A DNA stretch of 62,183 bases, taken from contig NZ_JANKOF010000019.1 in NCBI RefSeq assembly GCF_024655565.1, forward strand, positions 1 to 62,183, given 5' to 3'. Both the position numbers and the translations under genes were made by a program. Positions 1-62,183 of this stretch are shown piece after piece (positions within the stretch are counted from its first letter, which is position 1; every line of letters begins with the position of its first letter). This stretch comes from Nitratireductor sp. ZSWI3 (lineage in GTDB: Bacteria > Pseudomonadota > Alphaproteobacteria > Rhizobiales > Rhizobiaceae). The notes below the pieces were generated by a model that did not search any database, was not told the origin of the DNA, and saw only the letters and a program-made list of their open reading frames with translations.

Positions 1-420
1 CCCAAGCAACGCAGCGCCGGCTCGCAGGGACGCGACCGGCAGGATGCGCGGCGCGGCACCGCCAGCAACCGCAACACCGACGGCGAGGCGACGCAGGGCC
101 GGCAGACGGCCCGCGCGACCCGGTCGGGCAACGCAAAGGTGTCCAACTATCCAGGCAAGGTCGTCGCCAAGCTGCGGCGTTCCCTCCGCTACCCGAGTGC
201 CGCCAAGCGCGAGCGGCTGCGCGGCGAGGTCCAGGTCCGCTTCACCGTGGCCCGCAACGGGTCGGTGAGCGGGATCAGCGTCGTGCGCAGCTCCGGATCG
301 CCGGTGCTCGACCAGGCGGCGCTCGAAACGGTGCGCCGCGCAGCGCCCTTCCCGCAGATTCCCTCGGAAGCGGGGCGCGCCTCCTGGCCGTTCACCGTCC
401 CACTCGCCTTCATCCGCTGA
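1..420 (+). CDS. TonB C-terminal domain protein (5' end missing)
   Basis: The frame is open from the first base of the window, so this is the last 139 residues of a longer protein. It starts with a polar Arg/Gln/Thr-rich linker (to about residue 46), as expected for the periplasm-spanning region of TonB. A TonB_C domain of about 90 residues follows, with the recognisable stretch 'VQVRFTVARNGSV' and the later 'SSGSPVLDQAALETVRRA'. By family, this domain contacts the TonB box of outer-membrane receptors and passes on energy from ExbB/ExbD. The N-terminal membrane anchor and Pro-rich part lie outside the window. A GTG at 139 could begin a short protein, but the open upstream frame makes that unlikely. 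Confidence 0.85.
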   Translation, partial: PKQRSAGSQGRDRQDARRGTASNRNTDGEATQGRQTARATRSGNAKVSNYPGKVVAKLRRSLRYPSAAKRERLRGEVQVRFTVARNGSVSGISVVRSSGSPVLDQAALETVRRAAPFPQIPSEAGRASWPFTVPLAFIR

Positions 421-436
421 TCGCGTTCAAAAAGTC

Positions 437-487
437 AGAGCGGGATGCGGACGGAAAACCGCTTCACACTTTTCCTCATCCCGCTCT
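437..487. repeat. Palindromic intergenic repeat, copy 1 (inverted relative to copy 2 at 6431)
   Basis: A 51-bp imperfect palindrome with ends AGAGCGGGAT / ATCCCGCTCT. Read on the minus strand it is nearly the same as 6431-6481. It lies between the convergent TonB-like gene and putA, and its edge supplies bases of the putA TAG stop (486-488). It resembles dispersed palindromes of Rhizobiales genomes (recognition from memory, no search run). It may act as a transcription end signal for either gene. Confidence 0.8.
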
Positions 488-3400
488 ATACGGCGGCGAG
501 CAGGCTGGCGTTGCCGCCGGCCGCCGTCGTGTCGACGCAGATGGCCCGCTCGTGCGCATAGGCGGCCGGGTAGAGCGTCTCCGTCACCAGCGGCACCACC
601 GCCCCTTCCCGGCCGGCAAGCGCGCCGCGTAGCACCTTGAGCCAGGCAGTGCCGCCGGACGCCGCCACCAGATCGAGCGGAAGCCGTGTGAGCCCCTCCG
701 GCGATGCGACCCCGTCGGCCGCGGCGAGCGGCAACCCCTGCCCGAGAAGCGGCTTCAGGATCCGCGATGCATCGGGATGGACGGCCAGCACTGCATTGCC
801 GGTGGCAAGCGCCTGGATAACCTCGGCCAGAAGAGCGTCCTCGTCGCCGCCAAGGCATAGAACCCGCCCGCGCGGCGCCAGCATCAGCGTGTTGGCCTCG
901 CCGGTCGGTCCCGGCAGGTCGATCGGCCCCTGGTCGAGCGCCGCGGCGGCCGCCATCGCCTCCTGCCCCTTGCCGCGCAGAAGCTTGCGCAACACACCCA
1001 GCCGGTCCGCACGCTGCGCCCAGCCTTCGTCCAGCATCGGCATCAGGGGCTCAAGCACCTCCGCCGACAGAGCCGCACCGCCCGGCGCGGCCTGGTGCGG
1101 CGTCTCGGCAGCGCGGCGGAACCGGCGCAGATAGTGCGGGCCGCCGGCCTTGGGGCCGGTGCCGGACAGGCCTTCGCCGCCGAAAGGTTGCGAGCCGACC
1201 ACGGCACCGATCTGGTTGCGGTTGACGTAGATGTTGCCGGCATGGACGTGATCGACCACATGCTGGGCGCGTGCATCGATGCGTGTGTGGAGCCCGAAGG
1301 TCAGGCCATAACCCTTTGCGTTGACGGCAGAAATGACATCGTCGATGGCATCGGCCTCGAAGGTCGCCACATGCAGGATCGGACCGAACACCTCGCGTTC
1401 GAGCTCACCGATGCCCGACACCTTGAAAGCCGCGGGGGCAACATGGCGCCCCCCGTTGGGGGCTTCGAGCGCGGCGATCAGACGACCCTTCGCGGTCATC
1501 TCCTGCGCATAGGCGCTGATGTTTCGCAGCGCCTCGTCGTCGATGACGGGACCGACATCCGTCGCCACCCGCCACGGATCTCCGACGGTCAGGGCACGCA
1601 TCGCCCCTTCAAGCATCTCCGTCACGCGCTTTTCGACATCCTTCTGCACGTAGAGCATGCGCAGCGCCGAGCACCGCTGGCCGGCGCTTTGGAAGGCGGA
1701 GGCGACGATGTCGCGCACCGCCTGCTCGGGCAGTGCCGTGGAATCGACGATCATGGCGTTGAGGCCGCCGGTCTCGGCGATCAGCATGGCATCGGGATCG
1801 GCATTGGCGGCGAGCTGCCGCTCGATCAGCCGCGCCACCTCGGTGGAGCCAGTGAAGCAGACGCCGGCGATGCGCGGATCGGCCGTCAGCGGCCCGCCGA
1901 CAGACGGGCCGTCGCCGGTCAGAAGCTGGATCACGTCGGCCGGCACGCCCGCCTCGTGCATCAGCGCCACGGCGCGGGCGGCGATGAGCGAGGTCTGCTC
2001 GGCCGGCTTGGCGATCACCGCATTGCCGGTGACGAGCCCGGCCGCGATCTGCCCGGTGAAGATGGCGAGCGGAAAGTTCCAGGGCGAGATGCAGACGATG
2101 ACGCCGCGGGCCTCGGTGCCCTTCTCGGCGTGCCGCGCCTCCTGCGCGTAGTAGCGCAGGAAATCCACCGCCTCGCGCACCTCGGCGATGCCGTCGGCGA
2201 GCGTCTTGCCGGCCTCGCGGGCGGCCAGCGCGAAGAACTCGGGCGCCTGCCTCTCATAGAGGTCGGCAATGCGCCGGAGGATCGCGGCGCGCTCCGACAC
2301 GGGCCTTGCCGCCCAGGAGGGCTGCGCGGCAAGGGCGAGGCCGACCGCCTCGTCCACCTGCCGGCGCGTCGCATCGCGAACGCTGCCGACGCTCTCACTG
2401 ATGTCGGCCGGGTTCACCACCGGTCGCTCGGCACCATCGCCCGCAGCGCGAGTCATCGGCCCTGCCCGCCAGCGGTGCGGCGCCGAGAACGGCGCCCGCG
2501 CCTCCTCGATAGCTGCGAGCGTGACCGGATCGGTGATGTCCCAGCCCCTGGCGTTCAAGCGCGCCTCGCCAAAAATGTCCGCCGGACGCTGGATCGCCGG
2601 ATTTGCGGCAACGGCCTGCCGCTCGACGGCCGCGAAGGGATCGCTGGCGATGGTCTCGGCGCTGACCGACGTGTCGACGATCTGGTGCACGAAGGACGAG
2701 TTGGCGCCGTTCTCCAGGAGCCGGCGGACCAGATAGGCGAGCAGGTCCTGATGCGCACCGACCGGCGCGTAGATGCGGCAACGCGTGCCGGCGCGCTTGC
2801 GCACCGCCTCGTGCAGCGCCTCTCCCATGCCGTGCAGCCGCTGGAACTCGAACGCCGCGCGTTCGGGCGCCATGGCGAGAATCGCCGCCGCCGTGTGCGC
2901 ATTGTGGGTGGCGAACTGCGGATAGATGCGGTCCGTCATGCCGATCAGCTTGCGGGCGCAGGCGATGTAGCTGACGTCGGTGTTGACCTTGCGCGTGAAG
3001 ACCGGGAATCCGTCGAGCCCCATCACCTGGGCGCGCTTGATCTCCGTGTCCCAGTAAGCGCCCTTGACGAGGCGGACCATGATGCGCCGGTCGAGCCTGG
3101 TCGCCAGATCGTAGAGCCAGTCGAGCACGAAGGAGGCGCGCAGCCCGTAGGCCTGGACGACGACGCCAAACCCGTCCCAGCCGGCAAGTGCGGGATCGGA
3201 CAGCACCTGTTCGATGACATCGAGCGACAGGTCGAGCCGGTCGGCCTCCTCCGCGTCGACATTGAGCCCCATCTGCGCGTCGCGCGCGGCGAGCGCCAGG
3301 CTTTTCAGCCGCTCGACCATGACCGGCAGCATGGTCGCCTTCTGGGTTTCCTCGTAGCGCGGGTGCAGGGCCGACAGTTTTACCGAAATGCCCGGATTGG

Positions 3401-4103
3401 CACGGATATCGTCCCGGCCGGCACTGCGCCTCAAGGCGGCGATCGCATCGGCATAGGCCTTGTGGTAGCGCAGCGCATCGGCCTCCGTGCGTGCCGCCTC
3501 GCCCAGCATGTCATAGGAATAGGAATAGCCCTTGGCGATCAGCAGCTGGCCGCGCTTCATCGCCTCCTCGATGGTGCGGCCGAGAACGAATTGCTCGCCC
3601 ATCTCGCGCATCGCTTTCGACACCGCCTTGCGGATCACCGGCTCGCCGAGGCGGCGCACCAGGCCGCGCAGCGTCGCCTCGACGCCCTCGCCCTCGTCGT
3701 CGAGCACGCGCCCCGTGAGCATCAGCGCCCAGGTCGAGGCGTTGACGAAGATCGAGGCGGAGCCGCCCGAATGGGCCGACCAGTCGTGCGGCGAAATCTT
3801 GTCGCGGATCAGATCGTCCATCGTCTCGGCGTCCGGCACGCGCAGCAGCGCTTCGGCAAGGCACATCAGCGCCACGCCCTCGCGCGTCGACAAGCCGTAT
3901 TCGGAGAGGAACGCCTCCATCAGATGCGTGTCGCCGGAGCCGCGCACCGCCCGCACGAGATCGGCGGCATCGCGCGAAATCCCCTCGCGGGCGGAAGGCG
4001 AAAGGTCCGCCAGCCCGACCAGCCTTTCAAGCACCGTCGCCTCGTCGGCAAGATAATGGGCGCGAATGTCGGTCCTGAGCGATGCGGACGCGGGTCTGGG
4101 CAT
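486..4103 (-). CDS. putA: Bifunctional proline dehydrogenase / delta-1-pyrroline-5-carboxylate dehydrogenase
   Basis: Oxidises proline to glutamate in two steps, passing electrons to the quinone pool and NAD+. The 1205-residue protein has an N-terminal helical region. A PRODH barrel (about 170-480) ends in the conserved 'YAPVGAHQDLLAYLVRRLL'. An aldehyde dehydrogenase domain (about 555-1010) carries catalytic Cys811 in 'SAGQRCSAL' and Glu777 in 'ETGG', and a degenerate ALDH-like C-terminal domain follows. No N-terminal ribbon-helix-helix domain is seen, so it is not the self-repressing E. coli type; this fits the divergent PutR. The ATG at 4103 was chosen because GAGGA precedes it by about 5 bases. 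A start 20 codons upstream (4163) is open but adds unlike sequence. Confidence 0.97.
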   Translation of the reverse strand: MPRPASASLRTDIRAHYLADEATVLERLVGLADLSPSAREGISRDAADLVRAVRGSGDTHLMEAFLSEYGLSTREGVALMCLAEALLRVPDAETMDDLIRDKISPHDWSAHSGGSASIFVNASTWALMLTGRVLDDEGEGVEATLRGLVRRLGEPVIRKAVSKAMREMGEQFVLGRTIEEAMKRGQLLIAKGYSYSYDMLGEAARTEADALRYHKAYADAIAALRRSAGRDDIRANPGISVKLSALHPRYEETQKATMLPVMVERLKSLALAARDAQMGLNVDAEEADRLDLSLDVIEQVLSDPALAGWDGFGVVVQAYGLRASFVLDWLYDLATRLDRRIMVRLVKGAYWDTEIKRAQVMGLDGFPVFTRKVNTDVSYIACARKLIGMTDRIYPQFATHNAHTAAAILAMAPERAAFEFQRLHGMGEALHEAVRKRAGTRCRIYAPVGAHQDLLAYLVRRLLENGANSSFVHQIVDTSVSAETIASDPFAAVERQAVAANPAIQRPADIFGEARLNARGWDITDPVTLAAIEEARAPFSAPHRWRAGPMTRAAGDGAERPVVNPADISESVGSVRDATRRQVDEAVGLALAAQPSWAARPVSERAAILRRIADLYERQAPEFFALAAREAGKTLADGIAEVREAVDFLRYYAQEARHAEKGTEARGVIVCISPWNFPLAIFTGQIAAGLVTGNAVIAKPAEQTSLIAARAVALMHEAGVPADVIQLLTGDGPSVGGPLTADPRIAGVCFTGSTEVARLIERQLAANADPDAMLIAETGGLNAMIVDSTALPEQAVRDIVASAFQSAGQRCSALRMLYVQKDVEKRVTEMLEGAMRALTVGDPWRVATDVGPVIDDEALRNISAYAQEMTAKGRLIAALEAPNGGRHVAPAAFKVSGIGELEREVFGPILHVATFEADAIDDVISAVNAKGYGLTFGLHTRIDARAQHVVDHVHAGNIYVNRNQIGAVVGSQPFGGEGLSGTGPKAGGPHYLRRFRRAAETPHQAAPGGAALSAEVLEPLMPMLDEGWAQRADRLGVLRKLLRGKGQEAMAAAAALDQGPIDLPGPTGEANTLMLAPRGRVLCLGGDEDALLAEVIQALATGNAVLAVHPDASRILKPLLGQGLPLAAADGVASPEGLTRLPLDLVAASGGTAWLKVLRGALAGREGAVVPLVTETLYPAAYAHERAICVDTTAAGGNASLLAAV

Positions 4104-4263
4104 GATGTCCTCGATTGTCGATTGGCGAAAGACTGCCGGCACCTGCCGGCCTTGTTGAATCATAGCACAGGCGATCTGGATTTTTGGGCTGTTTGGAGCG
4201 CGTCGATGGTGTAAATGTCCTATCGTTGCCCGCCATAATGACGATCAAGGACTATTCTAGCGC
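4104..4263. promoter_or_regulatory. putA-putR divergent promoter region
   Basis: The 160 bases between the divergent starts of putA and putR must hold both promoters. In Agrobacterium and Rhodobacter the Lrp-type PutR binds such a region to activate putA when proline is present. I cannot mark a clear operator or -35/-10 pair by eye, so the role is inferred from gene arrangement. Confidence 0.45.
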
Positions 4264-4716
4264 ATGTCGACAGAACGAGTGGACCGCATAGACCGCAACA
4301 TCCTGAACGCGCTGACCCAGGACGGCCGCCTTTCGATCGCCGAACTGGGGCGGCGCGTCGGGCTTTCCAAGACGCCGGTGCAGGCCAGGCTGCGACGCCT
4401 TGAGAAGGAGGGCTACATCCGTGGCTATGCGGCGATCATCGACCGGGCGCGCATCGGCGAAGGCCACATCGCCTTCGTCCAGGTGGAGCTGTCAGACACC
4501 CGGTCCTCGGCGCTCGCCGCCTTCAACAAGGCAGTGCTTGGCGTGCCGGAGATCGAGCAATGCCACATGACGGCGGCGGATTTCGACTATCTTCTCAAGG
4601 TGCGCACGCGCGACATCGCCAGCTACCGCAAGGTCCTCGGCGAGAAGATCTCCTCCCTGCCGCATGTGGCGCGCACCTCCACCTTCGTCACCATGGAAAC
4701 GGTCAAGGATCGCTAG
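4264..4716 (+). CDS. putR: Lrp/AsnC-family regulator, probable proline-responsive activator PutR
   Basis: 150 residues, the usual Lrp length. An N-terminal winged HTH (about 5-60) has the core 'GRLSIAELGRRVGLSKTPVQ'. A RAM/AsnC ligand-binding domain (about 70-145) includes 'VPEIEQCHMTAADFDYLL', the typical 'G-phi-D-Y/F' region. Transcription is divergent from putA, the arrangement seen for PutR in Agrobacterium and Rhodobacter, where it activates putA in response to proline. Its 3' end overlaps the convergent haem lipoprotein gene by 14 bases. Function as PutR is inferred from family and position; family membership itself is clear. Confidence 0.92.
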   Translation: MSTERVDRIDRNILNALTQDGRLSIAELGRRVGLSKTPVQARLRRLEKEGYIRGYAAIIDRARIGEGHIAFVQVELSDTRSSALAAFNKAVLGVPEIEQCHMTAADFDYLLKVRTRDIASYRKVLGEKISSLPHVARTSTFVTMETVKDR

Positions 4717-5929
4717 CTCTCTGCGGATCGAGCGTTTTTAAGAATGCGACGAGCGCCTTGCGGCCGCGTTCGGTGAGCACCACGCCGCGCAGTTCCGTGC
4801 GGCCGGAAACGGCCGCCGGGGCGCGGCTGTAATGGTCGATCACCTCGTCCAGCGAGGCGAACTGCCCGGCATGCATATAGGGCGGACGGCTCGCCGCGCC
4901 GCGCAGTGACGGCGTCTTGTAGGCGCGCTGCATGGCCGCCCGGTCGCGCCGCATGAAGCGCAGCGCCGTGCAGGCATCCGGCTCGGCGTCGCTGTAGGTC
5001 CCCAGGCAGTTGAACGGGTCGGCGAGCACCTCGGCGATGCCGTCGGCGCGGCCGGCATCGTCGGCACGCCCGGCGACCGGCGGCACGCCGGTGTTGTGGA
5101 AATGATCGTCGGTGAAGCGCGGGCCGTTATGGCATTCCAGGCAATTCGCCTTGCCGATGAAGAGCTTCAGCCCCTCCCGCTCCAGGTCGGAAAGATCGTT
5201 GCCCGCCTCGGGCTCCCGCCCTTCCAGCATGGCGGCCGCAAACCGGTCGAACCGCGTCTGCGGCGGCCGAAGCGTCTCCTCGAAGGCGGCGAGCGCCTTG
5301 CCGAGATTGGAAAACACCCGGTTCACCGCCTCGCGGTCGTCCGGCGACATCGCCGCCCAGGCGGCGCGCTCGGCCGGCGTTCCCTTCGGTCCGGCATCGG
5401 CGGGAAGATGATCGAGTGCCGGCAGCGGGCCGAAGAGCTCCGCATAGCGCCGTGCATGGCGGGCTGCCAGATGATGCGCGAAGGCGGTGCGGTTGCCGGC
5501 ATGCTCGCGCGCGTCCTCGAGCGGTGCCAGCGCCTGCGCCCAGAGGCTGTCGCGGCGCCCGTCCCAGAACTGCCAGGGGCTCCAGGCGACGCCGGCAAGC
5601 GGCATGGTCCGCCGGTCCGTCTCTGCGGCGCCCACGCCGCGCGGCAGGTCGTCCTGGAACTGCCGCTCCGGCTTATGGCAGGTGGCGCAGGACATGCTCG
5701 CGTTGCCGCTCAGCCCGGTGTCCGTGAACAGGAGAGCGCCGAATGCGGCCGCCCGCGGATCGCCCGAGACGCGGTTGCTTGGGTCGATCGGCCGTTCGGG
5801 CAGAGCGGCGAGCGACAGAGACCGGATGGCCTTCTTCTCGTTCTCGTCGAAATCGTCCGCGCCGCAAGCGGCCAACAGCAGCAGGCTTCCCGAGGCAAGG
5901 AGAAAAGCGGCTGCCCGGCGCGCCTGCAT
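4703..5929 (-). CDS. Di-haem cytochrome c peroxidase / MauG-like lipoprotein
   Basis: A 408-residue exported protein with a lipoprotein signal: hydrophobic residues 6-21 and lipobox LAAC with Cys22. Two c-type haem sites are visible, CATCH at 81-85 and CLECH at 263-267, in the CcpA/MauG domain order. Conserved family segments include 'GNASMSCATCHKPERQFQD' and 'KTPSLRGAASRPPYMHAGQF'. Family members reduce peroxide or oxidise protein partners in the periplasm; the substrate here is unknown. The ATG at 5929 gives a clean lipoprotein signal; longer frames upstream run antisense to ytkA. It lies 16 bases downstream of the YtkA-like gene, so they are probably co-transcribed. Confidence 0.9.
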   Translation of the reverse strand: MQARRAAAFLLASGSLLLLAACGADDFDENEKKAIRSLSLAALPERPIDPSNRVSGDPRAAAFGALLFTDTGLSGNASMSCATCHKPERQFQDDLPRGVGAAETDRRTMPLAGVAWSPWQFWDGRRDSLWAQALAPLEDAREHAGNRTAFAHHLAARHARRYAELFGPLPALDHLPADAGPKGTPAERAAWAAMSPDDREAVNRVFSNLGKALAAFEETLRPPQTRFDRFAAAMLEGREPEAGNDLSDLEREGLKLFIGKANCLECHNGPRFTDDHFHNTGVPPVAGRADDAGRADGIAEVLADPFNCLGTYSDAEPDACTALRFMRRDRAAMQRAYKTPSLRGAASRPPYMHAGQFASLDEVIDHYSRAPAAVSGRTELRGVVLTERGRKALVAFLKTLDPQRASDP

Positions 5930-5945
5930 GGCGAGGGTCCTGACC

Positions 5946-6401
5946 CTAGAGATCGATGTTGAACTTGGCTTCGTCGAGGCCGGGCGTCGCGCTGATCCCG
6001 ACACGGATTTCCCAGTGCCCGCCCATGTTAAAGCGCATGCCTTCGACGCGGTAGCGACCCTCCCCGAGGTTTTCGGTGACCTTCGGCTCGGTCGGCAGCC
6101 CGTGCCCGTGCGCCGGCATGCCGCCGTCAACGGCGATCTCGGCGTCGCTGACCGGCGCCCCGTCGGGCGTCGTCACAGTCAGAATCCACGCATGGGTCTC
6201 GCCGACGGGAACCGGCTGCAGATCGGTTTCGAACGTGACCTGGTAGAGCCCGTCGGCGCTGACCGTGTTGTAGGTGACGTCGATCTGCGGCGGAGGCGGC
6301 GCGAGAAGCCGGTAGCCGGCATAGACCGCGACCGCCGCGATCACCAACCCGAACAGGGCGAGGATGAAGCGGTTCTTTCCGGTTTCGGCCTGTGACGACA
6401 T
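5946..6401 (-). CDS. YtkA-like domain membrane-anchored protein
   Basis: 151 residues: one N-terminal membrane helix (about 13-33), a Pro-rich spacer, then a beta-rich domain with the YtkA-like signature 'DGGMPAHGHGLPTEPKV' and 'GMRFNMGGHWEIRVGI'. The domain should face the periplasm. FixH/YtkA-like domains are often found near copper or haem proteins. Here the next gene, 16 bases on, is a di-haem peroxidase-like lipoprotein, so a joint role in periplasmic redox chemistry is plausible but only inferred. The family assignment is from motif recognition. Confidence 0.82.
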   Translation of the reverse strand: MSSQAETGKNRFILALFGLVIAAVAVYAGYRLLAPPPPQIDVTYNTVSADGLYQVTFETDLQPVPVGETHAWILTVTTPDGAPVSDAEIAVDGGMPAHGHGLPTEPKVTENLGEGRYRVEGMRFNMGGHWEIRVGISATPGLDEAKFNIDL

Positions 6402-6430
6402 TCTGTCCCTCCGACTCGTTGGGCATATCT

Positions 6431-6481
6431 AGAGCGGGATGAGGAAAAGTGTGAAGCTGTTTTACGCCTGCGTCCCGCTCT
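6431..6481. repeat. Palindromic intergenic repeat, copy 2
   Basis: The same 51-bp palindrome as at 437-487, in the opposite orientation: AGAGCGGGATGAGGAAAAGT at the left end and CGTCCCGCTCT at the right. It lies 30 bases upstream of the YtkA-like start, between that gene and gabD. The two copies bracket the putA-putR-peroxidase-ytkA block. Confidence 0.8.
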
Positions 6482-6504
6482 AATTTCTAGAATCGATCGC
6501 GTTT

Positions 6505-6535
6505 ATGATTTTGGATTGCTTCAATCCAAAATCAT
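6505..6535. repeat. Perfect 14-bp inverted repeat (second intergenic palindrome)
   Basis: ATGATTTTGGATTG (6505-6518) is repeated inverted at 6522-6535 with a 3-base loop. GATCGCG and CGATC flank it. It joins directly onto the 6431 palindrome, so the 6402-6675 gap is a mosaic of two repeat modules. I see no coding sequence in the remaining bases of this gap. Confidence 0.75.
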
Positions 6536-6675
6536 CACGATCTCGCGCAGCCCGGCGGGCAAGCGCCACCGAAATGGATAGCACCGCCTCCTCCCGCAGG
6601 GGCCCGCGACAAATGCGCCGGTGCTGGGCACCGGCGCCGGATCGTGCTGGACTTCAAGATGGATGGGCGCGCTCC

Positions 6676-8133
6676 CTACAACCCAAGCCCGCCGATGCAG
6701 ACATATTTGGTGTCGAGATAATCCTCGATCCCCTGATGCCCGCCTTCCTTGCCAAGGCCGGATTCCTTCAGGCCGCCGAAGGGCGCCTCGACGGTGGTGA
6801 TAATGCCCTCGTTGACGCCGACAAGGCCGTATCTCAACCCTTCCATGACGCGGAAGGCGCGGCCGAGATCGCCGGTGTAGAAGTAGCAGGCAAGGCCGAA
6901 TGCCGTGTCGTTGGCGAGCCCGACCCCTTCCTCTTCCTTGTCGAAGCGGAAGACCGGGGCGACGGGCCCGAAGATCTCCTCCTGCATGAAGCGCATCTGC
7001 GGGGTGGCCTCGGCAATGACCGTCGGTTCGAAGAAGGTGCCGCCCAGCGCATGCCGGGCACCGCCGGCAGCCAGCCTGCCGCCCTTCCCGGTTGCGTCGG
7101 CGATCAACTCCTCCACCTTCTCGACGGCCTTGCCGTCGATCAAGGGGCCCTGCTGCGTGCCCTCCTCCAGGCCCGGCCCCACCTTCAGCGCCTTGGCCGC
7201 GCCGGCGAGCTTCTCGACGAATTTGTCGTAGATGCCCGCCTGCACGAAGAAACGGTTGGTGCAGACACAGGTCTGGCCGGAGTTGCGGTATTTGGCGGCG
7301 ACGGCGCCAGCCACGGCGCGATCGAGATCGGCATCGTCGAAGACCAGGAACGGCGCGTTGCCGCCGAGCTCCATCGACACCTTCTTGACCGTCCCGGCCG
7401 CCTTCTGGATCAAGAGCTTGCCGACCTCGGTCGAGCCGGTGAAGGTGATCTTGCGCACCAGCGGGTTGCCACACAGCTCGTCACCGATCTCGGAGGCCGA
7501 GCCGGTGACGATGTTGACCACCCCTTTGGGAAAGCCGGCCTCTTCGCACAGCACGCCCCAGGCAAGCCCCGAATAGGGGGTCTGCGAGGCCGGCTTGGCG
7601 ACCGCGGTGCAGCCCGAGGCGAGCGCCGGGCCGAGCTTGCGGGCGAGCATCGAGGACGGAAAGTTCCAGGGCGTGATGGCGCCGATAACGCCGACCGGCT
7701 CCTTCGTCACCAGGATGCGGCGGTCGGCCCAGGGGGACGGCACGACGTCGCCATAGACGCGCCGGCCCTCCTCCGCGTACCACAGCACATAGGCCGCCGA
7801 CATGCCGACCTCGCCCTTGGCCTCGGCAAGGGGCTTGCCCTGCTCCATGACGAGAAGCTCGGCGAGCGCATCCTGATTGTCCATGATCGCATCGTGCAGC
7901 TTGCGCAGCAGCTTTGCCCTGTGGTCGGCGGAGGTCCGCTTCCAGGACTGGAAGGCCGTTTCCGCCGCCTCGATGGCGCGCCGCGTTTCAGCCGTCCCCG
8001 AGCGGGGCACGGTGCCGATTTTCGAGCCGGTGGCGGGGTTGATCACGTCGATGGTGTTGCCGGAATCAGCCTCCACCCAGGCACCGTCGATGAAATTCGC
8101 CTGACGCAGGAAATGGCTGGTTTTTTGAAGCAT
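6676..8133 (-). CDS. gabD: NAD(P)-dependent succinate-semialdehyde dehydrogenase
   Basis: A 485-residue aldehyde dehydrogenase, close to GabD length. It should oxidise succinate semialdehyde to succinate in GABA breakdown. Visible features are 'GAITPWNFPSSMLARKLGPA' (cofactor region, about 151-170), Glu255 in 'MELGGNAPF', catalytic Cys289 in 'SGQTCVCTNR' and the C-terminal 'EAPFGGLKESG'. The double Cys context 'QTCVC' is typical of bacterial GabD. A strong AGGAG lies 8 bases before the ATG. No GABA transaminase is nearby, so another semialdehyde substrate (for example glutarate semialdehyde) is possible. Confidence 0.92.
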   Translation of the reverse strand: MLQKTSHFLRQANFIDGAWVEADSGNTIDVINPATGSKIGTVPRSGTAETRRAIEAAETAFQSWKRTSADHRAKLLRKLHDAIMDNQDALAELLVMEQGKPLAEAKGEVGMSAAYVLWYAEEGRRVYGDVVPSPWADRRILVTKEPVGVIGAITPWNFPSSMLARKLGPALASGCTAVAKPASQTPYSGLAWGVLCEEAGFPKGVVNIVTGSASEIGDELCGNPLVRKITFTGSTEVGKLLIQKAAGTVKKVSMELGGNAPFLVFDDADLDRAVAGAVAAKYRNSGQTCVCTNRFFVQAGIYDKFVEKLAGAAKALKVGPGLEEGTQQGPLIDGKAVEKVEELIADATGKGGRLAAGGARHALGGTFFEPTVIAEATPQMRFMQEEIFGPVAPVFRFDKEEEGVGLANDTAFGLACYFYTGDLGRAFRVMEGLRYGLVGVNEGIITTVEAPFGGLKESGLGKEGGHQGIEDYLDTKYVCIGGLGL

Positions 8134-8513
8134 GTCCTTCTCCTCTCATTCGCGGCAACCTGAAGGTCAGATCCCCGGGCAAGTGTCGGGTTTGTCCACT
8201 AGCGCACTCGACCGCGGCCGCTAGAGGCTGTCTGGCTCCATTGATAGGCCCAATGGATCGCAGAACGCCAGAGCGCCGTGGGGATCAGGCAGGGACAAGG
8301 CCGGACCGCCCGGACGCTGCCGACGGGCAGCACGATCTGCTTCGCAGTCAGCAGAGCAACGGCCGGCATCGGGAAAAGTTTCAGGGCAATGAAACCGATG
8401 AGGACTGCTTGCAAAGAGCTCTGCGCGAGCGGCGATCCGCCCCCGGCGGTTGTGCCTTTCATGATCCACCGAACAGCCTATATGCTATGAAGCCTTGGTT
8501 TTAGGATTTCCGC
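8134..8513. other. 380-base intergenic region without a supportable gene
   Basis: Between divergent gabD and the histidine phosphatase gene. Frames of 82-87 codons are open on both strands. The minus-strand one at 8199-8462 has a hydrophobic stretch, but none has a convincing family signature or ribosome site and they overlap one another. The region must contain both gene promoters. I see no strong palindrome apart from short GC-rich pairs. Confidence 0.5.
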
Positions 8514-9065
8514 ATGCTTCGTTTGCTTCTTGCCATTGCCCTTTTCCTCAGCGCCGTTCCGGCGCAAGCGACGGAGGCCGGTTGGGCCTTGCTGCGCAAT
8601 GGCGGACAGGTCGTCCTGATGCGCCATGCCGATGCCCCCGGCAGCGGCGACCCCGGCAATTTCGACATCGAAGCATGCGGCACCCAGCGCAATCTGTCCG
8701 ACCGCGGACGGCAGCAGGCGCGCCGCATCGGGGCTTTGTTCCAGGCGCGCGCCGCGCCGATTGAACGGGTGTTGACCAGCCGCTACTGCCGCACCCGCGA
8801 TACCGCGGTCCTTGCCTTTGGCGCCGATCTGGTCGAGCCGCTCGCGGCCCTCGACGTTCCCGCCGACGAGGCGGCGCTCAAAGCCCAGAAGGCGGAGCTG
8901 CTCGAGCGAATCGAGGGCTATTCCGGCTCCGGCAATCTGATCATGGTCACGCATCTTGCCGTCATCCAGGCGCTGATCGGCGGCCGGGCGCGCGAGGGTG
9001 AGGCCATTATTTTGTCACGAGGAGGCGGCAATCTGCATGCCGCCGCGCGCATAACATTCAACTGA
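8514..9065 (+). CDS. Secreted histidine phosphatase superfamily (branch 1) protein
   Basis: 183 residues beginning with a signal peptide (hydrophobic 2-16, cleavage after AQA at 17-19), so probably periplasmic. Catalytic features of the RHG superfamily are Arg37-His38 in 'LMRHAD', Arg90 in 'LTSRYCRT' and second His147 in 'VTHL'. It is shorter than SixA/phosphoglycerate mutases but matches the small exported phosphatases of alphaproteobacteria. Substrate unknown. It stands alone, 107 bases before acpXL, and could share its read-through. Confidence 0.85.
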   Translation: MLRLLLAIALFLSAVPAQATEAGWALLRNGGQVVLMRHADAPGSGDPGNFDIEACGTQRNLSDRGRQQARRIGALFQARAAPIERVLTSRYCRTRDTAVLAFGADLVEPLAALDVPADEAALKAQKAELLERIEGYSGSGNLIMVTHLAVIQALIGGRAREGEAIILSRGGGNLHAAARITFN

Positions 9066-9171
9066 TCGACGGTTCAGTCCGCAAGGAACACCCTTTTCCT
9101 GCCGGCAAAAACCGATTAGAGACCCCACGATCATCTCATAGCAAAGAATCTCCCCAGACGAGGGCCCCGCA

Positions 9172-9450
9172 GTGACGACATTCGACAAGGTTGCCGACAT
9201 CATCGCCGAGACGAGCGAGATCGACCGCGAGAAAATCACGCCAGAAAGCCACACGATCGACGATCTGGGCATCGACAGTCTGGATTTCCTGGACATCGTC
9301 TTTGCCATCGACAAGGAATTCGGCATCAAGGTTCCGCTCGAGAAGTGGACGCAGGAGGTCAATGACGGCAAGGTCTCGACCGAAGAATACTTCGTCATGA
9401 AGAATCTTTGCGCCAAGATCGACGATCTGGTCGCGGCGAAGGCTGCCTGA
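9172..9450 (+). CDS. acpXL: Acyl carrier protein AcpXL for very-long-chain fatty acids of lipid A
   Basis: 92 residues starting at a GTG. Phosphopantetheine attaches at Ser36 in '[12 protein letters not shown]'. The stretches '[20 protein letters not shown]' and '[18 protein letters not shown]' are specific to AcpXL rather than housekeeping AcpP. In Rhizobium it carries the 27-hydroxyoctacosanoyl chain that LpxXL transfers to lipid A. It is the first gene of the operon that continues with the two fabF-XL genes, adhXL and lpxXL. A weak ribosome site (CGAGGG) lies 7 bases upstream. Confidence 0.96.
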
Positions 9451-9489
9451 GTTCTTGCCTGCATCTGAAGCAGTATCGACGAGGATAGG

Positions 9490-10677
9490 ATGAGCCCACG
9501 CGACGTTGTCATCACCGGCATGGGCATCGTCTCCTCGCTCGGCGAAGGGGTCGACGCCCATTGGCAGGCCCTCACGGCCGCCCCGCCCTCTCCCGTGCTC
9601 GACCGCGAGCGCTTCGCGCCCTACATGATCCATCCCCTGCCGGAGATCGACTGGAGTCGGCAGATCCCGCGCCGTGGCGACCAGCGGCAGATGGAGACAT
9701 GGCAGCGGCTCGGCACCTATGCCGCCGGGCTGGCGCTCGACGATGCCGGCCTGAAGGAGAACGAGGGCCTGTGCGCTTCGATGGACATGGTCGTGGCGGC
9801 GGGCGGCGGCGAGCGTGACGAGACCGTCGACGAGGTGATCCTCAACGCTTCCCTGGCGCGCAACGACCAGGACGTGCTGCTCAACGAAAAGCTCACCACC
9901 GAGCTTCGCCCGACGCTGTTCCTCGCCCAGCTTTCCAACCTGCTCGCCGGCAACATCTCCATCGTCCACAAGGTGACGGGCTCGTCGCGCACCTTCATGG
10001 GCGAGGAAGGCGCCGGCGTCTCGGCCATCGAGACCGCGGCGGCGCGCATCCGCGCCGGACAGTCCTCGCACATTCTGGTGGGCGGTGCCTTCCAGACCGA
10101 GCATTCCGACATGCTGCTCGCCTACGAGCTGGCCGGCTTCCTGCACCGCCAGGACTGGAAGCCGGTGTGGCAGCGCGGCGGCTCGCAAGGCGGCGGCGTG
10201 GTCACCGGCTCGGGCGCCGCCTTCCTCGTCCTGGAAGCGCGTGAACACGCCGAAAAACGGGGCCGTGAGGCCTATGCGGCGATCGGACCCGTGGTCTCGC
10301 GCCGCGTGCGGCGCAACCGCGAACCGCTGGCCGAGGGCATCGCGGCGATGCTCGACGCGCTCTCCCTGCCTGAAGGGCCGCTGCTCACCGTTTCTGGCGC
10401 CTCCGGCGCCCACGCGCCGACCAAGGCGGAGGCGGAAGCATTGGGCACGCGCGGCACGCCCGTCGTGCGCGGGTTCTCCACGCTGACCGGACACATGAAG
10501 GAAGCGCAGTTCCCGTTTGCCGTGGCGCTGGCCGCGCTGGCCGTCCACCACGGCAAACCCTATCCCGCTTTCGATCCGCAGAACGAGGCGGCGTTCGAGG
10601 GGGCCCCGCAGGCTGCGCTGGCGACGGCGATCGGGTATCATTGCTTTGAAGGAATGGGGCTCGTCACCAAGGCCTGA
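9490..10677 (+). CDS. fabF2XL: FabF2XL: ketosynthase-fold protein lacking the catalytic Cys (chain-length-factor-like)
   Basis: 395 residues with the thiolase/ketosynthase fold: N-terminal 'DVVITGMGIVSSLGEGVDAH', the central 'AAARIRAGQSSHILVGGAF' and C-terminal 'TLTGHMKEAQFP'. When aligned to FabF through the following helix and the GG turn, the nucleophile position holds Glu173 ('FMGEEGAGVSAI'), not Cys. The first catalytic His position ('NAHGTST' in FabF) reads 'SGASGAH' (Gly303 in my alignment). The second His (His335) remains. It is therefore unlikely to condense acyl chains alone and may pair with FabF1XL, encoded next. Gene identity rests on order in the acpXL cluster; the start ATG has GAGGA about 4 bases upstream. 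Confidence 0.9.
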   Translation: MSPRDVVITGMGIVSSLGEGVDAHWQALTAAPPSPVLDRERFAPYMIHPLPEIDWSRQIPRRGDQRQMETWQRLGTYAAGLALDDAGLKENEGLCASMDMVVAAGGGERDETVDEVILNASLARNDQDVLLNEKLTTELRPTLFLAQLSNLLAGNISIVHKVTGSSRTFMGEEGAGVSAIETAAARIRAGQSSHILVGGAFQTEHSDMLLAYELAGFLHRQDWKPVWQRGGSQGGGVVTGSGAAFLVLEAREHAEKRGREAYAAIGPVVSRRVRRNREPLAEGIAAMLDALSLPEGPLLTVSGASGAHAPTKAEAEALGTRGTPVVRGFSTLTGHMKEAQFPFAVALAALAVHHGKPYPAFDPQNEAAFEGAPQAALATAIGYHCFEGMGLVTKA

Positions 10678-10711
10678 GCCGGCTTGCCCCGCAGGATAAG
10701 AGATCGATCAG

Positions 10712-11980
10712 GTGAAAACGACCGACAGTTTTGGAAGACCCGTGGTTGCCGTGACCGGCATGGGCGTCGTCACGTCGCTCGGACAGGGGCGAGAGGACAA
10801 TTGGAACGCGCTGATCGGCGGCCGCTCCGGCATCCATCCGATCACGCGGTTTCCGGTCGACCATCTGGCGACGACCATCGCCGGCACGGTCGATTTCCTG
10901 CCGTCGAGCCGGGATGGCGCCAGCGCCCTCACCTTCGAGCTCGCCGATCTCGCCGCCTCAGAAGCGGTGGGGCAATCGTGCCTTCCCGGGAGCGATTTCG
11001 GCGGCCCGCTGTTCCTGGCGGCCCCGCCCGTGGAGCTCGACTGGCGCCATCGCCTGTCGCTCTATGCGGGAGCCAGAGAGCACAACGGCAACAAGAGCCT
11101 GATCGAAGCCGCGCGCATCGCCAAGGCGATCGAGCTGTTCGACGAAAGCCAGTTCGCAACGATCGCCGACAGGCTGGCCGACAGGTTCGGCACGCGCGGC
11201 CTGCCGATCACGCTGTCGACCGCCTGCGCGTCCGGCGCGACGGCGATCCAGCTCGGCATCGAGGCGATCCGCCGCGGCGAGTGCGAGCGCGCGCTGTCGA
11301 TCGGCGCCGACGGCTCGGCGACCGCCGAGGCGCTGATCCGCTTCTCGCTGCTTTCGGCCCTGACCACGCAGAACGAATTTCCCGAAAAGGCCTCGCGCCC
11401 CTTCTCCAAGGATCGCAGCGGCTTCGTGCTGGCCGAGGGGGCCGGCGCGCTGGTGCTCGAATCGCTCGACAGCGCGCTGGCCCGCGGCGCCGAGATTCTC
11501 GGCATCATGCGCGGCTGCGGCGAGAAGGCCGACGACTTCCACCGCACCCGCTCCAAGCCGGACGGCTCGCCGGCGATCGCCGCCGTGCGGGCGGCGCTTT
11601 CCGATGCCGGCATGGCCGAGGACGCGGTCGAGTACATCAACGCGCACGGCACCTCGACGCCGGAAAACGACAAGATGGAGCATCTGTCCCTGTCGACGGT
11701 TTTCGGCGAGCGCATCAAGTCCGTGCCGATCTCCTCCAACAAGTCGATGATCGGACACACGCTGTCGGCGGCCGGCGCCGTCGAGGCCGTCTTCTCGATC
11801 ATGACGATGCGCGAGGGCGTCATTCCGCCGACCATCAACTACGACACGCCCGATCCGGCGATCGAGCTCGACGTGGTGCCGAACGTCAAGCGCCAGGCCC
11901 AGGTCTCGACCGTGCTGTCGAACTCCTTCGGCTTCGGCGGGCAGAACACCTGCCTTGTCATGGCGCGCGAACCGGAATGA
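10712..11980 (+). CDS. fabF1XL: FabF1XL: beta-ketoacyl-ACP synthase for VLCFA elongation
   Basis: 422 residues beginning at GTG, 34 bases after fabF2XL. The full ketosynthase set is present: Cys172 in 'LSTACASGATAIQ', His312 in 'INAHGTSTPENDK', Lys344 and His349 in 'SNKSMIGHTLSAAG'. Expected role: elongation on AcpXL towards the C28 chain of lipid A, in the cytoplasm. The family is FabF/KAS II. The partner encoded just upstream has lost the same residues, which suggests a heterodimer. A long intercistronic inverted repeat (11992-12061) follows the stop codon. Confidence 0.94.
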   Translation: MKTTDSFGRPVVAVTGMGVVTSLGQGREDNWNALIGGRSGIHPITRFPVDHLATTIAGTVDFLPSSRDGASALTFELADLAASEAVGQSCLPGSDFGGPLFLAAPPVELDWRHRLSLYAGAREHNGNKSLIEAARIAKAIELFDESQFATIADRLADRFGTRGLPITLSTACASGATAIQLGIEAIRRGECERALSIGADGSATAEALIRFSLLSALTTQNEFPEKASRPFSKDRSGFVLAEGAGALVLESLDSALARGAEILGIMRGCGEKADDFHRTRSKPDGSPAIAAVRAALSDAGMAEDAVEYINAHGTSTPENDKMEHLSLSTVFGERIKSVPISSNKSMIGHTLSAAGAVEAVFSIMTMREGVIPPTINYDTPDPAIELDVVPNVKRQAQVSTVLSNSFGFGGQNTCLVMAREPE

Positions 11981-11991
11981 AAAGAGAGCGG

Positions 11992-12061
11992 ATGGTGAAT
12001 GGTCAACAGTGAATGGAAGACGGGATTCTCACCATTCACTATTCACCATTCACCATTCACC
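11992..12061. repeat. Intercistronic inverted repeat built from the word GGTGAATGG
   Basis: Left arm 11994-12016 holds GGTGAATGGTCAACAGTGAA and ends in TGG. The right arm within 12032-12061 is a run of CCATTCACTATTCACCATTC-type words. About 21 of 23 positions pair, across a 15-base loop, and spare repeat units allow slippage. It starts 11 bases after fabF1XL and ends 33 bases before adhXL, so it is probably transcribed. Its design is like the element at 26491-26616. Confidence 0.75.
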
Positions 12062-12094
12062 AACTACAACGCACTCTCCACGGAACCTGAACTC

Positions 12095-13123
12095 ATGCGC
12101 GCATTGCAACTCGTCGCGGACCGGAAGCTCGAAACCGTCGATCTTGCGCCGCCTCCGCCGCCCGGCCAAGGCGAAGTGACGCTGAGGATTCGCGCCGTGG
12201 CGCTGAACCACATCGACGTGTGGGGCTGGCGCGGCATGGCGTTCGCCAAGCGCAAGATGCCGCTGGTGGTCGGAGCCGAGGCATCCGGAGAGGTCGAGGC
12301 GGTCGGCCCCGGGGTCGGCAATCTCCTGCCGGGGCAGCTGGTCTCCATCTACGGTGCGCGCACCTGCGGCCTGTGCCGTCCCTGCCGCGAGGGACGCGAC
12401 AATCTGTGCGAGCACGTCTCAGGCGTCCACGGCTTCCACCTCGACGGTTTTGCGCAGGAGAAGATCAACCTGCCGGCGCGGCTCCTGGTGCCCGCCCCGC
12501 CCGGCGTCGACGAGATCGGCGCGGCGGTGGCCCCCGTCACCTTCGGCACGGTCGAGCACATGCTGTTCGACAACGCCAGGCTGGAGCCGGGGGAAACGAT
12601 CCTCATCCAGGCCGGCGGCTCCGGCATCGGCTCGGCGGCGATCCAGCTCGCCAAGCGCATGGGCTGCACCGTCATCACCACGGTCGGCTCGAACGACAAG
12701 ATCGACAAGGCCAAGGCGCTCGGCGCCGATCACGTCATCAACTACCGCGAGGACCGCTTCGAGGGCGTGGTGCGCAAACTGACCAGGAAGCGCGGCGTCG
12801 ACGTGGTGTTCGAGCATGTCGGCGCCGACACCTGGGCCGGCTCCATGCTGTCGCTGAAACGCGGCGGGCGGCTCGTCACCTGCGGCTCCACCTCCGGCGT
12901 CTCGACCAACATGAACCTCATGCAATTGTTCCAGCAGCAGTTGAAGCTGCTCGGCTCCTTCGGCTGCCGGATGGAGAACATGGCCGACGCCATGCAGAAA
13001 ATGGCCGCGGGCCTCGTCTCCCCCGTGGTCGATACGGTGGTCGGCTTCGACGACATCGACACCGCGCTGGCGCGCATGGAAGGCCGCGACGTGTTCGGCA
13101 AGATCATCCTGCGGATCGCCTGA
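12095..13123 (+). CDS. adh2XL: AdhXL: zinc-containing medium-chain dehydrogenase/reductase of the VLCFA cluster
   Basis: 342 residues of the MDR superfamily. A GroES-like domain holds four Cys of a structural zinc loop (91, 94, 97 and 105 in 'CGLCRPCREGRDNLC'). A Rossmann domain follows with 'IQAGGSGIGSAAIQLAKRMG' (about 169-188). The usual catalytic-zinc Cys near residue 40 is not seen ('LNHIDVWGW'), so it may be quinone-oxidoreductase- or enoyl-reductase-like rather than a true alcohol dehydrogenase. In the Rhizobium cluster the homologue is proposed to act in VLCFA synthesis. The ATG at 12095 was chosen over an upstream frame that reads through the intercistronic repeat. Confidence 0.9.
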   Translation: MRALQLVADRKLETVDLAPPPPPGQGEVTLRIRAVALNHIDVWGWRGMAFAKRKMPLVVGAEASGEVEAVGPGVGNLLPGQLVSIYGARTCGLCRPCREGRDNLCEHVSGVHGFHLDGFAQEKINLPARLLVPAPPGVDEIGAAVAPVTFGTVEHMLFDNARLEPGETILIQAGGSGIGSAAIQLAKRMGCTVITTVGSNDKIDKAKALGADHVINYREDRFEGVVRKLTRKRGVDVVFEHVGADTWAGSMLSLKRGGRLVTCGSTSGVSTNMNLMQLFQQQLKLLGSFGCRMENMADAMQKMAAGLVSPVVDTVVGFDDIDTALARMEGRDVFGKIILRIA

Positions 13124-13131
13124 CCCGGCAG

Positions 13132-14052
13132 ATGAAGCGCTTCCTCCTCCTTCTCGGCAGGCGGTTGAAGGCCGCGGAATACTGGCTGACAGCTCGCCTC
13201 GTCATCCTGCTTTTAGGCCTTTTGCGTCGCCTCCCGCCGCAAAAGGCGCTGCAGCTGGCCGAGCGGATCGCCCGCCGCGCCGGCCCCTGGGTCGGCCGGC
13301 ACCGGCTCGCCGTCAGCAATCTGCGCCAGGCCTATCCGGAAAAGAGCGACGCCGAGATCGAGACCATCGCCTCGGACATGTGGGCCAACATGGCCCGGCT
13401 CGCCGTCGAATACGTGTTTCTCGACAAGCTGTTCGATTTCGACCCCGACAGCGACAAGCCGGGCCGCGTCGAGGTCTGCGGCATCGACGTGTTCGTCAAG
13501 CTGCGCGAGGAAAAGGGTGTGCCGCACATCTTCTTCACCGCCCATCTCGGCAATTTCGAGTTCCTGCCGATCGCCGCGGCGAAGTTCGGGCTCGAGACCA
13601 CCTCCCTCTTCCGCCCGCCGAACAATCCCTATGTCGCCGACTACATCCTGAGGACTCGCCGCAGCGCCATGGGTGGCCTCGTGCCCTCGCAGGCGGGCGC
13701 TGCCATGCAGCTTGCCCGCGTCCTCGACGAGGGCGGCAATGTCGGCGTGCTGGTGGACCAGAAGTTCCGCAAGGGCGTGCGCACGCACTTCTTCGGCCGC
13801 GCCTGCCGGACCAACCCGCTGGTGCCGAAGCTTGCCCGGCACTATGGCTGCGACGTCTATCCGGCGCGCTGCATCCGCCTGCCCGGCGGGCGCTACCGGC
13901 TGGTGGTGGAGGACAAGATCTCGCTTCCGCGCACCACCGACGGCACCGTCGATGTCGAGGCGGGCGCGCAGATGCTCAACGACATCGTCGAACGCTGGGT
14001 GCGCGAAGACCCGGGCCAGTGGATGTGGTTCCACAAGCGCTGGGCGATGTAG
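13132..14052 (+). CDS. lpxXL: LpxXL: lipid A acyltransferase that adds the very-long-chain fatty acid
   Basis: 306 residues of the LpxL/HtrB family. There is an N-terminal membrane-associating helix (about 15-32) and an HX4E active site at His138-Glu143 ('HLGNFEF'). Later family segments are 'NVGVLVDQKFRKGV' and the C-terminal 'PGQWMWFHKRW'. It should transfer the C28 acyl chain from AcpXL to the lipid A precursor at the inner membrane. It starts 8 bases after adhXL and ends the operon. The assignment to LpxXL over a housekeeping LpxL is from cluster context. Confidence 0.94.
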   Translation: MKRFLLLLGRRLKAAEYWLTARLVILLLGLLRRLPPQKALQLAERIARRAGPWVGRHRLAVSNLRQAYPEKSDAEIETIASDMWANMARLAVEYVFLDKLFDFDPDSDKPGRVEVCGIDVFVKLREEKGVPHIFFTAHLGNFEFLPIAAAKFGLETTSLFRPPNNPYVADYILRTRRSAMGGLVPSQAGAAMQLARVLDEGGNVGVLVDQKFRKGVRTHFFGRACRTNPLVPKLARHYGCDVYPARCIRLPGGRYRLVVEDKISLPRTTDGTVDVEAGAQMLNDIVERWVREDPGQWMWFHKRWAM

Positions 14053-14071
14053 CCGGACACTGCCGGGGGCT

Positions 14072-14503
14072 TCAATCGGTGACGACGATCCGCGTGTTGG
14101 CCGGGCCGACCTGCTTCACGAGCGCATAAAGCCGCGCCGCATTGGCCGTGTCGAGGCGGACGCATCCATGCGAAGCCGGGCGGCCGAGCCTGGAGACCGC
14201 GTTGGTGCCGTGGATCGCATAGCCGCCGTGATAGAAGATCGAATAGGGCATCGGTGACATATCGTATTTGCGCGAATACCACATGCGGTGCATCCGCTTC
14301 GGCCGCCACTGGCCGCGCGGGGTGACATAGCCGCGTCTTGCTGTGGATACGCGCCAGCGATGCAGCACGCGGCCGCGATGAGTGACAGTCATCGTCTGCG
14401 TCGAAAGACTGACCTTGGCGACCAGATTGGCCGCAATACCATCCGCGGTGGCGCCAGCCAAGAGCATCCCCGCGACGGCCAATGCATAAAAGAAGTTTTT
14501 CAT
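14072..14503 (-). CDS. Periplasmic L,D-transpeptidase (YkuD family)
   Basis: 143 residues from the ATG at 14503: a signal peptide (about 5-25), then a YkuD domain. The catalytic region is 'AIHGTNAVSRLGRPASHGCV', with His98, His112 and nucleophile Cys114. Members make 3-3 peptidoglycan cross-links or attach proteins to peptidoglycan. This one is short, without LysM or other binding domains, a form with many paralogues in Rhizobiales. A GTG at 14533 would add 10 residues before the signal and is less likely. It converges with lpxXL. Confidence 0.9.
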   Translation of the reverse strand: MKNFFYALAVAGMLLAGATADGIAANLVAKVSLSTQTMTVTHRGRVLHRWRVSTARRGYVTPRGQWRPKRMHRMWYSRKYDMSPMPYSIFYHGGYAIHGTNAVSRLGRPASHGCVRLDTANAARLYALVKQVGPANTRIVVTD

Positions 14504-14688
14504 GAGCGCCCCCGCTCTCTGCGTCAAGTTCACGCCTGTTGAATTTCAATCTTACTTGAAAAGGATAACAAAACCTCAAATGACCTTTTCATGTTGAGCG
14601 CATTCGCCTCAAACGCGCAAGAACGCGGCGCTCACAATTGCGTGTATACGGCCTTGCCAAGCGTCTTTCGGGCGGTTCTATTGCCGGT

Positions 14689-15972
14689 ATGAACGAACAT
14701 CTTGCCCTCGCCGTCCGCGGCCGCGTCGATGACCTGGTCGCCCTCACCGCAGACCTGATCCGCTTTCCGACGGTGAACCCGCCGGGCGAAGCCTATACGC
14801 CCTGCGCCGAATACATCGCCGCGCGCCTCAGCAAGCGCGGCTTTTCCACCCAGCTCATCCGCGGCACCGGCGCGCCGGGCGATTCGGACCGCTACCCGCG
14901 CACCAATGTGGTGGCGCGGCGCGAGGGTCGCAGCCCCGGCGCGACGGTCCATTTCAACTCGCATATCGATGTCGTCGAGGCCGGCGAAGGCTGGACCGTC
15001 GATCCCTATGCCGGCGTGGTGCGCGACGGCAAGGTGTTCGGCCGCGGCGCCTGCGACATGAAGGGCGGGCTCGCCGCCTCGATCATCGCGGCCGAAGCCT
15101 TTCTCGAGGTCTATCCGGACTTTCCCGGCGCGATCGAGATCTCCGGCACGGCCGACGAGGAATCCGGCGGCTTCGGCGGCGTCGCCCATCTGGCGCGCCA
15201 GGGCTTCTTCTCCAAGCCGCGCGTCGACCATGTGATCATCCCCGAGCCGCTCAACAAGGACCGCATCTGCCTCGGCCATCGCGGCGTGTGGTGGGCAGAG
15301 ATCGAGACCCACGGTGCAATTGCCCACGGCGCGATGCCATTCCTCGGCGATTCGGCAATCCGCCACATGGGCGCCGTGCTGCACGCCTTCGAGGAGGAAT
15401 TATATCCCGCTCTCGAGCACAAGCAGACGCGCATGCCGGTGGTGCCGGAAGGGGCGCGCCGCTCCACCCTCAACCTCAACTCAGTCCATGGCGGTCAGAC
15501 GGAAGACTTCTTCCCCGGCCTCCCCTCGCCCAACGTCGCCGATTCCTGCCGCCTCGTACTCGACCGGCGCTTCCTGATCGAGGAAGACATTTCCGAGGTG
15601 AAGGGCGAGGTCGTCTCGATCCTCGAGCGGCTGAAACGCGAGCGGCCGAAATTCGACTATCACCTGCGCGACCTGATGGAGGTGCTGCCGCTGATGACCG
15701 AGCGCGACGCGCCGGTTCCCACCGCCATCGCCGCCGGCATCCGCGAAGTGTTCGGCAAGGAGCCCGAATACATCATCTCGCCCGGCACCTACGACCAGAA
15801 GCACATCGCCCGCATCGGCCATCTGCACGACTGCGTCGCCTATGGCCCCGGCATCCTGGATCTGGCGCACCAGCCCGACGAATGGGTCGGCATCGAGGAC
15901 ATGGTGCAGTCGGCCATCGTCATGGCGATGAGCCTCGACGCGCTCCTGCGCGGAGCGCGGCCGGCGCCCTGA
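14689..15972 (+). CDS. M20-family peptidase (ArgE/DapE type)
   Basis: 427 residues. Metal-site motifs are His92-x-Asp94 in 'NSHIDVVE', Asp123 in 'GRGACDMKGG', the Glu pair at 157-158 in 'GTADEESGG', and a C-terminal His in 'LAHQPDEW'. The family hydrolyses N-acyl amino acids or small peptides with two zinc ions. It lies 82 bases before a complete Dpp/Opp-type importer on the same strand, so it probably processes the imported compound. The exact substrate cannot be read. The ATG at 14689 was chosen; a TTG 17 codons earlier lacks support. Confidence 0.88.
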   Translation: MNEHLALAVRGRVDDLVALTADLIRFPTVNPPGEAYTPCAEYIAARLSKRGFSTQLIRGTGAPGDSDRYPRTNVVARREGRSPGATVHFNSHIDVVEAGEGWTVDPYAGVVRDGKVFGRGACDMKGGLAASIIAAEAFLEVYPDFPGAIEISGTADEESGGFGGVAHLARQGFFSKPRVDHVIIPEPLNKDRICLGHRGVWWAEIETHGAIAHGAMPFLGDSAIRHMGAVLHAFEEELYPALEHKQTRMPVVPEGARRSTLNLNSVHGGQTEDFFPGLPSPNVADSCRLVLDRRFLIEEDISEVKGEVVSILERLKRERPKFDYHLRDLMEVLPLMTERDAPVPTAIAAGIREVFGKEPEYIISPGTYDQKHIARIGHLHDCVAYGPGILDLAHQPDEWVGIEDMVQSAIVMAMSLDALLRGARPAP

Positions 15973-16054
15973 CGGCGGCACGAACACTTCGATTTACTCG
16001 CGCGGAAATTCGCGCTTCAATCCTCCGGAATCGGAGGTTCCCCGGGAGAAAGCC

Positions 16055-17536
16055 ATGAAAACGATCAAGTCCATCCTCGGCGGCGCGGCGCTGTTATTGG
16101 TCGCCGGGACGGCGGCCCTGGCCGCGCGCGCCGACCTCGTCGTCGGCGTCGTTCTGGAGCCTCCGCATCTCGACCCGACCGCGAGCGCCGCGGCGGCCAT
16201 CGACGAGATCCTTTATGCCAACGTCTTCCAGGGCCTGACCCGCATCGGCCGCAACGGCGAGGTGCTGCCCGCCCTTGCCGAGAGCTGGACAGTCTCCGAC
16301 GACGGCAAGACCTACACCTTCACGCTGCATTCGGACGTCAAGTTCCACGACGGGACGAGCTTCGACGCCGAGGACGTGAAATTCTCCCTCGACCGGGCGC
16401 GGGCCGACGATTCCACCAATGCGCAGAAGCAGCTTTTCGCGGCCATCGACAGTATCGAGGTGGTCGATCCGATCACCGTCAAGGTGACCCTGAAGACGCC
16501 GCAGGGCGGCTTCCTCTACAATATGGGCTGGGGAGACGCCGTCATGGTGGCGCCCGAATCGGCCGACGGCAACAAGGAGAAGCCGGTCGGGACCGGGCCC
16601 TTCACGTTCGAGAGCTGGGCCAAGGGCTCGGCCGTCAAGCTGGTCAGGAACCCCGACTACTGGGGCAAGGCGGCCGCTCTCGAAAAGGCCGAATTCCGCA
16701 TCGTGCCGGATGCGGCGGCAGCGATCCCCGCCCTCCTCTCCGGCGACGTGCAGGCTTTTCCGCAAATGCCCGCCGGCGACGCGCTGGTGCAGATCGAGAC
16801 CGACCCGCGTTTCGTCGTCAAGATCGGCTCCACCGAGGGCGAGACAATCCTTGCCATCAACAACGGCAAGGAGCCGTTCAACAATCTGAAGGTCCGCCAG
16901 GCGATCGCCCACGCGCTGAACCGCGATGAGATCATCGCCGGCAACGGCTCGGGCTACGGCACGCCGATCGGCTCGCATTTCTCGCCGGCCAACGAGGCCT
17001 ATGTGGACCTGACCGGCACCTATCCCTACGATCCGGCGAAATCCAAGGAGCTGCTCGCCGAGGCCGGCTATCCGGACGGCTTCAAGGCGACGCTGAAGCT
17101 GCCGCCGCCGCTCTATGCCCGCCAGGGCGGCGAGGTGGTCGCTTCCGAGCTGCGCCAGGTCGGGATCGAGCTGGAGATCATGCCGGTCGAATGGGCGCAG
17201 TGGCTGGAGCAGGTCTTCAAGGCCAAGGACTATGACCTCACCATCGTCTCGCACACCGAGCCCAACGACATCGACATCTATGGGCGCGACGACTACTACT
17301 TCAACTACGCCAATCCGGCCTTCAAGGAAGTGATGAACACGCTCGCTGCCACCGCCGATCCGGCCCGGCGCATCGAGCTCTACAAGACCGCGCAGAAGAT
17401 CATCGCCGAGGATGCGGTGAACGGCTTCCTGTTCCAGTTGCCGAAAGTCGGCGTGTGGGATGCGAAGCTCGAAGGCCTATGGGAGAACTCGCCCATCCAG
17501 GCCAACGATCTGACAGAGGTGAAGTGGGCAGACTAG
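16055..17536 (+). CDS. Periplasmic substrate-binding protein of a Dpp/Opp-type ABC importer
   Basis: 493 residues of the SBP_bac_5 family. A signal peptide (hydrophobic 9-22, cleavage near 'ALAARA') is followed by family segments 'LTRIGRNGEVLPALAESW', 'KTYTFTLHSDVKFHDG' and 'GTGPFTFESW'. It binds a peptide or similar solute in the periplasm and delivers it to the permease encoded by the next two genes. It follows the M20 peptidase, which hints at an N-acyl amino acid or dipeptide substrate (inference). GGAG-type ribosome site about 9 bases upstream of the ATG. Confidence 0.93.
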   Translation: MKTIKSILGGAALLLVAGTAALAARADLVVGVVLEPPHLDPTASAAAAIDEILYANVFQGLTRIGRNGEVLPALAESWTVSDDGKTYTFTLHSDVKFHDGTSFDAEDVKFSLDRARADDSTNAQKQLFAAIDSIEVVDPITVKVTLKTPQGGFLYNMGWGDAVMVAPESADGNKEKPVGTGPFTFESWAKGSAVKLVRNPDYWGKAAALEKAEFRIVPDAAAAIPALLSGDVQAFPQMPAGDALVQIETDPRFVVKIGSTEGETILAINNGKEPFNNLKVRQAIAHALNRDEIIAGNGSGYGTPIGSHFSPANEAYVDLTGTYPYDPAKSKELLAEAGYPDGFKATLKLPPPLYARQGGEVVASELRQVGIELEIMPVEWAQWLEQVFKAKDYDLTIVSHTEPNDIDIYGRDDYYFNYANPAFKEVMNTLAATADPARRIELYKTAQKIIAEDAVNGFLFQLPKVGVWDAKLEGLWENSPIQANDLTEVKWAD

Positions 17537-17595
17537 CCCATTGAGAAGGCCTGCCTGCGGGTCGCCAAGACGACGCCGCGGGCGGGACGCCCCTC

Positions 17596-18543
17596 ATGAC
17601 CGCCTATCTCGCCAAACGATTAGCCACCGGCCTCGCGACGCTGCTCGTCGCGTCGGTCGTGGTCTTCTGCGTGCTCGAGATCATGCCCGGCGATCCGGCA
17701 CTGCTGATGCTCGGCATGAACGCCGAACCTGAGGCGCTGGCGACACTGCGCGAGCAGATGGGCCTCAACCAGCCCGTCGTGCTGCGCTATCTCGACTGGG
17801 TTTGCGGGATGGCGGTGGGCGATTTCGGCCGCTCCTATACCTATTCCACGCCGGTCCACGACCTGATCGGCGAGCGCATCCTGGTCTCTCTGCCGCTCGC
17901 CATCCTGTCGCTCATCCTGTCGACGGCGATTGCCATTCCGGTCGGCATCTTCGCCGCCGCCCGGCGCGGCCGGCCGGCCGACACGGTCACCATGGGCGTG
18001 GCGCAGGTGGGCGTCGCCATTCCCAATTTCTGGTTCGCCCTGCTTCTGATCTACCTCTTCGCCGTGTGGCTGCAGCTGGTGCCGGCCGGCGGCTTTCCCG
18101 GCTGGAGCGCCGGCCTGTGGGCCGGCCTCAAGGCGCTCATCCTGCCGGCCGTCGCGCTGGCCCTGCCGCAGGCGGCGATCCTTGCCCGCGTCACCCGCTC
18201 GGCGATGCTGGAAGTGCTCGGCGAGGACTATATCCGCACCGCCCGCGCCAAGGGGATGCCGCGCCGCGTCGTCCTCTGGCACCATGCGCTACGCAACGCC
18301 ATGATCCCGGTGCTGACCATCCTCGGCCTGCAATTCGCCTTCCTCCTGGCCGGCACGATCATCATCGAGAACGTGTTCTACCTACCCGGCCTCGGCCGCC
18401 TCGTCTTCCAGGCCATCACCCAGCGCGACCTGATCGTCGTCGAGGGCGTGGTCATGCTCCTTGTCGCCGCCGTCGTCGCCGTCAACATCCTGGTGGACAT
18501 TGGCTATGCCATCGTCGACCCGCGCCTGAGGACCCGCCGATGA
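17596..18543 (+). CDS. ABC importer permease, DppB/OppB type
   Basis: 315 residues with about six membrane helices. It has the N-terminal 'TAYLAKRLATGLATLLVASV' typical of DppB and the cytoplasmic EAA loop near 'DYIRTARAKGMPRRVVLWHH', which docks the ATPase. The C-terminus 'GYAIVDPRLRTRR' is also characteristic. The stop overlaps the next start (ATGA), so translation is probably coupled. It imports the solute captured by the preceding binding protein. Confidence 0.95.
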   Translation: MTAYLAKRLATGLATLLVASVVVFCVLEIMPGDPALLMLGMNAEPEALATLREQMGLNQPVVLRYLDWVCGMAVGDFGRSYTYSTPVHDLIGERILVSLPLAILSLILSTAIAIPVGIFAAARRGRPADTVTMGVAQVGVAIPNFWFALLLIYLFAVWLQLVPAGGFPGWSAGLWAGLKALILPAVALALPQAAILARVTRSAMLEVLGEDYIRTARAKGMPRRVVLWHHALRNAMIPVLTILGLQFAFLLAGTIIIENVFYLPGLGRLVFQAITQRDLIVVEGVVMLLVAAVVAVNILVDIGYAIVDPRLRTRR

Positions 18544-19412
18544 GCCTCGATCCGACCTTACGCGAGGATCCGGCCGAGCCGCATTTCCTGTGGCTCGTCC
18601 TGTCCAACCGGTCCTTTCTGATCGGCGCCGCCGTCACGCTCGCCGTGGCGGCGATGGCGCTCCTCTCCTTCGTGTGGACGCCGCACGACATCACCAACCT
18701 CGTCGTCGCCGACCGCCTGCAGGGCTTGTCCTGGAGCCATCCGCTCGGCACGGATCATCTCGGCCGCGACATCCTGTCGATGATCATGATCGGCGCCCGC
18801 AACTCCATCGCCGTCGCCATCGTCGCCGTCGTCATCGGCATGGGCGTCGGCGTGCCGCTCGGCGCCTGGGCGGCGGCGCGCGGCGGCTGGCTCGACGACG
18901 TCCTGATGCGCTTCAACGACCTCGTCTTCGCCTTCCCCGCCCTGCTCTCGGCGATCATGATCACCGCCATCTTCGGGCCCGGCGCCGTCAACGCCATCAT
19001 CGCCATCGGCATCTTCAACGTGCCCGTCTTCGCGCGGGTGGCGCGGGCCGGCGCGCTTTCGATCTGGCCGCGCGAATTCATCCTGGCTGCGCGCGCCGCC
19101 GGCAAGAGCAGGACGCTCATCACCATCGAGCACATCCTGCCCAACATCACGGCGCTGCTGCTCGTTCAGGGCACGATCCAGTTCGCGCTCGGCATCCTCG
19201 CCGAAGCCGGCCTTTCCTATCTCGGCCTCGGCGCCCAGCCGCCCATGCCGTCCTGGGGCCGCATGCTGTTCGAGGCGCAGACCCGGATGATCGTCGCGCC
19301 GCATCTGGCGATCTTTCCGGGACTTGCAATCGTCGTCACCGTGCTCGGCCTCAACCTGCTCGGCGACGGCCTGCGCGACCTGCTCGACCCACGCCTGAGG
19401 CGCCAGCGATGA
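18540..19412 (+). CDS. ABC importer permease, DppC/OppC type
   Basis: 290 residues. A hydrophilic N-terminus, one helix, then the BPD_transp_1 domain with 'HPLGTDHLGRDILSMIMIGA', the DppC hallmark, and the EAA loop around 'REFILAARAAGKSRT'. It ends 'LRDLLDPRLRRQR'. It forms the heterodimeric channel with the upstream permease. Both junctions are 4-base ATGA overlaps (18540 and 19409), which shows a tightly coupled operon. Confidence 0.95.
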   Translation: MSLDPTLREDPAEPHFLWLVLSNRSFLIGAAVTLAVAAMALLSFVWTPHDITNLVVADRLQGLSWSHPLGTDHLGRDILSMIMIGARNSIAVAIVAVVIGMGVGVPLGAWAAARGGWLDDVLMRFNDLVFAFPALLSAIMITAIFGPGAVNAIIAIGIFNVPVFARVARAGALSIWPREFILAARAAGKSRTLITIEHILPNITALLLVQGTIQFALGILAEAGLSYLGLGAQPPMPSWGRMLFEAQTRMIVAPHLAIFPGLAIVVTVLGLNLLGDGLRDLLDPRLRRQR

Positions 19413-21037
19413 GCCTGCTCTCCATCGAAAACCTGTCGCTCGACATCGCCGGGCTGCCGATTCTCAAGGATGTCGACCTGTCCGTCGAGCCGGGCGAGGT
19501 TTTGGGACTCGTCGGCGAATCGGGATCGGGCAAGTCCATGACGGCGCTGACGGTCATGCAGCTCCTGCCGGAGGCGGCGCGCACGCAAGGCCGGGTCACC
19601 TTCGACGGGATCGATATCCTGGCCGCCCCCGAGGAGGCCATGTGCCGCCTGCGCGGCGACGATATCGGCATGGTGTTCCAGGAACCGATGACGGCGCTCA
19701 ACCCGGTCAAGACCATTGGCGAGCAGGTGGCCGAGGGCATTCGCTGGCACACCGGCGCCAACCGGGCCGACGCCGAGGCGCGGGCCCGCGCTATCCTCGA
19801 CCGGGTCGGACTGCCCGAGGCAAAATTTCCGCTGACGCGCTTCCCGCACGAACTTTCCGGCGGCCAGCGTCAGCGCGTCGTGATCGCCATCGCCTGCGCA
19901 CTGAAGCCCAAGCTTCTGATCGCCGACGAGCCGACCACGGCGCTCGACGTGGTGCTGCAGGCGCAGATCCTGGATCTCCTGCGTGATCTGGTGGACGAGA
20001 ACCGGATGGGCCTGCTGCTCATCTCGCACGATCTCGCGGTCGTCGCCGAGATGGCCGACCGGGTGACGATCATGCGGCACGGCGAGGTCGTCGATGCCGG
20101 TCGCACGGCCGGAATTCTGACCGAGCAGCGCCACCCTTACACGCGCCGGCTCGCCGAGGCATCGACGCATGTGCCGGCGCGAGCGCGCACCGAACCCTCC
20201 GGCGAAGACCGGAAAGCGCTGCTCGACGTCTCCGGCGTCACCCGCGACTACCCCGGTCGCCGCAAAGGCTTCTTCTCGCGGGCCGAGCCCTTCCGCGCCG
20301 TCGACAATGTCAGCTTCTCCCTGGCGCCCGGCCACGCCGTCGCGCTGGTCGGGCGCTCCGGCTGCGGAAAATCGACGCTGGCGCGCATGATCCTGGCGCT
20401 CGACCGGCCGACCGCCGGCGAAATCCGCCTGGCGGGAGAAGCCCTGGGCGACAAGAGCGAGGCGGAACTGCGCAGCGCCCGCCGCAACATGCAGGTCGTG
20501 TTTCAGGACCCCTACGGCTCGTTCAACCCGCGCCACCGGGTCGAACGGCTGGTGGCCGAGCCGCTGCATCTCCTCGACAAGCGGCCCACGGCCGCCGAAC
20601 GGCGCGAACAGGTGGCCGAGGCGCTGCACGATGTCGGCCTTTCTCCCTCCGACATGGACAAGTTCCCGCACCAGTTCTCCGGCGGCCAGCGCCAGCGCAT
20701 CTCGATCGCCCGTGCCATCATCACCCGCCCCAGGCTCATCGTCGCCGACGAGCCCGTCTCGGCGCTCGACGTGTCGATCCGGGCGCAGATCCTCGATCTG
20801 TTCGCCGACCTCAACCAGCGGCTCGACCTCACCTATCTCTTCATCACCCACGACTTGACCGTTGCCCGGGCGATCACCGACGAGGTGATGGTCATGGATG
20901 AGGGGCGGATCGTCGAGCGCGGCCGGACGCAGGAAGTGCTGAAGCATCCACGGACGGCGCCGGCACGGGCGCTGGTCGACGCGGCGCCGGACCTTGAACG
21001 TGCGCTAGCGGCTCGGCGCGGCGATAAGGCGCTCTGA
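19409..21037 (+). CDS. ABC importer ATPase with two fused nucleotide-binding domains (DppD-DppF fusion)
   Basis: 542 residues made of two complete ATPase halves. The first has Walker A 'GESGSGKS' (36-43), signature 'LSGGQRQRV' and Walker B 'LLIADEPTTALD'. The second has Walker A 'GRSGCGKS' (about 314-322), signature 'FSGGQRQRI' (about 424) and 'LIVADEPVSALD'. E. coli DppD and DppF are separate genes; fused forms are common in Rhizobiales. Between them is a short linker with the oligopeptide-type C-terminal extension of the first half. It powers the transporter of the preceding genes and is the last gene of the operon. Confidence 0.95.
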   Translation: MSLLSIENLSLDIAGLPILKDVDLSVEPGEVLGLVGESGSGKSMTALTVMQLLPEAARTQGRVTFDGIDILAAPEEAMCRLRGDDIGMVFQEPMTALNPVKTIGEQVAEGIRWHTGANRADAEARARAILDRVGLPEAKFPLTRFPHELSGGQRQRVVIAIACALKPKLLIADEPTTALDVVLQAQILDLLRDLVDENRMGLLLISHDLAVVAEMADRVTIMRHGEVVDAGRTAGILTEQRHPYTRRLAEASTHVPARARTEPSGEDRKALLDVSGVTRDYPGRRKGFFSRAEPFRAVDNVSFSLAPGHAVALVGRSGCGKSTLARMILALDRPTAGEIRLAGEALGDKSEAELRSARRNMQVVFQDPYGSFNPRHRVERLVAEPLHLLDKRPTAAERREQVAEALHDVGLSPSDMDKFPHQFSGGQRQRISIARAIITRPRLIVADEPVSALDVSIRAQILDLFADLNQRLDLTYLFITHDLTVARAITDEVMVMDEGRIVERGRTQEVLKHPRTAPARALVDAAPDLERALAARRGDKAL

Positions 21038-21142
21038 CCCGATCATTGCGCTATTCGCCTTTCCCGGCATGAAAGGATCGCAAGGCACTGGAAAATAAAA
21101 ATAATCCGGAACTCGTGGAAGCGCAAAAACTCGGGCAGACGG

Positions 21143-21568
21143 CTACCCGTTCTTGCCGGTGATCTCGGCGAGGTCGGCGTCGCCCAGCGCCAGGATCTCG
21201 CCGACCCGTGCCGCCAGACGTTCATGTCGCGGTTTCAGGTCGGGATCGCCGGTGGCGATCTGCAGGAGCAGCTTCGCCAGGATCAGCCGGTGTCCGCGCC
21301 CGCTTCCGCGCAGCCCGATGCGGGCCTGGGCCACCTCACGGTCGCCCTCGAGCATGGTGACGGCCGATACGATCTCACCGGCATCGGCCTCGGCGACGCC
21401 GAACGCGCTGATGGCGATCCGTTGCAAAACCGCCGTTTCGCGTTCTCCGGGAGCCTCGTCGGACATTGCCAGGCGCAGCAACAGGAGCGATTCCGCGACA
21501 AGCACATGCGCCGCGGCCGTCTTGTCGGTGTTCGAGGGCCCGGCGCCCGAGGATGGCGTTGCTGACAT
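21143..21568 (-). CDS. TerB-like small protein
   Basis: 141 residues, largely helical. The segment from about 20 to 60 ('VAESLLLLRLAMSDEAPGER' and following 'ETAVLQRIAISAFGVAEADA') resembles the TerB (tellurite resistance B) four-helix fold, and 'HERLAARVGEILALGDADLA' may be its last part. Cytoplasmic; no signal peptide. AGGA about 8 bases upstream supports the ATG at 21568. Genes on either side give no functional hint. The TerB call is moderate, as the acidic metal-site positions are not obvious. Confidence 0.55.
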   Translation of the reverse strand: MSATPSSGAGPSNTDKTAAAHVLVAESLLLLRLAMSDEAPGERETAVLQRIAISAFGVAEADAGEIVSAVTMLEGDREVAQARIGLRGSGRGHRLILAKLLLQIATGDPDLKPRHERLAARVGEILALGDADLAEITGKNG

Positions 21569-21625
21569 CGCCCGTTTCCTGTTCTTCTGGCGCCCTGAGG
21601 TCGCGACCCGTTGATCTTGAGCCTA

Positions 21626-21673
21626 GCGCATCGGCCCGAAAATCGAAATCGATTTTCGGAAAGCACGGTGCGC
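21626..21673. repeat. Palindrome CCGAAAATCGA/TCGATTTTCGG with GCGCA/TGCGC outer arms
   Basis: The inner arms at 21636-21646 and 21649-21659 are perfect. Outer arms GCGCA (21626-21630) and TGCGC (21669-21673) close the structure. The motif 'GCATCGGCCCGAAAATCG' is, from memory, a widespread intergenic palindrome in Rhizobiales. Confidence 0.75.
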
Positions 21674-21699
21674 AGATTCAAGGACTTACAGCATTCTTG

Positions 21700-21849
21700 G
21701 TGCATGGTTCGGCAAGGTCACTATGAGGGAGGCAGTGGTTGCAAAACCGTTTGCAAATACCTCGGTCCTGCCGCCCCCCCCTCATAGTGACCGTGTCGAA
21801 TCACGCACGACGCTGTTGCCACGAGACCAGACATCACCGAAATCGTCAT
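21700..21849. repeat. Long stem-loop repeat, copy 1 (diverged)
   Basis: Arms 21700-21729 and 21779-21808 pair at 26 of 30 positions around GTCACTATGAGGG / CCCTCATAGTGAC. A tail of about 40 bases (21809-21849) matches the tail of the copy at 32292-32454, so both hairpin and tail belong to the element. It contains a run of C at 21773-21781. Confidence 0.75.
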
Positions 21850-21982
21850 ATGTCCCGCATTGTGCGGCTTGCGCAAACCCATCCTTTGTGGTGCAACCGC
21901 GCACCTTCCCGCCTGGCTACAGCATTCTGCAGTCAGGCGGACTCACCTGACATCCGCGGAAATGCGGAAAACAACGCAATGG

Positions 21983-22018
21983 AGCGTCCCTTGTGCGTCC
22001 AAACGGACGCACGGCGCT
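21983..22018. repeat. Palindrome GTGCGTCC/GGACGCAC with AGCG/CGCT ends, copy 1
   Basis: Arms 21993-22000 and 22005-22012 are perfect; AGCG (21983-21986) and CGCT (22015-22018) extend it. Its right edge is only 13 bases before the ATG of the TSUP gene, so the repeat forms the leader of that mRNA if transcription starts upstream. A related copy is at 23077-23120. Confidence 0.7.
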
Positions 22019-22031
22019 GTAGTCGTGCCTG

Positions 22032-22817
22032 ATGTTTGAAGCAAGCCTCGAAATTCTTCTTCTTCTGATTTTGGTCGGATTCTTTGCCGGTTTCATGGAC
22101 GCCATCGCCGGTGGCGGTGGCCTGATCACCATTCCGGCCCTGCTGCTCGCCGGCTTTCCCCCGGTCCAGGCGCTCGGAACCAACAAGCTCCAAGGCCTGT
22201 TCGGAACGGGCGCGGCAGCCTATGCCTATGCCAAGGGCGGACACGTCAACATCGGCGGCCAGTTGCGACCGGCGCTGCTCGCTTTTATCGCGGCGATCGC
22301 CGGCGCATCGGTCGCCACCATCCTGCCCGCGGCGCTTCTGTGCGGCATGATGCCGGTGCTGCTGATCGCTGTCGCCGTCTATTTCGCCTTCAAGCCGAAT
22401 CTCAACGACATCGATCGGGCACAGCGCCTCTCGCCTGCCCTGTTCGGCTTCACCGTAGCGCCCTTTCTCGGCTTCTACGACGGCGCCTTCGGCCCGGGAA
22501 CGGGATCGTTCCTGATGCTCGCCTTCGTCGGCCTGGCCGGCCAGGGCGTCCTCAAGGCCACCGCGCACACGAAATTCCTCAATTTCGCCTCCAATGTCGG
22601 CGGCTTCGCCGCCTTCGCCGTTTTCGGCGCCATTTCCTGGAAGACGGGGCTTCTGATGGGCATGGCGCAGATCGCCGGAGCGCGGATCGGCGCGGCCTTC
22701 GCCATGAAGAAGGGCGCACGCGTGATCAAGCCCCTGCTGGTGCTCGTCTGCCTGGCGCTGGCCGCGCGGCTTCTGAGCGACCCGGACAACCCGTTGCTGC
22801 GCTCTATTGGTCTATAA
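22032..22817 (+). CDS. TSUP (TauE/SafE) family membrane permease
   Basis: 261 residues with about seven to eight hydrophobic segments. The family-typical N-terminal repeat is 'GFFAGFMDAIAGGGGLITIP', with 'LLAGFPPVQALGTNKLQGLF' after it. A second related half contains 'FLGFYDGAFGPGTGSFLMLA'. TSUP proteins export or import small sulfur-containing or organic anions across the inner membrane; substrate unknown here. No good ribosome site precedes the ATG, and a palindromic repeat ends 13 bases before it. Confidence 0.92.
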   Translation: MFEASLEILLLLILVGFFAGFMDAIAGGGGLITIPALLLAGFPPVQALGTNKLQGLFGTGAAAYAYAKGGHVNIGGQLRPALLAFIAAIAGASVATILPAALLCGMMPVLLIAVAVYFAFKPNLNDIDRAQRLSPALFGFTVAPFLGFYDGAFGPGTGSFLMLAFVGLAGQGVLKATAHTKFLNFASNVGGFAAFAVFGAISWKTGLLMGMAQIAGARIGAAFAMKKGARVIKPLLVLVCLALAARLLSDPDNPLLRSIGL

Positions 22818-22866
22818 GTCGCCGGCCCGGCTAGGGTTCTGTCTCATGACAGAATTCGAGGACCAC

Positions 22867-23037
22867 ATGACACTCAACCCACCCACCAAGCTCGTCTTCC
22901 TGCTGAGTCTCGTGATCGCCATCGTCGCGATCGTCGCAGCCTTCAACGTGCTTCCGTTCCTGCCCGTCCCGGCCATGTGGATCATGGCGATCGCCTATGT
23001 GCTGCTGGCGGCGGGCTGCGTCTTCAAGGGAATGTAG
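22867..23037 (+). CDS. Small two-helix membrane protein
   Basis: 56 residues from the ATG at 22867, which has GAGGA 5-6 bases upstream. Two hydrophobic helices (about 8-27 and 33-51) are separated by 'PFLPVP', with very short polar ends. Similar tiny proteins occur in Rhizobiales after transporters, but I know no function. It follows the TSUP gene by 49 bases and may be co-transcribed with it. Confidence 0.65.
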   Translation: MTLNPPTKLVFLLSLVIAIVAIVAAFNVLPFLPVPAMWIMAIAYVLLAAGCVFKGM

Positions 23038-23076
23038 ACCGACGCGCTTCGTTTTTCGTCGGCTGCAAGTTCCCCT

Positions 23077-23120
23077 GCAGCGCCCTTTATGCGCCTGAGC
23101 GGACGCACAAAGGACGCTGC
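23077..23120. repeat. Stem-loop repeat, copy 2 of the GGACGCAC family
   Basis: Arm GCAGCGCCCTTTATGCGCC (from 23077) pairs imperfectly with GGACGCACAAAGGACGCTGC (23101-23120), 16 of 20 positions. The word GCTGCAAGTTC occurs on both sides (23062 and 23116). It is in the 276-base gap between the two-helix protein and the VOC gene, which otherwise shows nothing I can name. Confidence 0.65.
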
Positions 23121-23313
23121 AAGTTCTCGAATATGCGCATCGAATTCTCCGAAAGGCTGATTCGGCTTTCGACCCCAAGTCCGGCCGCTTCCGCCATTGC
23201 CAGGCCGCACCGCCGGGCGACCCACTTGCCAAAGGATGGCGGGTGACATTTCTTGAAGACTGGCGGGCCGCGCCATGCGAGGCTGCGACGCGTTCAAGAA
23301 TGGGAGACCGAGC

Positions 23314-23727
23314 ATGATCGAGACCGTTGCCGAACCACCACGGATCTATCCCACCTTCCGCTACCGCGATGCCGCCCGCATGACGGACTGGCTTTGCGAG
23401 GCCTTCGGCTTCACCATCCATTCCAGGCACGAGAACCGGGGGCGCCTGGTGCACGCCGAACTGGCGTTCGGTTCATCCATGATCATGCTCGGCGAGACCG
23501 CAGAGGACGAATATGGTGCGATGATCGGCGGCCCCGGACATGCCGGCGGAAAATCGGTCTATATCGCGATCGACGACCCCGACCGCCTCTTCGCCCGCGC
23601 CACGCAGGCGGGCGCAAAGATCCTGCAAGGTCTGACCGAGCGGGACTACGGCAGCCGCGAGTTCATCTGCGCAGATCCTGAAGGCAATATCTGGTGCTTC
23701 GGCACTTACTGGCCGAAGGCCGGCTGA
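23314..23727 (+). CDS. VOC (glyoxalase/bleomycin-resistance) family protein
   Basis: 137 residues forming one VOC module: '[20 protein letters not shown]' at the N-terminus and the usual end '[15 protein letters not shown]'. This matches the PhnB/YetH-like branch that lacks an obvious full set of metal ligands, so enzymatic activity is uncertain. The ATG at 23314 has GGGAGA 6 bases upstream, better than the upstream start at 23275. It converges with cobQ, with two bases between stops. Confidence 0.85.
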
Positions 23728-23729
23728 CT

Positions 23730-25199
23730 TCAGCGCGCCGCAGCCAGCAGCGCATCGCAATCGAGATGGGCTTCCAGCCTGGCCGCGACGGCGTCGAGCG
23801 CCGCCTCCACCGACCGGCGGTGATCGGCGCCGCCGGTCTCGATGCCGAAGTCGCGCAGGAACCGGGCGCGGAACCGGTCGGAACCGAACAGCCCGTGGAG
23901 ATAGGTCCCGAACACCTTGCCGTCGGCCGACATCGCACCGTCCAGGCGGTCATCGATCAGTGCCACCGGCCGGCCGCAGTCCGGCCCTTGCGTGCGTCCG
24001 ATGTGGATCTCGTAACCCGAGAGCGGCACGTCGTAGCGCGGCGAGTGCGCCAAAACCTCGCGCACGGCCTTGTGCGGCTGCATCGTGGTTTCGACATCAA
24101 GCAGCCCCAGCCCCTCGGCCCGCCCCGCCTCGCCCTCCAGCCCCTCCGGGTCGTCGACGAAGCGGCCGAGCATCTGATAGCCGCCGCAAAGGCCGGCGAT
24201 GTGACCGCCGCGCGCCCGGTGCGCCCTCAGGTCCTCGTCCCAGCCCTGCCGGCGCAGGAAGGCGAGATCGCCCACCGTCGACTTGGAGCCGGGGATGACG
24301 ACGAGGCCGGCATCGCGAGGCAGCCGCTCGCCCGGCGGCACGAACACCACCTCGACCTCCGGTTCCGCCGACAACGGGTCGAGATCGTCGAAATTGGCGA
24401 TGCGCGACAGCATCGGCACGGCGACCTTCAGCTTCGCGGCCAGCGGGCTCGCGCGGCGCGCCAGCGTCACCGAATCCTCGGCCGGCAGGCGGGCCGCCTC
24501 ATGCAGCCACGGCACCACTCCGAAGGACCGCCAGCCGGTGAAGCGGTTGATGGCGGCAAGCCCCTCGTCGAACAGCGAGAGATCGCCGCGGAACTTGTTG
24601 ACGATATAGCCGGCGATCATCCGCCGGTCCTCCTCGTCGAGGATGAGATGGGTGCCGGCGAGCGCGGCGATCACCCCGCCGCGGTCAATGTCTCCGACCA
24701 GCACCACCGGCACGCCGGCGCGCGTGGCAAAGCCCATATTGGCGATGTCGCGGGCCCGCAGGTTGATCTCAGCCGGCGAGCCCGCCCCCTCGACGATGAC
24801 GAGATCGGCTTCGGCGCGCAGCCGCTCGAACGATGCCAGCACCGCCTCCAGAAGCTCGCCCTTGCGCTGCTGATAATCGTGCGCCCTGGACGAGCCGCGC
24901 GCCTTGCCGTGAACGACGAGCTGCGCGCCCGTGTCGGTCTCCGGCTTGATCAGCACCGGGTTCATGTCGACGCTCGGCGCCACGCCGCAGGCCAGCGCCT
25001 GCAGCCATTGGGCGCGGCCGATCTCGCCCATCTCTCCGGTCCCCGGGATGGCCGCGACAGCAGCGTTGTTGGACATGTTCTGCGGCTTGAACGGGCGCAC
25101 GGTGAGGCCGCGCTGGCGCGCCACCCGGCACAGGCCCGCCACCAGAACGGACTTGCCGACATCCGAGCCCGTCCCCTGCAACATGATGGCTCGCGCCAT
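23730..25199 (-). CDS. cobQ: Cobyric acid synthase
   Basis: 489 residues, normal for CobQ/CbiP. It amidates four side chains of adenosylcobyrinic acid a,c-diamide using glutamine and ATP, in the cytoplasm. The N-terminal ATP-binding domain has 'MLQGTGSDVGKSVLVAGLCR', the 'PFKPQNMSNNAAV' motif and 'LVIVEGAGSPAEINL'. The C-terminal glutaminase domain has nucleophile Cys in 'IAGLCGGYQML' (about 335) and His in 'TYLHGLF' (about 430). No other cobalamin biosynthesis gene is next to it. Confidence 0.96.
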   Translation of the reverse strand: MARAIMLQGTGSDVGKSVLVAGLCRVARQRGLTVRPFKPQNMSNNAAVAAIPGTGEMGEIGRAQWLQALACGVAPSVDMNPVLIKPETDTGAQLVVHGKARGSSRAHDYQQRKGELLEAVLASFERLRAEADLVIVEGAGSPAEINLRARDIANMGFATRAGVPVVLVGDIDRGGVIAALAGTHLILDEEDRRMIAGYIVNKFRGDLSLFDEGLAAINRFTGWRSFGVVPWLHEAARLPAEDSVTLARRASPLAAKLKVAVPMLSRIANFDDLDPLSAEPEVEVVFVPPGERLPRDAGLVVIPGSKSTVGDLAFLRRQGWDEDLRAHRARGGHIAGLCGGYQMLGRFVDDPEGLEGEAGRAEGLGLLDVETTMQPHKAVREVLAHSPRYDVPLSGYEIHIGRTQGPDCGRPVALIDDRLDGAMSADGKVFGTYLHGLFGSDRFRARFLRDFGIETGGADHRRSVEAALDAVAARLEAHLDCDALLAAAR

Positions 25200-25325
25200 G
25201 GTTTCTGCCTCTTGTCGATCGTCCGTGTTTGACGCACAGCGCCTTTGTCGCGCCTCGCGTTGCGCGGACCACTCAATGCACTAAACTCGGCCGACAGGGA
25301 AGGAATTCCATTTCGGGAGGTCGTC

Positions 25326-26495
25326 ATGGATGCCAGCGTTTCGCAAGGCGCCGAACAGTTCGAGCTGAACGCCGATCAGCGCGCCATACAGGAAATGACG
25401 CAGAGTTTCGCCGCCGACCGGGTGGCGCCCCATGCGCTCGACTGGGATCGCGACAAATATTTCCCCGCCGACGTGGTGCGCGAGACCGGACCGCTCGGCT
25501 TCGGCGGCATCTACATCCGCGACGATGTGGGCGGCTCCGGCCTCGGCCGGCTCGACGCGGTGCTGATCTTCGAGGCGCTGGCCGCCGCCTGCCCCGGCTT
25601 CTCCTCCTTCATCTCGATCCACAACATGGCCGGCTGGATGATCGACACCTTCGGCAGCGAGGAACAGCGGCAGCGCTTCCTGCCCAAGCTGACCTCGATG
25701 GAATGGCTGGCGAGCTACTGCCTGACCGAGCCGGGTTCCGGCTCCGATGCGGCGGCGCTCAAGACGAAGGCGGTGAAGGCGGGCGGCGACTATGTGCTGA
25801 ACGGCACCAAGCAGTTCATCTCCGGCGCCGGCGACAACGATCTCTATGTGGTCATGGTGCGCACCGGCGAGGACGGACCGAAAGGCGTTTCCACCCTCGT
25901 CGTGCCGAAGGATGCGCCGGGGCTTTCCTTCGGGCCGGCCGAGCACAAGATGGGCTGGCACATGCAACCGACCCGCCAGGTGATCTTCGAGAACTGCAAG
26001 GTTCCGGCAGAGAACCTGCTCTCCCGCGAGGGAGCCGGGTTCGGCATCGCCATGGCGGGGCTCGACGGCGGCCGGCTCAACATCGCCGCCTGCTCCCTCG
26101 GCGGCGCGCAATCGGCGCTCGACAAGGCGCTCGCCTATACGGGCGAACGGCAGGCCTTCGGTCAGGCGATCAACCGTTTCCAGGCGCTGCAGTTCAAGCT
26201 CGCCGACATGGAAACCGCCGTCCAGGCCTCGCGGATGATGCTTTACACGGCTGCATCCAAGCTCGACGCCAAGGCAGCGGACGCCTCAAAATGGTCGGCC
26301 ATGGCCAAGCGCTTCGTCACCGACACCTGCTTCGATGTCGCCAACGACGCCCTGCAACTGCATGGCGGCTACGGCTATCTGCATGAATACGGCGTCGAGA
26401 AACTGGTGCGCGATCTGCGCGTGCACCAGATCCTCGAAGGGACCAACGAAATCATGCGTGTCATCATCGCCAGGCATCTGGTGGGAAAGGGATGA
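25326..26495 (+). CDS. Acyl-CoA dehydrogenase, probably isobutyryl-CoA dehydrogenase
   Basis: 389 residues, standard ACAD length. FAD-dependent oxidation of a short branched acyl-CoA. Motifs: 'YCLTEPGSGSDAAALKTKA', 'TKQFISGAGDNDLYVVMVRT', 'LHGGYGYLHEYGVEKLVRDL' and the catalytic Glu near residue 373 in 'LEGTNEIMR'. The following gene is mmsB, so the likely step is isobutyryl-CoA to methacrylyl-CoA in valine breakdown (inference from context). GGGAGG lies 5 bases before the ATG at 25326; the longer frame upstream has no support. Its stop codon lies in the left arm of a long inverted repeat. Confidence 0.9.
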   Translation: MDASVSQGAEQFELNADQRAIQEMTQSFAADRVAPHALDWDRDKYFPADVVRETGPLGFGGIYIRDDVGGSGLGRLDAVLIFEALAAACPGFSSFISIHNMAGWMIDTFGSEEQRQRFLPKLTSMEWLASYCLTEPGSGSDAAALKTKAVKAGGDYVLNGTKQFISGAGDNDLYVVMVRTGEDGPKGVSTLVVPKDAPGLSFGPAEHKMGWHMQPTRQVIFENCKVPAENLLSREGAGFGIAMAGLDGGRLNIAACSLGGAQSALDKALAYTGERQAFGQAINRFQALQFKLADMETAVQASRMMLYTAASKLDAKAADASKWSAMAKRFVTDTCFDVANDALQLHGGYGYLHEYGVEKLVRDLRVHQILEGTNEIMRVIIARHLVGKG

Positions 26496-26616
26496 AGAGC
26501 GAATAGGGAATAGCGAAGTAGCGAATAGGGATTAGGGTGATCTTGCTTCTGGGTTGTCGATGAGTTCTCCACTATTCGCTATTCCCTATTTCGCTATTCC
26601 CTATTCGCTTTTCATC
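26491..26616. repeat. Intercistronic long inverted repeat made of GAATAG-type words
   Basis: Left arm 26491-26519 and right arm 26588-26616 pair at 27 of 29 positions (GATGAAGAGCGAATAGGGAA against the inverted copy). Extra copies of 'AGCGAATAGGG' and 'CTATTCCCTATT' fill the loop. The left arm contains the TGA stop of the acyl-CoA dehydrogenase; the right arm ends 3 bases before the mmsB ribosome site GGAGG. Confidence 0.8.
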
Positions 26617-26634
26617 TTCCGGAGGACGCTTCAC

Positions 26635-27528
26635 ATGGCCACCATCGCATTCATCGGTCTCGGCAACATGGGCAATCCCATGGCCGCCAATCTGGTCAAG
26701 GCCGGGCACACGGTGAACGGTTTCGATCTCGTCACCGAAAATCTCGAAACCGCCGCGAAAAACGGCGTCACCGTCATGGCCAGCGCCCATGCGGCGGTGA
26801 ACAAGGCGGATGTCGTCGTCACCATGCTGCCCGCCGGCCGACATGTGCTCGCGGTCTACCGTGACATCGCGCCGAAGGCCGCAAAGGGAGCGCTGTTCAT
26901 CGATTCCTCGACCATCGACGTCGATTCGGCCAAGCAGGCCCATGCGATCGCCACCGAACACGGGCTGCTGTCGATCGACGCGCCGGTCTCCGGCGGCGTC
27001 GGCGGGGCGCAGGCCGGCACACTCACCTTCATGGCCGGCGGCTCGAAGGACGCCTTCGCCAAAGCCGAGCCGATCCTGGAACCGATGGCCGGCCGCATCG
27101 TCCATTGCGGCGAGGATGGAGCCGGACAGGCGGCGAAGATCTGCAACAACATGATCCTCGGCATCTCCATGATCGCGGTCGGCGAGGCCTTCGTCCTGGC
27201 CGAGAAACTCGGCCTCTCGCACCAGGCGCTGTTCGACGTCGCCTCCACCTCTTCCGGACAGTGCTGGTCGCTGACCAGCTACTGCCCGGTGCCGGGACCG
27301 GTGCCCGCCTCACCCGCCAATCGCGACTACAAGCCCGGCTTTGCCGCCGGCCTGATGCTGAAGGATCTGCGGCTGTCGCAGGAAGCGGCGCAAAGCGCCG
27401 GCGCGGCGACACCGCTCGGCGCCGAAGCCACGCAGCTCTACGCGTTGTTCAACGCGATGGGCCACGAGGGCACCGACTTTTCCGGCATCATCAACTTCCT
27501 GCGCGGGCAGACGGAGGCGAAAAAATAG
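26635..27528 (+). CDS. mmsB: 3-hydroxyisobutyrate dehydrogenase
   Basis: 297 residues, the usual length. It oxidises 3-hydroxyisobutyrate to methylmalonate semialdehyde with NAD+ in valine catabolism. Rossmann motif 'FIGLGNMGNPMAANLVKAG' at 4-22, substrate loop 'DAPVSGGVGGAQAGTLTFMA', and catalytic Lys (about 169) in 'GQAAKICNNMI'. The C-terminal helical domain ends 'DFSGIINFLRG'. The ATG at 26635 has GGAGG 8 bases upstream; the longer frame reads repeat DNA. Probably co-transcribed with the acyl-CoA dehydrogenase through the inverted repeat between them. Confidence 0.94.
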   Translation: MATIAFIGLGNMGNPMAANLVKAGHTVNGFDLVTENLETAAKNGVTVMASAHAAVNKADVVVTMLPAGRHVLAVYRDIAPKAAKGALFIDSSTIDVDSAKQAHAIATEHGLLSIDAPVSGGVGGAQAGTLTFMAGGSKDAFAKAEPILEPMAGRIVHCGEDGAGQAAKICNNMILGISMIAVGEAFVLAEKLGLSHQALFDVASTSSGQCWSLTSYCPVPGPVPASPANRDYKPGFAAGLMLKDLRLSQEAAQSAGAATPLGAEATQLYALFNAMGHEGTDFSGIINFLRGQTEAKK

Positions 27529-27909
27529 GACGCCGGCAAAAAATATTCGAATTTAAGCTTCGCGCTAACTTCCCGGTAACCATGAGCCGCTAAAAGTTGG
27601 GACGAGGCGGCGTTGAAGCCTCCCCGGCCCCGGATAAGGTCTCGCGTACCGGAGCGGGAAGCTTTCGCAGCGTATCAGTCCCGTGAAAGCCACTGTTTGC
27701 GTAACGTAAAACCGCGTCTCTTCCATCTCGAAGAAGCGCGGTTTTTCTTTGCCCGCATCGCGCTTGCCCGACATCGTCATCCGCCTCATCGGGCGCGCCT
27801 GAAGCGACGGCCGAATGTCGCATCTCTGGCGCAACGGGTCGCCAGGCCGGTCATGACCCGGCGCTTTTGACCGCATCATGTGGACGAGCGCAGCAGCCGG
27901 GAGACCATC
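27529..27909. other. 381-base gap with a candidate leader or small RNA
   Basis: No gene is supported here. From about 27595 the sequence has several short complementary pairs and ends in a clear intrinsic terminator (27708-27750), followed by 159 bases to the MttB-like gene. This could be a read-through terminator for mmsB, a small RNA, or an attenuator of the downstream gene. I could not match it to a riboswitch class. Confidence 0.5.
27708..27750 (+). terminator. Rho-independent terminator
   Basis: Stem AAACCGCG (27709-27716) with CGCGGTTT (27737-27744) and inner pairing CTTC/GAAG, followed by TTTTTCTTT. This is the best intrinsic terminator I see in the window. It is 180 bases after mmsB and upstream of the MttB-like gene. 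Confidence 0.8.
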
Positions 27910-29478
27910 ATGACGGACGACCTTGCCACCGCGGAACAGCTTCCCGGCCGATCGCGGCGCGGCGGCCGCGCGGGAAAGCGCAGCGGCGGCTCCACCTTCG
28001 AGCAGCCGCCCTTCCGCCGCCTCGTCAACCCGTATGAGCCGACCAGGATCGTCTCCGACGACGAATTGGAAGCGATCCACCTCGCCTCGCTCACCGTCCT
28101 GCGCGACATCGGCCTGGAGGTGCTGCACGACGAGGCGCGCGCCATCATGAAGGCCAACGGGGCGGATGTGCGCGAGGACACGCACCGCGTCCATTTCGAT
28201 CCCGACCTGGTGCTCGAACTGATCGCCCATTGCCCGAGCGAATACGAGGTGCACGCCCGCAACCCCGCGCACAATCTGCGCATGGGCGGCCGCAACCTCC
28301 TCATCGCGCAGATGGCCTCGGCGCCCAACTGCTCGGACACGGACCGCGGCCGGCGGCCGGGCAACCGCGAGGATTTCCGCAACTTCATAAAGCTCTCGCA
28401 GATGCACAACATCGTGCAATGCCAGGGCGGCTATCCGGTGGAGCCGGTCGACATCCACCCCTCGATCCGCCACCTCGAATGCCTGCGCGACATCGTCACG
28501 CTGACCGACAAGGCCTTCCACATCTATTCGCTCGGCAGGGAGCGCAATCTCGACGGCCTGGAGATCGCCCGCATCGTGCGCGGCGTCAGCCACGAGGACT
28601 TCGTCAACGAGGTGTCCTGCTTCACCATCATCAACACCAATTCGCCGCTGAAGCTCGACATCCCGATGATGGAGGGCATCATCCAGATGGCGCGCCACGG
28701 CCAGGCCGTCATCGTCACGCCCTTCACGCTGGCCGGTGCCATGGCCCCGGTCACCATCGCCGGCGCCGTCGTGCAGCAGAACGCCGAGGCGCTGGCGGCG
28801 ATCGCCTTCGCGCAGATGGTCCGCAAGGGCGCCCCGGTCGGCTATGGCGGCTTCACCTCGAATGTCGACATGCGTTCCGGCGCGCCCGCCTTCGGCACGC
28901 CCGAATACATGAAAGCGCAGCTTCTGGGCGGACAGCTCGCCCGCCGCTACCGCATCCCCTACCGCAGCTCCAACACCTGCGCTGCCAACACGGTGGACGC
29001 GCAGGCCGCCTATGAAAGCGTCTTCTCGCTGTGGGGCTGCATCCAGGGCGGGGCCAACATGATGAAGCATGGCGCCGGCTGGCTCGAGGGCGGCCTGTGC
29101 TGCTCCTACGAGAAGATGATGCTCGACATCGATCTCCTGCAGATGATGGCCGAATTCCTCGAGCCGCTCGATCTGTCCGAGGAGGCGCTCGGCGTGGAGG
29201 CGATCCGCGAGGTGGGACCGGGCGGGCACTTCTTCGGCTCGCCGCACACCCAGGCCCGCTACAAGACCGCCTTCTATTCGCCGATCATCTCCGACTGGCG
29301 CAATTACGAGACCTGGGCGCTGGCCGGCTCGCCGACCGCCATCGACCGCGCCAACCGGCTCTGGAAGGAACGGCTCGCCCTCTACGAGCCGCCGCCCATG
29401 GACGCGGCGATCCGCGACGAACTCGACGCCTTCGTCGAACGCCGCATCCGCGAAGGCGGCGCACCGACGGATTTTTGA
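27910..29478 (+). CDS. MttB-family (trimethylamine/betaine-type) methyltransferase without pyrrolysine
   Basis: 522 residues of the trimethylamine methyltransferase superfamily (COG5598). Recognisable are the N-terminal 'LHDEARAIMKANGADV' segment and the barrel core 'YGGFTSNVDMRSGAPAFGTP', with 'YRSSNTCAANTVDAQAAYES' further on. The frame has no in-frame TAG, so it belongs to the non-pyrrolysine branch, some members of which demethylate glycine betaine or other quaternary amines onto a corrinoid protein. No corrinoid protein gene is nearby. The next gene is a dimethylglycine dehydrogenase-like flavoprotein, which supports a betaine-related role. The ATG at 27910 has GGGAGA upstream. Confidence 0.88.
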   Translation: MTDDLATAEQLPGRSRRGGRAGKRSGGSTFEQPPFRRLVNPYEPTRIVSDDELEAIHLASLTVLRDIGLEVLHDEARAIMKANGADVREDTHRVHFDPDLVLELIAHCPSEYEVHARNPAHNLRMGGRNLLIAQMASAPNCSDTDRGRRPGNREDFRNFIKLSQMHNIVQCQGGYPVEPVDIHPSIRHLECLRDIVTLTDKAFHIYSLGRERNLDGLEIARIVRGVSHEDFVNEVSCFTIINTNSPLKLDIPMMEGIIQMARHGQAVIVTPFTLAGAMAPVTIAGAVVQQNAEALAAIAFAQMVRKGAPVGYGGFTSNVDMRSGAPAFGTPEYMKAQLLGGQLARRYRIPYRSSNTCAANTVDAQAAYESVFSLWGCIQGGANMMKHGAGWLEGGLCCSYEKMMLDIDLLQMMAEFLEPLDLSEEALGVEAIREVGPGGHFFGSPHTQARYKTAFYSPIISDWRNYETWALAGSPTAIDRANRLWKERLALYEPPPMDAAIRDELDAFVERRIREGGAPTDF

Positions 29479-29620
29479 GATGCCGGCGCCTGTCCTCGCC
29501 CCTCACCCTTACCCTCTCCCCGCAAGCGGGGAGAGGGAGGGGTCAGCGTCGCCACCTCGCCCTTCTCCCCGCCTGCGGGGAGAAGGTGCCGGCAGGCGGA
29601 TGAGGGGTCGCGCCGGCATC
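29479..29620. repeat. Nested palindromic element bounded by 11-bp inverted ends
   Basis: Outer ends GATGCCGGCGC (29479-29489) and GCGCCGGCATC (29610-29620) are perfect inverse copies. Inside are CCCCTCA/TGAGGGG (29499/29601) and two strong hairpins, CCCTCTCCCCGC/GCGGGGAGAGGG (29512-29537) and CCTTCTCCCCGC/GCGGGGAGAAGG (29561-29586). It starts directly after the TGA of the MttB-like gene. The inner part looks like a common Rhizobiales intergenic repeat. Confidence 0.8.
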
Positions 29621-29658
29621 GGACGTAAGCACGCACCCTAATTGACAGGCAGAACCTC

Positions 29659-32232
29659 ATGAAATCTCATGCAAAAGCAGTGGTCATCGGTGGCGGCGTC
29701 GTCGGCTGCTCGGTGCTCTATCACCTGGCGCGCGCCGGCTGGAGCGACGTCATGCTGATCGAGCGCTCCGAGCTCACCTCCGGCTCTTCCTGGCATGCCG
29801 CCGGCGGCTTCCACACGCTCAACGGCGATCCGAACGTCGCCAAGCTGCAGGCCTATACGGTGCAGCTCTATCGCGAGATCGAGGAGCTTTCCGAGCAATC
29901 CTGCGGGTTGCACCTGACCGGCGGCGTGATGCTCGCCGACAGCCCCGAGCGCATGGACTTCCTGCGCCTCGCCCACGCCAAGGGGCGTTATCTCGGCATG
30001 GAGACGGAGCTCATCACGCCATCGGAGGCGAAGGCGATGTTCCCGCTGATGGATGAGCGCCACTTCGTCGGCGCCATGTGGGATCCCGTGGAAGGCCATC
30101 TGGACCCGTCGGGCACCACCCACGCCTATGCCAAGGCGGCGCGCAAGCTCGGCGCCGAGATCGTCCTCAGGAACAGAGTCACGGAACTCACGCAAGCCAT
30201 TGACGGGACATGGAACGTGGTCACCGAGCAAGGCACGGTGAAGGCCGAGCACGTGATCAATTGCGGCGGCCTGTGGGCCCGCGAGGTGGGCCGCATGGTC
30301 GGCCTCGAACTGCCGCTGCTCGCCATGGAGCACATGTATCTGCTCACCGAGCCGATGGCGGAGGTGGAGGAGTTCAACCGCGCCACCGGCCGCGAGATGA
30401 TCGGCGTGATCGACTTCAAGGGCGAGATCTACACCCGCCAGGAGCGCAACGGCATCCTGCTCGGCACCTATGAGAAGGCGGCCAGGCCCTGGTCGGAGCG
30501 AGAGACCCCCTGGGATTTCGGCCACGAGCTTCTGGAGCCGGACATCGACCGCATCGCTCCGTCGCTGGAGGTGGGCTTCCGCCATTTCCCGGCGCTGCAG
30601 AACGCCGGCATCAAGCAGGTCATCAACGGCCCCTTCACCTTCGCGCCGGACGGCAACCCGCTGGTCGGCCCGGTGCAGGGCCTCACCAATTTCTGGGTCG
30701 CCTGCGCGGTGATGGCCGGCTTCAGCCAGGGCGGCGGCGTCGGCCTGGCGCTCGCCAACTGGATGGTCGAGGGCGATCCCGGCTTCGACGTGTGGGGCAT
30801 GGACGTGGCGCGCTTCGGCGAATGGGCGAGCCTGCGCTACACCAACGCCAAGGTGCGCGAGAACTATTCGCGCCGCTTCTCGATCCGCTTCCCCAACGAG
30901 GAGCTGCCGGCCGCCCGGCCCGCCCAGACGACGCCGCTCTACGACATCATGACCCGCGACAACAACGCGGTGATGGGCGACAGCTGGGGCCTTGAGACGC
31001 CGCTCTGGTTCGCGCCGAAAGGCACGGAGGCCAGGGACATCGTCTCCTTCCACCGCTCCAACGATTTCGAGCATGTGGGCAACGAGGTGCGCGCCGTGCG
31101 CGAGCGCGTCGGCGTCACCGAGATCGCCAACTTCGCCAAATACGAGATCTGCGGCCCCGGCGCCGGAGCCTATCTCGACCGGCTGATGACCAACCGCATG
31201 CCGAAGCCCGGCCGCATCGTGCTGTCGCCGATGCTCAACGAGTTCGGCAAGCTGATCGGCGACTTCACAATCGCCAACCGGGGCCCCGCGGCTGGCGGCG
31301 AGCGCTTCATGATCTGGGGATCCTCGGCCGCGCAGATCTACCACATGCGCTGGTTCGAAAGGCACCTGCCGCCCGACGGCTCGGTGCGCATCCACCGCTT
31401 CGACCAGACCCTGGTCGGCCTGTCGATCGCCGGCCCGCAATCCCGCGCCGTGCTCGAAAAGCTGGTCGACACCGACGTGTCGAAGGATGCCTTCCGCTTC
31501 ATGGATTTCCGCGAGATGGCCGTCGCCGGCGCGCCCTGCATGGTCAACCGCCTCACCTATACCGGCGATCTCGGCTACGAGATATGGATGCCGCCGGCCT
31601 ATCAGCGCCGCGTCTATGAGGCGATCAAGGAGGCGGGCGGCGCATTCGGCATCGCCGATTTCGGCATGCGGGCGCTGCTGTCCATGCGGCTGGAGAAGAA
31701 CTTTCCCACCTGGTTCCGCGAGTTGAGGCCGATCTACGGCCCCTTCGAGGGTGCCATGGAGCGCTTCGTCCGGCTCGACAAGAACGATTTCATCGGCCGC
31801 GAGGCAGCCGCCAGGGAAGAGGCTGAAGGGCCGAAGCTGCGCCGCGTCTCCTTCCTGGTCGAGGCCGAGGGCGCCGACGTGATGGGCGACGAACCCATCT
31901 GGGCGCGGGTTGGAGACAAGGATTTCGGGACGGTCGAGAAGCCGCACGGCTTCGGCGCGCCGCGCTTCGAGGCGAGCGGAAAGGCGGTCAACGGCAGCAG
32001 CGGCGCCGTCAAGGGCATCGCCGACGGCGACTGGCGCGTGGTCGGCTGGATCACCTCCGGCGGCTATGCGCATCACGTCGGCCGGTCCATGGCGCAGGGC
32101 TACGTGCCGGCCGGGCTCGCTACGGACGAACGCGACGGCCTGTTCGAGATCGAGATCCTGGGCCAGCGCCGCCCTGCCCGCATCAACCTCCTGCCCCCGT
32201 TCGACCCCGAAGGCGAGCGGATGCGCGGATAG
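29659..32232 (+). CDS. Dimethylglycine/sarcosine dehydrogenase-like FAD and folate enzyme
   Basis: 857 residues. An N-terminal DAO domain has the dinucleotide motif 'VVIGGGVVGCSVLYHLARAG' (8-27) and His46 in 'SSWHAAGG', the position of the covalent FAD link in DMGDH. A middle FAO_M region follows, then GCV_T and GCV_T_C domains (about 430-855) that bind tetrahydrofolate. Family reaction: oxidative demethylation of dimethylglycine or sarcosine, with the C1 unit passed to folate. It follows the MttB-like gene on the same strand across a repeat element, so the pair may act in sequence on betaine-type compounds. Substrate not proven. Confidence 0.92.
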   Translation: MKSHAKAVVIGGGVVGCSVLYHLARAGWSDVMLIERSELTSGSSWHAAGGFHTLNGDPNVAKLQAYTVQLYREIEELSEQSCGLHLTGGVMLADSPERMDFLRLAHAKGRYLGMETELITPSEAKAMFPLMDERHFVGAMWDPVEGHLDPSGTTHAYAKAARKLGAEIVLRNRVTELTQAIDGTWNVVTEQGTVKAEHVINCGGLWAREVGRMVGLELPLLAMEHMYLLTEPMAEVEEFNRATGREMIGVIDFKGEIYTRQERNGILLGTYEKAARPWSERETPWDFGHELLEPDIDRIAPSLEVGFRHFPALQNAGIKQVINGPFTFAPDGNPLVGPVQGLTNFWVACAVMAGFSQGGGVGLALANWMVEGDPGFDVWGMDVARFGEWASLRYTNAKVRENYSRRFSIRFPNEELPAARPAQTTPLYDIMTRDNNAVMGDSWGLETPLWFAPKGTEARDIVSFHRSNDFEHVGNEVRAVRERVGVTEIANFAKYEICGPGAGAYLDRLMTNRMPKPGRIVLSPMLNEFGKLIGDFTIANRGPAAGGERFMIWGSSAAQIYHMRWFERHLPPDGSVRIHRFDQTLVGLSIAGPQSRAVLEKLVDTDVSKDAFRFMDFREMAVAGAPCMVNRLTYTGDLGYEIWMPPAYQRRVYEAIKEAGGAFGIADFGMRALLSMRLEKNFPTWFRELRPIYGPFEGAMERFVRLDKNDFIGREAAAREEAEGPKLRRVSFLVEAEGADVMGDEPIWARVGDKDFGTVEKPHGFGAPRFEASGKAVNGSSGAVKGIADGDWRVVGWITSGGYAHHVGRSMAQGYVPAGLATDERDGLFEIEILGQRRPARINLLPPFDPEGERMRG

Positions 32233-32291
32233 GGGGACCGACCACGCTCACCGCTCAGCCATCGTGCGCGATGCCCGGTTGCACCGATGCC

Positions 32292-32454
32292 GTGCGTGGT
32301 TCGACAAGCTCACCATGAGGGAGGTAGCGCTTGGCGGGAAGCCTTTTCCGGGACGTCGCGGATCGGTTCTGCAGCCGCTATCTCCCTCATGGTGAGCTTG
32401 TCGAACCACGCACAACGCCAATGCCACAAGACCAGGCATGACCAAAATCGTTAT
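32292..32454. repeat. Long stem-loop repeat, copy 2 (near-perfect)
   Basis: Arms 32292-32329 and 32376-32413 pair over 38 bases with one mismatch, around a 46-base loop. The core word is GGTTCGACAAGCTCACCATG. The tail 32414-32454 matches the tail of the diverged copy at 21700-21849. It lies between convergent genes and may end transcription from both sides. Confidence 0.85.
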
Positions 32455-32485
32455 CGTTCGAGCGGTTCAACCTACATGGGTGAAG

Positions 32486-33217
32486 TCAAGCGCCGTCCGC
32501 GACGACGCCCAGCACCGCGCGCAGCGCTTCAAGCGTTGCGGGATCGGTGCTGCGGCTGGTGATGTAGGGCAACCCCGGCCGCCGTGCCGTCCATCCCACA
32601 ACACACAGAGCCGATGCCGCCGGCTCGTGTTCCCGGGCCAGCACCCAGCTGCGGCAATCGACGGCGCAAACATCCGCCCGCCCTTCGGCAACCGCGACGA
32701 TCGATGCCCGGTGCGCTCCCGTCGCGAGGCGGGCGGCAAAGATCGCCAGGCTTTCGCCGGCCGCGTTGAGGTCGCGCGAGATGCCGAACAGGCCCGACAT
32801 GGAGTTCATGTCGTTATAGGCGAAGCGCACCCCGCGCAGTCGGCCGAGCGGCAGACGGGCGGCCCCATCCTGCGGCGCCGGCACGCCTTCGCCGTCGCGC
32901 ATCAGGATGACGCTCGAATAGAGCGGCCCCTCGCCGCCTTCGAAATCCGAATAATCGGGCTGACCGATCACCTGGACGTGCTCCTGCAGCCCCGCCTCCA
33001 TCGGCCCCCAGCAGGTCTGCCCGAGAAGCAGGCGCGGGTCGCGCCACAGGGCCTGCAGATCGTCGGAGCGCGTCAGGTCCTCGGGCACGCCGATGCCCCT
33101 GCCGCTGAGCGCATCGCGCCATTGATGCCATTGCGCATCCGTGGCCGCGCGACATTCGGGCCAATCATACATCGGCAGGGTCGCAAGACCGGGCGCAGCG
33201 GCGGAAAAGGTTCTCAT
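32486..33217 (-). CDS. PhnD-like substrate-binding protein without signal peptide
   Basis: 243 residues resembling the phosphonate/phosphite-binding PhnD domain: 'LLLGQTCWGPMEAGLQEHVQ', 'VRFAYNDMNSMSGLF' and 'GAHRASIVAVAEGRADVCAV', the last being the typical PhnD hinge. From the ATG at 33217 there is no export signal, and no permease or ATPase gene is adjacent. It may be a cytoplasmic sensor-type relative or depend on a distant transporter. A longer start at 33325 would overlap the desaturase end and also lacks a signal. Confidence 0.78.
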   Translation of the reverse strand: MRTFSAAAPGLATLPMYDWPECRAATDAQWHQWRDALSGRGIGVPEDLTRSDDLQALWRDPRLLLGQTCWGPMEAGLQEHVQVIGQPDYSDFEGGEGPLYSSVILMRDGEGVPAPQDGAARLPLGRLRGVRFAYNDMNSMSGLFGISRDLNAAGESLAIFAARLATGAHRASIVAVAEGRADVCAVDCRSWVLAREHEPAASALCVVGWTARRPGLPYITSRSTDPATLEALRAVLGVVADGA

Positions 33218-33260
33218 GCAGATAGTGTCGGCGGAGGGGGGTGTGTTGGCAAGAAAAAGC

Positions 33261-34277
33261 TTAGTCTTTTGCCGGCTTTGCCGGAACCGGGACACTGCTG
33301 CCCACGCCGCCGAGCGCGCGGCCATGCGCCCTCGGGCGGAAGGCGCGCGGCTTGTCGGGCTCGCGCCTCAGCACCGGGTGCGGCACGGGCTCCTTGGCGC
33401 GAAAGGCGAAGTCCTTGAACAGCGCCAGATAGTTGGCATAGGCGTAACCGCCATTCATCGCCAGCCATTCGGCGCGGCGGGCGCGGAACTCGGCCGGCAG
33501 CCGATACCAGGGCACGCCCGGCATCTTGTGATGCACGAGATGCAGGTTGTTGTTGAGGAACAGAAGCGCGAGCGGCGAGCGCTCGACGATGATGGTGCGC
33601 CCGTCCGGCCGCTCCGACCATTGGTGTTCGGCGAAGGTGCGCACCGAGATCAGCGATTGGCCGAGCCAGCCCGGCACGAGAATGTAGAGCCAGAGCGGCA
33701 TGGAAAAGCCGTAGGCGATGACCGGCAGCACGAGTGCCAGCCCCGCGAAATGCAGGATCCAGGCGGTGCGGACGCCCTTGGCGCCGTCGCGGACGAGCTT
33801 CGCCTCGGAGGCGAAGAAACCGATGTTCATGATCAGCGGGCCAAGCACGAAACGGCCGAGCATCGTGTTGTTGATCTCCAGCACGAGGCGCGCCCAGCGC
33901 GGCAGCTCGCGGTAGTGCCACAGGGCCTTGTAATAGCTCTCCGGATCCTCGAACGGGTCGGTCAGCCGCTCGTCGGCATGGTGGCGCAGGTGCAGCGCCT
34001 TGAAGCGGCGATAGGGATAGACGAGACCGATGGGCAGGAAGACCAGCGCTTCGTTCAGCCGGGCATGGCGTGTCGGGTGTCCGTGCAGGCATTCGTGCAT
34101 CAGGGAGGAGTGCAGCGCGACAGCGATTGTCAGGAGGGCCATCGCTGCCAACGGCCATTGCGGCCAGAGCAGATACCCCGCTGCCGCCCACAGGCCGTAG
34201 CAGGCCAGGATCAGCGCAAATGTAGGCCATTCAAGCGCCGGACGGCTGCCGCGCCGGCGTTTGTCGTTCATGCTCAT
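33261..34277 (-). CDS. Membrane fatty acid desaturase / hydroxylase
   Basis: 338 residues with several membrane helices and the three His boxes of the di-iron desaturase superfamily: 'HECLH', 'HLRHH' and 'HLVHH', plus 'EHQW'. It inserts a double bond or hydroxyl into a lipid-bound chain, or acts on another hydrophobic substrate such as a carotenoid. The C-terminus is basic and cytoplasmic. The start at 34277 has GGGA 8-9 bases upstream; 34301 (GTG) and 34271 are alternatives. Divergent from an XRE regulator, with a 28-bp palindrome between them. Confidence 0.86.
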   Translation of the reverse strand: MSMNDKRRRGSRPALEWPTFALILACYGLWAAAGYLLWPQWPLAAMALLTIAVALHSSLMHECLHGHPTRHARLNEALVFLPIGLVYPYRRFKALHLRHHADERLTDPFEDPESYYKALWHYRELPRWARLVLEINNTMLGRFVLGPLIMNIGFFASEAKLVRDGAKGVRTAWILHFAGLALVLPVIAYGFSMPLWLYILVPGWLGQSLISVRTFAEHQWSERPDGRTIIVERSPLALLFLNNNLHLVHHKMPGVPWYRLPAEFRARRAEWLAMNGGYAYANYLALFKDFAFRAKEPVPHPVLRREPDKPRAFRPRAHGRALGGVGSSVPVPAKPAKD

Positions 34278-34412
34278 TGCTGTCCCAATTCCGCGCCGCA
34301 CCCAAACCCGACTCGGCGGCGCATTCTTGTTTCTGACAGGAGAATGTCAGGAGCGGGCTGCAATCTCAACGCGAGAAAGCGTACAATTCGTTGACAATGA
34401 GCACCAAGCCTT

Positions 34413-34440
34413 TCATTTGTTTACTAAAGTCAACAAATGA
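34413..34440. promoter_or_regulatory. 28-bp palindromic operator candidate
   Basis: Twelve of 14 positions pair around the centre, with perfect outer 9-base arms TCATTTGTT and AACAAATGA. It lies in the desaturase-XRE divergent gap, 13 bases before the proposed XRE start at 34454, where a repressor could block its own gene. A TTGACA at 34391-34396 could be part of a promoter. Binding is inferred only. Confidence 0.6.
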
Positions 34441-34453
34441 TGGCATTTGCGGA

Positions 34454-35305
34454 ATGGAAAAGGCGGTCATCGACAAACGCGATCTTTCCGGAACGTTCCG
34501 CGAGCGCCTCAAGGGTCTCGTGCAGCGCTCGGGCCTCAACCAGTCGGCCTTCGCGGCCGCCGTGGGAATCGACCGCTCCGCCCTCTCGCAGCTTCTCTCC
34601 GGCGCCTCCACGCGTCTGCCGCGTGCCGAGACGCTGCTCAACATCGCCGCCGAGCACAAGGTCTCGCTCGACTGGCTGCTCGGCCTCAGCCAGGACGAGG
34701 GCATCACCGGCGAGCTGCGCGAAAGCCTCGAGATCGCCGAGGCGCAGGGCGGCTTCAACGACACGCTGCTGGCCAAATGGCATGCCGAGGCCGTGGGCAC
34801 CAAGATCCGCTACGTGCCGGCCGGCATCCCCGACCTGCTGCGCACCGAATCGGTGATCCTCTACGAGGCCGACGCCATGCCGCAGAGCCGCACCACCCAG
34901 ATCAGCGAGGCGCAATATCGGGTCGATTACAACCGCCGGCCCGAGACGGACATGGAGGTGTGCATGCCGCGGCAGACGCTGGAGCTGTTCGCCAAGGGCG
35001 AAGGGCTGTGGCGCAACCTGCCCGAACAGGCGCGTGCCGAGCAGGTGGTGCATATGGCGCGGCTGATCGACGATCTCTATCCGACCTTCCGGCTCTTCCT
35101 CTACGATGGCCGCAAGCGCTACTCGGCGCCCTACACCATCTTCGGCCCCTATCGCGCCGCGCTCTACATGGGCGGCATGTATCTGGTGCTCAGCGCCACC
35201 AGCTCCGTCACCACGCTGACGCGCCATTTCGACGGCCTCATCCGCGCCGCCGAGATCAACGCCCACGAAGCGGCCGAATTCGTGAAGGGGCTGCGGCTCG
35301 GATGA
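34454..35305 (+). CDS. XRE-family regulator with a C-terminal sensor-like domain
   Basis: 283 residues. A Cro/CI-type HTH (about 14-70) has 'QSAFAAAVGIDRSALSQLLS'. A domain of about 180 residues I do not recognise by name follows, with 'RIRYVPAGIPDLLR'-like and 'YTIFGPYRAALYMGGMYLVL' segments suggesting ligand sensing. The ATG at 34454 was chosen because starts further up (34391, 34397) read through a 28-bp palindrome that looks like an operator. It may regulate itself and the divergent desaturase; the downstream methyltransferase gene is 111 bases away and has its own operator candidate. Confidence 0.8.
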   Translation: MEKAVIDKRDLSGTFRERLKGLVQRSGLNQSAFAAAVGIDRSALSQLLSGASTRLPRAETLLNIAAEHKVSLDWLLGLSQDEGITGELRESLEIAEAQGGFNDTLLAKWHAEAVGTKIRYVPAGIPDLLRTESVILYEADAMPQSRTTQISEAQYRVDYNRRPETDMEVCMPRQTLELFAKGEGLWRNLPEQARAEQVVHMARLIDDLYPTFRLFLYDGRKRYSAPYTIFGPYRAALYMGGMYLVLSATSSVTTLTRHFDGLIRAAEINAHEAAEFVKGLRLG

Positions 35306-35353
35306 TGCCGACGAGACCGGCCGGCATCGCGCAAGTCATCGGCGATTGACCGC

Positions 35354-35373
35354 ATATAAAGATTTCTTTATAT
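35354..35373. promoter_or_regulatory. Operator candidate for methionine/SAH-responsive control
   Basis: Inverted repeat ATATAAAGA-TT-TCTTTATAT with perfect 9-base arms, 43 bases before the betaine-homocysteine methyltransferase start. Similar AT-rich palindromes precede methionine-cycle genes in alphaproteobacteria and are attributed to ArsR-type regulators such as SahR; that link is from memory and not tested here. Confidence 0.6.
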
Positions 35374-35416
35374 CGTCACCATCAGTTTCAACGAGCCAGA
35401 ACCAGAGGCGGCCGCC

Positions 35417-36436
35417 ATGCAAAACCCGATCGACGCGCTCATCGCGGAAAAGGGAATCCTGCTCGCCGACGGCGCGACCGGCACCAATCTCTTCGCCATG
35501 GGGCTGCAATCCGGCGAGGCGCCCGAATTGTGGAACGAGGACGCGCCGGAGAAGATCGAGGCGCTGCATCAGGGCTTCGTCGATGCGGGTGCCGACATCA
35601 TCCTGACCAATTCCTTCGGCGGCACGCGCCACCGGCTCAAGCTACACAACGCGCAGGACCGGGTGTTCGAATTGAACCGGAAGGCGGCCGAGATCGCCGG
35701 CCGGGTCGCCGCAAAGGCGGGGCGGCGCGTCATCGTGGCTGGCTCGGTCGGGCCGACGGGCGAGCTTCTGGAGCCGCTCGGCGCGCTGACCTATACCGAC
35801 GCCGTGGCCGCCTTCGCCGAGCAGATGGAGGGGCTGAAGGCGGGCGGCGCCGAGGTCGCGTGGATCGAGACCATGTCGGCGCCGGAGGAGATCCGCGCGG
35901 CGGCGGAGGCGGCGATCAAGGTCGGCCTGCCCTACACCTATACCGGCTCCTTCGACACGGCCGGCCGCACCATGATGGGGCTGGCGCCGAAGGACATCCA
36001 CGGCGTGGTCGACGGCCTCGGGGAAAAGCCGCTGGCGGTCGGCGCCAATTGCGGCGTCGGCGCACCGGACATCCTGGCGGCCCTTCTCGACATGTCCGAG
36101 GCACGGCCGGACGCCACGATCGTGGTGAAGGGCAATTGCGGCATCCCCGAATTCCGCGGCACCGAGGTTCATTACTCCGGCACGCCGGAGCTGATGAGCG
36201 ACTATGTGCGGCTGGCCGTGGACGCAGGCGCCAGGATCATCGGCGGCTGCTGCGGCACCTCGTTCGAGCATCTCAAGGCGATGCGCGCCGCCCTCGACGG
36301 CCACAAGACACCCGATCACCGGCCAAGCATCGACGAGATCGTGGCGCGTGTCGGCCCGTTGCGCAACAAGCCCGCCTCCGAGAGCGGCGCGGCAGCCGCT
36401 TCGAGCGCCCGGCGCTCTCGCCGCGTCCGCGGCTGA
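35417..36436 (+). CDS. bmt: Betaine-homocysteine S-methyltransferase family protein
   Basis: 339 residues of the homocysteine S-methyltransferase family. Zinc-binding Cys are seen in 'GANCGVG' and the Cys pair of 'GGCCGT', and substrate regions in 'LADGATGTNL' and 'LTNSFGGTR'. It should methylate homocysteine to methionine using betaine as donor, in the cytoplasm. A palindrome at 35354-35373 suggests control by the methionine cycle. It lies 3.2 kb from the dimethylglycine dehydrogenase-like gene, whose substrate would be the product of this reaction. Confidence 0.9.
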   Translation: MQNPIDALIAEKGILLADGATGTNLFAMGLQSGEAPELWNEDAPEKIEALHQGFVDAGADIILTNSFGGTRHRLKLHNAQDRVFELNRKAAEIAGRVAAKAGRRVIVAGSVGPTGELLEPLGALTYTDAVAAFAEQMEGLKAGGAEVAWIETMSAPEEIRAAAEAAIKVGLPYTYTGSFDTAGRTMMGLAPKDIHGVVDGLGEKPLAVGANCGVGAPDILAALLDMSEARPDATIVVKGNCGIPEFRGTEVHYSGTPELMSDYVRLAVDAGARIIGGCCGTSFEHLKAMRAALDGHKTPDHRPSIDEIVARVGPLRNKPASESGAAAASSARRSRRVRG

Positions 36437-36590
36437 GGTCCGCTCCGTCCGGGAAAATATTCCTGGACCAATCGAACCCTCCTTGCCTGTCGCGGGCAAG
36501 GTTTTAAAAGCATTCATGCGCCGAAGGCATTTTCCTTCCGCGCAGCCGGCCGGCGTCGATCGTTCCGCCCGCCGCCACGAGGTAGACGAC

Positions 36591-38000
36591 ATGACGGTGC
36601 TTGCTTCCGGCGCTCGCGCGCCGGTCAATCCCTGGTTTGCCGAGGTGCGTGCAACGGTGGCGCTTGCCTGGCCGATGGTGCTCACCAACCTGGCGCAGAT
36701 CGCCATGACCACCACCGACGTCATGATGATGGGGCGCCTCGGACCTGAGGCGCTGGCCGCCGGCACGCTCGGTTACAACCTCTATTTCGCGCCGATCATC
36801 TTCGGCCTCGGCCTGCTTCTGGCCACCTCGCCGATGATGGCGAGCGCGCTCGGCCGCAAGCTGCATTCGGTCCGCGACGTGCGGCGCACCGTGCGCCAGG
36901 GGCTGTGGCTCGCCACCGCCGTTTCGGTGCCGATCTGGGCGATCCTCTGGCACGCTGAGACCTTCCTCGTGTGGATGGGGCAGGAACGGCCGCTGGCCGA
37001 GACCGCCGGCAGCTATGTGCGGGCGCTGCAATGGGCCGCCCTGCCCTTCTTCGGCTATGTGGTGCTGCGCTCCTTCATCTCGGCGCTCGAGCGGCCGGGC
37101 TGGGCGCTCACCATCATGTTCGCGATGGTCGCCTTCAACGTCCTTGCCAACTGGTGCCTGATGTTCGGCAATCTGGGCTTTCCCGCGCTCGGCGTTCCCG
37201 GCTCGGGCATCGCCACGACATTGTCGAGCGCGCTGATGTTCCTCGGCATGGTGATCATCGTCTCGACGCAGCGCCAGTTCCGCCGCTTCCAGCTCTTCGG
37301 CCGCTTCTGGCGCTCCGACTGGCCGCGCTTCCGCGAGCTGCTGCGGCTCGGCCTGCCGATCGCCGGCGCCATGACCTTCGAGGTGACCATCTTCAACGCC
37401 GCCGCCCTGCTGATGGGCCTGATCAGCGCGCCGGCGCTGGCCGCGCACGCCATCGCCATCCAGATCGCCTCCATCAGCTTCATGGTGCCGATGGGCCTCA
37501 GCCAAGCGGCGACCGTCCGCGTGGGACGGGCCTTCGGAGCGCAGAACCTCGACGGCATCACCCGTGCCGGCTGGACGGCGTTCGCGCTCGGCATCGGTTT
37601 CATGAGCCTGATGGCGCTCACCATGGTCCTCGTCCCGCGCGTGCTGATCAGCGGGTTCATCGATCTCGGCAGGCCGGAAAACCAGGTGGTGATCGAGCTT
37701 GCCGTCACCTTCCTGGCGCTCGCCGGCCTGTTCCAGATCTTCGACGGGGCGCAGGCCGTCGCCGCCGGCATGCTGCGCGGGCTGCACGACACCAAGGTGC
37801 CGATGATCTATTCGCTGCTCGGCTACTGGGGGCTGGGCTTGAGCTCGGGCGTCCTGCTTGCCTTCCCGCTCGGCTTCGACGGCGTTGGAATCTGGATCGG
37901 CCTGGTCAGCGGCCTCGGGATCGTCTCGCTGCTGCTGTTCCTGCGCTGGCGCCGCCGCGACCGGCTCATGCCTTGGCTTCACCGCCCCTCCAGCGCTTGA
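36591..38000 (+). CDS. MATE-family efflux transporter
   Basis: 469 residues with about 12 membrane helices in two related halves, as in NorM. Recognisable are 'AWPMVLTNLAQIAMTTTDVM' near the N-terminus and 'GTLGYNLYFAPIIFGLGLLL', with the second half 'GLPIAGAMTFEVTIFNAAAL'. MATE proteins export cationic drugs or metabolites by Na+ or H+ antiport. The ATG at 36591 has GAGGT 7 bases upstream and precedes the first helix properly; the frame is open much further up but in antisense-like sequence. Its 3' end overlaps the convergent J-like gene by 35 bases. Confidence 0.92.
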   Translation: MTVLASGARAPVNPWFAEVRATVALAWPMVLTNLAQIAMTTTDVMMMGRLGPEALAAGTLGYNLYFAPIIFGLGLLLATSPMMASALGRKLHSVRDVRRTVRQGLWLATAVSVPIWAILWHAETFLVWMGQERPLAETAGSYVRALQWAALPFFGYVVLRSFISALERPGWALTIMFAMVAFNVLANWCLMFGNLGFPALGVPGSGIATTLSSALMFLGMVIIVSTQRQFRRFQLFGRFWRSDWPRFRELLRLGLPIAGAMTFEVTIFNAAALLMGLISAPALAAHAIAIQIASISFMVPMGLSQAATVRVGRAFGAQNLDGITRAGWTAFALGIGFMSLMALTMVLVPRVLISGFIDLGRPENQVVIELAVTFLALAGLFQIFDGAQAVAAGMLRGLHDTKVPMIYSLLGYWGLGLSSGVLLAFPLGFDGVGIWIGLVSGLGIVSLLLFLRWRRRDRLMPWLHRPSSA

Positions 38001-38421
38001 GCCGGCCGCGCTTGGCCTCGTCGATCAGCATGTTGGCGACCTGCATGCGGATCATGGCGTTGGCGCGCAGATGCGCCGGCACCCGGTCGGGGTGGTTGCG
38101 GAAGGCGAAGTCGCGCCGCAACCGGTCGAGATTCTTCGGCATCTGGCGTGCCGAAAGCCCCAGTTCGCGGGCGATCTCGTCCGGATCGGTCGAAGGCAGC
38201 GGCGCGGGCTCCTCGATCCTCTCCGCCCGCGCACCCTCATGGGCCCGGTATTCGGCCTGCGCCCGCCGGTCGGTGAAGTTGATGCGGCCCGAGTGAAGCT
38301 CCTCGGCGACGGAGAGATAATCCAGCGAGGCCGGGCGGGCCGGCGCCTCGCGGTGCCCGGTGTCCTCGCTCAGAATCTCGTCGAGCAACGACGCGAAGTC
38401 CCGATGCGCGCCCCTGGCCAT
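37966..38421 (-). CDS. DnaJ-like protein with an HPD motif at its C-terminus
   Basis: 151 residues. The N-terminal half is polar and probably loose. The C-terminal part (about 85-140) is helical, 'ARELGLSARQMPKNLDRLRR', followed by 'HPDRVPAHLRANAMIRM'. The HPD tripeptide between two helices is the hallmark of J domains that stimulate DnaK ATPase. The domain is at the C-terminus and slightly atypical. GGGAGAGGA sits directly before the ATG at 38421. Partner and role unknown. Confidence 0.72.
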   Translation of the reverse strand: MARGAHRDFASLLDEILSEDTGHREAPARPASLDYLSVAEELHSGRINFTDRRAQAEYRAHEGARAERIEEPAPLPSTDPDEIARELGLSARQMPKNLDRLRRDFAFRNHPDRVPAHLRANAMIRMQVANMLIDEAKRGRLKRWRGGEAKA

Positions 38422-38640
38422 TCCTCTCCCGCTCCCGGCACATGGGCCGAACCTGTTACAGCAAACCCTTAGCCGGGACCGGTTAAGAAACATCTGCCGC
38501 AGGGCAGTGTATTTGAAGCAACGGCGCAATGCACCCGTTCCACAAGCCGACATAGTCTGCCCATGGTTCGCGCCTTAACATGAGGTGCGAGTCGCGAGCG
38601 CCCGGAGTGGCACTCGCCGCCTGAAGCCGAAGAGGTGATG

Positions 38641-39660
38641 ATGAGATCCGCAGCTCTTGCCGCCGCATTGCTTGCAGCGATGCAGATGCCAGCCCTTGCA
38701 GAAGACACCTATATCGACGACCGCTCGACACCCGAAGCGCTGCTGCGCTCGCTCTACAACGCGATCAACCGCAAGGAATACGCGCGCGCTTTCGATTATT
38801 TTTCCACCCCGCCCGCCAAGAGTCTCGAGGCCTATCAGGAAGGCTATGCCGACACGGAGAGCGTCGACTTGCTGACAGGCCCGGCGACCAGCGAGGGTGC
38901 GGCCGGCAGCATCTACTACTCGCTCCCCGTCGCCATACGCGCCACGGCCGCCGACGGCGGCGAACGCGTCTTCGCCGGCTGCTACACGCTGCGGCTCGCC
39001 AATCCGGCGATCCAGGGTACGCCGTATCAGCCCCTGCACGTCGAAAAGGCCGCCATGAAACCTGCCGAGGGCGACCTGCCGGACGTGCTGCCGCCAAGCT
39101 GCGGCGAAGGACAAGCGGTGGCCGGCGACACGGTTCTCGCCGAGGCCGAGGCGCTCTTCGCCGCTGCCTACGGGCGCAGCTGCACGCCGCCGCAGGACGA
39201 GGCGGAGCCGCAAAGCTACACGATCCCCTTCAACTATTCCTATGACGACGAAGACGCGCCGAAACGCGAGGCCCGCCTGTTCCGCTTCTTCTGCAGCCGC
39301 GGCGCCTATAACGAGACACATGTCTATCTTTTGGCCGATGCGGAAGGCGCCGTGACGCCGCTGCAGTTCGCGACGCCCGAGACCGACATCCAGTACGAGA
39401 ACGGCGATACGGAAGGCAAGGTGGAGGACATCCGCGTCATCGGCTACACGGCGCAGGACAAGCTCGTGAACTCGGATTTCGATCCCGACACGCTGACGCT
39501 CTTCTCGCACGCGAAGTGGCGCGGCGTGGGCGATGCGTCGTCGACCGGCACCTGGATCTTCCGCGAGGGCACCTTCACCCTCGTCAGATATGACGTCGAT
39601 GCGTCCTACAATGGCGAGATCGACCCGGTGACCCTGCTCGACTACAACACCGGCCCATGA
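38641..39660 (+). CDS. Exported DUF1176-like protein
   Basis: 339 residues with a signal peptide (hydrophobic 3-17, cleavage after ALA). The N-terminal half (about 25-120) resembles small periplasmic domains ('LRSLYNAINRKEYARAFDYF'). The C-terminal half has DUF1176-like features: 'CSRGAYNETHVYLLADAEG' and 'STGTWIFREGTFTLVRYDV'. Function unknown. Three start codons are crowded at 38635-38643; the ATG at 38641 has the best spacing from AGAGG. Probably monocistronic. Confidence 0.78.
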   Translation: MRSAALAAALLAAMQMPALAEDTYIDDRSTPEALLRSLYNAINRKEYARAFDYFSTPPAKSLEAYQEGYADTESVDLLTGPATSEGAAGSIYYSLPVAIRATAADGGERVFAGCYTLRLANPAIQGTPYQPLHVEKAAMKPAEGDLPDVLPPSCGEGQAVAGDTVLAEAEALFAAAYGRSCTPPQDEAEPQSYTIPFNYSYDDEDAPKREARLFRFFCSRGAYNETHVYLLADAEGAVTPLQFATPETDIQYENGDTEGKVEDIRVIGYTAQDKLVNSDFDPDTLTLFSHAKWRGVGDASSTGTWIFREGTFTLVRYDVDASYNGEIDPVTLLDYNTGP

Positions 39661-39666
39661 CCGAGC

Positions 39667-40563
39667 CTATCTGAGGGCGAGCATCCAGTTGAGCGTCTCG
39701 CGCCAGTCGGTCATGCGGATGGGCGTGCCGTGCGTGCCCGTCTCGAAGCGGACGAAGCGTGCCGGATAGCCCGGCGCGCCAGCCCTGATCCGCTCGAAGA
39801 AGGCCTCTTGCCCGGCGATGGGAAACACCGTGTCGCGGCTGCCATGACCGAAGAAGACCGGCACGCGCGCTGCGTGGGCGGGACTTTGCAGGAAGGTTGC
39901 GTCCCACATGGAGCCGAGCAGAATGAGCCCGCCGAGACGCTTTGCCGTGTCGCCGTCGCGCGCCAGGGCCCAGCACAGCGCGCCGCCCATCGAGCCGCAG
40001 GCGACGAACACCGGCGCGCCCGGCGATGCCTTCGCATAATGGCCGATCAGCGCGCCGATCTCGCGCGCGCCGCGTTCGCCGAAATCGGAGAAATCGGGCG
40101 ACAGATACAGCCCTCCGCTCTTCACCATCAGGTTCTTGATGCGGTTGAAGTTGCCGCCGAAGGTGAAATCGTCGACGCCCTGGCGGCGGCTGCCGCCCTG
40201 CCCGTGCAGATAGACGACGATGGCCCGGGCGCCGCGCGTCTTGCCGACGGCAAAATGGCGGACGGCGCCGGCGGCCGTCTCGACCGTCAGATCCTTCTGC
40301 ACGCCGCGCACGCCGGTCGACACATACTGCCCCTGCACCCGCCGCTCGGGCACCGCGTCGCGACCGTTTATGTCGCGCGCCTCGCGATAGTCGACGACGC
40401 GATACGCTCCGTCGGCGCCGGACGACAGGATCCCCGGATAGGCGAACAGGCGGTCCTTCTGCGAGGCGAGCTCGAAGGCCGCAACGGGCAGGATCGAGCC
40501 GGCCATCGATGCCGCGACGAAAACGATTTTCAAACAATAACTTGCGGAAAAAATCGTGTTCAT
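39667..40563 (-). CDS. Exported alpha/beta hydrolase
   Basis: 298 residues. Signal peptide (about 8-29), then an alpha/beta hydrolase fold: 'AIVVYLHGQGGSRRQ' oxyanion region, nucleophile Ser in 'ACGSMGGALCW', Asp in 'HGSRDTVFP' and His in 'TGTHGTP'. It resembles exported esterase/feruloyl-esterase-type hydrolases; substrate unknown. Its start overlaps the stop of the molybdenum-cofactor gene by 4 bases (ATGA), so it is translated as the last gene of that operon although its function looks unrelated. Confidence 0.82.
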   Translation of the reverse strand: MNTIFSASYCLKIVFVAASMAGSILPVAAFELASQKDRLFAYPGILSSGADGAYRVVDYREARDINGRDAVPERRVQGQYVSTGVRGVQKDLTVETAAGAVRHFAVGKTRGARAIVVYLHGQGGSRRQGVDDFTFGGNFNRIKNLMVKSGGLYLSPDFSDFGERGAREIGALIGHYAKASPGAPVFVACGSMGGALCWALARDGDTAKRLGGLILLGSMWDATFLQSPAHAARVPVFFGHGSRDTVFPIAGQEAFFERIRAGAPGYPARFVRFETGTHGTPIRMTDWRETLNWMLALR

Positions 40564-42170
40564 TGAGTCAGGATGCCGCCGGCGTCTTCCAGCGCCTCCG
40601 GCGTATCCACGTCGATGTGGGCGGCGGCGCCGATCTCGACGTCGACGACGGTGAACAGCCCCTGTTCCACGACATGGCGCGCGCCGGTGTCGCCTTCAAG
40701 GCGCGCCACCTCGGCGAACAGCGCCCGCGGCAGCAGCACCGGGTTGCCGCGCTTGCCGTTGTGCGTGGCGCGCACCACGCAGTTGCCGCCGGCCTTGCGG
40801 AACGCCTCGACCAGCCGGTCTAGATCGGCCGCAGCGATCTCAGGCATGTCGGCGAGAACGACGAGCGCGCCCGCTGCATCGTCCGGCAGCGCGGCAATGC
40901 CTGTCCGCAACGAGGTCGACAGGCCATCCGCATAATCGGGATTGAGGACGGTTTGGAGATCCAGGCCGTCGAGCGCGGCGCCGATGCGGTCCGCCTGGTG
41001 GCCGAGCACCGCGACGGCGCCGTCCACGCGGCTCTGCGCCAGCGCGGCTCCCGTGCGGCGCACCAGCGGCACGCCGTCGAAGGCGGCGAGAAGCTTGTTG
41101 CCGGCTCCGATGCGCCGCGACTGACCGGCGGCGAGCAGGACGCCCCATACGGGCAAAGGCCGTTCGCCCCTTGCCTGTTCGCGCGGCTGCGGGCGCGACG
41201 GGATTTCCGCCAAAAGCCCGCCGACGCCCATGCCGGCAATGTCTGCCGAGGAGACGTCTAGCCCGGCCATGATGCGGTCGAGCACCCAGTCGAAGCCATT
41301 GATCCTGGGGCTGCGGGCGCAGCCCGGCGCGCCGATCACCGGCTTGCCATCGATTTCGCCGAGCACCAGAAGGTTGCCGGGATCGACCGGCATGCCGACG
41401 CGCTCGACACGGCCACCGGCCAGCCGGATGGCCGCCGGGATCACATCGTCCTCGTCGCAGACCGCGGACGCCCCGAAGACCAGCAGCAGTTCGCTCTCGC
41501 CGATCAGCGCACGCAGGGCGCGGGCGACCGCCTGCGCGTCGTGCCCGGGGCGCAATTCGCGCCCGGCCGTGCTTCCCGAGCGGGCCAGCCGCTCGGCGGT
41601 GATGCGCGCCGTCTTGTCGAGCACGCTGCCCTTGAGGCTCGGCAACACCGTCTGCACGATCCCGACGCGGCGCGCTTCGAACGGATGCAGCGCGACGGCC
41701 GGTGCCGCCCCGGCGAGCGCGGCGGTCTCGGCAATCCGCGCCTCCGCCACGGCAAAGGGAATGATCTTGACCGTCGCCACCATCTGCCCCGCCCTGACCG
41801 CGGTGAAGGCGGGCAGCGTGGCAATTGTGATCGCCGGATCCACGGCGTTGACGGCATCGATGACGGCCTTGTCGGCGGTGAACAGGCCGGCAACGGTCGC
41901 ATGGAGATTGACGCGGCCCGTCGACGGCGCGCGGGCCTCGATCGCACGGGTCGCAAAGCTTTGCGCCAGCCGTTCGGCCGCCTGGTCCTCGTCCAGATCG
42001 CCGGGAGCGAGCCGGGCAGCGATCACCTCGGTGACACCGGCCGCCTGCAAGGCCGCAAGATCCTGCTCCGTCAGCCGATGCGCCTTGCGCAGCCTTGTCG
42101 CCCCGGCCAGCGTCGCATGCGCCAGCACGGCGCCCAGGGCTTCCTCGAGCGCGACAGGTCCGAACCTCAC
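40560..42170 (-). CDS. Molybdopterin-binding domain fused to MobA-like cytidylyltransferase
   Basis: 536 residues with a GTG start that overlaps the upstream stop (GTGA). The first 340 residues form a MoCF-binding (MoeA/MogA-like) region with 'VFGASAVCDEDDVIPAA' and 'GKPVIGAPGCARSPRING'. The last 190 form a nucleotidyltransferase with 'LLAAGQSRRIGAGNKLL' and 'LADMPEIAAADLD', as in MocA/MobA. By family, it makes the cytosine-dinucleotide form of the molybdenum cofactor used by xanthine/CO-dehydrogenase-type enzymes. This fits the XdhC and Cox genes just upstream. Confidence 0.92.
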   Translation of the reverse strand: MRFGPVALEEALGAVLAHATLAGATRLRKAHRLTEQDLAALQAAGVTEVIAARLAPGDLDEDQAAERLAQSFATRAIEARAPSTGRVNLHATVAGLFTADKAVIDAVNAVDPAITIATLPAFTAVRAGQMVATVKIIPFAVAEARIAETAALAGAAPAVALHPFEARRVGIVQTVLPSLKGSVLDKTARITAERLARSGSTAGRELRPGHDAQAVARALRALIGESELLLVFGASAVCDEDDVIPAAIRLAGGRVERVGMPVDPGNLLVLGEIDGKPVIGAPGCARSPRINGFDWVLDRIMAGLDVSSADIAGMGVGGLLAEIPSRPQPREQARGERPLPVWGVLLAAGQSRRIGAGNKLLAAFDGVPLVRRTGAALAQSRVDGAVAVLGHQADRIGAALDGLDLQTVLNPDYADGLSTSLRTGIAALPDDAAGALVVLADMPEIAAADLDRLVEAFRKAGGNCVVRATHNGKRGNPVLLPRALFAEVARLEGDTGARHVVEQGLFTVVDVEIGAAAHIDVDTPEALEDAGGILTQ

Positions 42171-42871
42171 GCTGCCTCTTCCTTTGCCACCAGGCCGCGC
42201 GAGCGCAGCGCGGCAATGACCGAGCCGAGCACCGCCACCGCGATCTCCGCCGGGCTCGCCGCTCCGATGTCGAGGCCGATCGGCGCCTCGATGCGGTCGA
42301 TCGCCTCGCTCGAGGCACCGGCCGCCAGAAGCCGCTCGACGCGTCTCGCATGGGTCTTCCGGCTGCCCAGCGCGCCGATGTAAAAACACTCCGCCTTCAG
42401 CGCGGCCAGCAGCGCCGGGTCGTCGATCTTCGGATCATGGGTAAGCGCGGCCAGCGCCGTATAGGCATCGAGCGGCGCGCGCGCCAGCACCTCGTCGGGC
42501 CACTCCGCGTGAAGCGTCACATCGGGAAAGCGCTCGGGCGAGGCGAAGGCCGTGCGCGGGTCGATGACCGTCAGGTCGAAGCCGGCGATCCTCGCCATCG
42601 GCGCCAGCGCCTGGCTGATGTGGACAGCGCCGATCACCACGAGCCGCGGCGCCGGCAGATGCACGTTGAGGAAGAAGCTGCGTCCGTCGATCTCGACCGT
42701 CGCCGATCGGCCGGACCGGAAGGCGCGTGCCACGGCCTCGCCCAGCGCGCCGGCCACCGTATCGCCCTCGCGGATCACGCGGTCGCGGCCGTCGCCGAGA
42801 TCGGTCAGAAGGACCGCAGCCCTGCGTTCGCGGCGCAGCGCGTTGAGCTTCTTGAGAGACAGCGGATCCAC
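42167..42871 (-). CDS. XdhC-family protein, C-terminal (Rossmann) part
   Basis: 234 residues starting at a GTG that shares one base with the previous stop (TAGTG). It contains the XdhC Rossmann region: 'RLVVIGAVHISQALAPMARI', 'VIDPRTAFASPERFPD', 'ALTHDPKIDDPALLAALK' and 'YIGALGSRKTHARRVERL'. It corresponds to the C-terminal two thirds of E. coli/Rhodobacter XdhC, which binds the Mo cofactor and helps its sulfuration and insertion. The N-terminal part is the separate gene before it. Confidence 0.92.
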   Translation of the reverse strand: MDPLSLKKLNALRRERRAAVLLTDLGDGRDRVIREGDTVAGALGEAVARAFRSGRSATVEIDGRSFFLNVHLPAPRLVVIGAVHISQALAPMARIAGFDLTVIDPRTAFASPERFPDVTLHAEWPDEVLARAPLDAYTALAALTHDPKIDDPALLAALKAECFYIGALGSRKTHARRVERLLAAGASSEAIDRIEAPIGLDIGAASPAEIAVAVLGSVIAALRSRGLVAKEEAA

Positions 42872-43209
42872 TAGCCGAGCCTTTCCACATAGACCTTGAT
42901 GCGGCCGCCGCAGGACAGGCCCACCCGCCAGGCCGTCTCGTCGGCGACCCCGAATTCGAGCATGCGCGGCGTGCCGTCCGCGAGCACCTCGGCGGCCTCG
43001 GCCACCACCGCACCCTCGACGCAGCCTCCGGAGACCGAGCCTTCGAAATTGCCCTCGACATCGATCACCAGATGGCTGCCGACGGGCCGTGGCGCCGATC
43101 CCCAGGTCTCGACCACCGTGGCGATCGCCACGTCGCGGCCGGACTTCATCCATTCTTCGGCGATCATCAGCGGATCGCCTTCGCGCGATTGCAGGTCTGC
43201 TTCAGACAT
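42871..43209 (-). CDS. XdhC-family protein, N-terminal part
   Basis: 112 residues that match the N-terminal XdhC/CoxI domain: 'VAIATVVETWGSAPRPVGSH' and 'VSGGCVEGAVVAEA', with 'GLSCGGRIKVYVERL' at the end. The Cys residues in 'GGCVEG' and 'SCGGRI' are conserved in the family. Two-gene XdhC forms are common in alphaproteobacterial cox clusters. It overlaps the end of coxE by 8 bases. Role: handling of the molybdenum cofactor for a hydroxylase encoded elsewhere. Confidence 0.92.
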   Translation of the reverse strand: MSEADLQSREGDPLMIAEEWMKSGRDVAIATVVETWGSAPRPVGSHLVIDVEGNFEGSVSGGCVEGAVVAEAAEVLADGTPRMLEFGVADETAWRVGLSCGGRIKVYVERLG

Positions 43210-44479
43210 TGGCAGTACTCCCGCCCTTCATATGGGCATGCTGAAAGCCCGATGCCAAGTCCCCGCCCCTGTCCCCCGTGCGATGCGCCGGCGCCACCAG
43301 CGCCGCACAGAGATCGGCAAGCGCATCGAGCGAATGGACCGGGCGCAACTCGTCCACATGCGGCAGCATGGCGCGCATGCCGCGCGCCTTCGGCTCAAAC
43401 CCGTCATAGCCGAGCAGCGGGTTGAGCCAGATCAGCCGACGGCAGGATTTGTGCAGCCGTTCCATCTCGCGCGACAGCACCTCGATGTGGTCGCGCTCGA
43501 GCCCGTCGGTGATCAGCAGCACGACGGCACCCTGGCCCAGAACCCGGCGCGACCACAGGCGGTTGAACGCTTCCAGAGCCGTGCCGATGCGCGTGCCGCC
43601 CGACCAGTCGCGCACCGCCGCCGATGCTTCCGCCAGGGCCTCGTCGGAGTCGCGGCGGCTGAGCGGCCGGGTGATGTTGGTGAGCCGCGTGCCGAAGGTG
43701 AAGCTGTGCACACGGCGGCGCTTCTCCGTCAACGCATGCAGGAAATGCAGGAAAATGCGCGAATATTGGCTCATCGAGCCCGAGACGTCGACCAGCGCCA
43801 CAAGCGGCGGGGCGATGCGGCGCGGCGAGCGGAATTTCGGCAGGATCAGGCCGCCGCCGGTTCTCAGGCTCGAGCGCAGCATGGCGCGCGGATCGACCCG
43901 GGCACCGCGCGGATCGGGCCGGAAGCGGCGTGTGGCGACCCGGTCGAACGGCAGCACCAGATCGCGCATGGCAAGCCGCGCCTCCGCCACCTCGGCGGCC
44001 GACATCTGCGCAAAATCCTTCTTGCGCAGGACCTCCATCGCCGCGAAAGACAGCCGCGCGTCGAGCTCGAATTGCGGCCGCTTCTTGATGATGGCGCGGC
44101 GTTCCTCGTCAAGGGCGTCCTCGGCGCGGCGGTTGCCCGGCTGCGGCTTCTCGGGCAGCACCTCGGCCTCTTCGGCATCGTCGTCGATCGGGGCGTCGTC
44201 ACGGTCTTCGCGACGCGCCCAGTAGAGCCGGAAGGCGGCGTCGAACAGCGCGTGGTCCTCATGCCGGGTCAACAGCGTCGAATGCAGCGTCCAGTAGAAA
44301 TCCTCGCGCCGTTCGATCCCGACGGTGAGCACAGCCTGGATCGCGTCCATCACGGCGGCGGGGCCGACACGCATGCCGGCGCGGCGCAGCATGCGGGCAA
44401 AGCCGACGATGCGGTCGGCAAGCCGCGCGCCTTCGCGCCCGTCGCCGGCCGTCGCCCTGGCTTTGCCGGCGGAAGCCAT
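43202..44479 (-). CDS. coxE: CoxE-like von Willebrand factor A domain protein
   Basis: 425 residues of the CoxE/VWA_CoxE family. A C-terminal VWA domain (about 225-400) has the metal-ion adhesion motif DxSxS in 'ALVDVSGSMSQYSRIFLHF' and later 'VLLITDGLERDHIEVLSREM'. The N-terminal half carries an acidic stretch (about 95-120). In Oligotropha carboxidovorans CoxE works with CoxD to build the Mo-Cu centre of CO dehydrogenase. The gene is 2 bases from the coxD stop and 8 bases into the xdhC gene, a tightly packed operon. Confidence 0.92.
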   Translation of the reverse strand: MASAGKARATAGDGREGARLADRIVGFARMLRRAGMRVGPAAVMDAIQAVLTVGIERREDFYWTLHSTLLTRHEDHALFDAAFRLYWARREDRDDAPIDDDAEEAEVLPEKPQPGNRRAEDALDEERRAIIKKRPQFELDARLSFAAMEVLRKKDFAQMSAAEVAEARLAMRDLVLPFDRVATRRFRPDPRGARVDPRAMLRSSLRTGGGLILPKFRSPRRIAPPLVALVDVSGSMSQYSRIFLHFLHALTEKRRRVHSFTFGTRLTNITRPLSRRDSDEALAEASAAVRDWSGGTRIGTALEAFNRLWSRRVLGQGAVVLLITDGLERDHIEVLSREMERLHKSCRRLIWLNPLLGYDGFEPKARGMRAMLPHVDELRPVHSLDALADLCAALVAPAHRTGDRGGDLASGFQHAHMKGGSTANV

Positions 44480-44480
44480 C

Positions 44481-45395
44481 TCAGCCTCCCTTCACCTCTT
44501 CCAGGATGCGCTTGCCCTCGCCTTCGTCCAGCCGCGCGATGTCGTCCTGATATTTCAGCAGGACGCCCATCGTGTCGGCGACCGTTCCGGCCTCCAGCGC
44601 CTCCTGGCCGAGGGCCGTCAAAGCCGTCGCCCAATCGATCGTCTCGGCCACGCCCGGCGCCTTGAACAGGTCGATCTCGCGCAGCTTCTGCACGAAGGCG
44701 ACAACCTCGCGGGCCAGCCGCCGGTTCGCGTCCGGCACCTTGCGGGAAAGAATCTCGAGCTCGCGCGCGGCATCCGGGTAATCCACCCAGTGATAGAGGC
44801 AGCGGCGCTTCAGCGCATCGTGGATCTCGCGCGTGCGGTTGGTGGTGATGACCACGATGGGCGGCTCGGCGGCGCGGATCGTGCCGAGCTCGGGAACGCT
44901 GACCTGATAATCGGACAGAACCTCCAGAAGGTAGGCTTCAAAGGCCTCGTCGGCGCGGTCGAGCTCATCGATCAGGAACACCGGGGCGCCACCGATGCCG
45001 CTCTCCAGCGCCTCCAGGACCGGCCGGCGGATCAGGTATTTTTCCGAGAAGACGCTGCTCTCCATCTCGGAGCGGTCGTGAATGCCGGCCGCCTCCGCCA
45101 TTCGGATCTCGATCATCTGCGCGGCGTAGTTCCACTCATAGACCGCCGAGGAGACGTCGAGCCCCTCATAGCATTGCAGGCGGATCAGCCGGCGGCCGAG
45201 GCCGGCCGCCAGAACCTTGGCGATTTCCGTCTTGCCGACGCCCGCCTCCCCCTCGAGGAACAGCGGACGCTTCATGCTCAGGCTGAGAAAGAGGACGGTT
45301 GCCAGCGCACGGTCCGCCACATAGCCGCCGTCGGTGAGCAGTGAGAGCGTTTCGTCGATGGATTGCGGCAGTGCGCGCGGATTGGCCTTTGACAT
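44481..45395 (-). CDS. coxD: CoxD-like MoxR-family AAA+ ATPase
   Basis: 304 residues of MoxR-type AAA+. Walker A 'GEAGVGKTE' (49-57), Walker B 'VFLIDELDRADEAFEAYLLE' and sensor region 'PPIVVITTNRTREIHDALKR'. CoxD homologues are chaperone ATPases that work with a VWA partner (CoxE, next gene) during metal-site assembly of CO-dehydrogenase-like enzymes. No coxMSL structural genes are in the window, so the client is unknown. Preceded at 35 bases by a flavin reductase gene on the same strand. Confidence 0.92.
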   Translation of the reverse strand: MSKANPRALPQSIDETLSLLTDGGYVADRALATVLFLSLSMKRPLFLEGEAGVGKTEIAKVLAAGLGRRLIRLQCYEGLDVSSAVYEWNYAAQMIEIRMAEAAGIHDRSEMESSVFSEKYLIRRPVLEALESGIGGAPVFLIDELDRADEAFEAYLLEVLSDYQVSVPELGTIRAAEPPIVVITTNRTREIHDALKRRCLYHWVDYPDAARELEILSRKVPDANRRLAREVVAFVQKLREIDLFKAPGVAETIDWATALTALGQEALEAGTVADTMGVLLKYQDDIARLDEGEGKRILEEVKGG

Positions 45396-45430
45396 CCTGT
45401 CCCTCGGGTTCGAGGTGCTTGTACCAAGTG

Positions 45431-45925
45431 TTACAATATCCGGTAACCGCGCTCATGGTAGAGGAGCGGATGCGATTTCTCGCCGATGCTGAGGCCGGCG
45501 ACCCGGCCGAAATAGACGCGATGCGTGCCGAGTTCCACCGTCTCGACCACATGGCAATCGAAAACGGCCAGCGCATCGGGCAGCGTCGGCGCGCCGGTCG
45601 CGATCGTCTCCCAATCGGCGAGCGCGAAACGGTCTTCCGGCGCCAGGCCGGTGAGACCCGAAAAGGCGTTCGACAGGTCCTGATGGTCGGCGGCGAGCGT
45701 GTTCAGCGCGAAGACGCCGTTCTCGACGAAACAGTCGTTGGCCGGGTTCTCACGGTTGAGACAGACCAGGACGGTCGGCGGGTTGTCGGAAACCGAGCAG
45801 GCCGCGATAGCGGTCACGCCGCGCCGGCCGGCGGGTCCGTCGGTGGTAACGATGTGGACGGCGCCGGCAAAACGGGCCATGGCGTCGCGATAGTGACGCG
45901 GCTCGATCTCGTTGGTCTTCAGCAC
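45431..45925 (-). CDS. Flavin reductase (HpaC/RutF-like) family protein
   Basis: About 164 residues. Flavin_Reduct domain with 'YRDAMARFAGAVHIVTTDG', 'RRGVTAIAACSVSDNPPTVL' and 'YFGRVAGLSIGEKSHPLLYH'. Such proteins reduce FMN or FAD with NAD(P)H to feed a monooxygenase; none is adjacent. The start is uncertain: no ATG precedes the domain, so the GTG at 45925 was chosen; a TTG at 45940 or the ATG 14 codons further in are alternatives. Possibly first gene of the Cox-type operon. Confidence 0.85.
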   Translation of the reverse strand: MLKTNEIEPRHYRDAMARFAGAVHIVTTDGPAGRRGVTAIAACSVSDNPPTVLVCLNRENPANDCFVENGVFALNTLAADHQDLSNAFSGLTGLAPEDRFALADWETIATGAPTLPDALAVFDCHVVETVELGTHRVYFGRVAGLSIGEKSHPLLYHERGYRIL

Positions 45926-46171
45926 ATTCAAATCTTTCAACTCTTCGCCTGCGATATAGGCCTCGCCACGAGCCTTACCAAGGAGGAGACCTCGCCGACA
46001 GACCAAATTCGCAAAAAGCGATACGCCAGCCGCACCGGCAGGGTGCCGCCGGACTTGTGCACGCGGGCCGGGCAGCTTACCAGTTTGGCGGCTTTGGCGT
46101 TAAGCTCACCGAAAGACGCTCTTTGAGTCTCCTGCCGGTGCGTGGCCATCAAAGGACGAATCGAACCCACA

Positions 46172-47242
46172 ATGCGGTGCCTTGCCCTGATCCTCGCCTT
46201 CTGCCTCACCTCGTGGCCGCTTGCCGCGCACGCTCAAGAGGTGAGCATCGGCGTTGCGGCCCCTTCCAGCGGCAATTTCTCCATTTTGGGCAAGCAGTTG
46301 CTCGACGGTGCTCGTGTGGCGTCCGAGGCGGCGGAGGCTAGGGTGACGATCGTCGAAGCGGACACGGGCTGCAGCGCCGAGGGCGGGCAAGCGGCCGCGC
46401 GCGCCTTCGCCGAGCACGCGGTTTCCGCGGTCGTCGGCTTCCTGTGCACCGACGCCATCGAGGCCGCCCTGCCGCTTCTCAAGGAGGCCGGCATTCCCGT
46501 CGTCACACCCGGCGTGCGCACCGCTACGCTGACGGATCAGCGCCAGCGTAGCGGCTGGCCGGTGTTCCGCGCGGCCCCGCGTGCCGATGCCGAGCGCGAC
46601 GCGGTGGCCGACCTTCTGGTGCGACGCTGGCGTCGGGAGTTCTTCGCCATCGTCGACGACGGCACGATCTACGGCCGCGAACTGGCCGAAACGCTGCGCG
46701 CGGCGGCCGAACTGCAGGAGCTGAAGCCGGTTTTCGTCGATACGTTCCGACCGCAGCTTGACAATCAGATCGGTCTTGCCGGCCGCCTGCGGCGAGCCGG
46801 CGCCACGCATGTCTTCGTCGGCGGAGACCGCAGCGACATCGCCATCCTGGCGCGCGACGCGAAGGCAATGGACTATATGCTGACCATTGCCGGCGGCGAG
46901 GCGCTGCGCGCCGAAACCAGCACCGTGCCGCTGGCCGCCGGCACGCTGATGGTCGGCCTGCCGCAGTGGGCCGACGTCGCCGCGCCCGAGGCGCTGGCAG
47001 CCCTTTCGGATGCCGAGGTGGTGCCGGACGGCTACGTGCTGCCGGCCTTCGCCGCCACCCAGATCGCTCTCGCCGCGGCGCGCGATGCACGGGCGGAAGA
47101 AACGACGGTCGGCGAAGCGCTGGCCTCCGGCACGTTCGAAACGGCGCTCGGCTCGCTGTCGTTCGACGCCAAGGGCGATCTTTCGACCGGCTTCTACCGC
47201 CTGTTCCGGTTCGACGGCGAAACCTTCGTGGAGGCCGAATGA
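46172..47242 (+). CDS. Periplasmic binding protein, branched-chain amino acid type
   Basis: 356 residues. Signal peptide (hydrophobic 4-19, cleavage near 'AHAQE'), then a Peripla_BP_6 fold: 'VSIGVAAPSSGNFSILGKQL' and 'GIPVVTPGVRTATLTDQ', with 'FFAIVDDGTIYGRELAETLR' opening the second lobe. It would bind an amino acid or similar solute. No permease or ATPase genes are close. The ATG at 46172 fits the signal peptide better than the GTG at 46142. Its stop overlaps the next start by 4 bases, linking it to a peptidase. Confidence 0.85.
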   Translation: MRCLALILAFCLTSWPLAAHAQEVSIGVAAPSSGNFSILGKQLLDGARVASEAAEARVTIVEADTGCSAEGGQAAARAFAEHAVSAVVGFLCTDAIEAALPLLKEAGIPVVTPGVRTATLTDQRQRSGWPVFRAAPRADAERDAVADLLVRRWRREFFAIVDDGTIYGRELAETLRAAAELQELKPVFVDTFRPQLDNQIGLAGRLRRAGATHVFVGGDRSDIAILARDAKAMDYMLTIAGGEALRAETSTVPLAAGTLMVGLPQWADVAAPEALAALSDAEVVPDGYVLPAFAATQIALAAARDARAEETTVGEALASGTFETALGSLSFDAKGDLSTGFYRLFRFDGETFVEAE

Positions 47243-48270
47243 GGCAGCGCACAGGACCGCTCAATCTCATCACCGACGTCGCCGGGCTGACGGTCGGCAA
47301 CCATTCCGATGGCAGGGTGAAATCCGGCGTCACGGCGCTCCTGTGCGAGACGCCGGCCGTCGCCTCGGTGCAGGTGCTGGGCGGCGCGCCGGGAACGCGC
47401 GAAACCGACCTCCTGGAGCCGCACAATCTCGTCGGCGCGGTCGATGCGATCGCTTTGTCCGGCGGTTCCGCCTTCGGGCTCGATGCGGCCGCCGGCGTGC
47501 AGGCAGCGCTGCGCGAGATGGGCCGCGGCTTCGAGATTCTCGGCTTCCGTGTGCCGATCGTTCCGGGCGCCATCCTGTTCGACCTGCCGAACGGCGGCGA
47601 CAAGGATTGGGGCCGCTTTCCGCCCTACCGCGATTTCGGTTTCGCCGCGGCCATGGCGGCAGCGGAAACCTTCGGTCTCGGCAGCGCCGGCGCGGGAACG
47701 GGCGCCACCACCGCCGGCCTCAAGGGCGGGCTCGGCTCGGCTTCCACCGTGCTGGACAACGGCCTGACCGTCGGCGCCCTCGTCGCCGTCAACGCGGTCG
47801 GTTCGGTGACGGTCGGCGACACGCCGCATTTCTGGGCCGCCCCCTTCGAGATCGGCGACGAATTCGGCGGGCTCGGCCTGCCCCATCCCCTGCCCGAAGA
47901 TGCACAGCGCGTGACGACCAAGACGCGCGCGGCGGCCGGCGGCAACACGACGATCGGCATCATCGCCACCGATGCGCGGCTCGACAAGGCAGCGGCGAAA
48001 CGGCTGGCGATCGCCGCCCATGACGGCTTTGCCCGTGCCATCTGGCCGGCCCACACGCCGGTCGACGGGGACCTCGTCTTCGCGCTCGGCACCGGACGCA
48101 ACGAGACGGCGCTCGACCTAGAGACGCTGATCGACCTCAACGCCGCGGCGGCGAGCACGATGGCGCGCGCCATCGCGCGCGGCGTCTTTGCCGCGACGGC
48201 GGCCGACGGCGACAAAACGCCGGTGTGGACGACGCGCAGCCCGCGTGGCGGAATGGGAAAGGACCGATGA
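47239..48270 (+). CDS. P1 (DmpA/BapA-type) self-processing aminopeptidase family protein
   Basis: 343 residues of peptidase family S58/P1. Conserved parts: 'NLITDVAGLTVGNHSDGRVK' at the N-terminus, 'AIALSGGSAFGLDAAAGVQA', 'GAGTGATTAGLKGGLGSAS' and 'TVGALVAVNAVGSV', the region that precedes the self-cleavage site in this family. Members cleave N-terminal D-, L- or beta-amino acids from small peptides. No signal peptide. The start overlaps the binding-protein stop (ATGA), and its stop overlaps the next start in the same way. Confidence 0.9.
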   Translation: MRQRTGPLNLITDVAGLTVGNHSDGRVKSGVTALLCETPAVASVQVLGGAPGTRETDLLEPHNLVGAVDAIALSGGSAFGLDAAAGVQAALREMGRGFEILGFRVPIVPGAILFDLPNGGDKDWGRFPPYRDFGFAAAMAAAETFGLGSAGAGTGATTAGLKGGLGSASTVLDNGLTVGALVAVNAVGSVTVGDTPHFWAAPFEIGDEFGGLGLPHPLPEDAQRVTTKTRAAAGGNTTIGIIATDARLDKAAAKRLAIAAHDGFARAIWPAHTPVDGDLVFALGTGRNETALDLETLIDLNAAAASTMARAIARGVFAATAADGDKTPVWTTRSPRGGMGKDR

Positions 48271-48995
48271 GAATGAGCATTTTGCGAGCGGCCGCCCTTG
48301 CGGCCCTTTTTCTGATCCCGGCCGAGGGCCGGGCCGGCGATGCGGCGACCGCGGAGATCCTCGGCTTCAGCGCCGATGGCGGCATCTTCGCCTTCGAGGA
48401 ATACGGCGTCCAGGACGGCTCGGGCTTTCCCTACGCCAACCGCTATTACATCGACACGGCGAACGACAGCTTCCTGCCCGGCACGCCGGTGCGGGTGCGC
48501 CTCGAGCAGGACGGAGCCAGCCTCGCCGAAGCGCGCGCCCAGGCGAGAAACAAGGCGCAGACGATCATCGACGATGCCATCCTGGTGGAGAATCGCGGCT
48601 TCACCGCCGGCTGGAACACCGTCACGGAGCGCTCGGCCGATCCGTTCCGGCTGGAGGTCGACCCGCGCCCGGTCTTTCCGGCCATCGACGCTCCGCTCGA
48701 ATTCCGCCTGACCGAGCTGCCGATGCCGGACGCCGCGCAGTGCCACGGGCTCGGCGAGGCGGCCGGTTTCCGGCTTGTCCGCGCCGCAATCGCGCCCGGC
48801 GCGCAGGCCGACCTGCTGCACGAGGATTCATCCATCCCGACCAGCCGCGGCTGCCCGCTCGGCTACCGGCTGGCCGGTGTCCAGACGCTTTATCCGGCCG
48901 AGGGCGCGCCGGTGTTCGCGGTGATCATCGCCATCCGCGCCCTCGGCTTCGAAGGCCCGGATCACCGCTACATCGCCGTCACCGGACGGTTTTGA
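48267..48995 (+). CDS. Exported DUF2259 protein
   Basis: 242 residues with a signal peptide (hydrophobic 6-18, cleavage near 'GRAGDA'). The domain matches DUF2259: 'ILGFSADGGIFAFEEYGVQD' followed by 'GSGFPYANRYYIDTANDSF', and C-terminal 'GYRLAGVQTLYP'. Function is unknown; predicted periplasmic beta-rich protein. It overlaps the peptidase gene by 4 bases, so the binding protein, peptidase and this protein form one operon. Confidence 0.85.
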   Translation: MRMSILRAAALAALFLIPAEGRAGDAATAEILGFSADGGIFAFEEYGVQDGSGFPYANRYYIDTANDSFLPGTPVRVRLEQDGASLAEARAQARNKAQTIIDDAILVENRGFTAGWNTVTERSADPFRLEVDPRPVFPAIDAPLEFRLTELPMPDAAQCHGLGEAAGFRLVRAAIAPGAQADLLHEDSSIPTSRGCPLGYRLAGVQTLYPAEGAPVFAVIIAIRALGFEGPDHRYIAVTGRF

Positions 48996-49032
48996 GGGTG
49001 GCGGCGCGGGCCGTCCGGCGCCGGACCTGACC

Positions 49033-49533
49033 ATGGGGGATCGTTTGTCCGCCGCCCTGTGGCGCGCGCTTCCCTCGCCCAGCCATGCCGTGTTCGGCGC
49101 GCTGCTCTGGGGGGCGCTCATGGGAGCGAACGCCTTCCTCTTCCTGTGGCTCGCCGACTGGCGGCCCGTCTCGCAACTCGCCGGCCTTGCCGGGATCTTC
49201 GCGCTCGGCGGAGCGATCGGCTTTCCCGCCGGCCACACCGCCTGTCGCCTCCTGTCGCGGCACGAGCGCACCGAAACGCGCTTTGCGGCCGCCTTTCTGG
49301 CCTTCGCGACGGCAACGCTCGGCGCCACGGCCATGGTCTATGCGCTGCAGTACCGGGCCTACTACGCGCAGTGGCACGGCCCGCTGTTCTCGCTCCGGTG
49401 GATCCTGGAGTTCGTCTTCACCACCGCCGGCGCGCTCTACCAGTTCGCGGTGCTTGGCCTGCGCATCTATTTTCCCTGGGGATTCGCCGCCCTTTTCGCC
49501 CTGAGCCTCTACTATGCGGCCAAGCCGCGTTGA
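49033..49533 (+). CDS. Membrane protein of unknown function, four helices
   Basis: 166 residues with hydrophobic segments at about 18-40, 47-68, 84-106 and 118-160 (the last possibly two). Loops hold 'RLLSRHERTETRF' and 'QYRAYYAQWHGPLFSLRW'. I do not recognise a family. It follows the DUF2259 gene by 37 bases on the same strand and precedes purB by 61 bases, so it may be the last gene of the 46.2-kb operon. Confidence 0.7.
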   Translation: MGDRLSAALWRALPSPSHAVFGALLWGALMGANAFLFLWLADWRPVSQLAGLAGIFALGGAIGFPAGHTACRLLSRHERTETRFAAAFLAFATATLGATAMVYALQYRAYYAQWHGPLFSLRWILEFVFTTAGALYQFAVLGLRIYFPWGFAALFALSLYYAAKPR

Positions 49534-49594
49534 GCAAAGCGCCCGCCTCTGATACGGAGACGCCAAATTCAATCGTAACGAAGGCAAGGCCCGC

Positions 49595-50902
<1,308 letters not shown>

Positions 50903-50935
50903 GGTCCCCGCATCCGCCCAACCGCTTCGGCATGG

Positions 50936-50959
50936 ATGCCCGGCTCGGGGGCCGGGCAT
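50936..50959. repeat. Hairpin ATGCCCGGC/GCCGGGCAT after purB
   Basis: Perfect 9-bp arms, 6-base loop, 34 bases past the purB stop. No T-run follows, so it is more likely a dispersed palindrome of the type common in Rhizobiales than a classical terminator. Confidence 0.65.
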
Positions 50960-51010
50960 GACGAGTGGTGGGAACGTTTGCGATTGTAACCATCCCCCTC
51001 TGCCTTCGTC

Positions 51011-51034
51011 ACCCTCGGGCCCCGACCCGAGGGT
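51011..51034. repeat. Hairpin ACCCTCGGG/CCCGAGGGT
   Basis: Perfect 9-bp arms with a 6-base loop, between convergent purB and a VOC gene (stop at 51049). With the hairpin at 50936 it may separate the two transcripts. It also resembles a common Rhizobiales intergenic palindrome. Confidence 0.65.
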
Positions 51035-51048
51035 CCATGCCTGAGCAC

Positions 51049-51864
51049 TCAATCCAGGAGCGCAGGCGCGACGCGGATCACCGTGCCCCAGGGGTCGGCG
51101 AATTCCTTCTCGGCCGCAACGTTCCGGCTGTTGAGCCTCACCCAGGAAAGCCCGGCCCGTTTGGGATCGCGCGCTCCCGCGCCGGCGCTGCGCCACGAAT
51201 TGGCACCGATGTGGTGGTGGTAGCCGCCGGTCGACAAGAACACCGCCTGCGAACCGTAGCGCGCCATGGTGTCGAAACCCTGCGCCTCGTGCCACCAGGC
51301 TTCCGCGGTCGCCGGATCGCCGACGCGCAGATGCACATGGCCGACCACGGTCTTCTCGGGCGCCCCCTGCCAGCCGCGATCTTCCTCGGCAAGCGTGCCG
51401 AGCAGGCTCTGGAAATCGAGCGGATTGGTCGCCATCGCCATGCCGGTCTCGGTCCTGCGCCAGCTCTCCGGCGGCCGATCGGCATAGATCTCGATGCCAT
51501 TGCCCTCCGGGTCGGACAGATAGATCGCCTCGCTCACCAGATGGTCCGACGCCCCTTCGAGGCGCAAACCGCTGTCGCGGGCGAAGAGCGCCCAGCGCGC
51601 CAGATCGGCCCGCTCGGGCAGCAGGAAGGCGGTGTGGAACAGGCCAGCCTCGCGCGGATCGTCCGGCATCGCCGATGCGTCCTCCTCGATCTCGAGCAGG
51701 GTTCGCCCGCCCGCCCCGAGGCTGATCCTGCCGGCGCCGCGCTCCGTCTCTGCAAGACCGAGGACCTGGCCGTAGAAGCGGGCCAGATTTCCGGCGTCCC
51801 GAGCCTTAAGCCCGACGCTGGCGACACTGACGGGTGTCGTGACCGCAAAGGGAAATTCGCTCAT
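51049..51864 (-). CDS. Two-module VOC protein (catechol-2,3-dioxygenase-like)
   Basis: 271 residues with two VOC modules: one from about 12 to 125 ('VASVGLKARDAGNLARFYGQ', 'LSDPEGNGIEIYAD') and a second from about 150 ('VGHVHLRVGDPATAEAWWHE', 'GYHHHIGANSW'). This matches ring-cleaving extradiol dioxygenase relatives (CatE/YfiE-like) with iron ligands in 'GHVH' and 'GYHHH'. Substrate unknown. AGGAG 7 bases before the ATG is partly inside a strong hairpin (51875-51931), and two operator-like palindromes lie upstream, so regulation by a ligand-responsive repressor is likely. Confidence 0.87.
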   Translation of the reverse strand: MSEFPFAVTTPVSVASVGLKARDAGNLARFYGQVLGLAETERGAGRISLGAGGRTLLEIEEDASAMPDDPREAGLFHTAFLLPERADLARWALFARDSGLRLEGASDHLVSEAIYLSDPEGNGIEIYADRPPESWRRTETGMAMATNPLDFQSLLGTLAEEDRGWQGAPEKTVVGHVHLRVGDPATAEAWWHEAQGFDTMARYGSQAVFLSTGGYHHHIGANSWRSAGAGARDPKRAGLSWVRLNSRNVAAEKEFADPWGTVIRVAPALLD

Positions 51865-51874
51865 TCTCGTTCTC

Positions 51875-51931
51875 CTGGTGGGGCGATCCTGACAGGTGGT
51901 TCCCATCTGTCAGGGAAAATCGCCCCACCAG
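51875..51931 (-). promoter_or_regulatory. Leader hairpin with inner operator palindrome A
   Basis: Outer arms 51875-51887 and 51919-51931 are perfect over 13 bases. Inner arms 51889-51899 and 51903-51913 pair 10 of 11 with a 3-base loop. Read on the minus strand the inner part is CTGACAGATGG-GAA-CCACCTGTCAG. The outer arm reaches into the AGGAG of the VOC gene (51872-51876), so it could act as DNA operator or RNA structure. Confidence 0.75.
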
Positions 51932-51947
51932 ATGAACAGCTTAGGGG

Positions 51948-51988
51948 CTGACTTTTCCAAACAGATGGGGACCATCTGTTTGGGTCAG
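51948..51988 (-). promoter_or_regulatory. Operator palindrome B
   Basis: Perfect 12-bp arms CCAAACAGATGG / CCATCTGTTTGG (51957-51968, 51972-51983) with CTGAC/GTCAG outside (51948, 51984). It shares the core ACAGATGG-N3-CCATCTGT with palindrome A, centres about 69 bases apart. Typical of paired sites for a TetR- or MarR-type repressor, but no regulator gene is adjacent. Confidence 0.75.
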
Positions 51989-52216
51989 ACCACCAGGAAC
52001 CCGGCCGCACGGACAACCCGCGTTGCACCGGCGCCAGCCCGGAGGCCGGCGACGTTTCTCACCCTATAGCTGGGCCGAATCCGTCGGCATGGCAACAACA
52101 CAGAAGCGAACACGCCGTTCACAAAAATAAGACAATACATCGCGTTTCGTTCGAAAATCGCAACTGCCCTCCGGATCGGGTTGCATCCGTTTCGCCGCAT
52201 CGCTACATGCGCGGCC

Positions 52217-52765
52217 ATGAAAGCTTCCGATGCCGATATCCTGATCATCCCGGGCTACACCAATTCCGGCCCCGACCACTGGCAGACCCGCTGGCAGGCG
52301 CGCCTGTCGACGGCGCGCCGCGTCGAGCAGGACGCCTGGTCCAAGCCCGTGCGCGAAGACTGGGTGGGGAAGGTGGCGACAGCCGTCAACGAGGCGGACA
52401 AGCCGGTGATCCTGGTCGCCCATTCGCTGGGCGTAGCCACTGCCGTTCAAGCGATTCCCGAGTTCCGCAAGCCGGTCGCCGGGGCCTTCTTCGTCGCGCC
52501 GCCGGATGTCGCCAATCCGCGGATCAGGCCGAAGCATCTGATGACCTTCGGGCCCTATCCACGCGATCCGCTTCCTTTCCCGTCGATCACCGTCGCCAGC
52601 CGCAACGACCATTTCTGCGCGTTCGGGGTCGCCGAGGACATCGCCGCGGCATGGGGCTCGCAGTTCCTGGATGCCGGCGCATCCGGCCATATCAATGCCG
52701 AATCGGGCTTCGGTCCCTGGCCCGAGGGCTCCTTGACCTTCGCCCGCTTCCTGCAAAGGCTCTGA
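52217..52765 (+). CDS. Small RBBP9/YdeN-type alpha/beta hydrolase
   Basis: 182 residues. 'ILIIPGYTNSGPDHWQTRWQ' at the N-terminus is typical of the RBBP9/YdeN (DUF1234-related) group. Nucleophile Ser in 'VAHSLGVATAV', Asp in 'SRNDHFCAF', His in 'GASGHINAESG'. Cytoplasmic serine hydrolase; substrate unknown. The ATG at 52217 starts right before the domain; 52181 adds unlike sequence. It converges with the aldolase gene. Confidence 0.85.
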   Translation: MKASDADILIIPGYTNSGPDHWQTRWQARLSTARRVEQDAWSKPVREDWVGKVATAVNEADKPVILVAHSLGVATAVQAIPEFRKPVAGAFFVAPPDVANPRIRPKHLMTFGPYPRDPLPFPSITVASRNDHFCAFGVAEDIAAAWGSQFLDAGASGHINAESGFGPWPEGSLTFARFLQRL

Positions 52766-52838
52766 ATTCCGCATTGAAGCGGGGCCCCGGGGCACAGTTC
52801 CCCGCCGCGAAGGCGGCCCTGCCTCAACTCATATGCGT

Positions 52839-53612
52839 TTATCGGATCGAGGCCCTGGCCGCATCGAGCATCGCCGTCGCCCCGGTCGCCATATAGGCGG
52901 CTTCGGAGCCGAGGGCGAAGAAGCGGAAGCCCATCGCGTGATAGCGGCCCACCAGGCGCGGATCGACCACGTAGATCGCGGCGTGTTTACCGGCCGCCCG
53001 GGTCTTTTCCGCAATCGCCTCGATCGCCGGCATCATATCTTCCAGGGCCGGGTCGACGACACGGCCGTTGGACCAGGCGATCGAGAAATCCGACGGGCCG
53101 ACCAGGACGCCGTCGATGCCTTCGACGCCGAGGACGGCGTCGAGCGCCGCCAGCGCCGCCCGCGTCTCGATCATCGCCAGCGCCAGCGTGTCGCCGTTCG
53201 CCTGTTCCAGCCAGCTCTGACCGTCGCCCGCGGCGGCGCTGCGCGGCATGGCGAAGGTCGGCCCCCAGGAACGGGCACCGACCGGCGGGTATTTCATCGC
53301 GGCGGCAAAAGCGCGCGCATCGTCGACCGAATTCACCATCGGCGCGATGACGGCCTGCGCGCCGAAATCGAGGGCGCGGCTCGCCATGTCGAAGCGTCCG
53401 ACCGGGACGCGCACCACAGGGTGCGCATTCCTCAAAAGGATCGACCCGACACCGCGCACGACGCTGTCCTCGTGATGCCCGCCATGCTGCATGTCGAGCG
53501 TGACGGCGTCGAAGCCGAGTCCGGCGACGAGCTCGACCGTCAGCGAATCAGGCACGGAGGACCAGGCGGAAAACACCGCTTCCCCCGCCTTCAGGCGCGT
53601 CGCGAGCGACAT
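52839..53612 (-). CDS. HpcH/HpaI family aldolase
   Basis: 257 residues, class II pyruvate aldolase family. Metal and substrate motifs: 'DAVTLDMQHGGHHEDS', 'RVPVGRFDMASRALDFGAQA' and 'MIETRAALAALDAVLGVEG', then 'GVLVGPSDFSIAWS'. Members reversibly split 4-hydroxy-2-oxo acids into pyruvate and an aldehyde, often in aromatic or sugar acid breakdown. The 'GHHED' region replaces the usual 'EHGP(N/F)D' context, so substrate preference may differ. It is 7 bases downstream of the zeta gene on the same strand. Confidence 0.85.
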   Translation of the reverse strand: MSLATRLKAGEAVFSAWSSVPDSLTVELVAGLGFDAVTLDMQHGGHHEDSVVRGVGSILLRNAHPVVRVPVGRFDMASRALDFGAQAVIAPMVNSVDDARAFAAAMKYPPVGARSWGPTFAMPRSAAAGDGQSWLEQANGDTLALAMIETRAALAALDAVLGVEGIDGVLVGPSDFSIAWSNGRVVDPALEDMMPAIEAIAEKTRAAGKHAAIYVVDPRLVGRYHAMGFRFFALGSEAAYMATGATAMLDAARASIR

Positions 53613-53619
53613 GACGGGG

Positions 53620-53940
53620 CTAGCCGCCCTTCACCTGATCGACGGCCTTGCTGAGCAGCTCGTCCATGGTGCGGCGGATCTGGTGGTCGGACTGCTCGAC
53701 GCCGGCGGCATCGAAGTCGCCCCGCACCTTACGGAACACGTCGTCGTCGCCGGCTTCCTCGAAATCGGCGTTCACCACCTCCCGCGCATAGGCTTCCGCC
53801 TCGTCGCCGCTCTTGCCGAGCTTTTCGGCAGCCCACAGGCCGAGCATTTTGTTGCGGCGCACCATGGCCTTGAACTTCAGCTCCTCGTCGAGGGCGAACT
53901 TTCTCTCGAACGTCTCTTCGCGGTCTTTCATGCTGGGCAT
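53620..53940 (-). CDS. F1-ATPase inhibitory subunit zeta (DUF1476)
   Basis: 106 residues, the normal length. '[20 protein letters not shown]' with '[18 protein letters not shown]' after it defines DUF1476, shown in Paracoccus denitrificans to be the zeta subunit that blocks reverse rotation of F1 through its N-terminus. The rest is a helical bundle rich in Asp/Glu. GGAGG lies 7 bases before the ATG at 53940. Divergent from purC; position beside purC is usual in Rhizobiales. Confidence 0.93.
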
Positions 53941-54214
53941 CAGAATTCCTCCGGCTCGCGCACCGCGCGAGCGGTGCATAGAAACAAGTAGGGTCGTGAA
54001 GCAGAAACCAGAAGGCCCGCCCCGGGTCAATACGCTCATTCGGCGCATGAACGGCTTTGCAGAGCCCCAGAAACCCGCAGCTGCCGATAAATGGCAATTG
54101 TGGTGCGGCCAGGTTTGCGCTAGAGACCGCCTGAACCAACGCTTCTTTCAAAATGCCGCGCCGCGAAGCTTCCGCGCGAAGTCTCCCCGTCAAGGCAAGG
54201 GACCAGGAAAAGCC

Positions 54215-55003
54215 ATGAACCGTCGTCGCCGCATCTATGAGGGCAAGGCCAAGATTCTTTACGAAGGCCCGGAGCCCGGCACGCTGATCCAGTTCTTCAA
54301 GGACGACGCCACCGCGTTCAACAAGAAGAAGCACGAGATCGTCGACGGCAAGGGCGTGCTCAACAACCGCATCTCGGAATACATCTTCGAGCATCTGAAC
54401 CGGATCGGCATCCCGACGCATTTCATCCGTCGGCTCAACATGCGCGAGCAGCTGATCAAGGAAGTGGAGATCATCCCGCTCGAGATCGTGGTGCGCAACA
54501 TCGCCGCCGGCTCGCTCGCGAAGCGCCTCGGCATCGAGGAAGGCACGGTCCTGCCGCGCTCGATCATCGAGTTCTACTACAAGGCGGACGCGCTGGACGA
54601 TCCGATGGTCTCCGAAGAGCACATCACCGCCTTCGGCTGGGCGAGCCCGCAGGAGATCGACGACATGATGGCGCTCGCCATCCGCGTCAACGACTTCCTC
54701 ACCGGCCTGTTCCTCGGCGTCGGCATCCAGCTCGTCGACTTCAAGATGGAGTGCGGCCGGCTCTGGGAAAACGAGATGATGCGGGTGGTCGTGGCCGACG
54801 AGATCTCGCCCGATTCCTGCCGCCTGTGGGATGTCGCCACCCAGGACAAGCTGGACAAGGACCGCTTCCGCCGCGACATGGGCGGTCTCGTCGAGGCCTA
54901 CCAGGAGGTCGCGCGCCGGCTCGGCATCATGAACGAGAACGAGCCTCCCCGCCCCGGCGGACCGGTGCTCGTTTCCTCGAAGGACAACAAGACGCGCCAC
55001 TGA
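54215..55003 (+). CDS. purC: Phosphoribosylaminoimidazole-succinocarboxamide synthase
   Basis: 262 residues. It joins CAIR and aspartate to form SAICAR using ATP. Conserved motifs: '[20 protein letters not shown]', '[20 protein letters not shown]', '[19 protein letters not shown]' and '[17 protein letters not shown]' with '[13 protein letters not shown]'. AGGAAA 4 bases before the ATG at 54215. First gene of the purC-purS-(88-residue gene)-purQ cluster; purS starts 32 bases on. Confidence 0.97.
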
Positions 55004-55035
55004 CCGGTGCGGACTGGAAATCAGGGAGTTTTGTC

Positions 55036-55278
55036 GTGATCAAGGCCCGCGTCACCGTGACGTTGAAGAACGGCGTTCTGGACCCGCAGGGAAAGGCCAT
55101 CGGCGGCGCCCTCGCCGCCCTCGGCTTTGCCGGCGTCGACAGCGTGCGCCAGGGCAAGGTTTTCGATCTGGAACTGCAAGGCTCGGACAAGGCGAAGGCC
55201 GAGGACGACCTCAGGACCATGTGCGAAAAGCTTCTGGCGAACACCGTGATTGAGGATTACACTGTCGCGATAACCTGA
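55036..55278 (+). CDS. purS: FGAM synthase subunit PurS
   Basis: 80 residues from a GTG with GGGAG 7-8 bases upstream. The whole PurS fold is present: 'IKARVTVTLKNGVLDPQGKA', 'SVRQGKVFDLEL' and 'CEKLLANTVIEDYTVAI'. PurS bridges PurQ and the short PurL in the three-part FGAM synthase of this organism. A small coiled-coil gene separates it from purQ, which is unusual compared with the strict purS-purQ order. Confidence 0.96.
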   Translation: MIKARVTVTLKNGVLDPQGKAIGGALAALGFAGVDSVRQGKVFDLELQGSDKAKAEDDLRTMCEKLLANTVIEDYTVAIT

Positions 55279-55314
55279 GGTTGCATTCCCGGAGTGGCCG
55301 GAGACTGACCGGAG

Positions 55315-55581
55315 ATGGATGTGTCGAAAGTTGGCAACGAACTGCTCTACGAGGTCCTGAAGAACATGCAGGGTCGCTTCGACAAGCTGGAATCCGGGCA
55401 GTCAGAGATAAAGCAGGAACTCATCTCCATTCGCGGTCACATGCTCGCAATTCAGCAGGATGTCCACAACGTATACGGTGTCCTCGGACGGTACGAAGAT
55501 CGTTTCGAGCGCATCGAGCGCAGGCTGGAACTGCGTGAAATGGCCGAAGGCCCTCAAGAACCCTACGATCAGAGCCCATGA
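55315..55581 (+). CDS. Small coiled-coil protein between purS and purQ
   Basis: 88 residues, mostly one long amphipathic helix with heptad-like spacing: '[20 protein letters not shown]' and '[20 protein letters not shown]'. No signal or membrane segment. It starts 36 bases after purS and its stop overlaps the purQ start (ATGA), so it is translated with the operon. Similar helical proteins are widespread in Rhizobiales, but function is unknown. Base composition is slightly less GC-rich than its neighbours by eye. Confidence 0.75.
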
Positions 55582-56246
55582 AATCAGCCATCATCCAGCT
55601 TCCCGGCCTCAACCGCGACCGCGACATGATCGCGGCCCTGACGAAGATTTCCGGCAAGGCGCCGCTCACCGTCTGGCAGACGGAGACGGAAATCCCCGAT
55701 GTGGACCTCATCGTCATTCCCGGTGGCTTCTCCTATGGCGACTATCTGCGCTGCGGGGCGATCGCGGCGCGCATGCCGGTGATGGCCGCCGTCGCCGAGA
55801 AGGCGCGCCAGGGCGTGCTCGTCATGGGCGTGTGCAACGGTTTCCAGGTGCTGCTTGAAATGGGCCTGCTGCCCGGCGCGCTGATGCGCAACGCCTCGCT
55901 GAAATTCGTCTGCCGCGAGGTGAAGCTCGAGATCACCAACGCCAACACGGCCTTCACACGCGGCTACCGGCCCGGCCAGATCATCCGCTGCCCGGTCGCC
56001 CATCACGACGGCAACTATTTCGCCGACCCCGAAACGCTGGAACGGTTGGAGGGCGAAGGCCAGGTGGTGTTCCGCTACGCCGAGGGCACCAACCCCAACG
56101 GGTCGGTCAACGACATCGCCGGCATCGTCAGCCGGAGCGGCAACGTGCTCGGCATGATGCCGCATCCGGAGAACCTCATCGAGGCGGCGCATGGCGGATC
56201 CGACGGGCGTCCGCTCTTCGAAGGCCTTTTGGGGAAGGCCGCCTGA
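55578..56246 (+). CDS. purQ: FGAM synthase glutaminase subunit PurQ
   Basis: 222 residues, class I glutamine amidotransferase. Nucleophile Cys (about 86) in '[19 protein letters not shown]', His and Glu in '[16 protein letters not shown]'. It supplies ammonia to PurL through PurS. The start overlaps the coiled-coil gene by 4 bases and its stop overlaps the next ATG by one base (TGATG). Family motif '[19 protein letters not shown]' confirms PurQ. Confidence 0.97.
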
Positions 56247-56689
56247 TGCGCGCCGCCGCCTCGCGCGGTTCGATCTTCCAGAACAATGAGACGGCGGGCC
56301 TGCCGAAGGCCGTCGCGCTGGCAGGGCTGCTGGCGCTCACCGCCTGCCAGAGCGAGCCGATGGGCGGCCCTCTGTCGCTCGAGGTCGATGCTTCGAGCCC
56401 CGTGGCGGCCCTGCAGCGGGTGAACGCCGCCGGCGCGCGATGCTGGATCCGCTCGGGCGACCGGCGCTTTCACGGCCTGCACATGATCCCCGAGCTCGAC
56501 ACGGCCGTCGGGCGGCCACGCCTGCTCATCATGCGCACCGACAAGCGGCAGGGCCTGCCGCTGCTGGTCATCGAGGCCTCCGGCCCGCCGACCAGGATCG
56601 TCACCTACGGCCCGCTTGCCGCCAGCGCCACCGGGGCGCGCGTCAACGCCGACATCATGCGCTGGTCGGGCGGGCGCGACGGGTGCTGA
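56246..56689 (+). CDS. Putative lipoprotein of unknown function
   Basis: 147 residues with a long N-terminus followed by a hydrophobic segment (20-32) and lipobox LTAC with Cys34. The mature part is small, 'RVNAAGARCWIRSGDRRFHG', and beta-rich. The n-region is longer than usual, so the true start may be internal, but no later start fits as well. It overlaps purQ by one base and so is probably expressed with the purine genes. No family recognised. Confidence 0.65.
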   Translation: MRAAASRGSIFQNNETAGLPKAVALAGLLALTACQSEPMGGPLSLEVDASSPVAALQRVNAAGARCWIRSGDRRFHGLHMIPELDTAVGRPRLLIMRTDKRQGLPLLVIEASGPPTRIVTYGPLAASATGARVNADIMRWSGGRDGC

Positions 56690-57330
56690 CCCTCCCGGCG
56701 GCAAAGATCCTGAACATCGCCGGCCTGCTCGTCGGGCTTTTCGCCCTCACCCTCCAGTTCGGCCTGACGGTGCCCGCCTCCATGGAAGCCGGGCGCAGCC
56801 TCGCCGGGTCGGTGGTATTCTATTTCTCCTTCTTCACGATCCTCACCAACATCCTGGCGGTGCTCGTGCATTGGACGGCGCTCGCCGGACGGCCGGCGCC
56901 CTTCGCGCGACCTGTGGTGCGGGCCGGCATCGCCGTTGCCATCGCCGTCGTCGCGCTGGCCTACTGGGCGCTTCTGTCGGCCCTTTGGAAGCCGCAGGGC
57001 CTGTTCCTTCTCTGCGACGTGCTCCTGCACTATGTCGCGCCGGCCATCTTCGTCCTGTGGTGGCTGGCCGCCGGCACGGACGGCAGCCTCTCCTCCCGGC
57101 ATATTGCGGCCTGGCTCGTCTATCCGCTCGGCTACGGGCTTTATGCCCTGCTGCGCGCGCCGATCGCCGGAGAGGTGCCCTATCCGTTCCTCGACGTCTC
57201 GGTCAACGGCTGGCCAAGCGTGTTCCTGAGCCTTGCCGGCCTCCTGCTTCTGTTCGTCGTCCTCGGCAGGCTGGCGGTGACCGCCGACCGCCTGATCGGC
57301 GGCCGTGCCAGGGAAACTGAAAGCGGCTAA
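56683..57330 (+). CDS. Pr6Pr-type membrane protein
   Basis: 215 residues with six predicted membrane helices. It contains 'SVVFYFSFFTILTNILAVLV', then 'LLHYVAPAIFVLWWLA' and 'WLVYPLGYGLYALLRAPIAG', features of the Pr6Pr family (FAR-17a/AIG1-like in higher organisms). Function in bacteria unknown. The GTG at 56683 lies inside the preceding gene (7-base overlap); it converges with the DUF1127 gene and their ends overlap by 4 bases. Confidence 0.8.
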   Translation: MLTLPAAKILNIAGLLVGLFALTLQFGLTVPASMEAGRSLAGSVVFYFSFFTILTNILAVLVHWTALAGRPAPFARPVVRAGIAVAIAVVALAYWALLSALWKPQGLFLLCDVLLHYVAPAIFVLWWLAAGTDGSLSSRHIAAWLVYPLGYGLYALLRAPIAGEVPYPFLDVSVNGWPSVFLSLAGLLLLFVVLGRLAVTADRLIGGRARETESG

Positions 57331-57557
57331 TCCCAGAACGGACGCCACCCCTCCCGCAACGCCTGCGAGCGGCTGATGCCGATGTCGCGCAATTGCTCCT
57401 CCGTCAGGTCCAGCAATTGCCTGCGGCTGCGCCGCTTCCTCATCCGGCCATCGATATAGCGCACCATGGCGACCAGCGCCGTACCCAGCAGCCTGCCATC
57501 GGCACGGCGCGGCGCAGAGGGCCCGCATGCGCCTCTCATTGTCTCGTTTGCACGCAT
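57327..57557 (-). CDS. DUF1127 small protein
   Basis: 76 residues. The C-terminal 35 match DUF1127/YjiS: 'RRQLLDLTEEQLRDIGISRS'. The Arg-rich segment just before suggests RNA or membrane contact; some DUF1127 proteins act in phosphate or RNA metabolism in Agrobacterium, but this one is not assigned. The ATG at 57557 has AGGACA upstream. Divergent from the MocR-like regulator, 82 bases apart. Confidence 0.78.
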   Translation of the reverse strand: MRANETMRGACGPSAPRRADGRLLGTALVAMVRYIDGRMRKRRSRRQLLDLTEEQLRDIGISRSQALREGWRPFWD

Positions 57558-57639
57558 TGTCCTACTCACGTTCTTTGATATTGCTATCATTGAACCTATG
57601 CATTGACCTCGATACGCGTACAATGCAATAATTGTCACC

Positions 57640-59055
57640 ATGACAAATTGGCTGCCAAATCTCGCCCGTGGAACAGGCCCCCTCTATGTGAGGCTGGCCG
57701 ACCGGATCGAGCATGACATCGAAGCCGGCCTTCTCGCCCCAGGGGAAAAGCTGCCGCCGCAGCGCAACCTCGCCTTCGACATCGGCGTCACCATCGGCAC
57801 CGTGAGCCGCGCCTACGCGTTGGTCCGCGAGCGCGGCCTGGTCAGCGGCGAAGTCGGGCGTGGCACCTATGTGCTGGTGCGCGAGCAGCCGCGGCAGACC
57901 ACTGGCCCGGACGCGGCGCCGCCCTTCGGCGGCACGCGCAGCCCGGTGACGGAGCCCGGCAGTCACCGCCTGGATTCGACGGCAGCCCCCGACATCGGCC
58001 AGGCGGCGATCCTCGAGCGGCTCACCGGCGCCATCCTGCGTGACCACCCGCACGACATCGCCAGCTACACGCGCACCCTGCCCCGGCACTGGCTGGAGGC
58101 CGGTTGCCAGCAGCTCGCCAGTGCCGGCTGGATGCCGCCGCCCGAGAGCATCGTGCCGACGCTCGGCGGCCATGCCGGCATCCTCGCCGTCATCGCCGCC
58201 ATGACGGTGCCGGGCGACCGCATCGCCTTCGAGGAGCTCACCTATTCGCATGTGGCGCGCAGCGGCGGGGTGATCGGCCGGCGCGCCGTGCCGGTGTCGA
58301 TCGACGACGAGGGCATGGTGCCGGAGGACTTCGAGCGCGTCTGCGCCCAGCAGCATCCGAAGATGGTCTTCCTGGTCGCCTCCCTGCACAACCCGACGCT
58401 CTGCATCATGCCGCCGGCGCGCCGCCGCGCCATCGTCGAGATCGCCCGCCGCCACAATGTCTGGCTGATCGAGGACAACATCTACGGGGTGCTGCTCAAG
58501 GACCCGCCGGTTCCCTTCGCCCAACTCGCCCCCGAGCGCACCTTCCATGCCGGCAGCCTGTCGAAATCGGTCGCCGCCGGGGTGCGCGGCGGCTGGACCT
58601 CGTGTCCGCCGCATCTGGCCTCGCGCGTGCTCACCGCGCACAAGATGATCACCGGCGGCATGCCCTTCCTGCTTGCCGAGCTCGCCGCGAAGCTCGTCCT
58701 GTCGGGCGAAGCGGCCGGCATCCACCATGAGGTCGCCGCCGAGATCCGCGAACGGGAGGCGCTGGCCCGCCAGGCCTTCGAAGGCCATGACTTCGTCTCG
58801 CATCCCGCCGCACCGTTCCTGTGGCTGAAGCTGCCGGAGCCCTGGCTGTCCAGCACCTTCAAGAACGCCGCCGCCGAGGCGGGCGTGCTGATCGACGACG
58901 AGGACGAGTTCAGGGTCGGCCGCTCCGGCGCGGCGCTGCACCGGGTGCGCATCGCCTTCACCGTGCCGAAGACACGCGCCCTCGTCGGCGAGGGCTTCGC
59001 CCTCCTGCGCGGGCTTCTCGACAACCCGATCTGCGGTTTCGACAATTACGGCTGA
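57640..59055 (+). CDS. MocR-family regulator (GntR HTH fused to PLP aminotransferase domain)
   Basis: 471 residues. N-terminal GntR winged helix (about 12-78): 'LYVRLADRIEHDIEAGLLAP' and 'GVTIGTVSRAYALVRERGLV'. The rest is a fold-type I aminotransferase domain; PLP-binding Lys near 308 in 'GSLSKSVAAGVRGGW', Asp in 'NVWLIEDNIYGVLL'. MocR proteins (PdxR, GabR, TauR) sense PLP or amine ligands and control nearby genes. Target unknown; the divergent DUF1127 gene and its own promoter are candidates. An aminotransferase with HTH is an alternative view. Confidence 0.9.
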   Translation: MTNWLPNLARGTGPLYVRLADRIEHDIEAGLLAPGEKLPPQRNLAFDIGVTIGTVSRAYALVRERGLVSGEVGRGTYVLVREQPRQTTGPDAAPPFGGTRSPVTEPGSHRLDSTAAPDIGQAAILERLTGAILRDHPHDIASYTRTLPRHWLEAGCQQLASAGWMPPPESIVPTLGGHAGILAVIAAMTVPGDRIAFEELTYSHVARSGGVIGRRAVPVSIDDEGMVPEDFERVCAQQHPKMVFLVASLHNPTLCIMPPARRRAIVEIARRHNVWLIEDNIYGVLLKDPPVPFAQLAPERTFHAGSLSKSVAAGVRGGWTSCPPHLASRVLTAHKMITGGMPFLLAELAAKLVLSGEAAGIHHEVAAEIREREALARQAFEGHDFVSHPAAPFLWLKLPEPWLSSTFKNAAAEAGVLIDDEDEFRVGRSGAALHRVRIAFTVPKTRALVGEGFALLRGLLDNPICGFDNYG

Positions 59056-59148
59056 CAAAAGGCTGCATTGGGCGTGGATTCTGCGAGGCGGATGCTGTAA
59101 CGCAGCCGGGGAATCCTCCATGGAACCCTTTCAGGGACCACCGACCAG

Positions 59149-61344
<2,196 letters not shown>

Positions 61345-61463
61345 TTGCGGCAAGAGGGGCGGCCGAAACGGCCGCCGAGGGCATGTCGCCGGCCCCGCAA
61401 TTGACCTTGCAGCCGGGAACGGCCATATCTCAAGGGTGCAATGATTTGGAGACACCCTGCCCC

Positions 61464-61697
61464 ATGGCTATGAATGCGGCTGACATCGAGCGGTTGATCA
61501 AGGAAGGCATTCCGGACGCGAAGGTTACGATCCGCGACCTCGCCGGCGACGGAGACCATTACGCAGCCGAGGTGGTGGCGGAGAGCTTTCGCGGCAAGTC
61601 GCGCGTGCAGCAGCACCAGATGGTCTATGATGCGCTGAAGGGCAACATGGGCGGCACCCTGCACGCGCTGGCCCTGCAGACGAGCGCGCCGGACTGA
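61464..61697 (+). CDS. bolA: BolA-family protein
   Basis: 77 residues: a single BolA/YrbA domain. 'IERLIKEGIPDAKVTIRDLA' and the His-containing 'RVQQHQMVYDALKGNMGG' are typical. BolA proteins pair with CGFS monothiol glutaredoxins to bind a shared [2Fe-2S] cluster; grxD follows 108 bases on. The ATG at 61464 fits the family start; longer frames read the purL-bolA gap. Confidence 0.94.
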   Translation: MAMNAADIERLIKEGIPDAKVTIRDLAGDGDHYAAEVVAESFRGKSRVQQHQMVYDALKGNMGGTLHALALQTSAPD

Positions 61698-61724
61698 GCG
61701 CCGCAAAGTTTTTTCCGGGTGGCG

Positions 61725-61747
61725 TTGCACCACGCGAAATGGTGCAA
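61725..61747. promoter_or_regulatory. Inverted repeat between bolA and grxD
   Basis: TTGCACCA (61725-61732) and TGGTGCAA (61740-61747), perfect 8-bp arms with a 7-base spacer, 58 bases before the grxD start. Could be an operator or an mRNA hairpin. I cannot match it to a known iron-regulator box. Confidence 0.5.
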
Positions 61748-61805
61748 TAGATAACGATTGGTATTCGATAGCCGGGCCTTGACCCCGGCCATGAAAGGAT
61801 TTGCG

Positions 61806-62141
61806 ATGAGCGGCATCAACGAATTCATCGACAACGAGGTCAAAAGCAACGACGTCGTGCTCTTCATGAAGGGCACGCCCGGTTTTCCGCAGTGCGGCTT
61901 CTCCGGCCAGGTGGTGCAGATTCTCGACTACCTGAATGTCGACTACAAGGGCGTCAACATCCTGACTTCCGATGAGCTCCGCCAGGGCATCAAGGAATAT
62001 TCCAACTGGCCGACCATCCCGCAGCTCTATGTGAAGGGTGAGTTCGTCGGCGGGTGCGACATCATCCGCGAGATGTTCCAGGCCGGCGAACTGCAGGCTT
62101 TCCTGGACGAGAAGGGCGTGGCTGCCAAAGGCGCCGCCTGA
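61806..62141 (+). CDS. grxD: Monothiol glutaredoxin Grx4/GrxD
   Basis: 111 residues. CGFS active site at Cys30-Ser33 in 'GFPQCGFSGQVV', then 'WPTIPQLYVKGEFVGGCDI', the glutathione-binding region of GrxD. It carries and delivers [2Fe-2S] clusters and works with BolA, encoded just before. AAAGGA 6-7 bases before the ATG at 61806. The window ends 42 bases after its stop, in a GC-rich palindromic run that may be a terminator. Confidence 0.95.
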   Translation: MSGINEFIDNEVKSNDVVLFMKGTPGFPQCGFSGQVVQILDYLNVDYKGVNILTSDELRQGIKEYSNWPTIPQLYVKGEFVGGCDIIREMFQAGELQAFLDEKGVAAKGAA

Positions 62142-62183
62142 ACCGCAACAAACGGATCGCGCCCGCATATGCGGGCGCCCTCC

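What the first reader, a model, noticed from the sequence alone, without database searches (positions are those of the whole stretch)
9490..11980. FabF2XL/FabF1XL look like a ketosynthase plus chain-length-factor pair for the C28 lipid A chain
Aligned through the conserved helix and GG turn, FabF2XL has Glu173 where FabF has its catalytic Cys, and Gly303 at the first catalytic His; only the second His remains. FabF1XL, 34 bases downstream, keeps Cys172, His312, Lys344 and His349. In type II polyketide synthases a Cys-less KS-beta (chain length factor) pairs with an active KS-alpha and sets product length. The same layout here would explain how a fixed C28 chain is made on AcpXL. The functional part is inference.
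Basis: partly seen in the sequence, partly recalled or inferred. Interest (0 to 1): 0.85.

Follow-up and report, generated by a model that had tools for sequence, protein, structure and literature searches.

The report
Split ketosynthase for lipid A chains
In rhizobia and their relatives the enzyme thought to build the very long fatty acid of the outer membrane appears to be split between two paired proteins, one holding the catalytic site and one catalytically dead partner that keeps carrier-docking and interface parts, much like the pairs that make polyketide antibiotics.

Summary
FabF2XL (9490-10677) has Glu173 at the FabF cysteine, Gly303 at the first histidine and Ser330 at the lysine; FabF1XL (10712-11980, 34 nt downstream) keeps the full set. 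It is not local decay: in 406 unique full-length pairs the FabF2XL cysteine site is Glu/Asp in 406 and the first His and Lys are kept in 0; FabF1XL keeps each catalytic residue in at least 405. The genes go together: 447 of 450 FabF2XL gene records have FabF1XL next downstream (two exceptions are contig ends; one genome has it on another contig), and 49 of 49 genomes without FabF2XL lack FabF1XL.

New here: conservation is mirror-image. FabF2XL is most conserved in the carrier-docking helix and the interface block, FabF1XL in the catalytic and gating blocks; ordinary FabF keeps both in one chain. This fits an obligate heterodimer working like a ketosynthase-chain length factor. The complex itself and the setting of a C28 length are untested; descent from polyketide chain length factors is unresolved. 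I found no paper proposing this in the open library.

The parts
9172..9450 (+). acpXL, special acyl carrier protein (GTG start)
   Evidence: NCBIfam NF005079, 185.8 bits, cut-off 83
9490..10677 (+). fabF2XL: KS-like subunit without catalytic residues (proposed CLF-like partner)
   Evidence: NCBIfam NF005084 596.7 bits; Pfam N-terminal KS domain only; KS fold by AF2/Foldseek
9664..9696 (+). FabF2XL residues 59-69, counterpart of the FabF carrier-docking helix (Ec K65/R68); deleted or not basic in FabF1XL
   Evidence: docking residues from PMC7138838
9784..10008 (+). FabF2XL residues 99-173, containing the interface/acyl-tunnel block (Ec 100-162), the most conserved block of the protein
   Evidence: the block's role is recalled from KS structures
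10003..10008 (+). Glu172-Glu173, at Cys-1 and Cys of FabF
10396..10398 (+). Gly303 at first catalytic His
10477..10479 (+). Ser330 at catalytic Lys
10492..10494 (+). His335, retained second His (His in 349 of 406 relatives)
10712..11980 (+). fabF1XL: active ketosynthase subunit (GTG start)
   Evidence: NCBIfam NF005076 736.3 bits, cut-off 629
11225..11227 (+). catalytic Cys172 of FabF1XL
11645..11758 (+). stretch from His312 through Lys344 to His349 of FabF1XL
12095..13123 (+). zinc-binding dehydrogenase (adh2XL); start taken as the ATG at 12095
   Evidence: Pfam PF00107/PF08240; ATG read
13132..14052 (+). lpxXL, lipid A acyltransferase; start taken as the Met at 13132
   Evidence: NCBIfam NF005120 457.6 bits

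Best explanation
FabF1XL and FabF2XL are the two halves of one obligate heterodimeric ketosynthase that elongates the lipid A very long acyl chain on AcpXL. FabF1XL carries the whole catalytic and gating apparatus. FabF2XL is catalytically dead but keeps part of the surface on which, in FabF, the carrier protein docks to serve the partner's active site, and the interface block through which the acyl chain passes. AcpXL would dock mainly on FabF2XL, deliver to FabF1XL Cys172, and the growing chain would run across the interface into the vacated FabF2XL pocket, which could limit its length. Shown here: loss of catalysis, universality in the sample, tight pairing, mirror-image conservation. Inferred: the physical heterodimer, AcpXL docking on FabF2XL, the tunnel. 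Weakly supported: length setting.
For: (1) Cys site E402/D4, first His 0, Lys 0 of 406 FabF2XL; FabF1XL C405 (+1 X), H405 (+1 R), K406, H406, gate F406. (2) 447 of 450 FabF2XL gene records (some loci fetched twice; 414 unique pairs) have FabF1XL as the next KS gene downstream, gap median 34 and at most 339 nt in the 406; two exceptions are contig ends, the third genome has FabF1XL on another contig. (3) 49 of 49 genomes without FabF2XL have no FabF1XL (best <=275.5 bits against 644.8-773.3 in four positives). (4) The five loci fetched with two copies repeat both genes (L227, L230, L231, L237, L257); a Bradyrhizobium conjugative plasmid carries the pair with no acpXL or lpxXL annotated in the 15 kb viewed (L325). 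(5) Mirror conservation, median entropy: docking helix F2 0.41, F1 1.81; interface block F2 0.23, F1 1.61; His1 loop F2 1.03, F1 0.02; Lys/His2 F2 1.43, F1 0.09. In 54 ordinary FabF-like controls docking and catalytic residues sit in one chain. (6) Ec65 is K/R in 393 and Ec68 R/K in 404 of 406 FabF2XL; FabF1XL has a gap at 65 in 406. In the FabF-AcpP complex most contacts come from the monomer not linked to that AcpP (PMC7138838). (7) Inter-protein covariation: acid F1-128 with base F2-206, independent contrasts 10:0; acid F1-153 with F2-R272 7:0. (8) dN/dS of FabF2XL 0.09-0.20 against five relatives. (9) An A. fabrum fabF2XL insertion mutant lacks VLCFA and fabF2XL alone complements in part (PMC11901934, passages).
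Against: No complex was modelled or measured. Docking residues are kept only in part: Ec K69 is Gln in 395 of 406 FabF2XL, and the second patch (R127, K128, R206) is mostly T/S/N, D/E and G. One incomplete genome (G1025, 72%) has FabF1XL at a contig edge with no FabF2XL found. The absence of FabF2XL in the 39 genomes of the order rests on a search that scored at most four candidates per genome. Covariation pairs were picked after the fact; the top-ranked one (F1-164/F2-178) has only 2:0 independent contrasts, and no coordinates were at hand to check that pairs touch. The A. fabrum mutant may be polar on fabF1XL. Alignment of FabF1XL in the 100-162 block is uncertain, and block borders were chosen by me. 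The window's own lipid A is unknown.
Confidence: 0.77

Rival explanations
1. FabF2XL is a stand-alone KSQ-like malonyl-AcpXL decarboxylase that supplies a primer, acting as its own homodimer.
For: A carboxyl side chain sits at the nucleophile site, and FabF C163Q structures are among its fold neighbours, as are many other FabF structures.
Against: First His lost in 406 of 406, Lys in 406, second His in 57; loop 2 residues 269-271 deleted in 406 and the Phe gate kept in 20 of 406. Recalled: decarboxylation by Cys-to-Gln KSs relies on the His pair. Does not explain co-occurrence with FabF1XL.
Confidence: 0.06
2. Two independent homodimeric enzymes, FabF2XL having an unusual Glu-based or wholly new activity built on its invariant polar residues (E108, R109, D110, R140, E172, E173, E338).
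For: R109 406, D110 404, R140 404, E172 404, E108 400, E338 395 of 406 are conserved beyond need for a passive filler.
Against: The blocks that hold catalysis and gating in FabF are poorly conserved in FabF2XL; FabF1XL alone would lack the basic docking residues; pairing is tight.
Confidence: 0.1
3. FabF2XL is a decaying pseudogene.
For: Active site lost.
Against: Open frame and conserved in 406 unique pairs; dN/dS 0.09-0.20; mutant phenotype in A. fabrum and failure to obtain mutants in Bradyrhizobium (PMC11901934, PMC5613085, passages).
Confidence: 0.01
4. FabF2XL belongs by descent to the polyketide chain length factors (one ancient KS/CLF duplication) rather than having arisen separately. 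This can be true together with the best explanation.
For: Best trees group FabF2XL with CLFs at 80/92 and 84/91; Glu just before the Cys site is shared with all three annotated full-length CLFs and with 3 of 5 when two unannotated full-length neighbours of a KS are counted.
Against: Support is not strong, long branches meet, and FabF1XL+FabF2XL as sisters is not rejected (AU p 0.17). By sequence FabF structures match FabF2XL far better (6e-17) than the CLF chains 6smo_C (8.7e-6) and 1tqy_B (8.2e-5). CLFs keep the Pfam C-terminal KS domain, FabF2XL does not.
Confidence: 0.35

Closest known systems
Type II polyketide KSalpha-CLF (KSbeta) heterodimers: Streptomyces pairs L319, L320, L329; actinorhodin 1TQY
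   Same: Adjacent genes for an active KS and a KS-fold partner without the Cys; Glu at Cys-1 in these three annotated CLFs as in FabF2XL.
   Different: These CLFs have Q or G at the Cys, D at the first His and keep the Lys; the two tested (L319, L320) keep the Pfam C-terminal domain. FabF2XL has Glu, Gly/Ala, no Lys, no C-terminal domain match. KSalpha comes first in those operons, FabF2XL first here. The product here is a saturated lipid A acyl chain (recalled and PMC11901934).
Aryl polyene ApeO-ApeC KS-CLF
   Same: KS with a dead partner outside actinobacteria; ApeC Arg30/Arg31 proposed to contact carrier protein (PMC8358021, Results part 1).
   Different: ApeC is half size (one thiolase domain; 240 aa in E. 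coli CFT073) and lies about 9 kb from the KS taken as ApeO (the names ApeO and ApeR were assigned by me from recall); FabF2XL is full length and next to its KS.
FabF (KAS II) homodimer
   Same: Fold (Foldseek top hits 8r1v, 4f32, 1kas); docking helix and interface block in part.
   Different: FabF keeps docking and catalysis in one chain; here they are in two.
Ishigamide Iga11-Iga12 and AntDE KS-CLF
   Same: Chains of these KS-CLF structures (6kxd_A, 6smp_K, 6smp_B) are among the first 50 fold neighbours of FabF2XL; 6kxd_A is the ketosynthase chain.
   Different: The listed neighbours are not CLF chains as far as their names show; products are polyketides; not compared in sequence detail here.

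Membership tests
KS-CLF heterodimer (as a way of working) | KS-fold subunit without the Cys nucleophile | tested here: met
   E402/D4 of 406; KS fold
KS-CLF heterodimer (as a way of working) | Genetic pairing with an active KS | tested here: met
   447 of 450 adjacent; 49 of 49 absent together; one incomplete genome with FabF1XL at a contig edge and no FabF2XL found
KS-CLF heterodimer (as a way of working) | Physical heterodimer | not testable with these tools
   Only single chains can be modelled; indirect support from mirror conservation and covariation
KS-CLF heterodimer (as a way of working) | Dead subunit sets chain length | not tested
   Needs enzymology; orthologous pairs occur in Agrobacterium (C28) and Bradyrhizobium (C26, C30)
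Polyketide CLF family (by descent) | Groups with CLFs in a tree | tested here: inconclusive
   80/92 and 84/91 support; alternative not rejected
Polyketide CLF family (by descent) | Gln (or Gly) at Cys site, KS C-terminal domain retained | tested here: not met
   Glu at the site; no PF02801 match in three FabF2XL, while three full-length CLFs (one of them unannotated, Azospirillum) match
FabF / KAS II | Cys-His-Lys-His active site; score above TIGR03150 cut-off | tested here: not met
   FabF2XL 86.1 bits against 493.75; residues lost
KSQ decarboxylase | Gln at Cys with both His kept (definition recalled) | tested here: not met
   Glu/Asp; first His 0 of 406

The most novel reading that the evidence does not exclude
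A ketosynthase of outer-membrane lipid metabolism has been split so that carrier docking and the chain tunnel lie on a dead subunit and catalysis on its partner. Each dimer then serves a single AcpXL-fed active site, and the second, gutted pocket is turned into room for a 26-30 carbon tail. This KS-CLF arrangement may have arisen independently of the polyketide ones.
Probability: 0.4. Interest if true: 0.82.

Novelty: new variant of a known kind. Interest (0 to 1): 0.72.

Why it matters
Lipid A with a very long chain marks rhizobia, Agrobacterium and (recalled) Brucella and Bartonella. In the passages read I saw no mechanism for how a type II fatty acid system reaches C26-C30. If the pair is a heterodimer, naming FabF2XL a beta-ketoacyl-ACP synthase (NF005084) is misleading wherever that model is applied, earlier mutants gain a simple explanation, chain length becomes testable by swapping one subunit, and the KS-CLF principle extends from secondary metabolites to core envelope lipids.

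Tried and rejected
Pseudogene or local decay: rejected (406 pairs, dN/dS). KSQ decarboxylase: disfavoured (His, Lys, loop 2 lost). Shared ancestry with CLFs: left open, tree too weak. Before the first tree the half-size ApeC and six pairs (12 rows) were dropped; before the second, four long rows (Eb_KS2, St1243_CLF, St1243_KSa, Azo_CLF).

An alignment-free count (K+R in 22 residues after Ec52) split the two proteins (404 vs 7 of 406 with three or more), but only 19 of 54 FabF controls reach it, so I rest on the aligned positions. In one search the FabF1XL numbering was off by two and one FabF column by one; replace it. Pair counts: 447 adjacent pairs, 414 unique, 406 full length (8 shorter ones dropped). 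The coupling run had an effective number of 182 sequences for 571 variable columns; 9 of 40 top pairs and 0 of 160 random pairs gave p<0.05 in independent contrasts, but the top pairs were selected on the same data. Further second copies of fabF2XL seen (G590, G684, G656, G921, G1055) were not fetched, and one (L226) is cut by a contig end.

A fold search with the FabF1XL model was never accepted, so FabF1XL's fold rests on its sequence and AF2 confidence.
Full report
What is there. The window is contig G000:C19 of a draft genome whose four nearest named FabF2XL matches are Nitratireductor strains (81-87% identity); that the family is Rhizobiaceae is inferred from these matches. It holds acpXL (9172-9450), fabF2XL (9490-10677), fabF1XL (10712-11980), a zinc-binding dehydrogenase (12095-13123) and lpxXL (13132-14052), identified by NCBIfam and Pfam. 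FabF1XL has Cys172, His312, Lys344, His349. The gap is 34 nt.

Is it general? In a first set of 50 loci the Cys site was Glu in 50. In the final set of 488 loci scanned, 450 FabF2XL gene records were found (some loci fetched twice) and 406 unique full-length pairs kept: Cys site Glu 402, Asp 4; preceding residue Glu 404; first-His site Gly 358, Ala 36, Ser 9, others 3, never His; Lys site never Lys; second His kept in 349. FabF1XL: Cys 405 and one X, His 405 and one Arg, Lys 406, His 406, gate Phe 406. So the loss is ancestral and fixed in this sample. dN/dS of FabF2XL against five relatives is 0.09-0.20, with dS around 1. Presence: 141 of 151 sampled genomes of the family have a strong match, ten do not; in the class sample 18 of 385 do, with a clear gap between matches of at least 327.9 bits and at most 66.1 bits (at most four candidates per genome were scored).

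Are the two genes a unit? Of 450 FabF2XL records 447 have FabF1XL as the next KS gene on the same strand (only KS genes were looked for, and the gap in the 406 is at most 339 nt). Two of the three exceptions are cut by contig ends; the third (G938, L487) has FabF1XL at 652 bits on another contig. Conversely, of 49 genomes chosen because they lack FabF2XL (10 of the family, 39 of the order), none has FabF1XL: best matches reach 275.5 bits, against 644.8 to 773.3 in four positive genomes. In a further seven genomes four had neither gene, G960 had FabF1XL beside its partial FabF2XL, G938 had both on separate contigs, and G1025, a 72% complete genome, had FabF1XL starting at a contig edge with no FabF2XL found. 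Five loci fetched with two copies repeat both genes (L227, L230, L231, L237, L257); copies are 55-71% (F2) and 65-66% (F1) identical in the three that could be compared. A Bradyrhizobium conjugative plasmid (NZ_CP100605.1) has the pair beside a methyltransferase gene, with no acpXL, fabZ or lpxXL annotated in the 15 kb viewed (the plasmid gene tables are incomplete).

How it probably works. In the crosslinked E. coli complexes most carrier-protein contacts come from the KS monomer that is not linked to it; the FabF contacts are Lys65, Arg68, Lys69 (region 1), Arg127, Lys128, Arg206 (region 2) and residues 129-132 and 205-206 (region 3), with Thr270 of a gating loop (PMC7138838, section read, figure legend). 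In a heterodimer with one active subunit these docking residues are needed mainly on the dead subunit. The sequences show this in part. At Ec65 FabF2XL has K/R in 393 and at Ec68 R/K in 404 of 406; FabF1XL has a deletion at 65 in 406 and mostly Gly/Ser/Cys/Asn at 68 (15 Arg). FabF2XL has invariant Pro and Thr at 131 and 132 and Arg in 404 at 130. Against the idea, Ec69 is Gln in 395 FabF2XL, and region 2 is not kept as basic in either protein. The gating side is reversed: Asp265 405, His268 406, Thr270 406, Phe400 406 in FabF1XL; in FabF2XL positions 269-271 are deleted in 406 and Phe400 remains in 20.

The mirror image holds block by block. Median column entropy (low = conserved), FabF2XL/FabF1XL: docking helix 0.41/1.81, interface block 100-162 0.23/1.61, Cys helix 1.11/0.16, flap 1.51/0.20, loop 2 1.84/0.27, first-His loop 1.03/0.02, Lys/His2 1.43/0.09, gate 1.35/0.20; blocks without a special role are mixed (for example 181-201 0.92/0.82, 76-99 0.92/1.18). 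Block borders and the name of the interface block are mine, from recalled KS structures. In 54 ordinary FabF-like proteins from related genomes the same blocks in the same order give 0.83, 0.55, 0.52, 0.46, 0.49, 0.21, 0.09, 0.31; equal-sized samples give 0.35, 0.22, 1.00, 1.47, 1.78, 0.93, 1.32, 1.27 for FabF2XL and 1.69, 1.45, 0.15, 0.17, 0.27, 0.00, 0.06, 0.22 for FabF1XL. The controls have K/R at 65 in 52, at 68 in 50, at 69 in 49, and Cys in 54 of 54. A functional ketosynthase thus seems shared out between two chains: FabF1XL alone would lack the basic docking helix, FabF2XL alone any catalysis.

Contact between the two. Mean-field coupling analysis of the 406 pairs (effective number 182) ranks inter-protein pairs F1-164/F2-178, F1-128/F2-206 and F1-157/F2-272 at 17, 21 and 23 among all long-range pairs. 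F1-128/F2-206 shows opposite charges at weight 38.4 against 17.3 expected. On a tree without these columns, independent contrasts go 10:0 for acid 128 with base 206, 13:2 for Asp157 with Arg272, 7:0 for acid 153 with Arg272, but only 2:0 for 164/178 and 3:0 for 169/149 (partly cut in view, agrees where seen). Random pairs gave p<0.05 in 0 of 160, the 40 top pairs in 9. These were chosen after the fact and no coordinates were available, so I count them as modest support. AF2 monomers are confident overall (83.2 and 84.5); the only FabF2XL stretch listed under 50 is 155-164, inside the interface block; that this strand pairs across the KS dimer axis is recalled.

Relation to known systems. FabF2XL has the KS fold; its best fold matches are FabF structures, with ketosynthase chains of KS-CLF structures (6kxd_A, 1tqy_A) and chains of 6smp also in the first 50. 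By sequence FabF structures match best (6e-17); the CLF chains 6smo_C and 1tqy_B come near the end of the list. Three annotated Streptomyces chain length factors have E-Q, E-G and E-Q at Cys-1/Cys where FabF2XL has E-E; two further KS neighbours that I counted as CLFs have D-R (Azospirillum) and G-A (Streptomyces). FabF2XL and FabF1XL each form a clade at 100/100. FabF2XL groups with CLFs at 84/91, which is not strong, and the FabF1XL+FabF2XL alternative is not rejected (AU p 0.17). So it works like a KS-CLF; whether it is one by descent is open. NCBIfam names it beta-ketoacyl-ACP synthase (NF005084).

Literature. Full-text searches of the open PMC library for the gene names, AcpXL and chain length factor with lipid A or rhizobia found no paper that proposes this (one search listed 40 of 101 AcpXL papers, of which I saw titles and the beginnings of abstracts). 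Passages of PMC11901934 report that A. fabrum fabF2XL and adh mutants lack VLCFA with partial complementation; passages of PMC5613085 report that acpXL, fabZXL, fabF1XL and fabF2XL mutants could not be obtained in Bradyrhizobium ORS278, whose lipid A holds C26:25OH and C30:29OH. Subscription papers and preprints were not searched.

Limits. No complex, no enzymology, no lipid analysis. The length-setting role is the least supported part, and the C28 of the finding's title is taken from other species.

Noticed in passing
window 9451-9489: No fabZXL between acpXL and fabF2XL, unlike S. meliloti (L324). PMC7663294 (table note) says M. loti lacks it too and uses housekeeping FabZ; the own genome has two FabA/FabZ-type matches elsewhere.
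   Followed up: partly
L325 6231-9486: Conjugative Bradyrhizobium plasmid carries a methyltransferase gene plus the fabF2XL-fabF1XL pair without the rest of the lipid A cluster annotated nearby: possibly a different long-chain product.
   Followed up: no
L227, L230, L231, L237, L257: Two fabF2XL-fabF1XL pairs close together, copies only 55-71% identical in the three loci compared; such genomes may make two VLCFAs.
   Followed up: partly
L487 and G938:C285: One genome where fabF2XL and fabF1XL lie on different contigs (split operon or assembly break).
   Followed up: partly
window 9490-10677, NCBIfam NF005084: The model names a protein without the ketosynthase Cys, first His or Lys as beta-ketoacyl-ACP synthase; it matched both FabF2XL proteins tested against it.
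   Followed up: partly
FabF2XL residues 108-110, 140, 172-173, 338: Near-invariant charged cluster (E108 R109 D110 R140 E172 E173 E338) whose purpose is unexplained; buried salt bridges or a new site.
   Followed up: no
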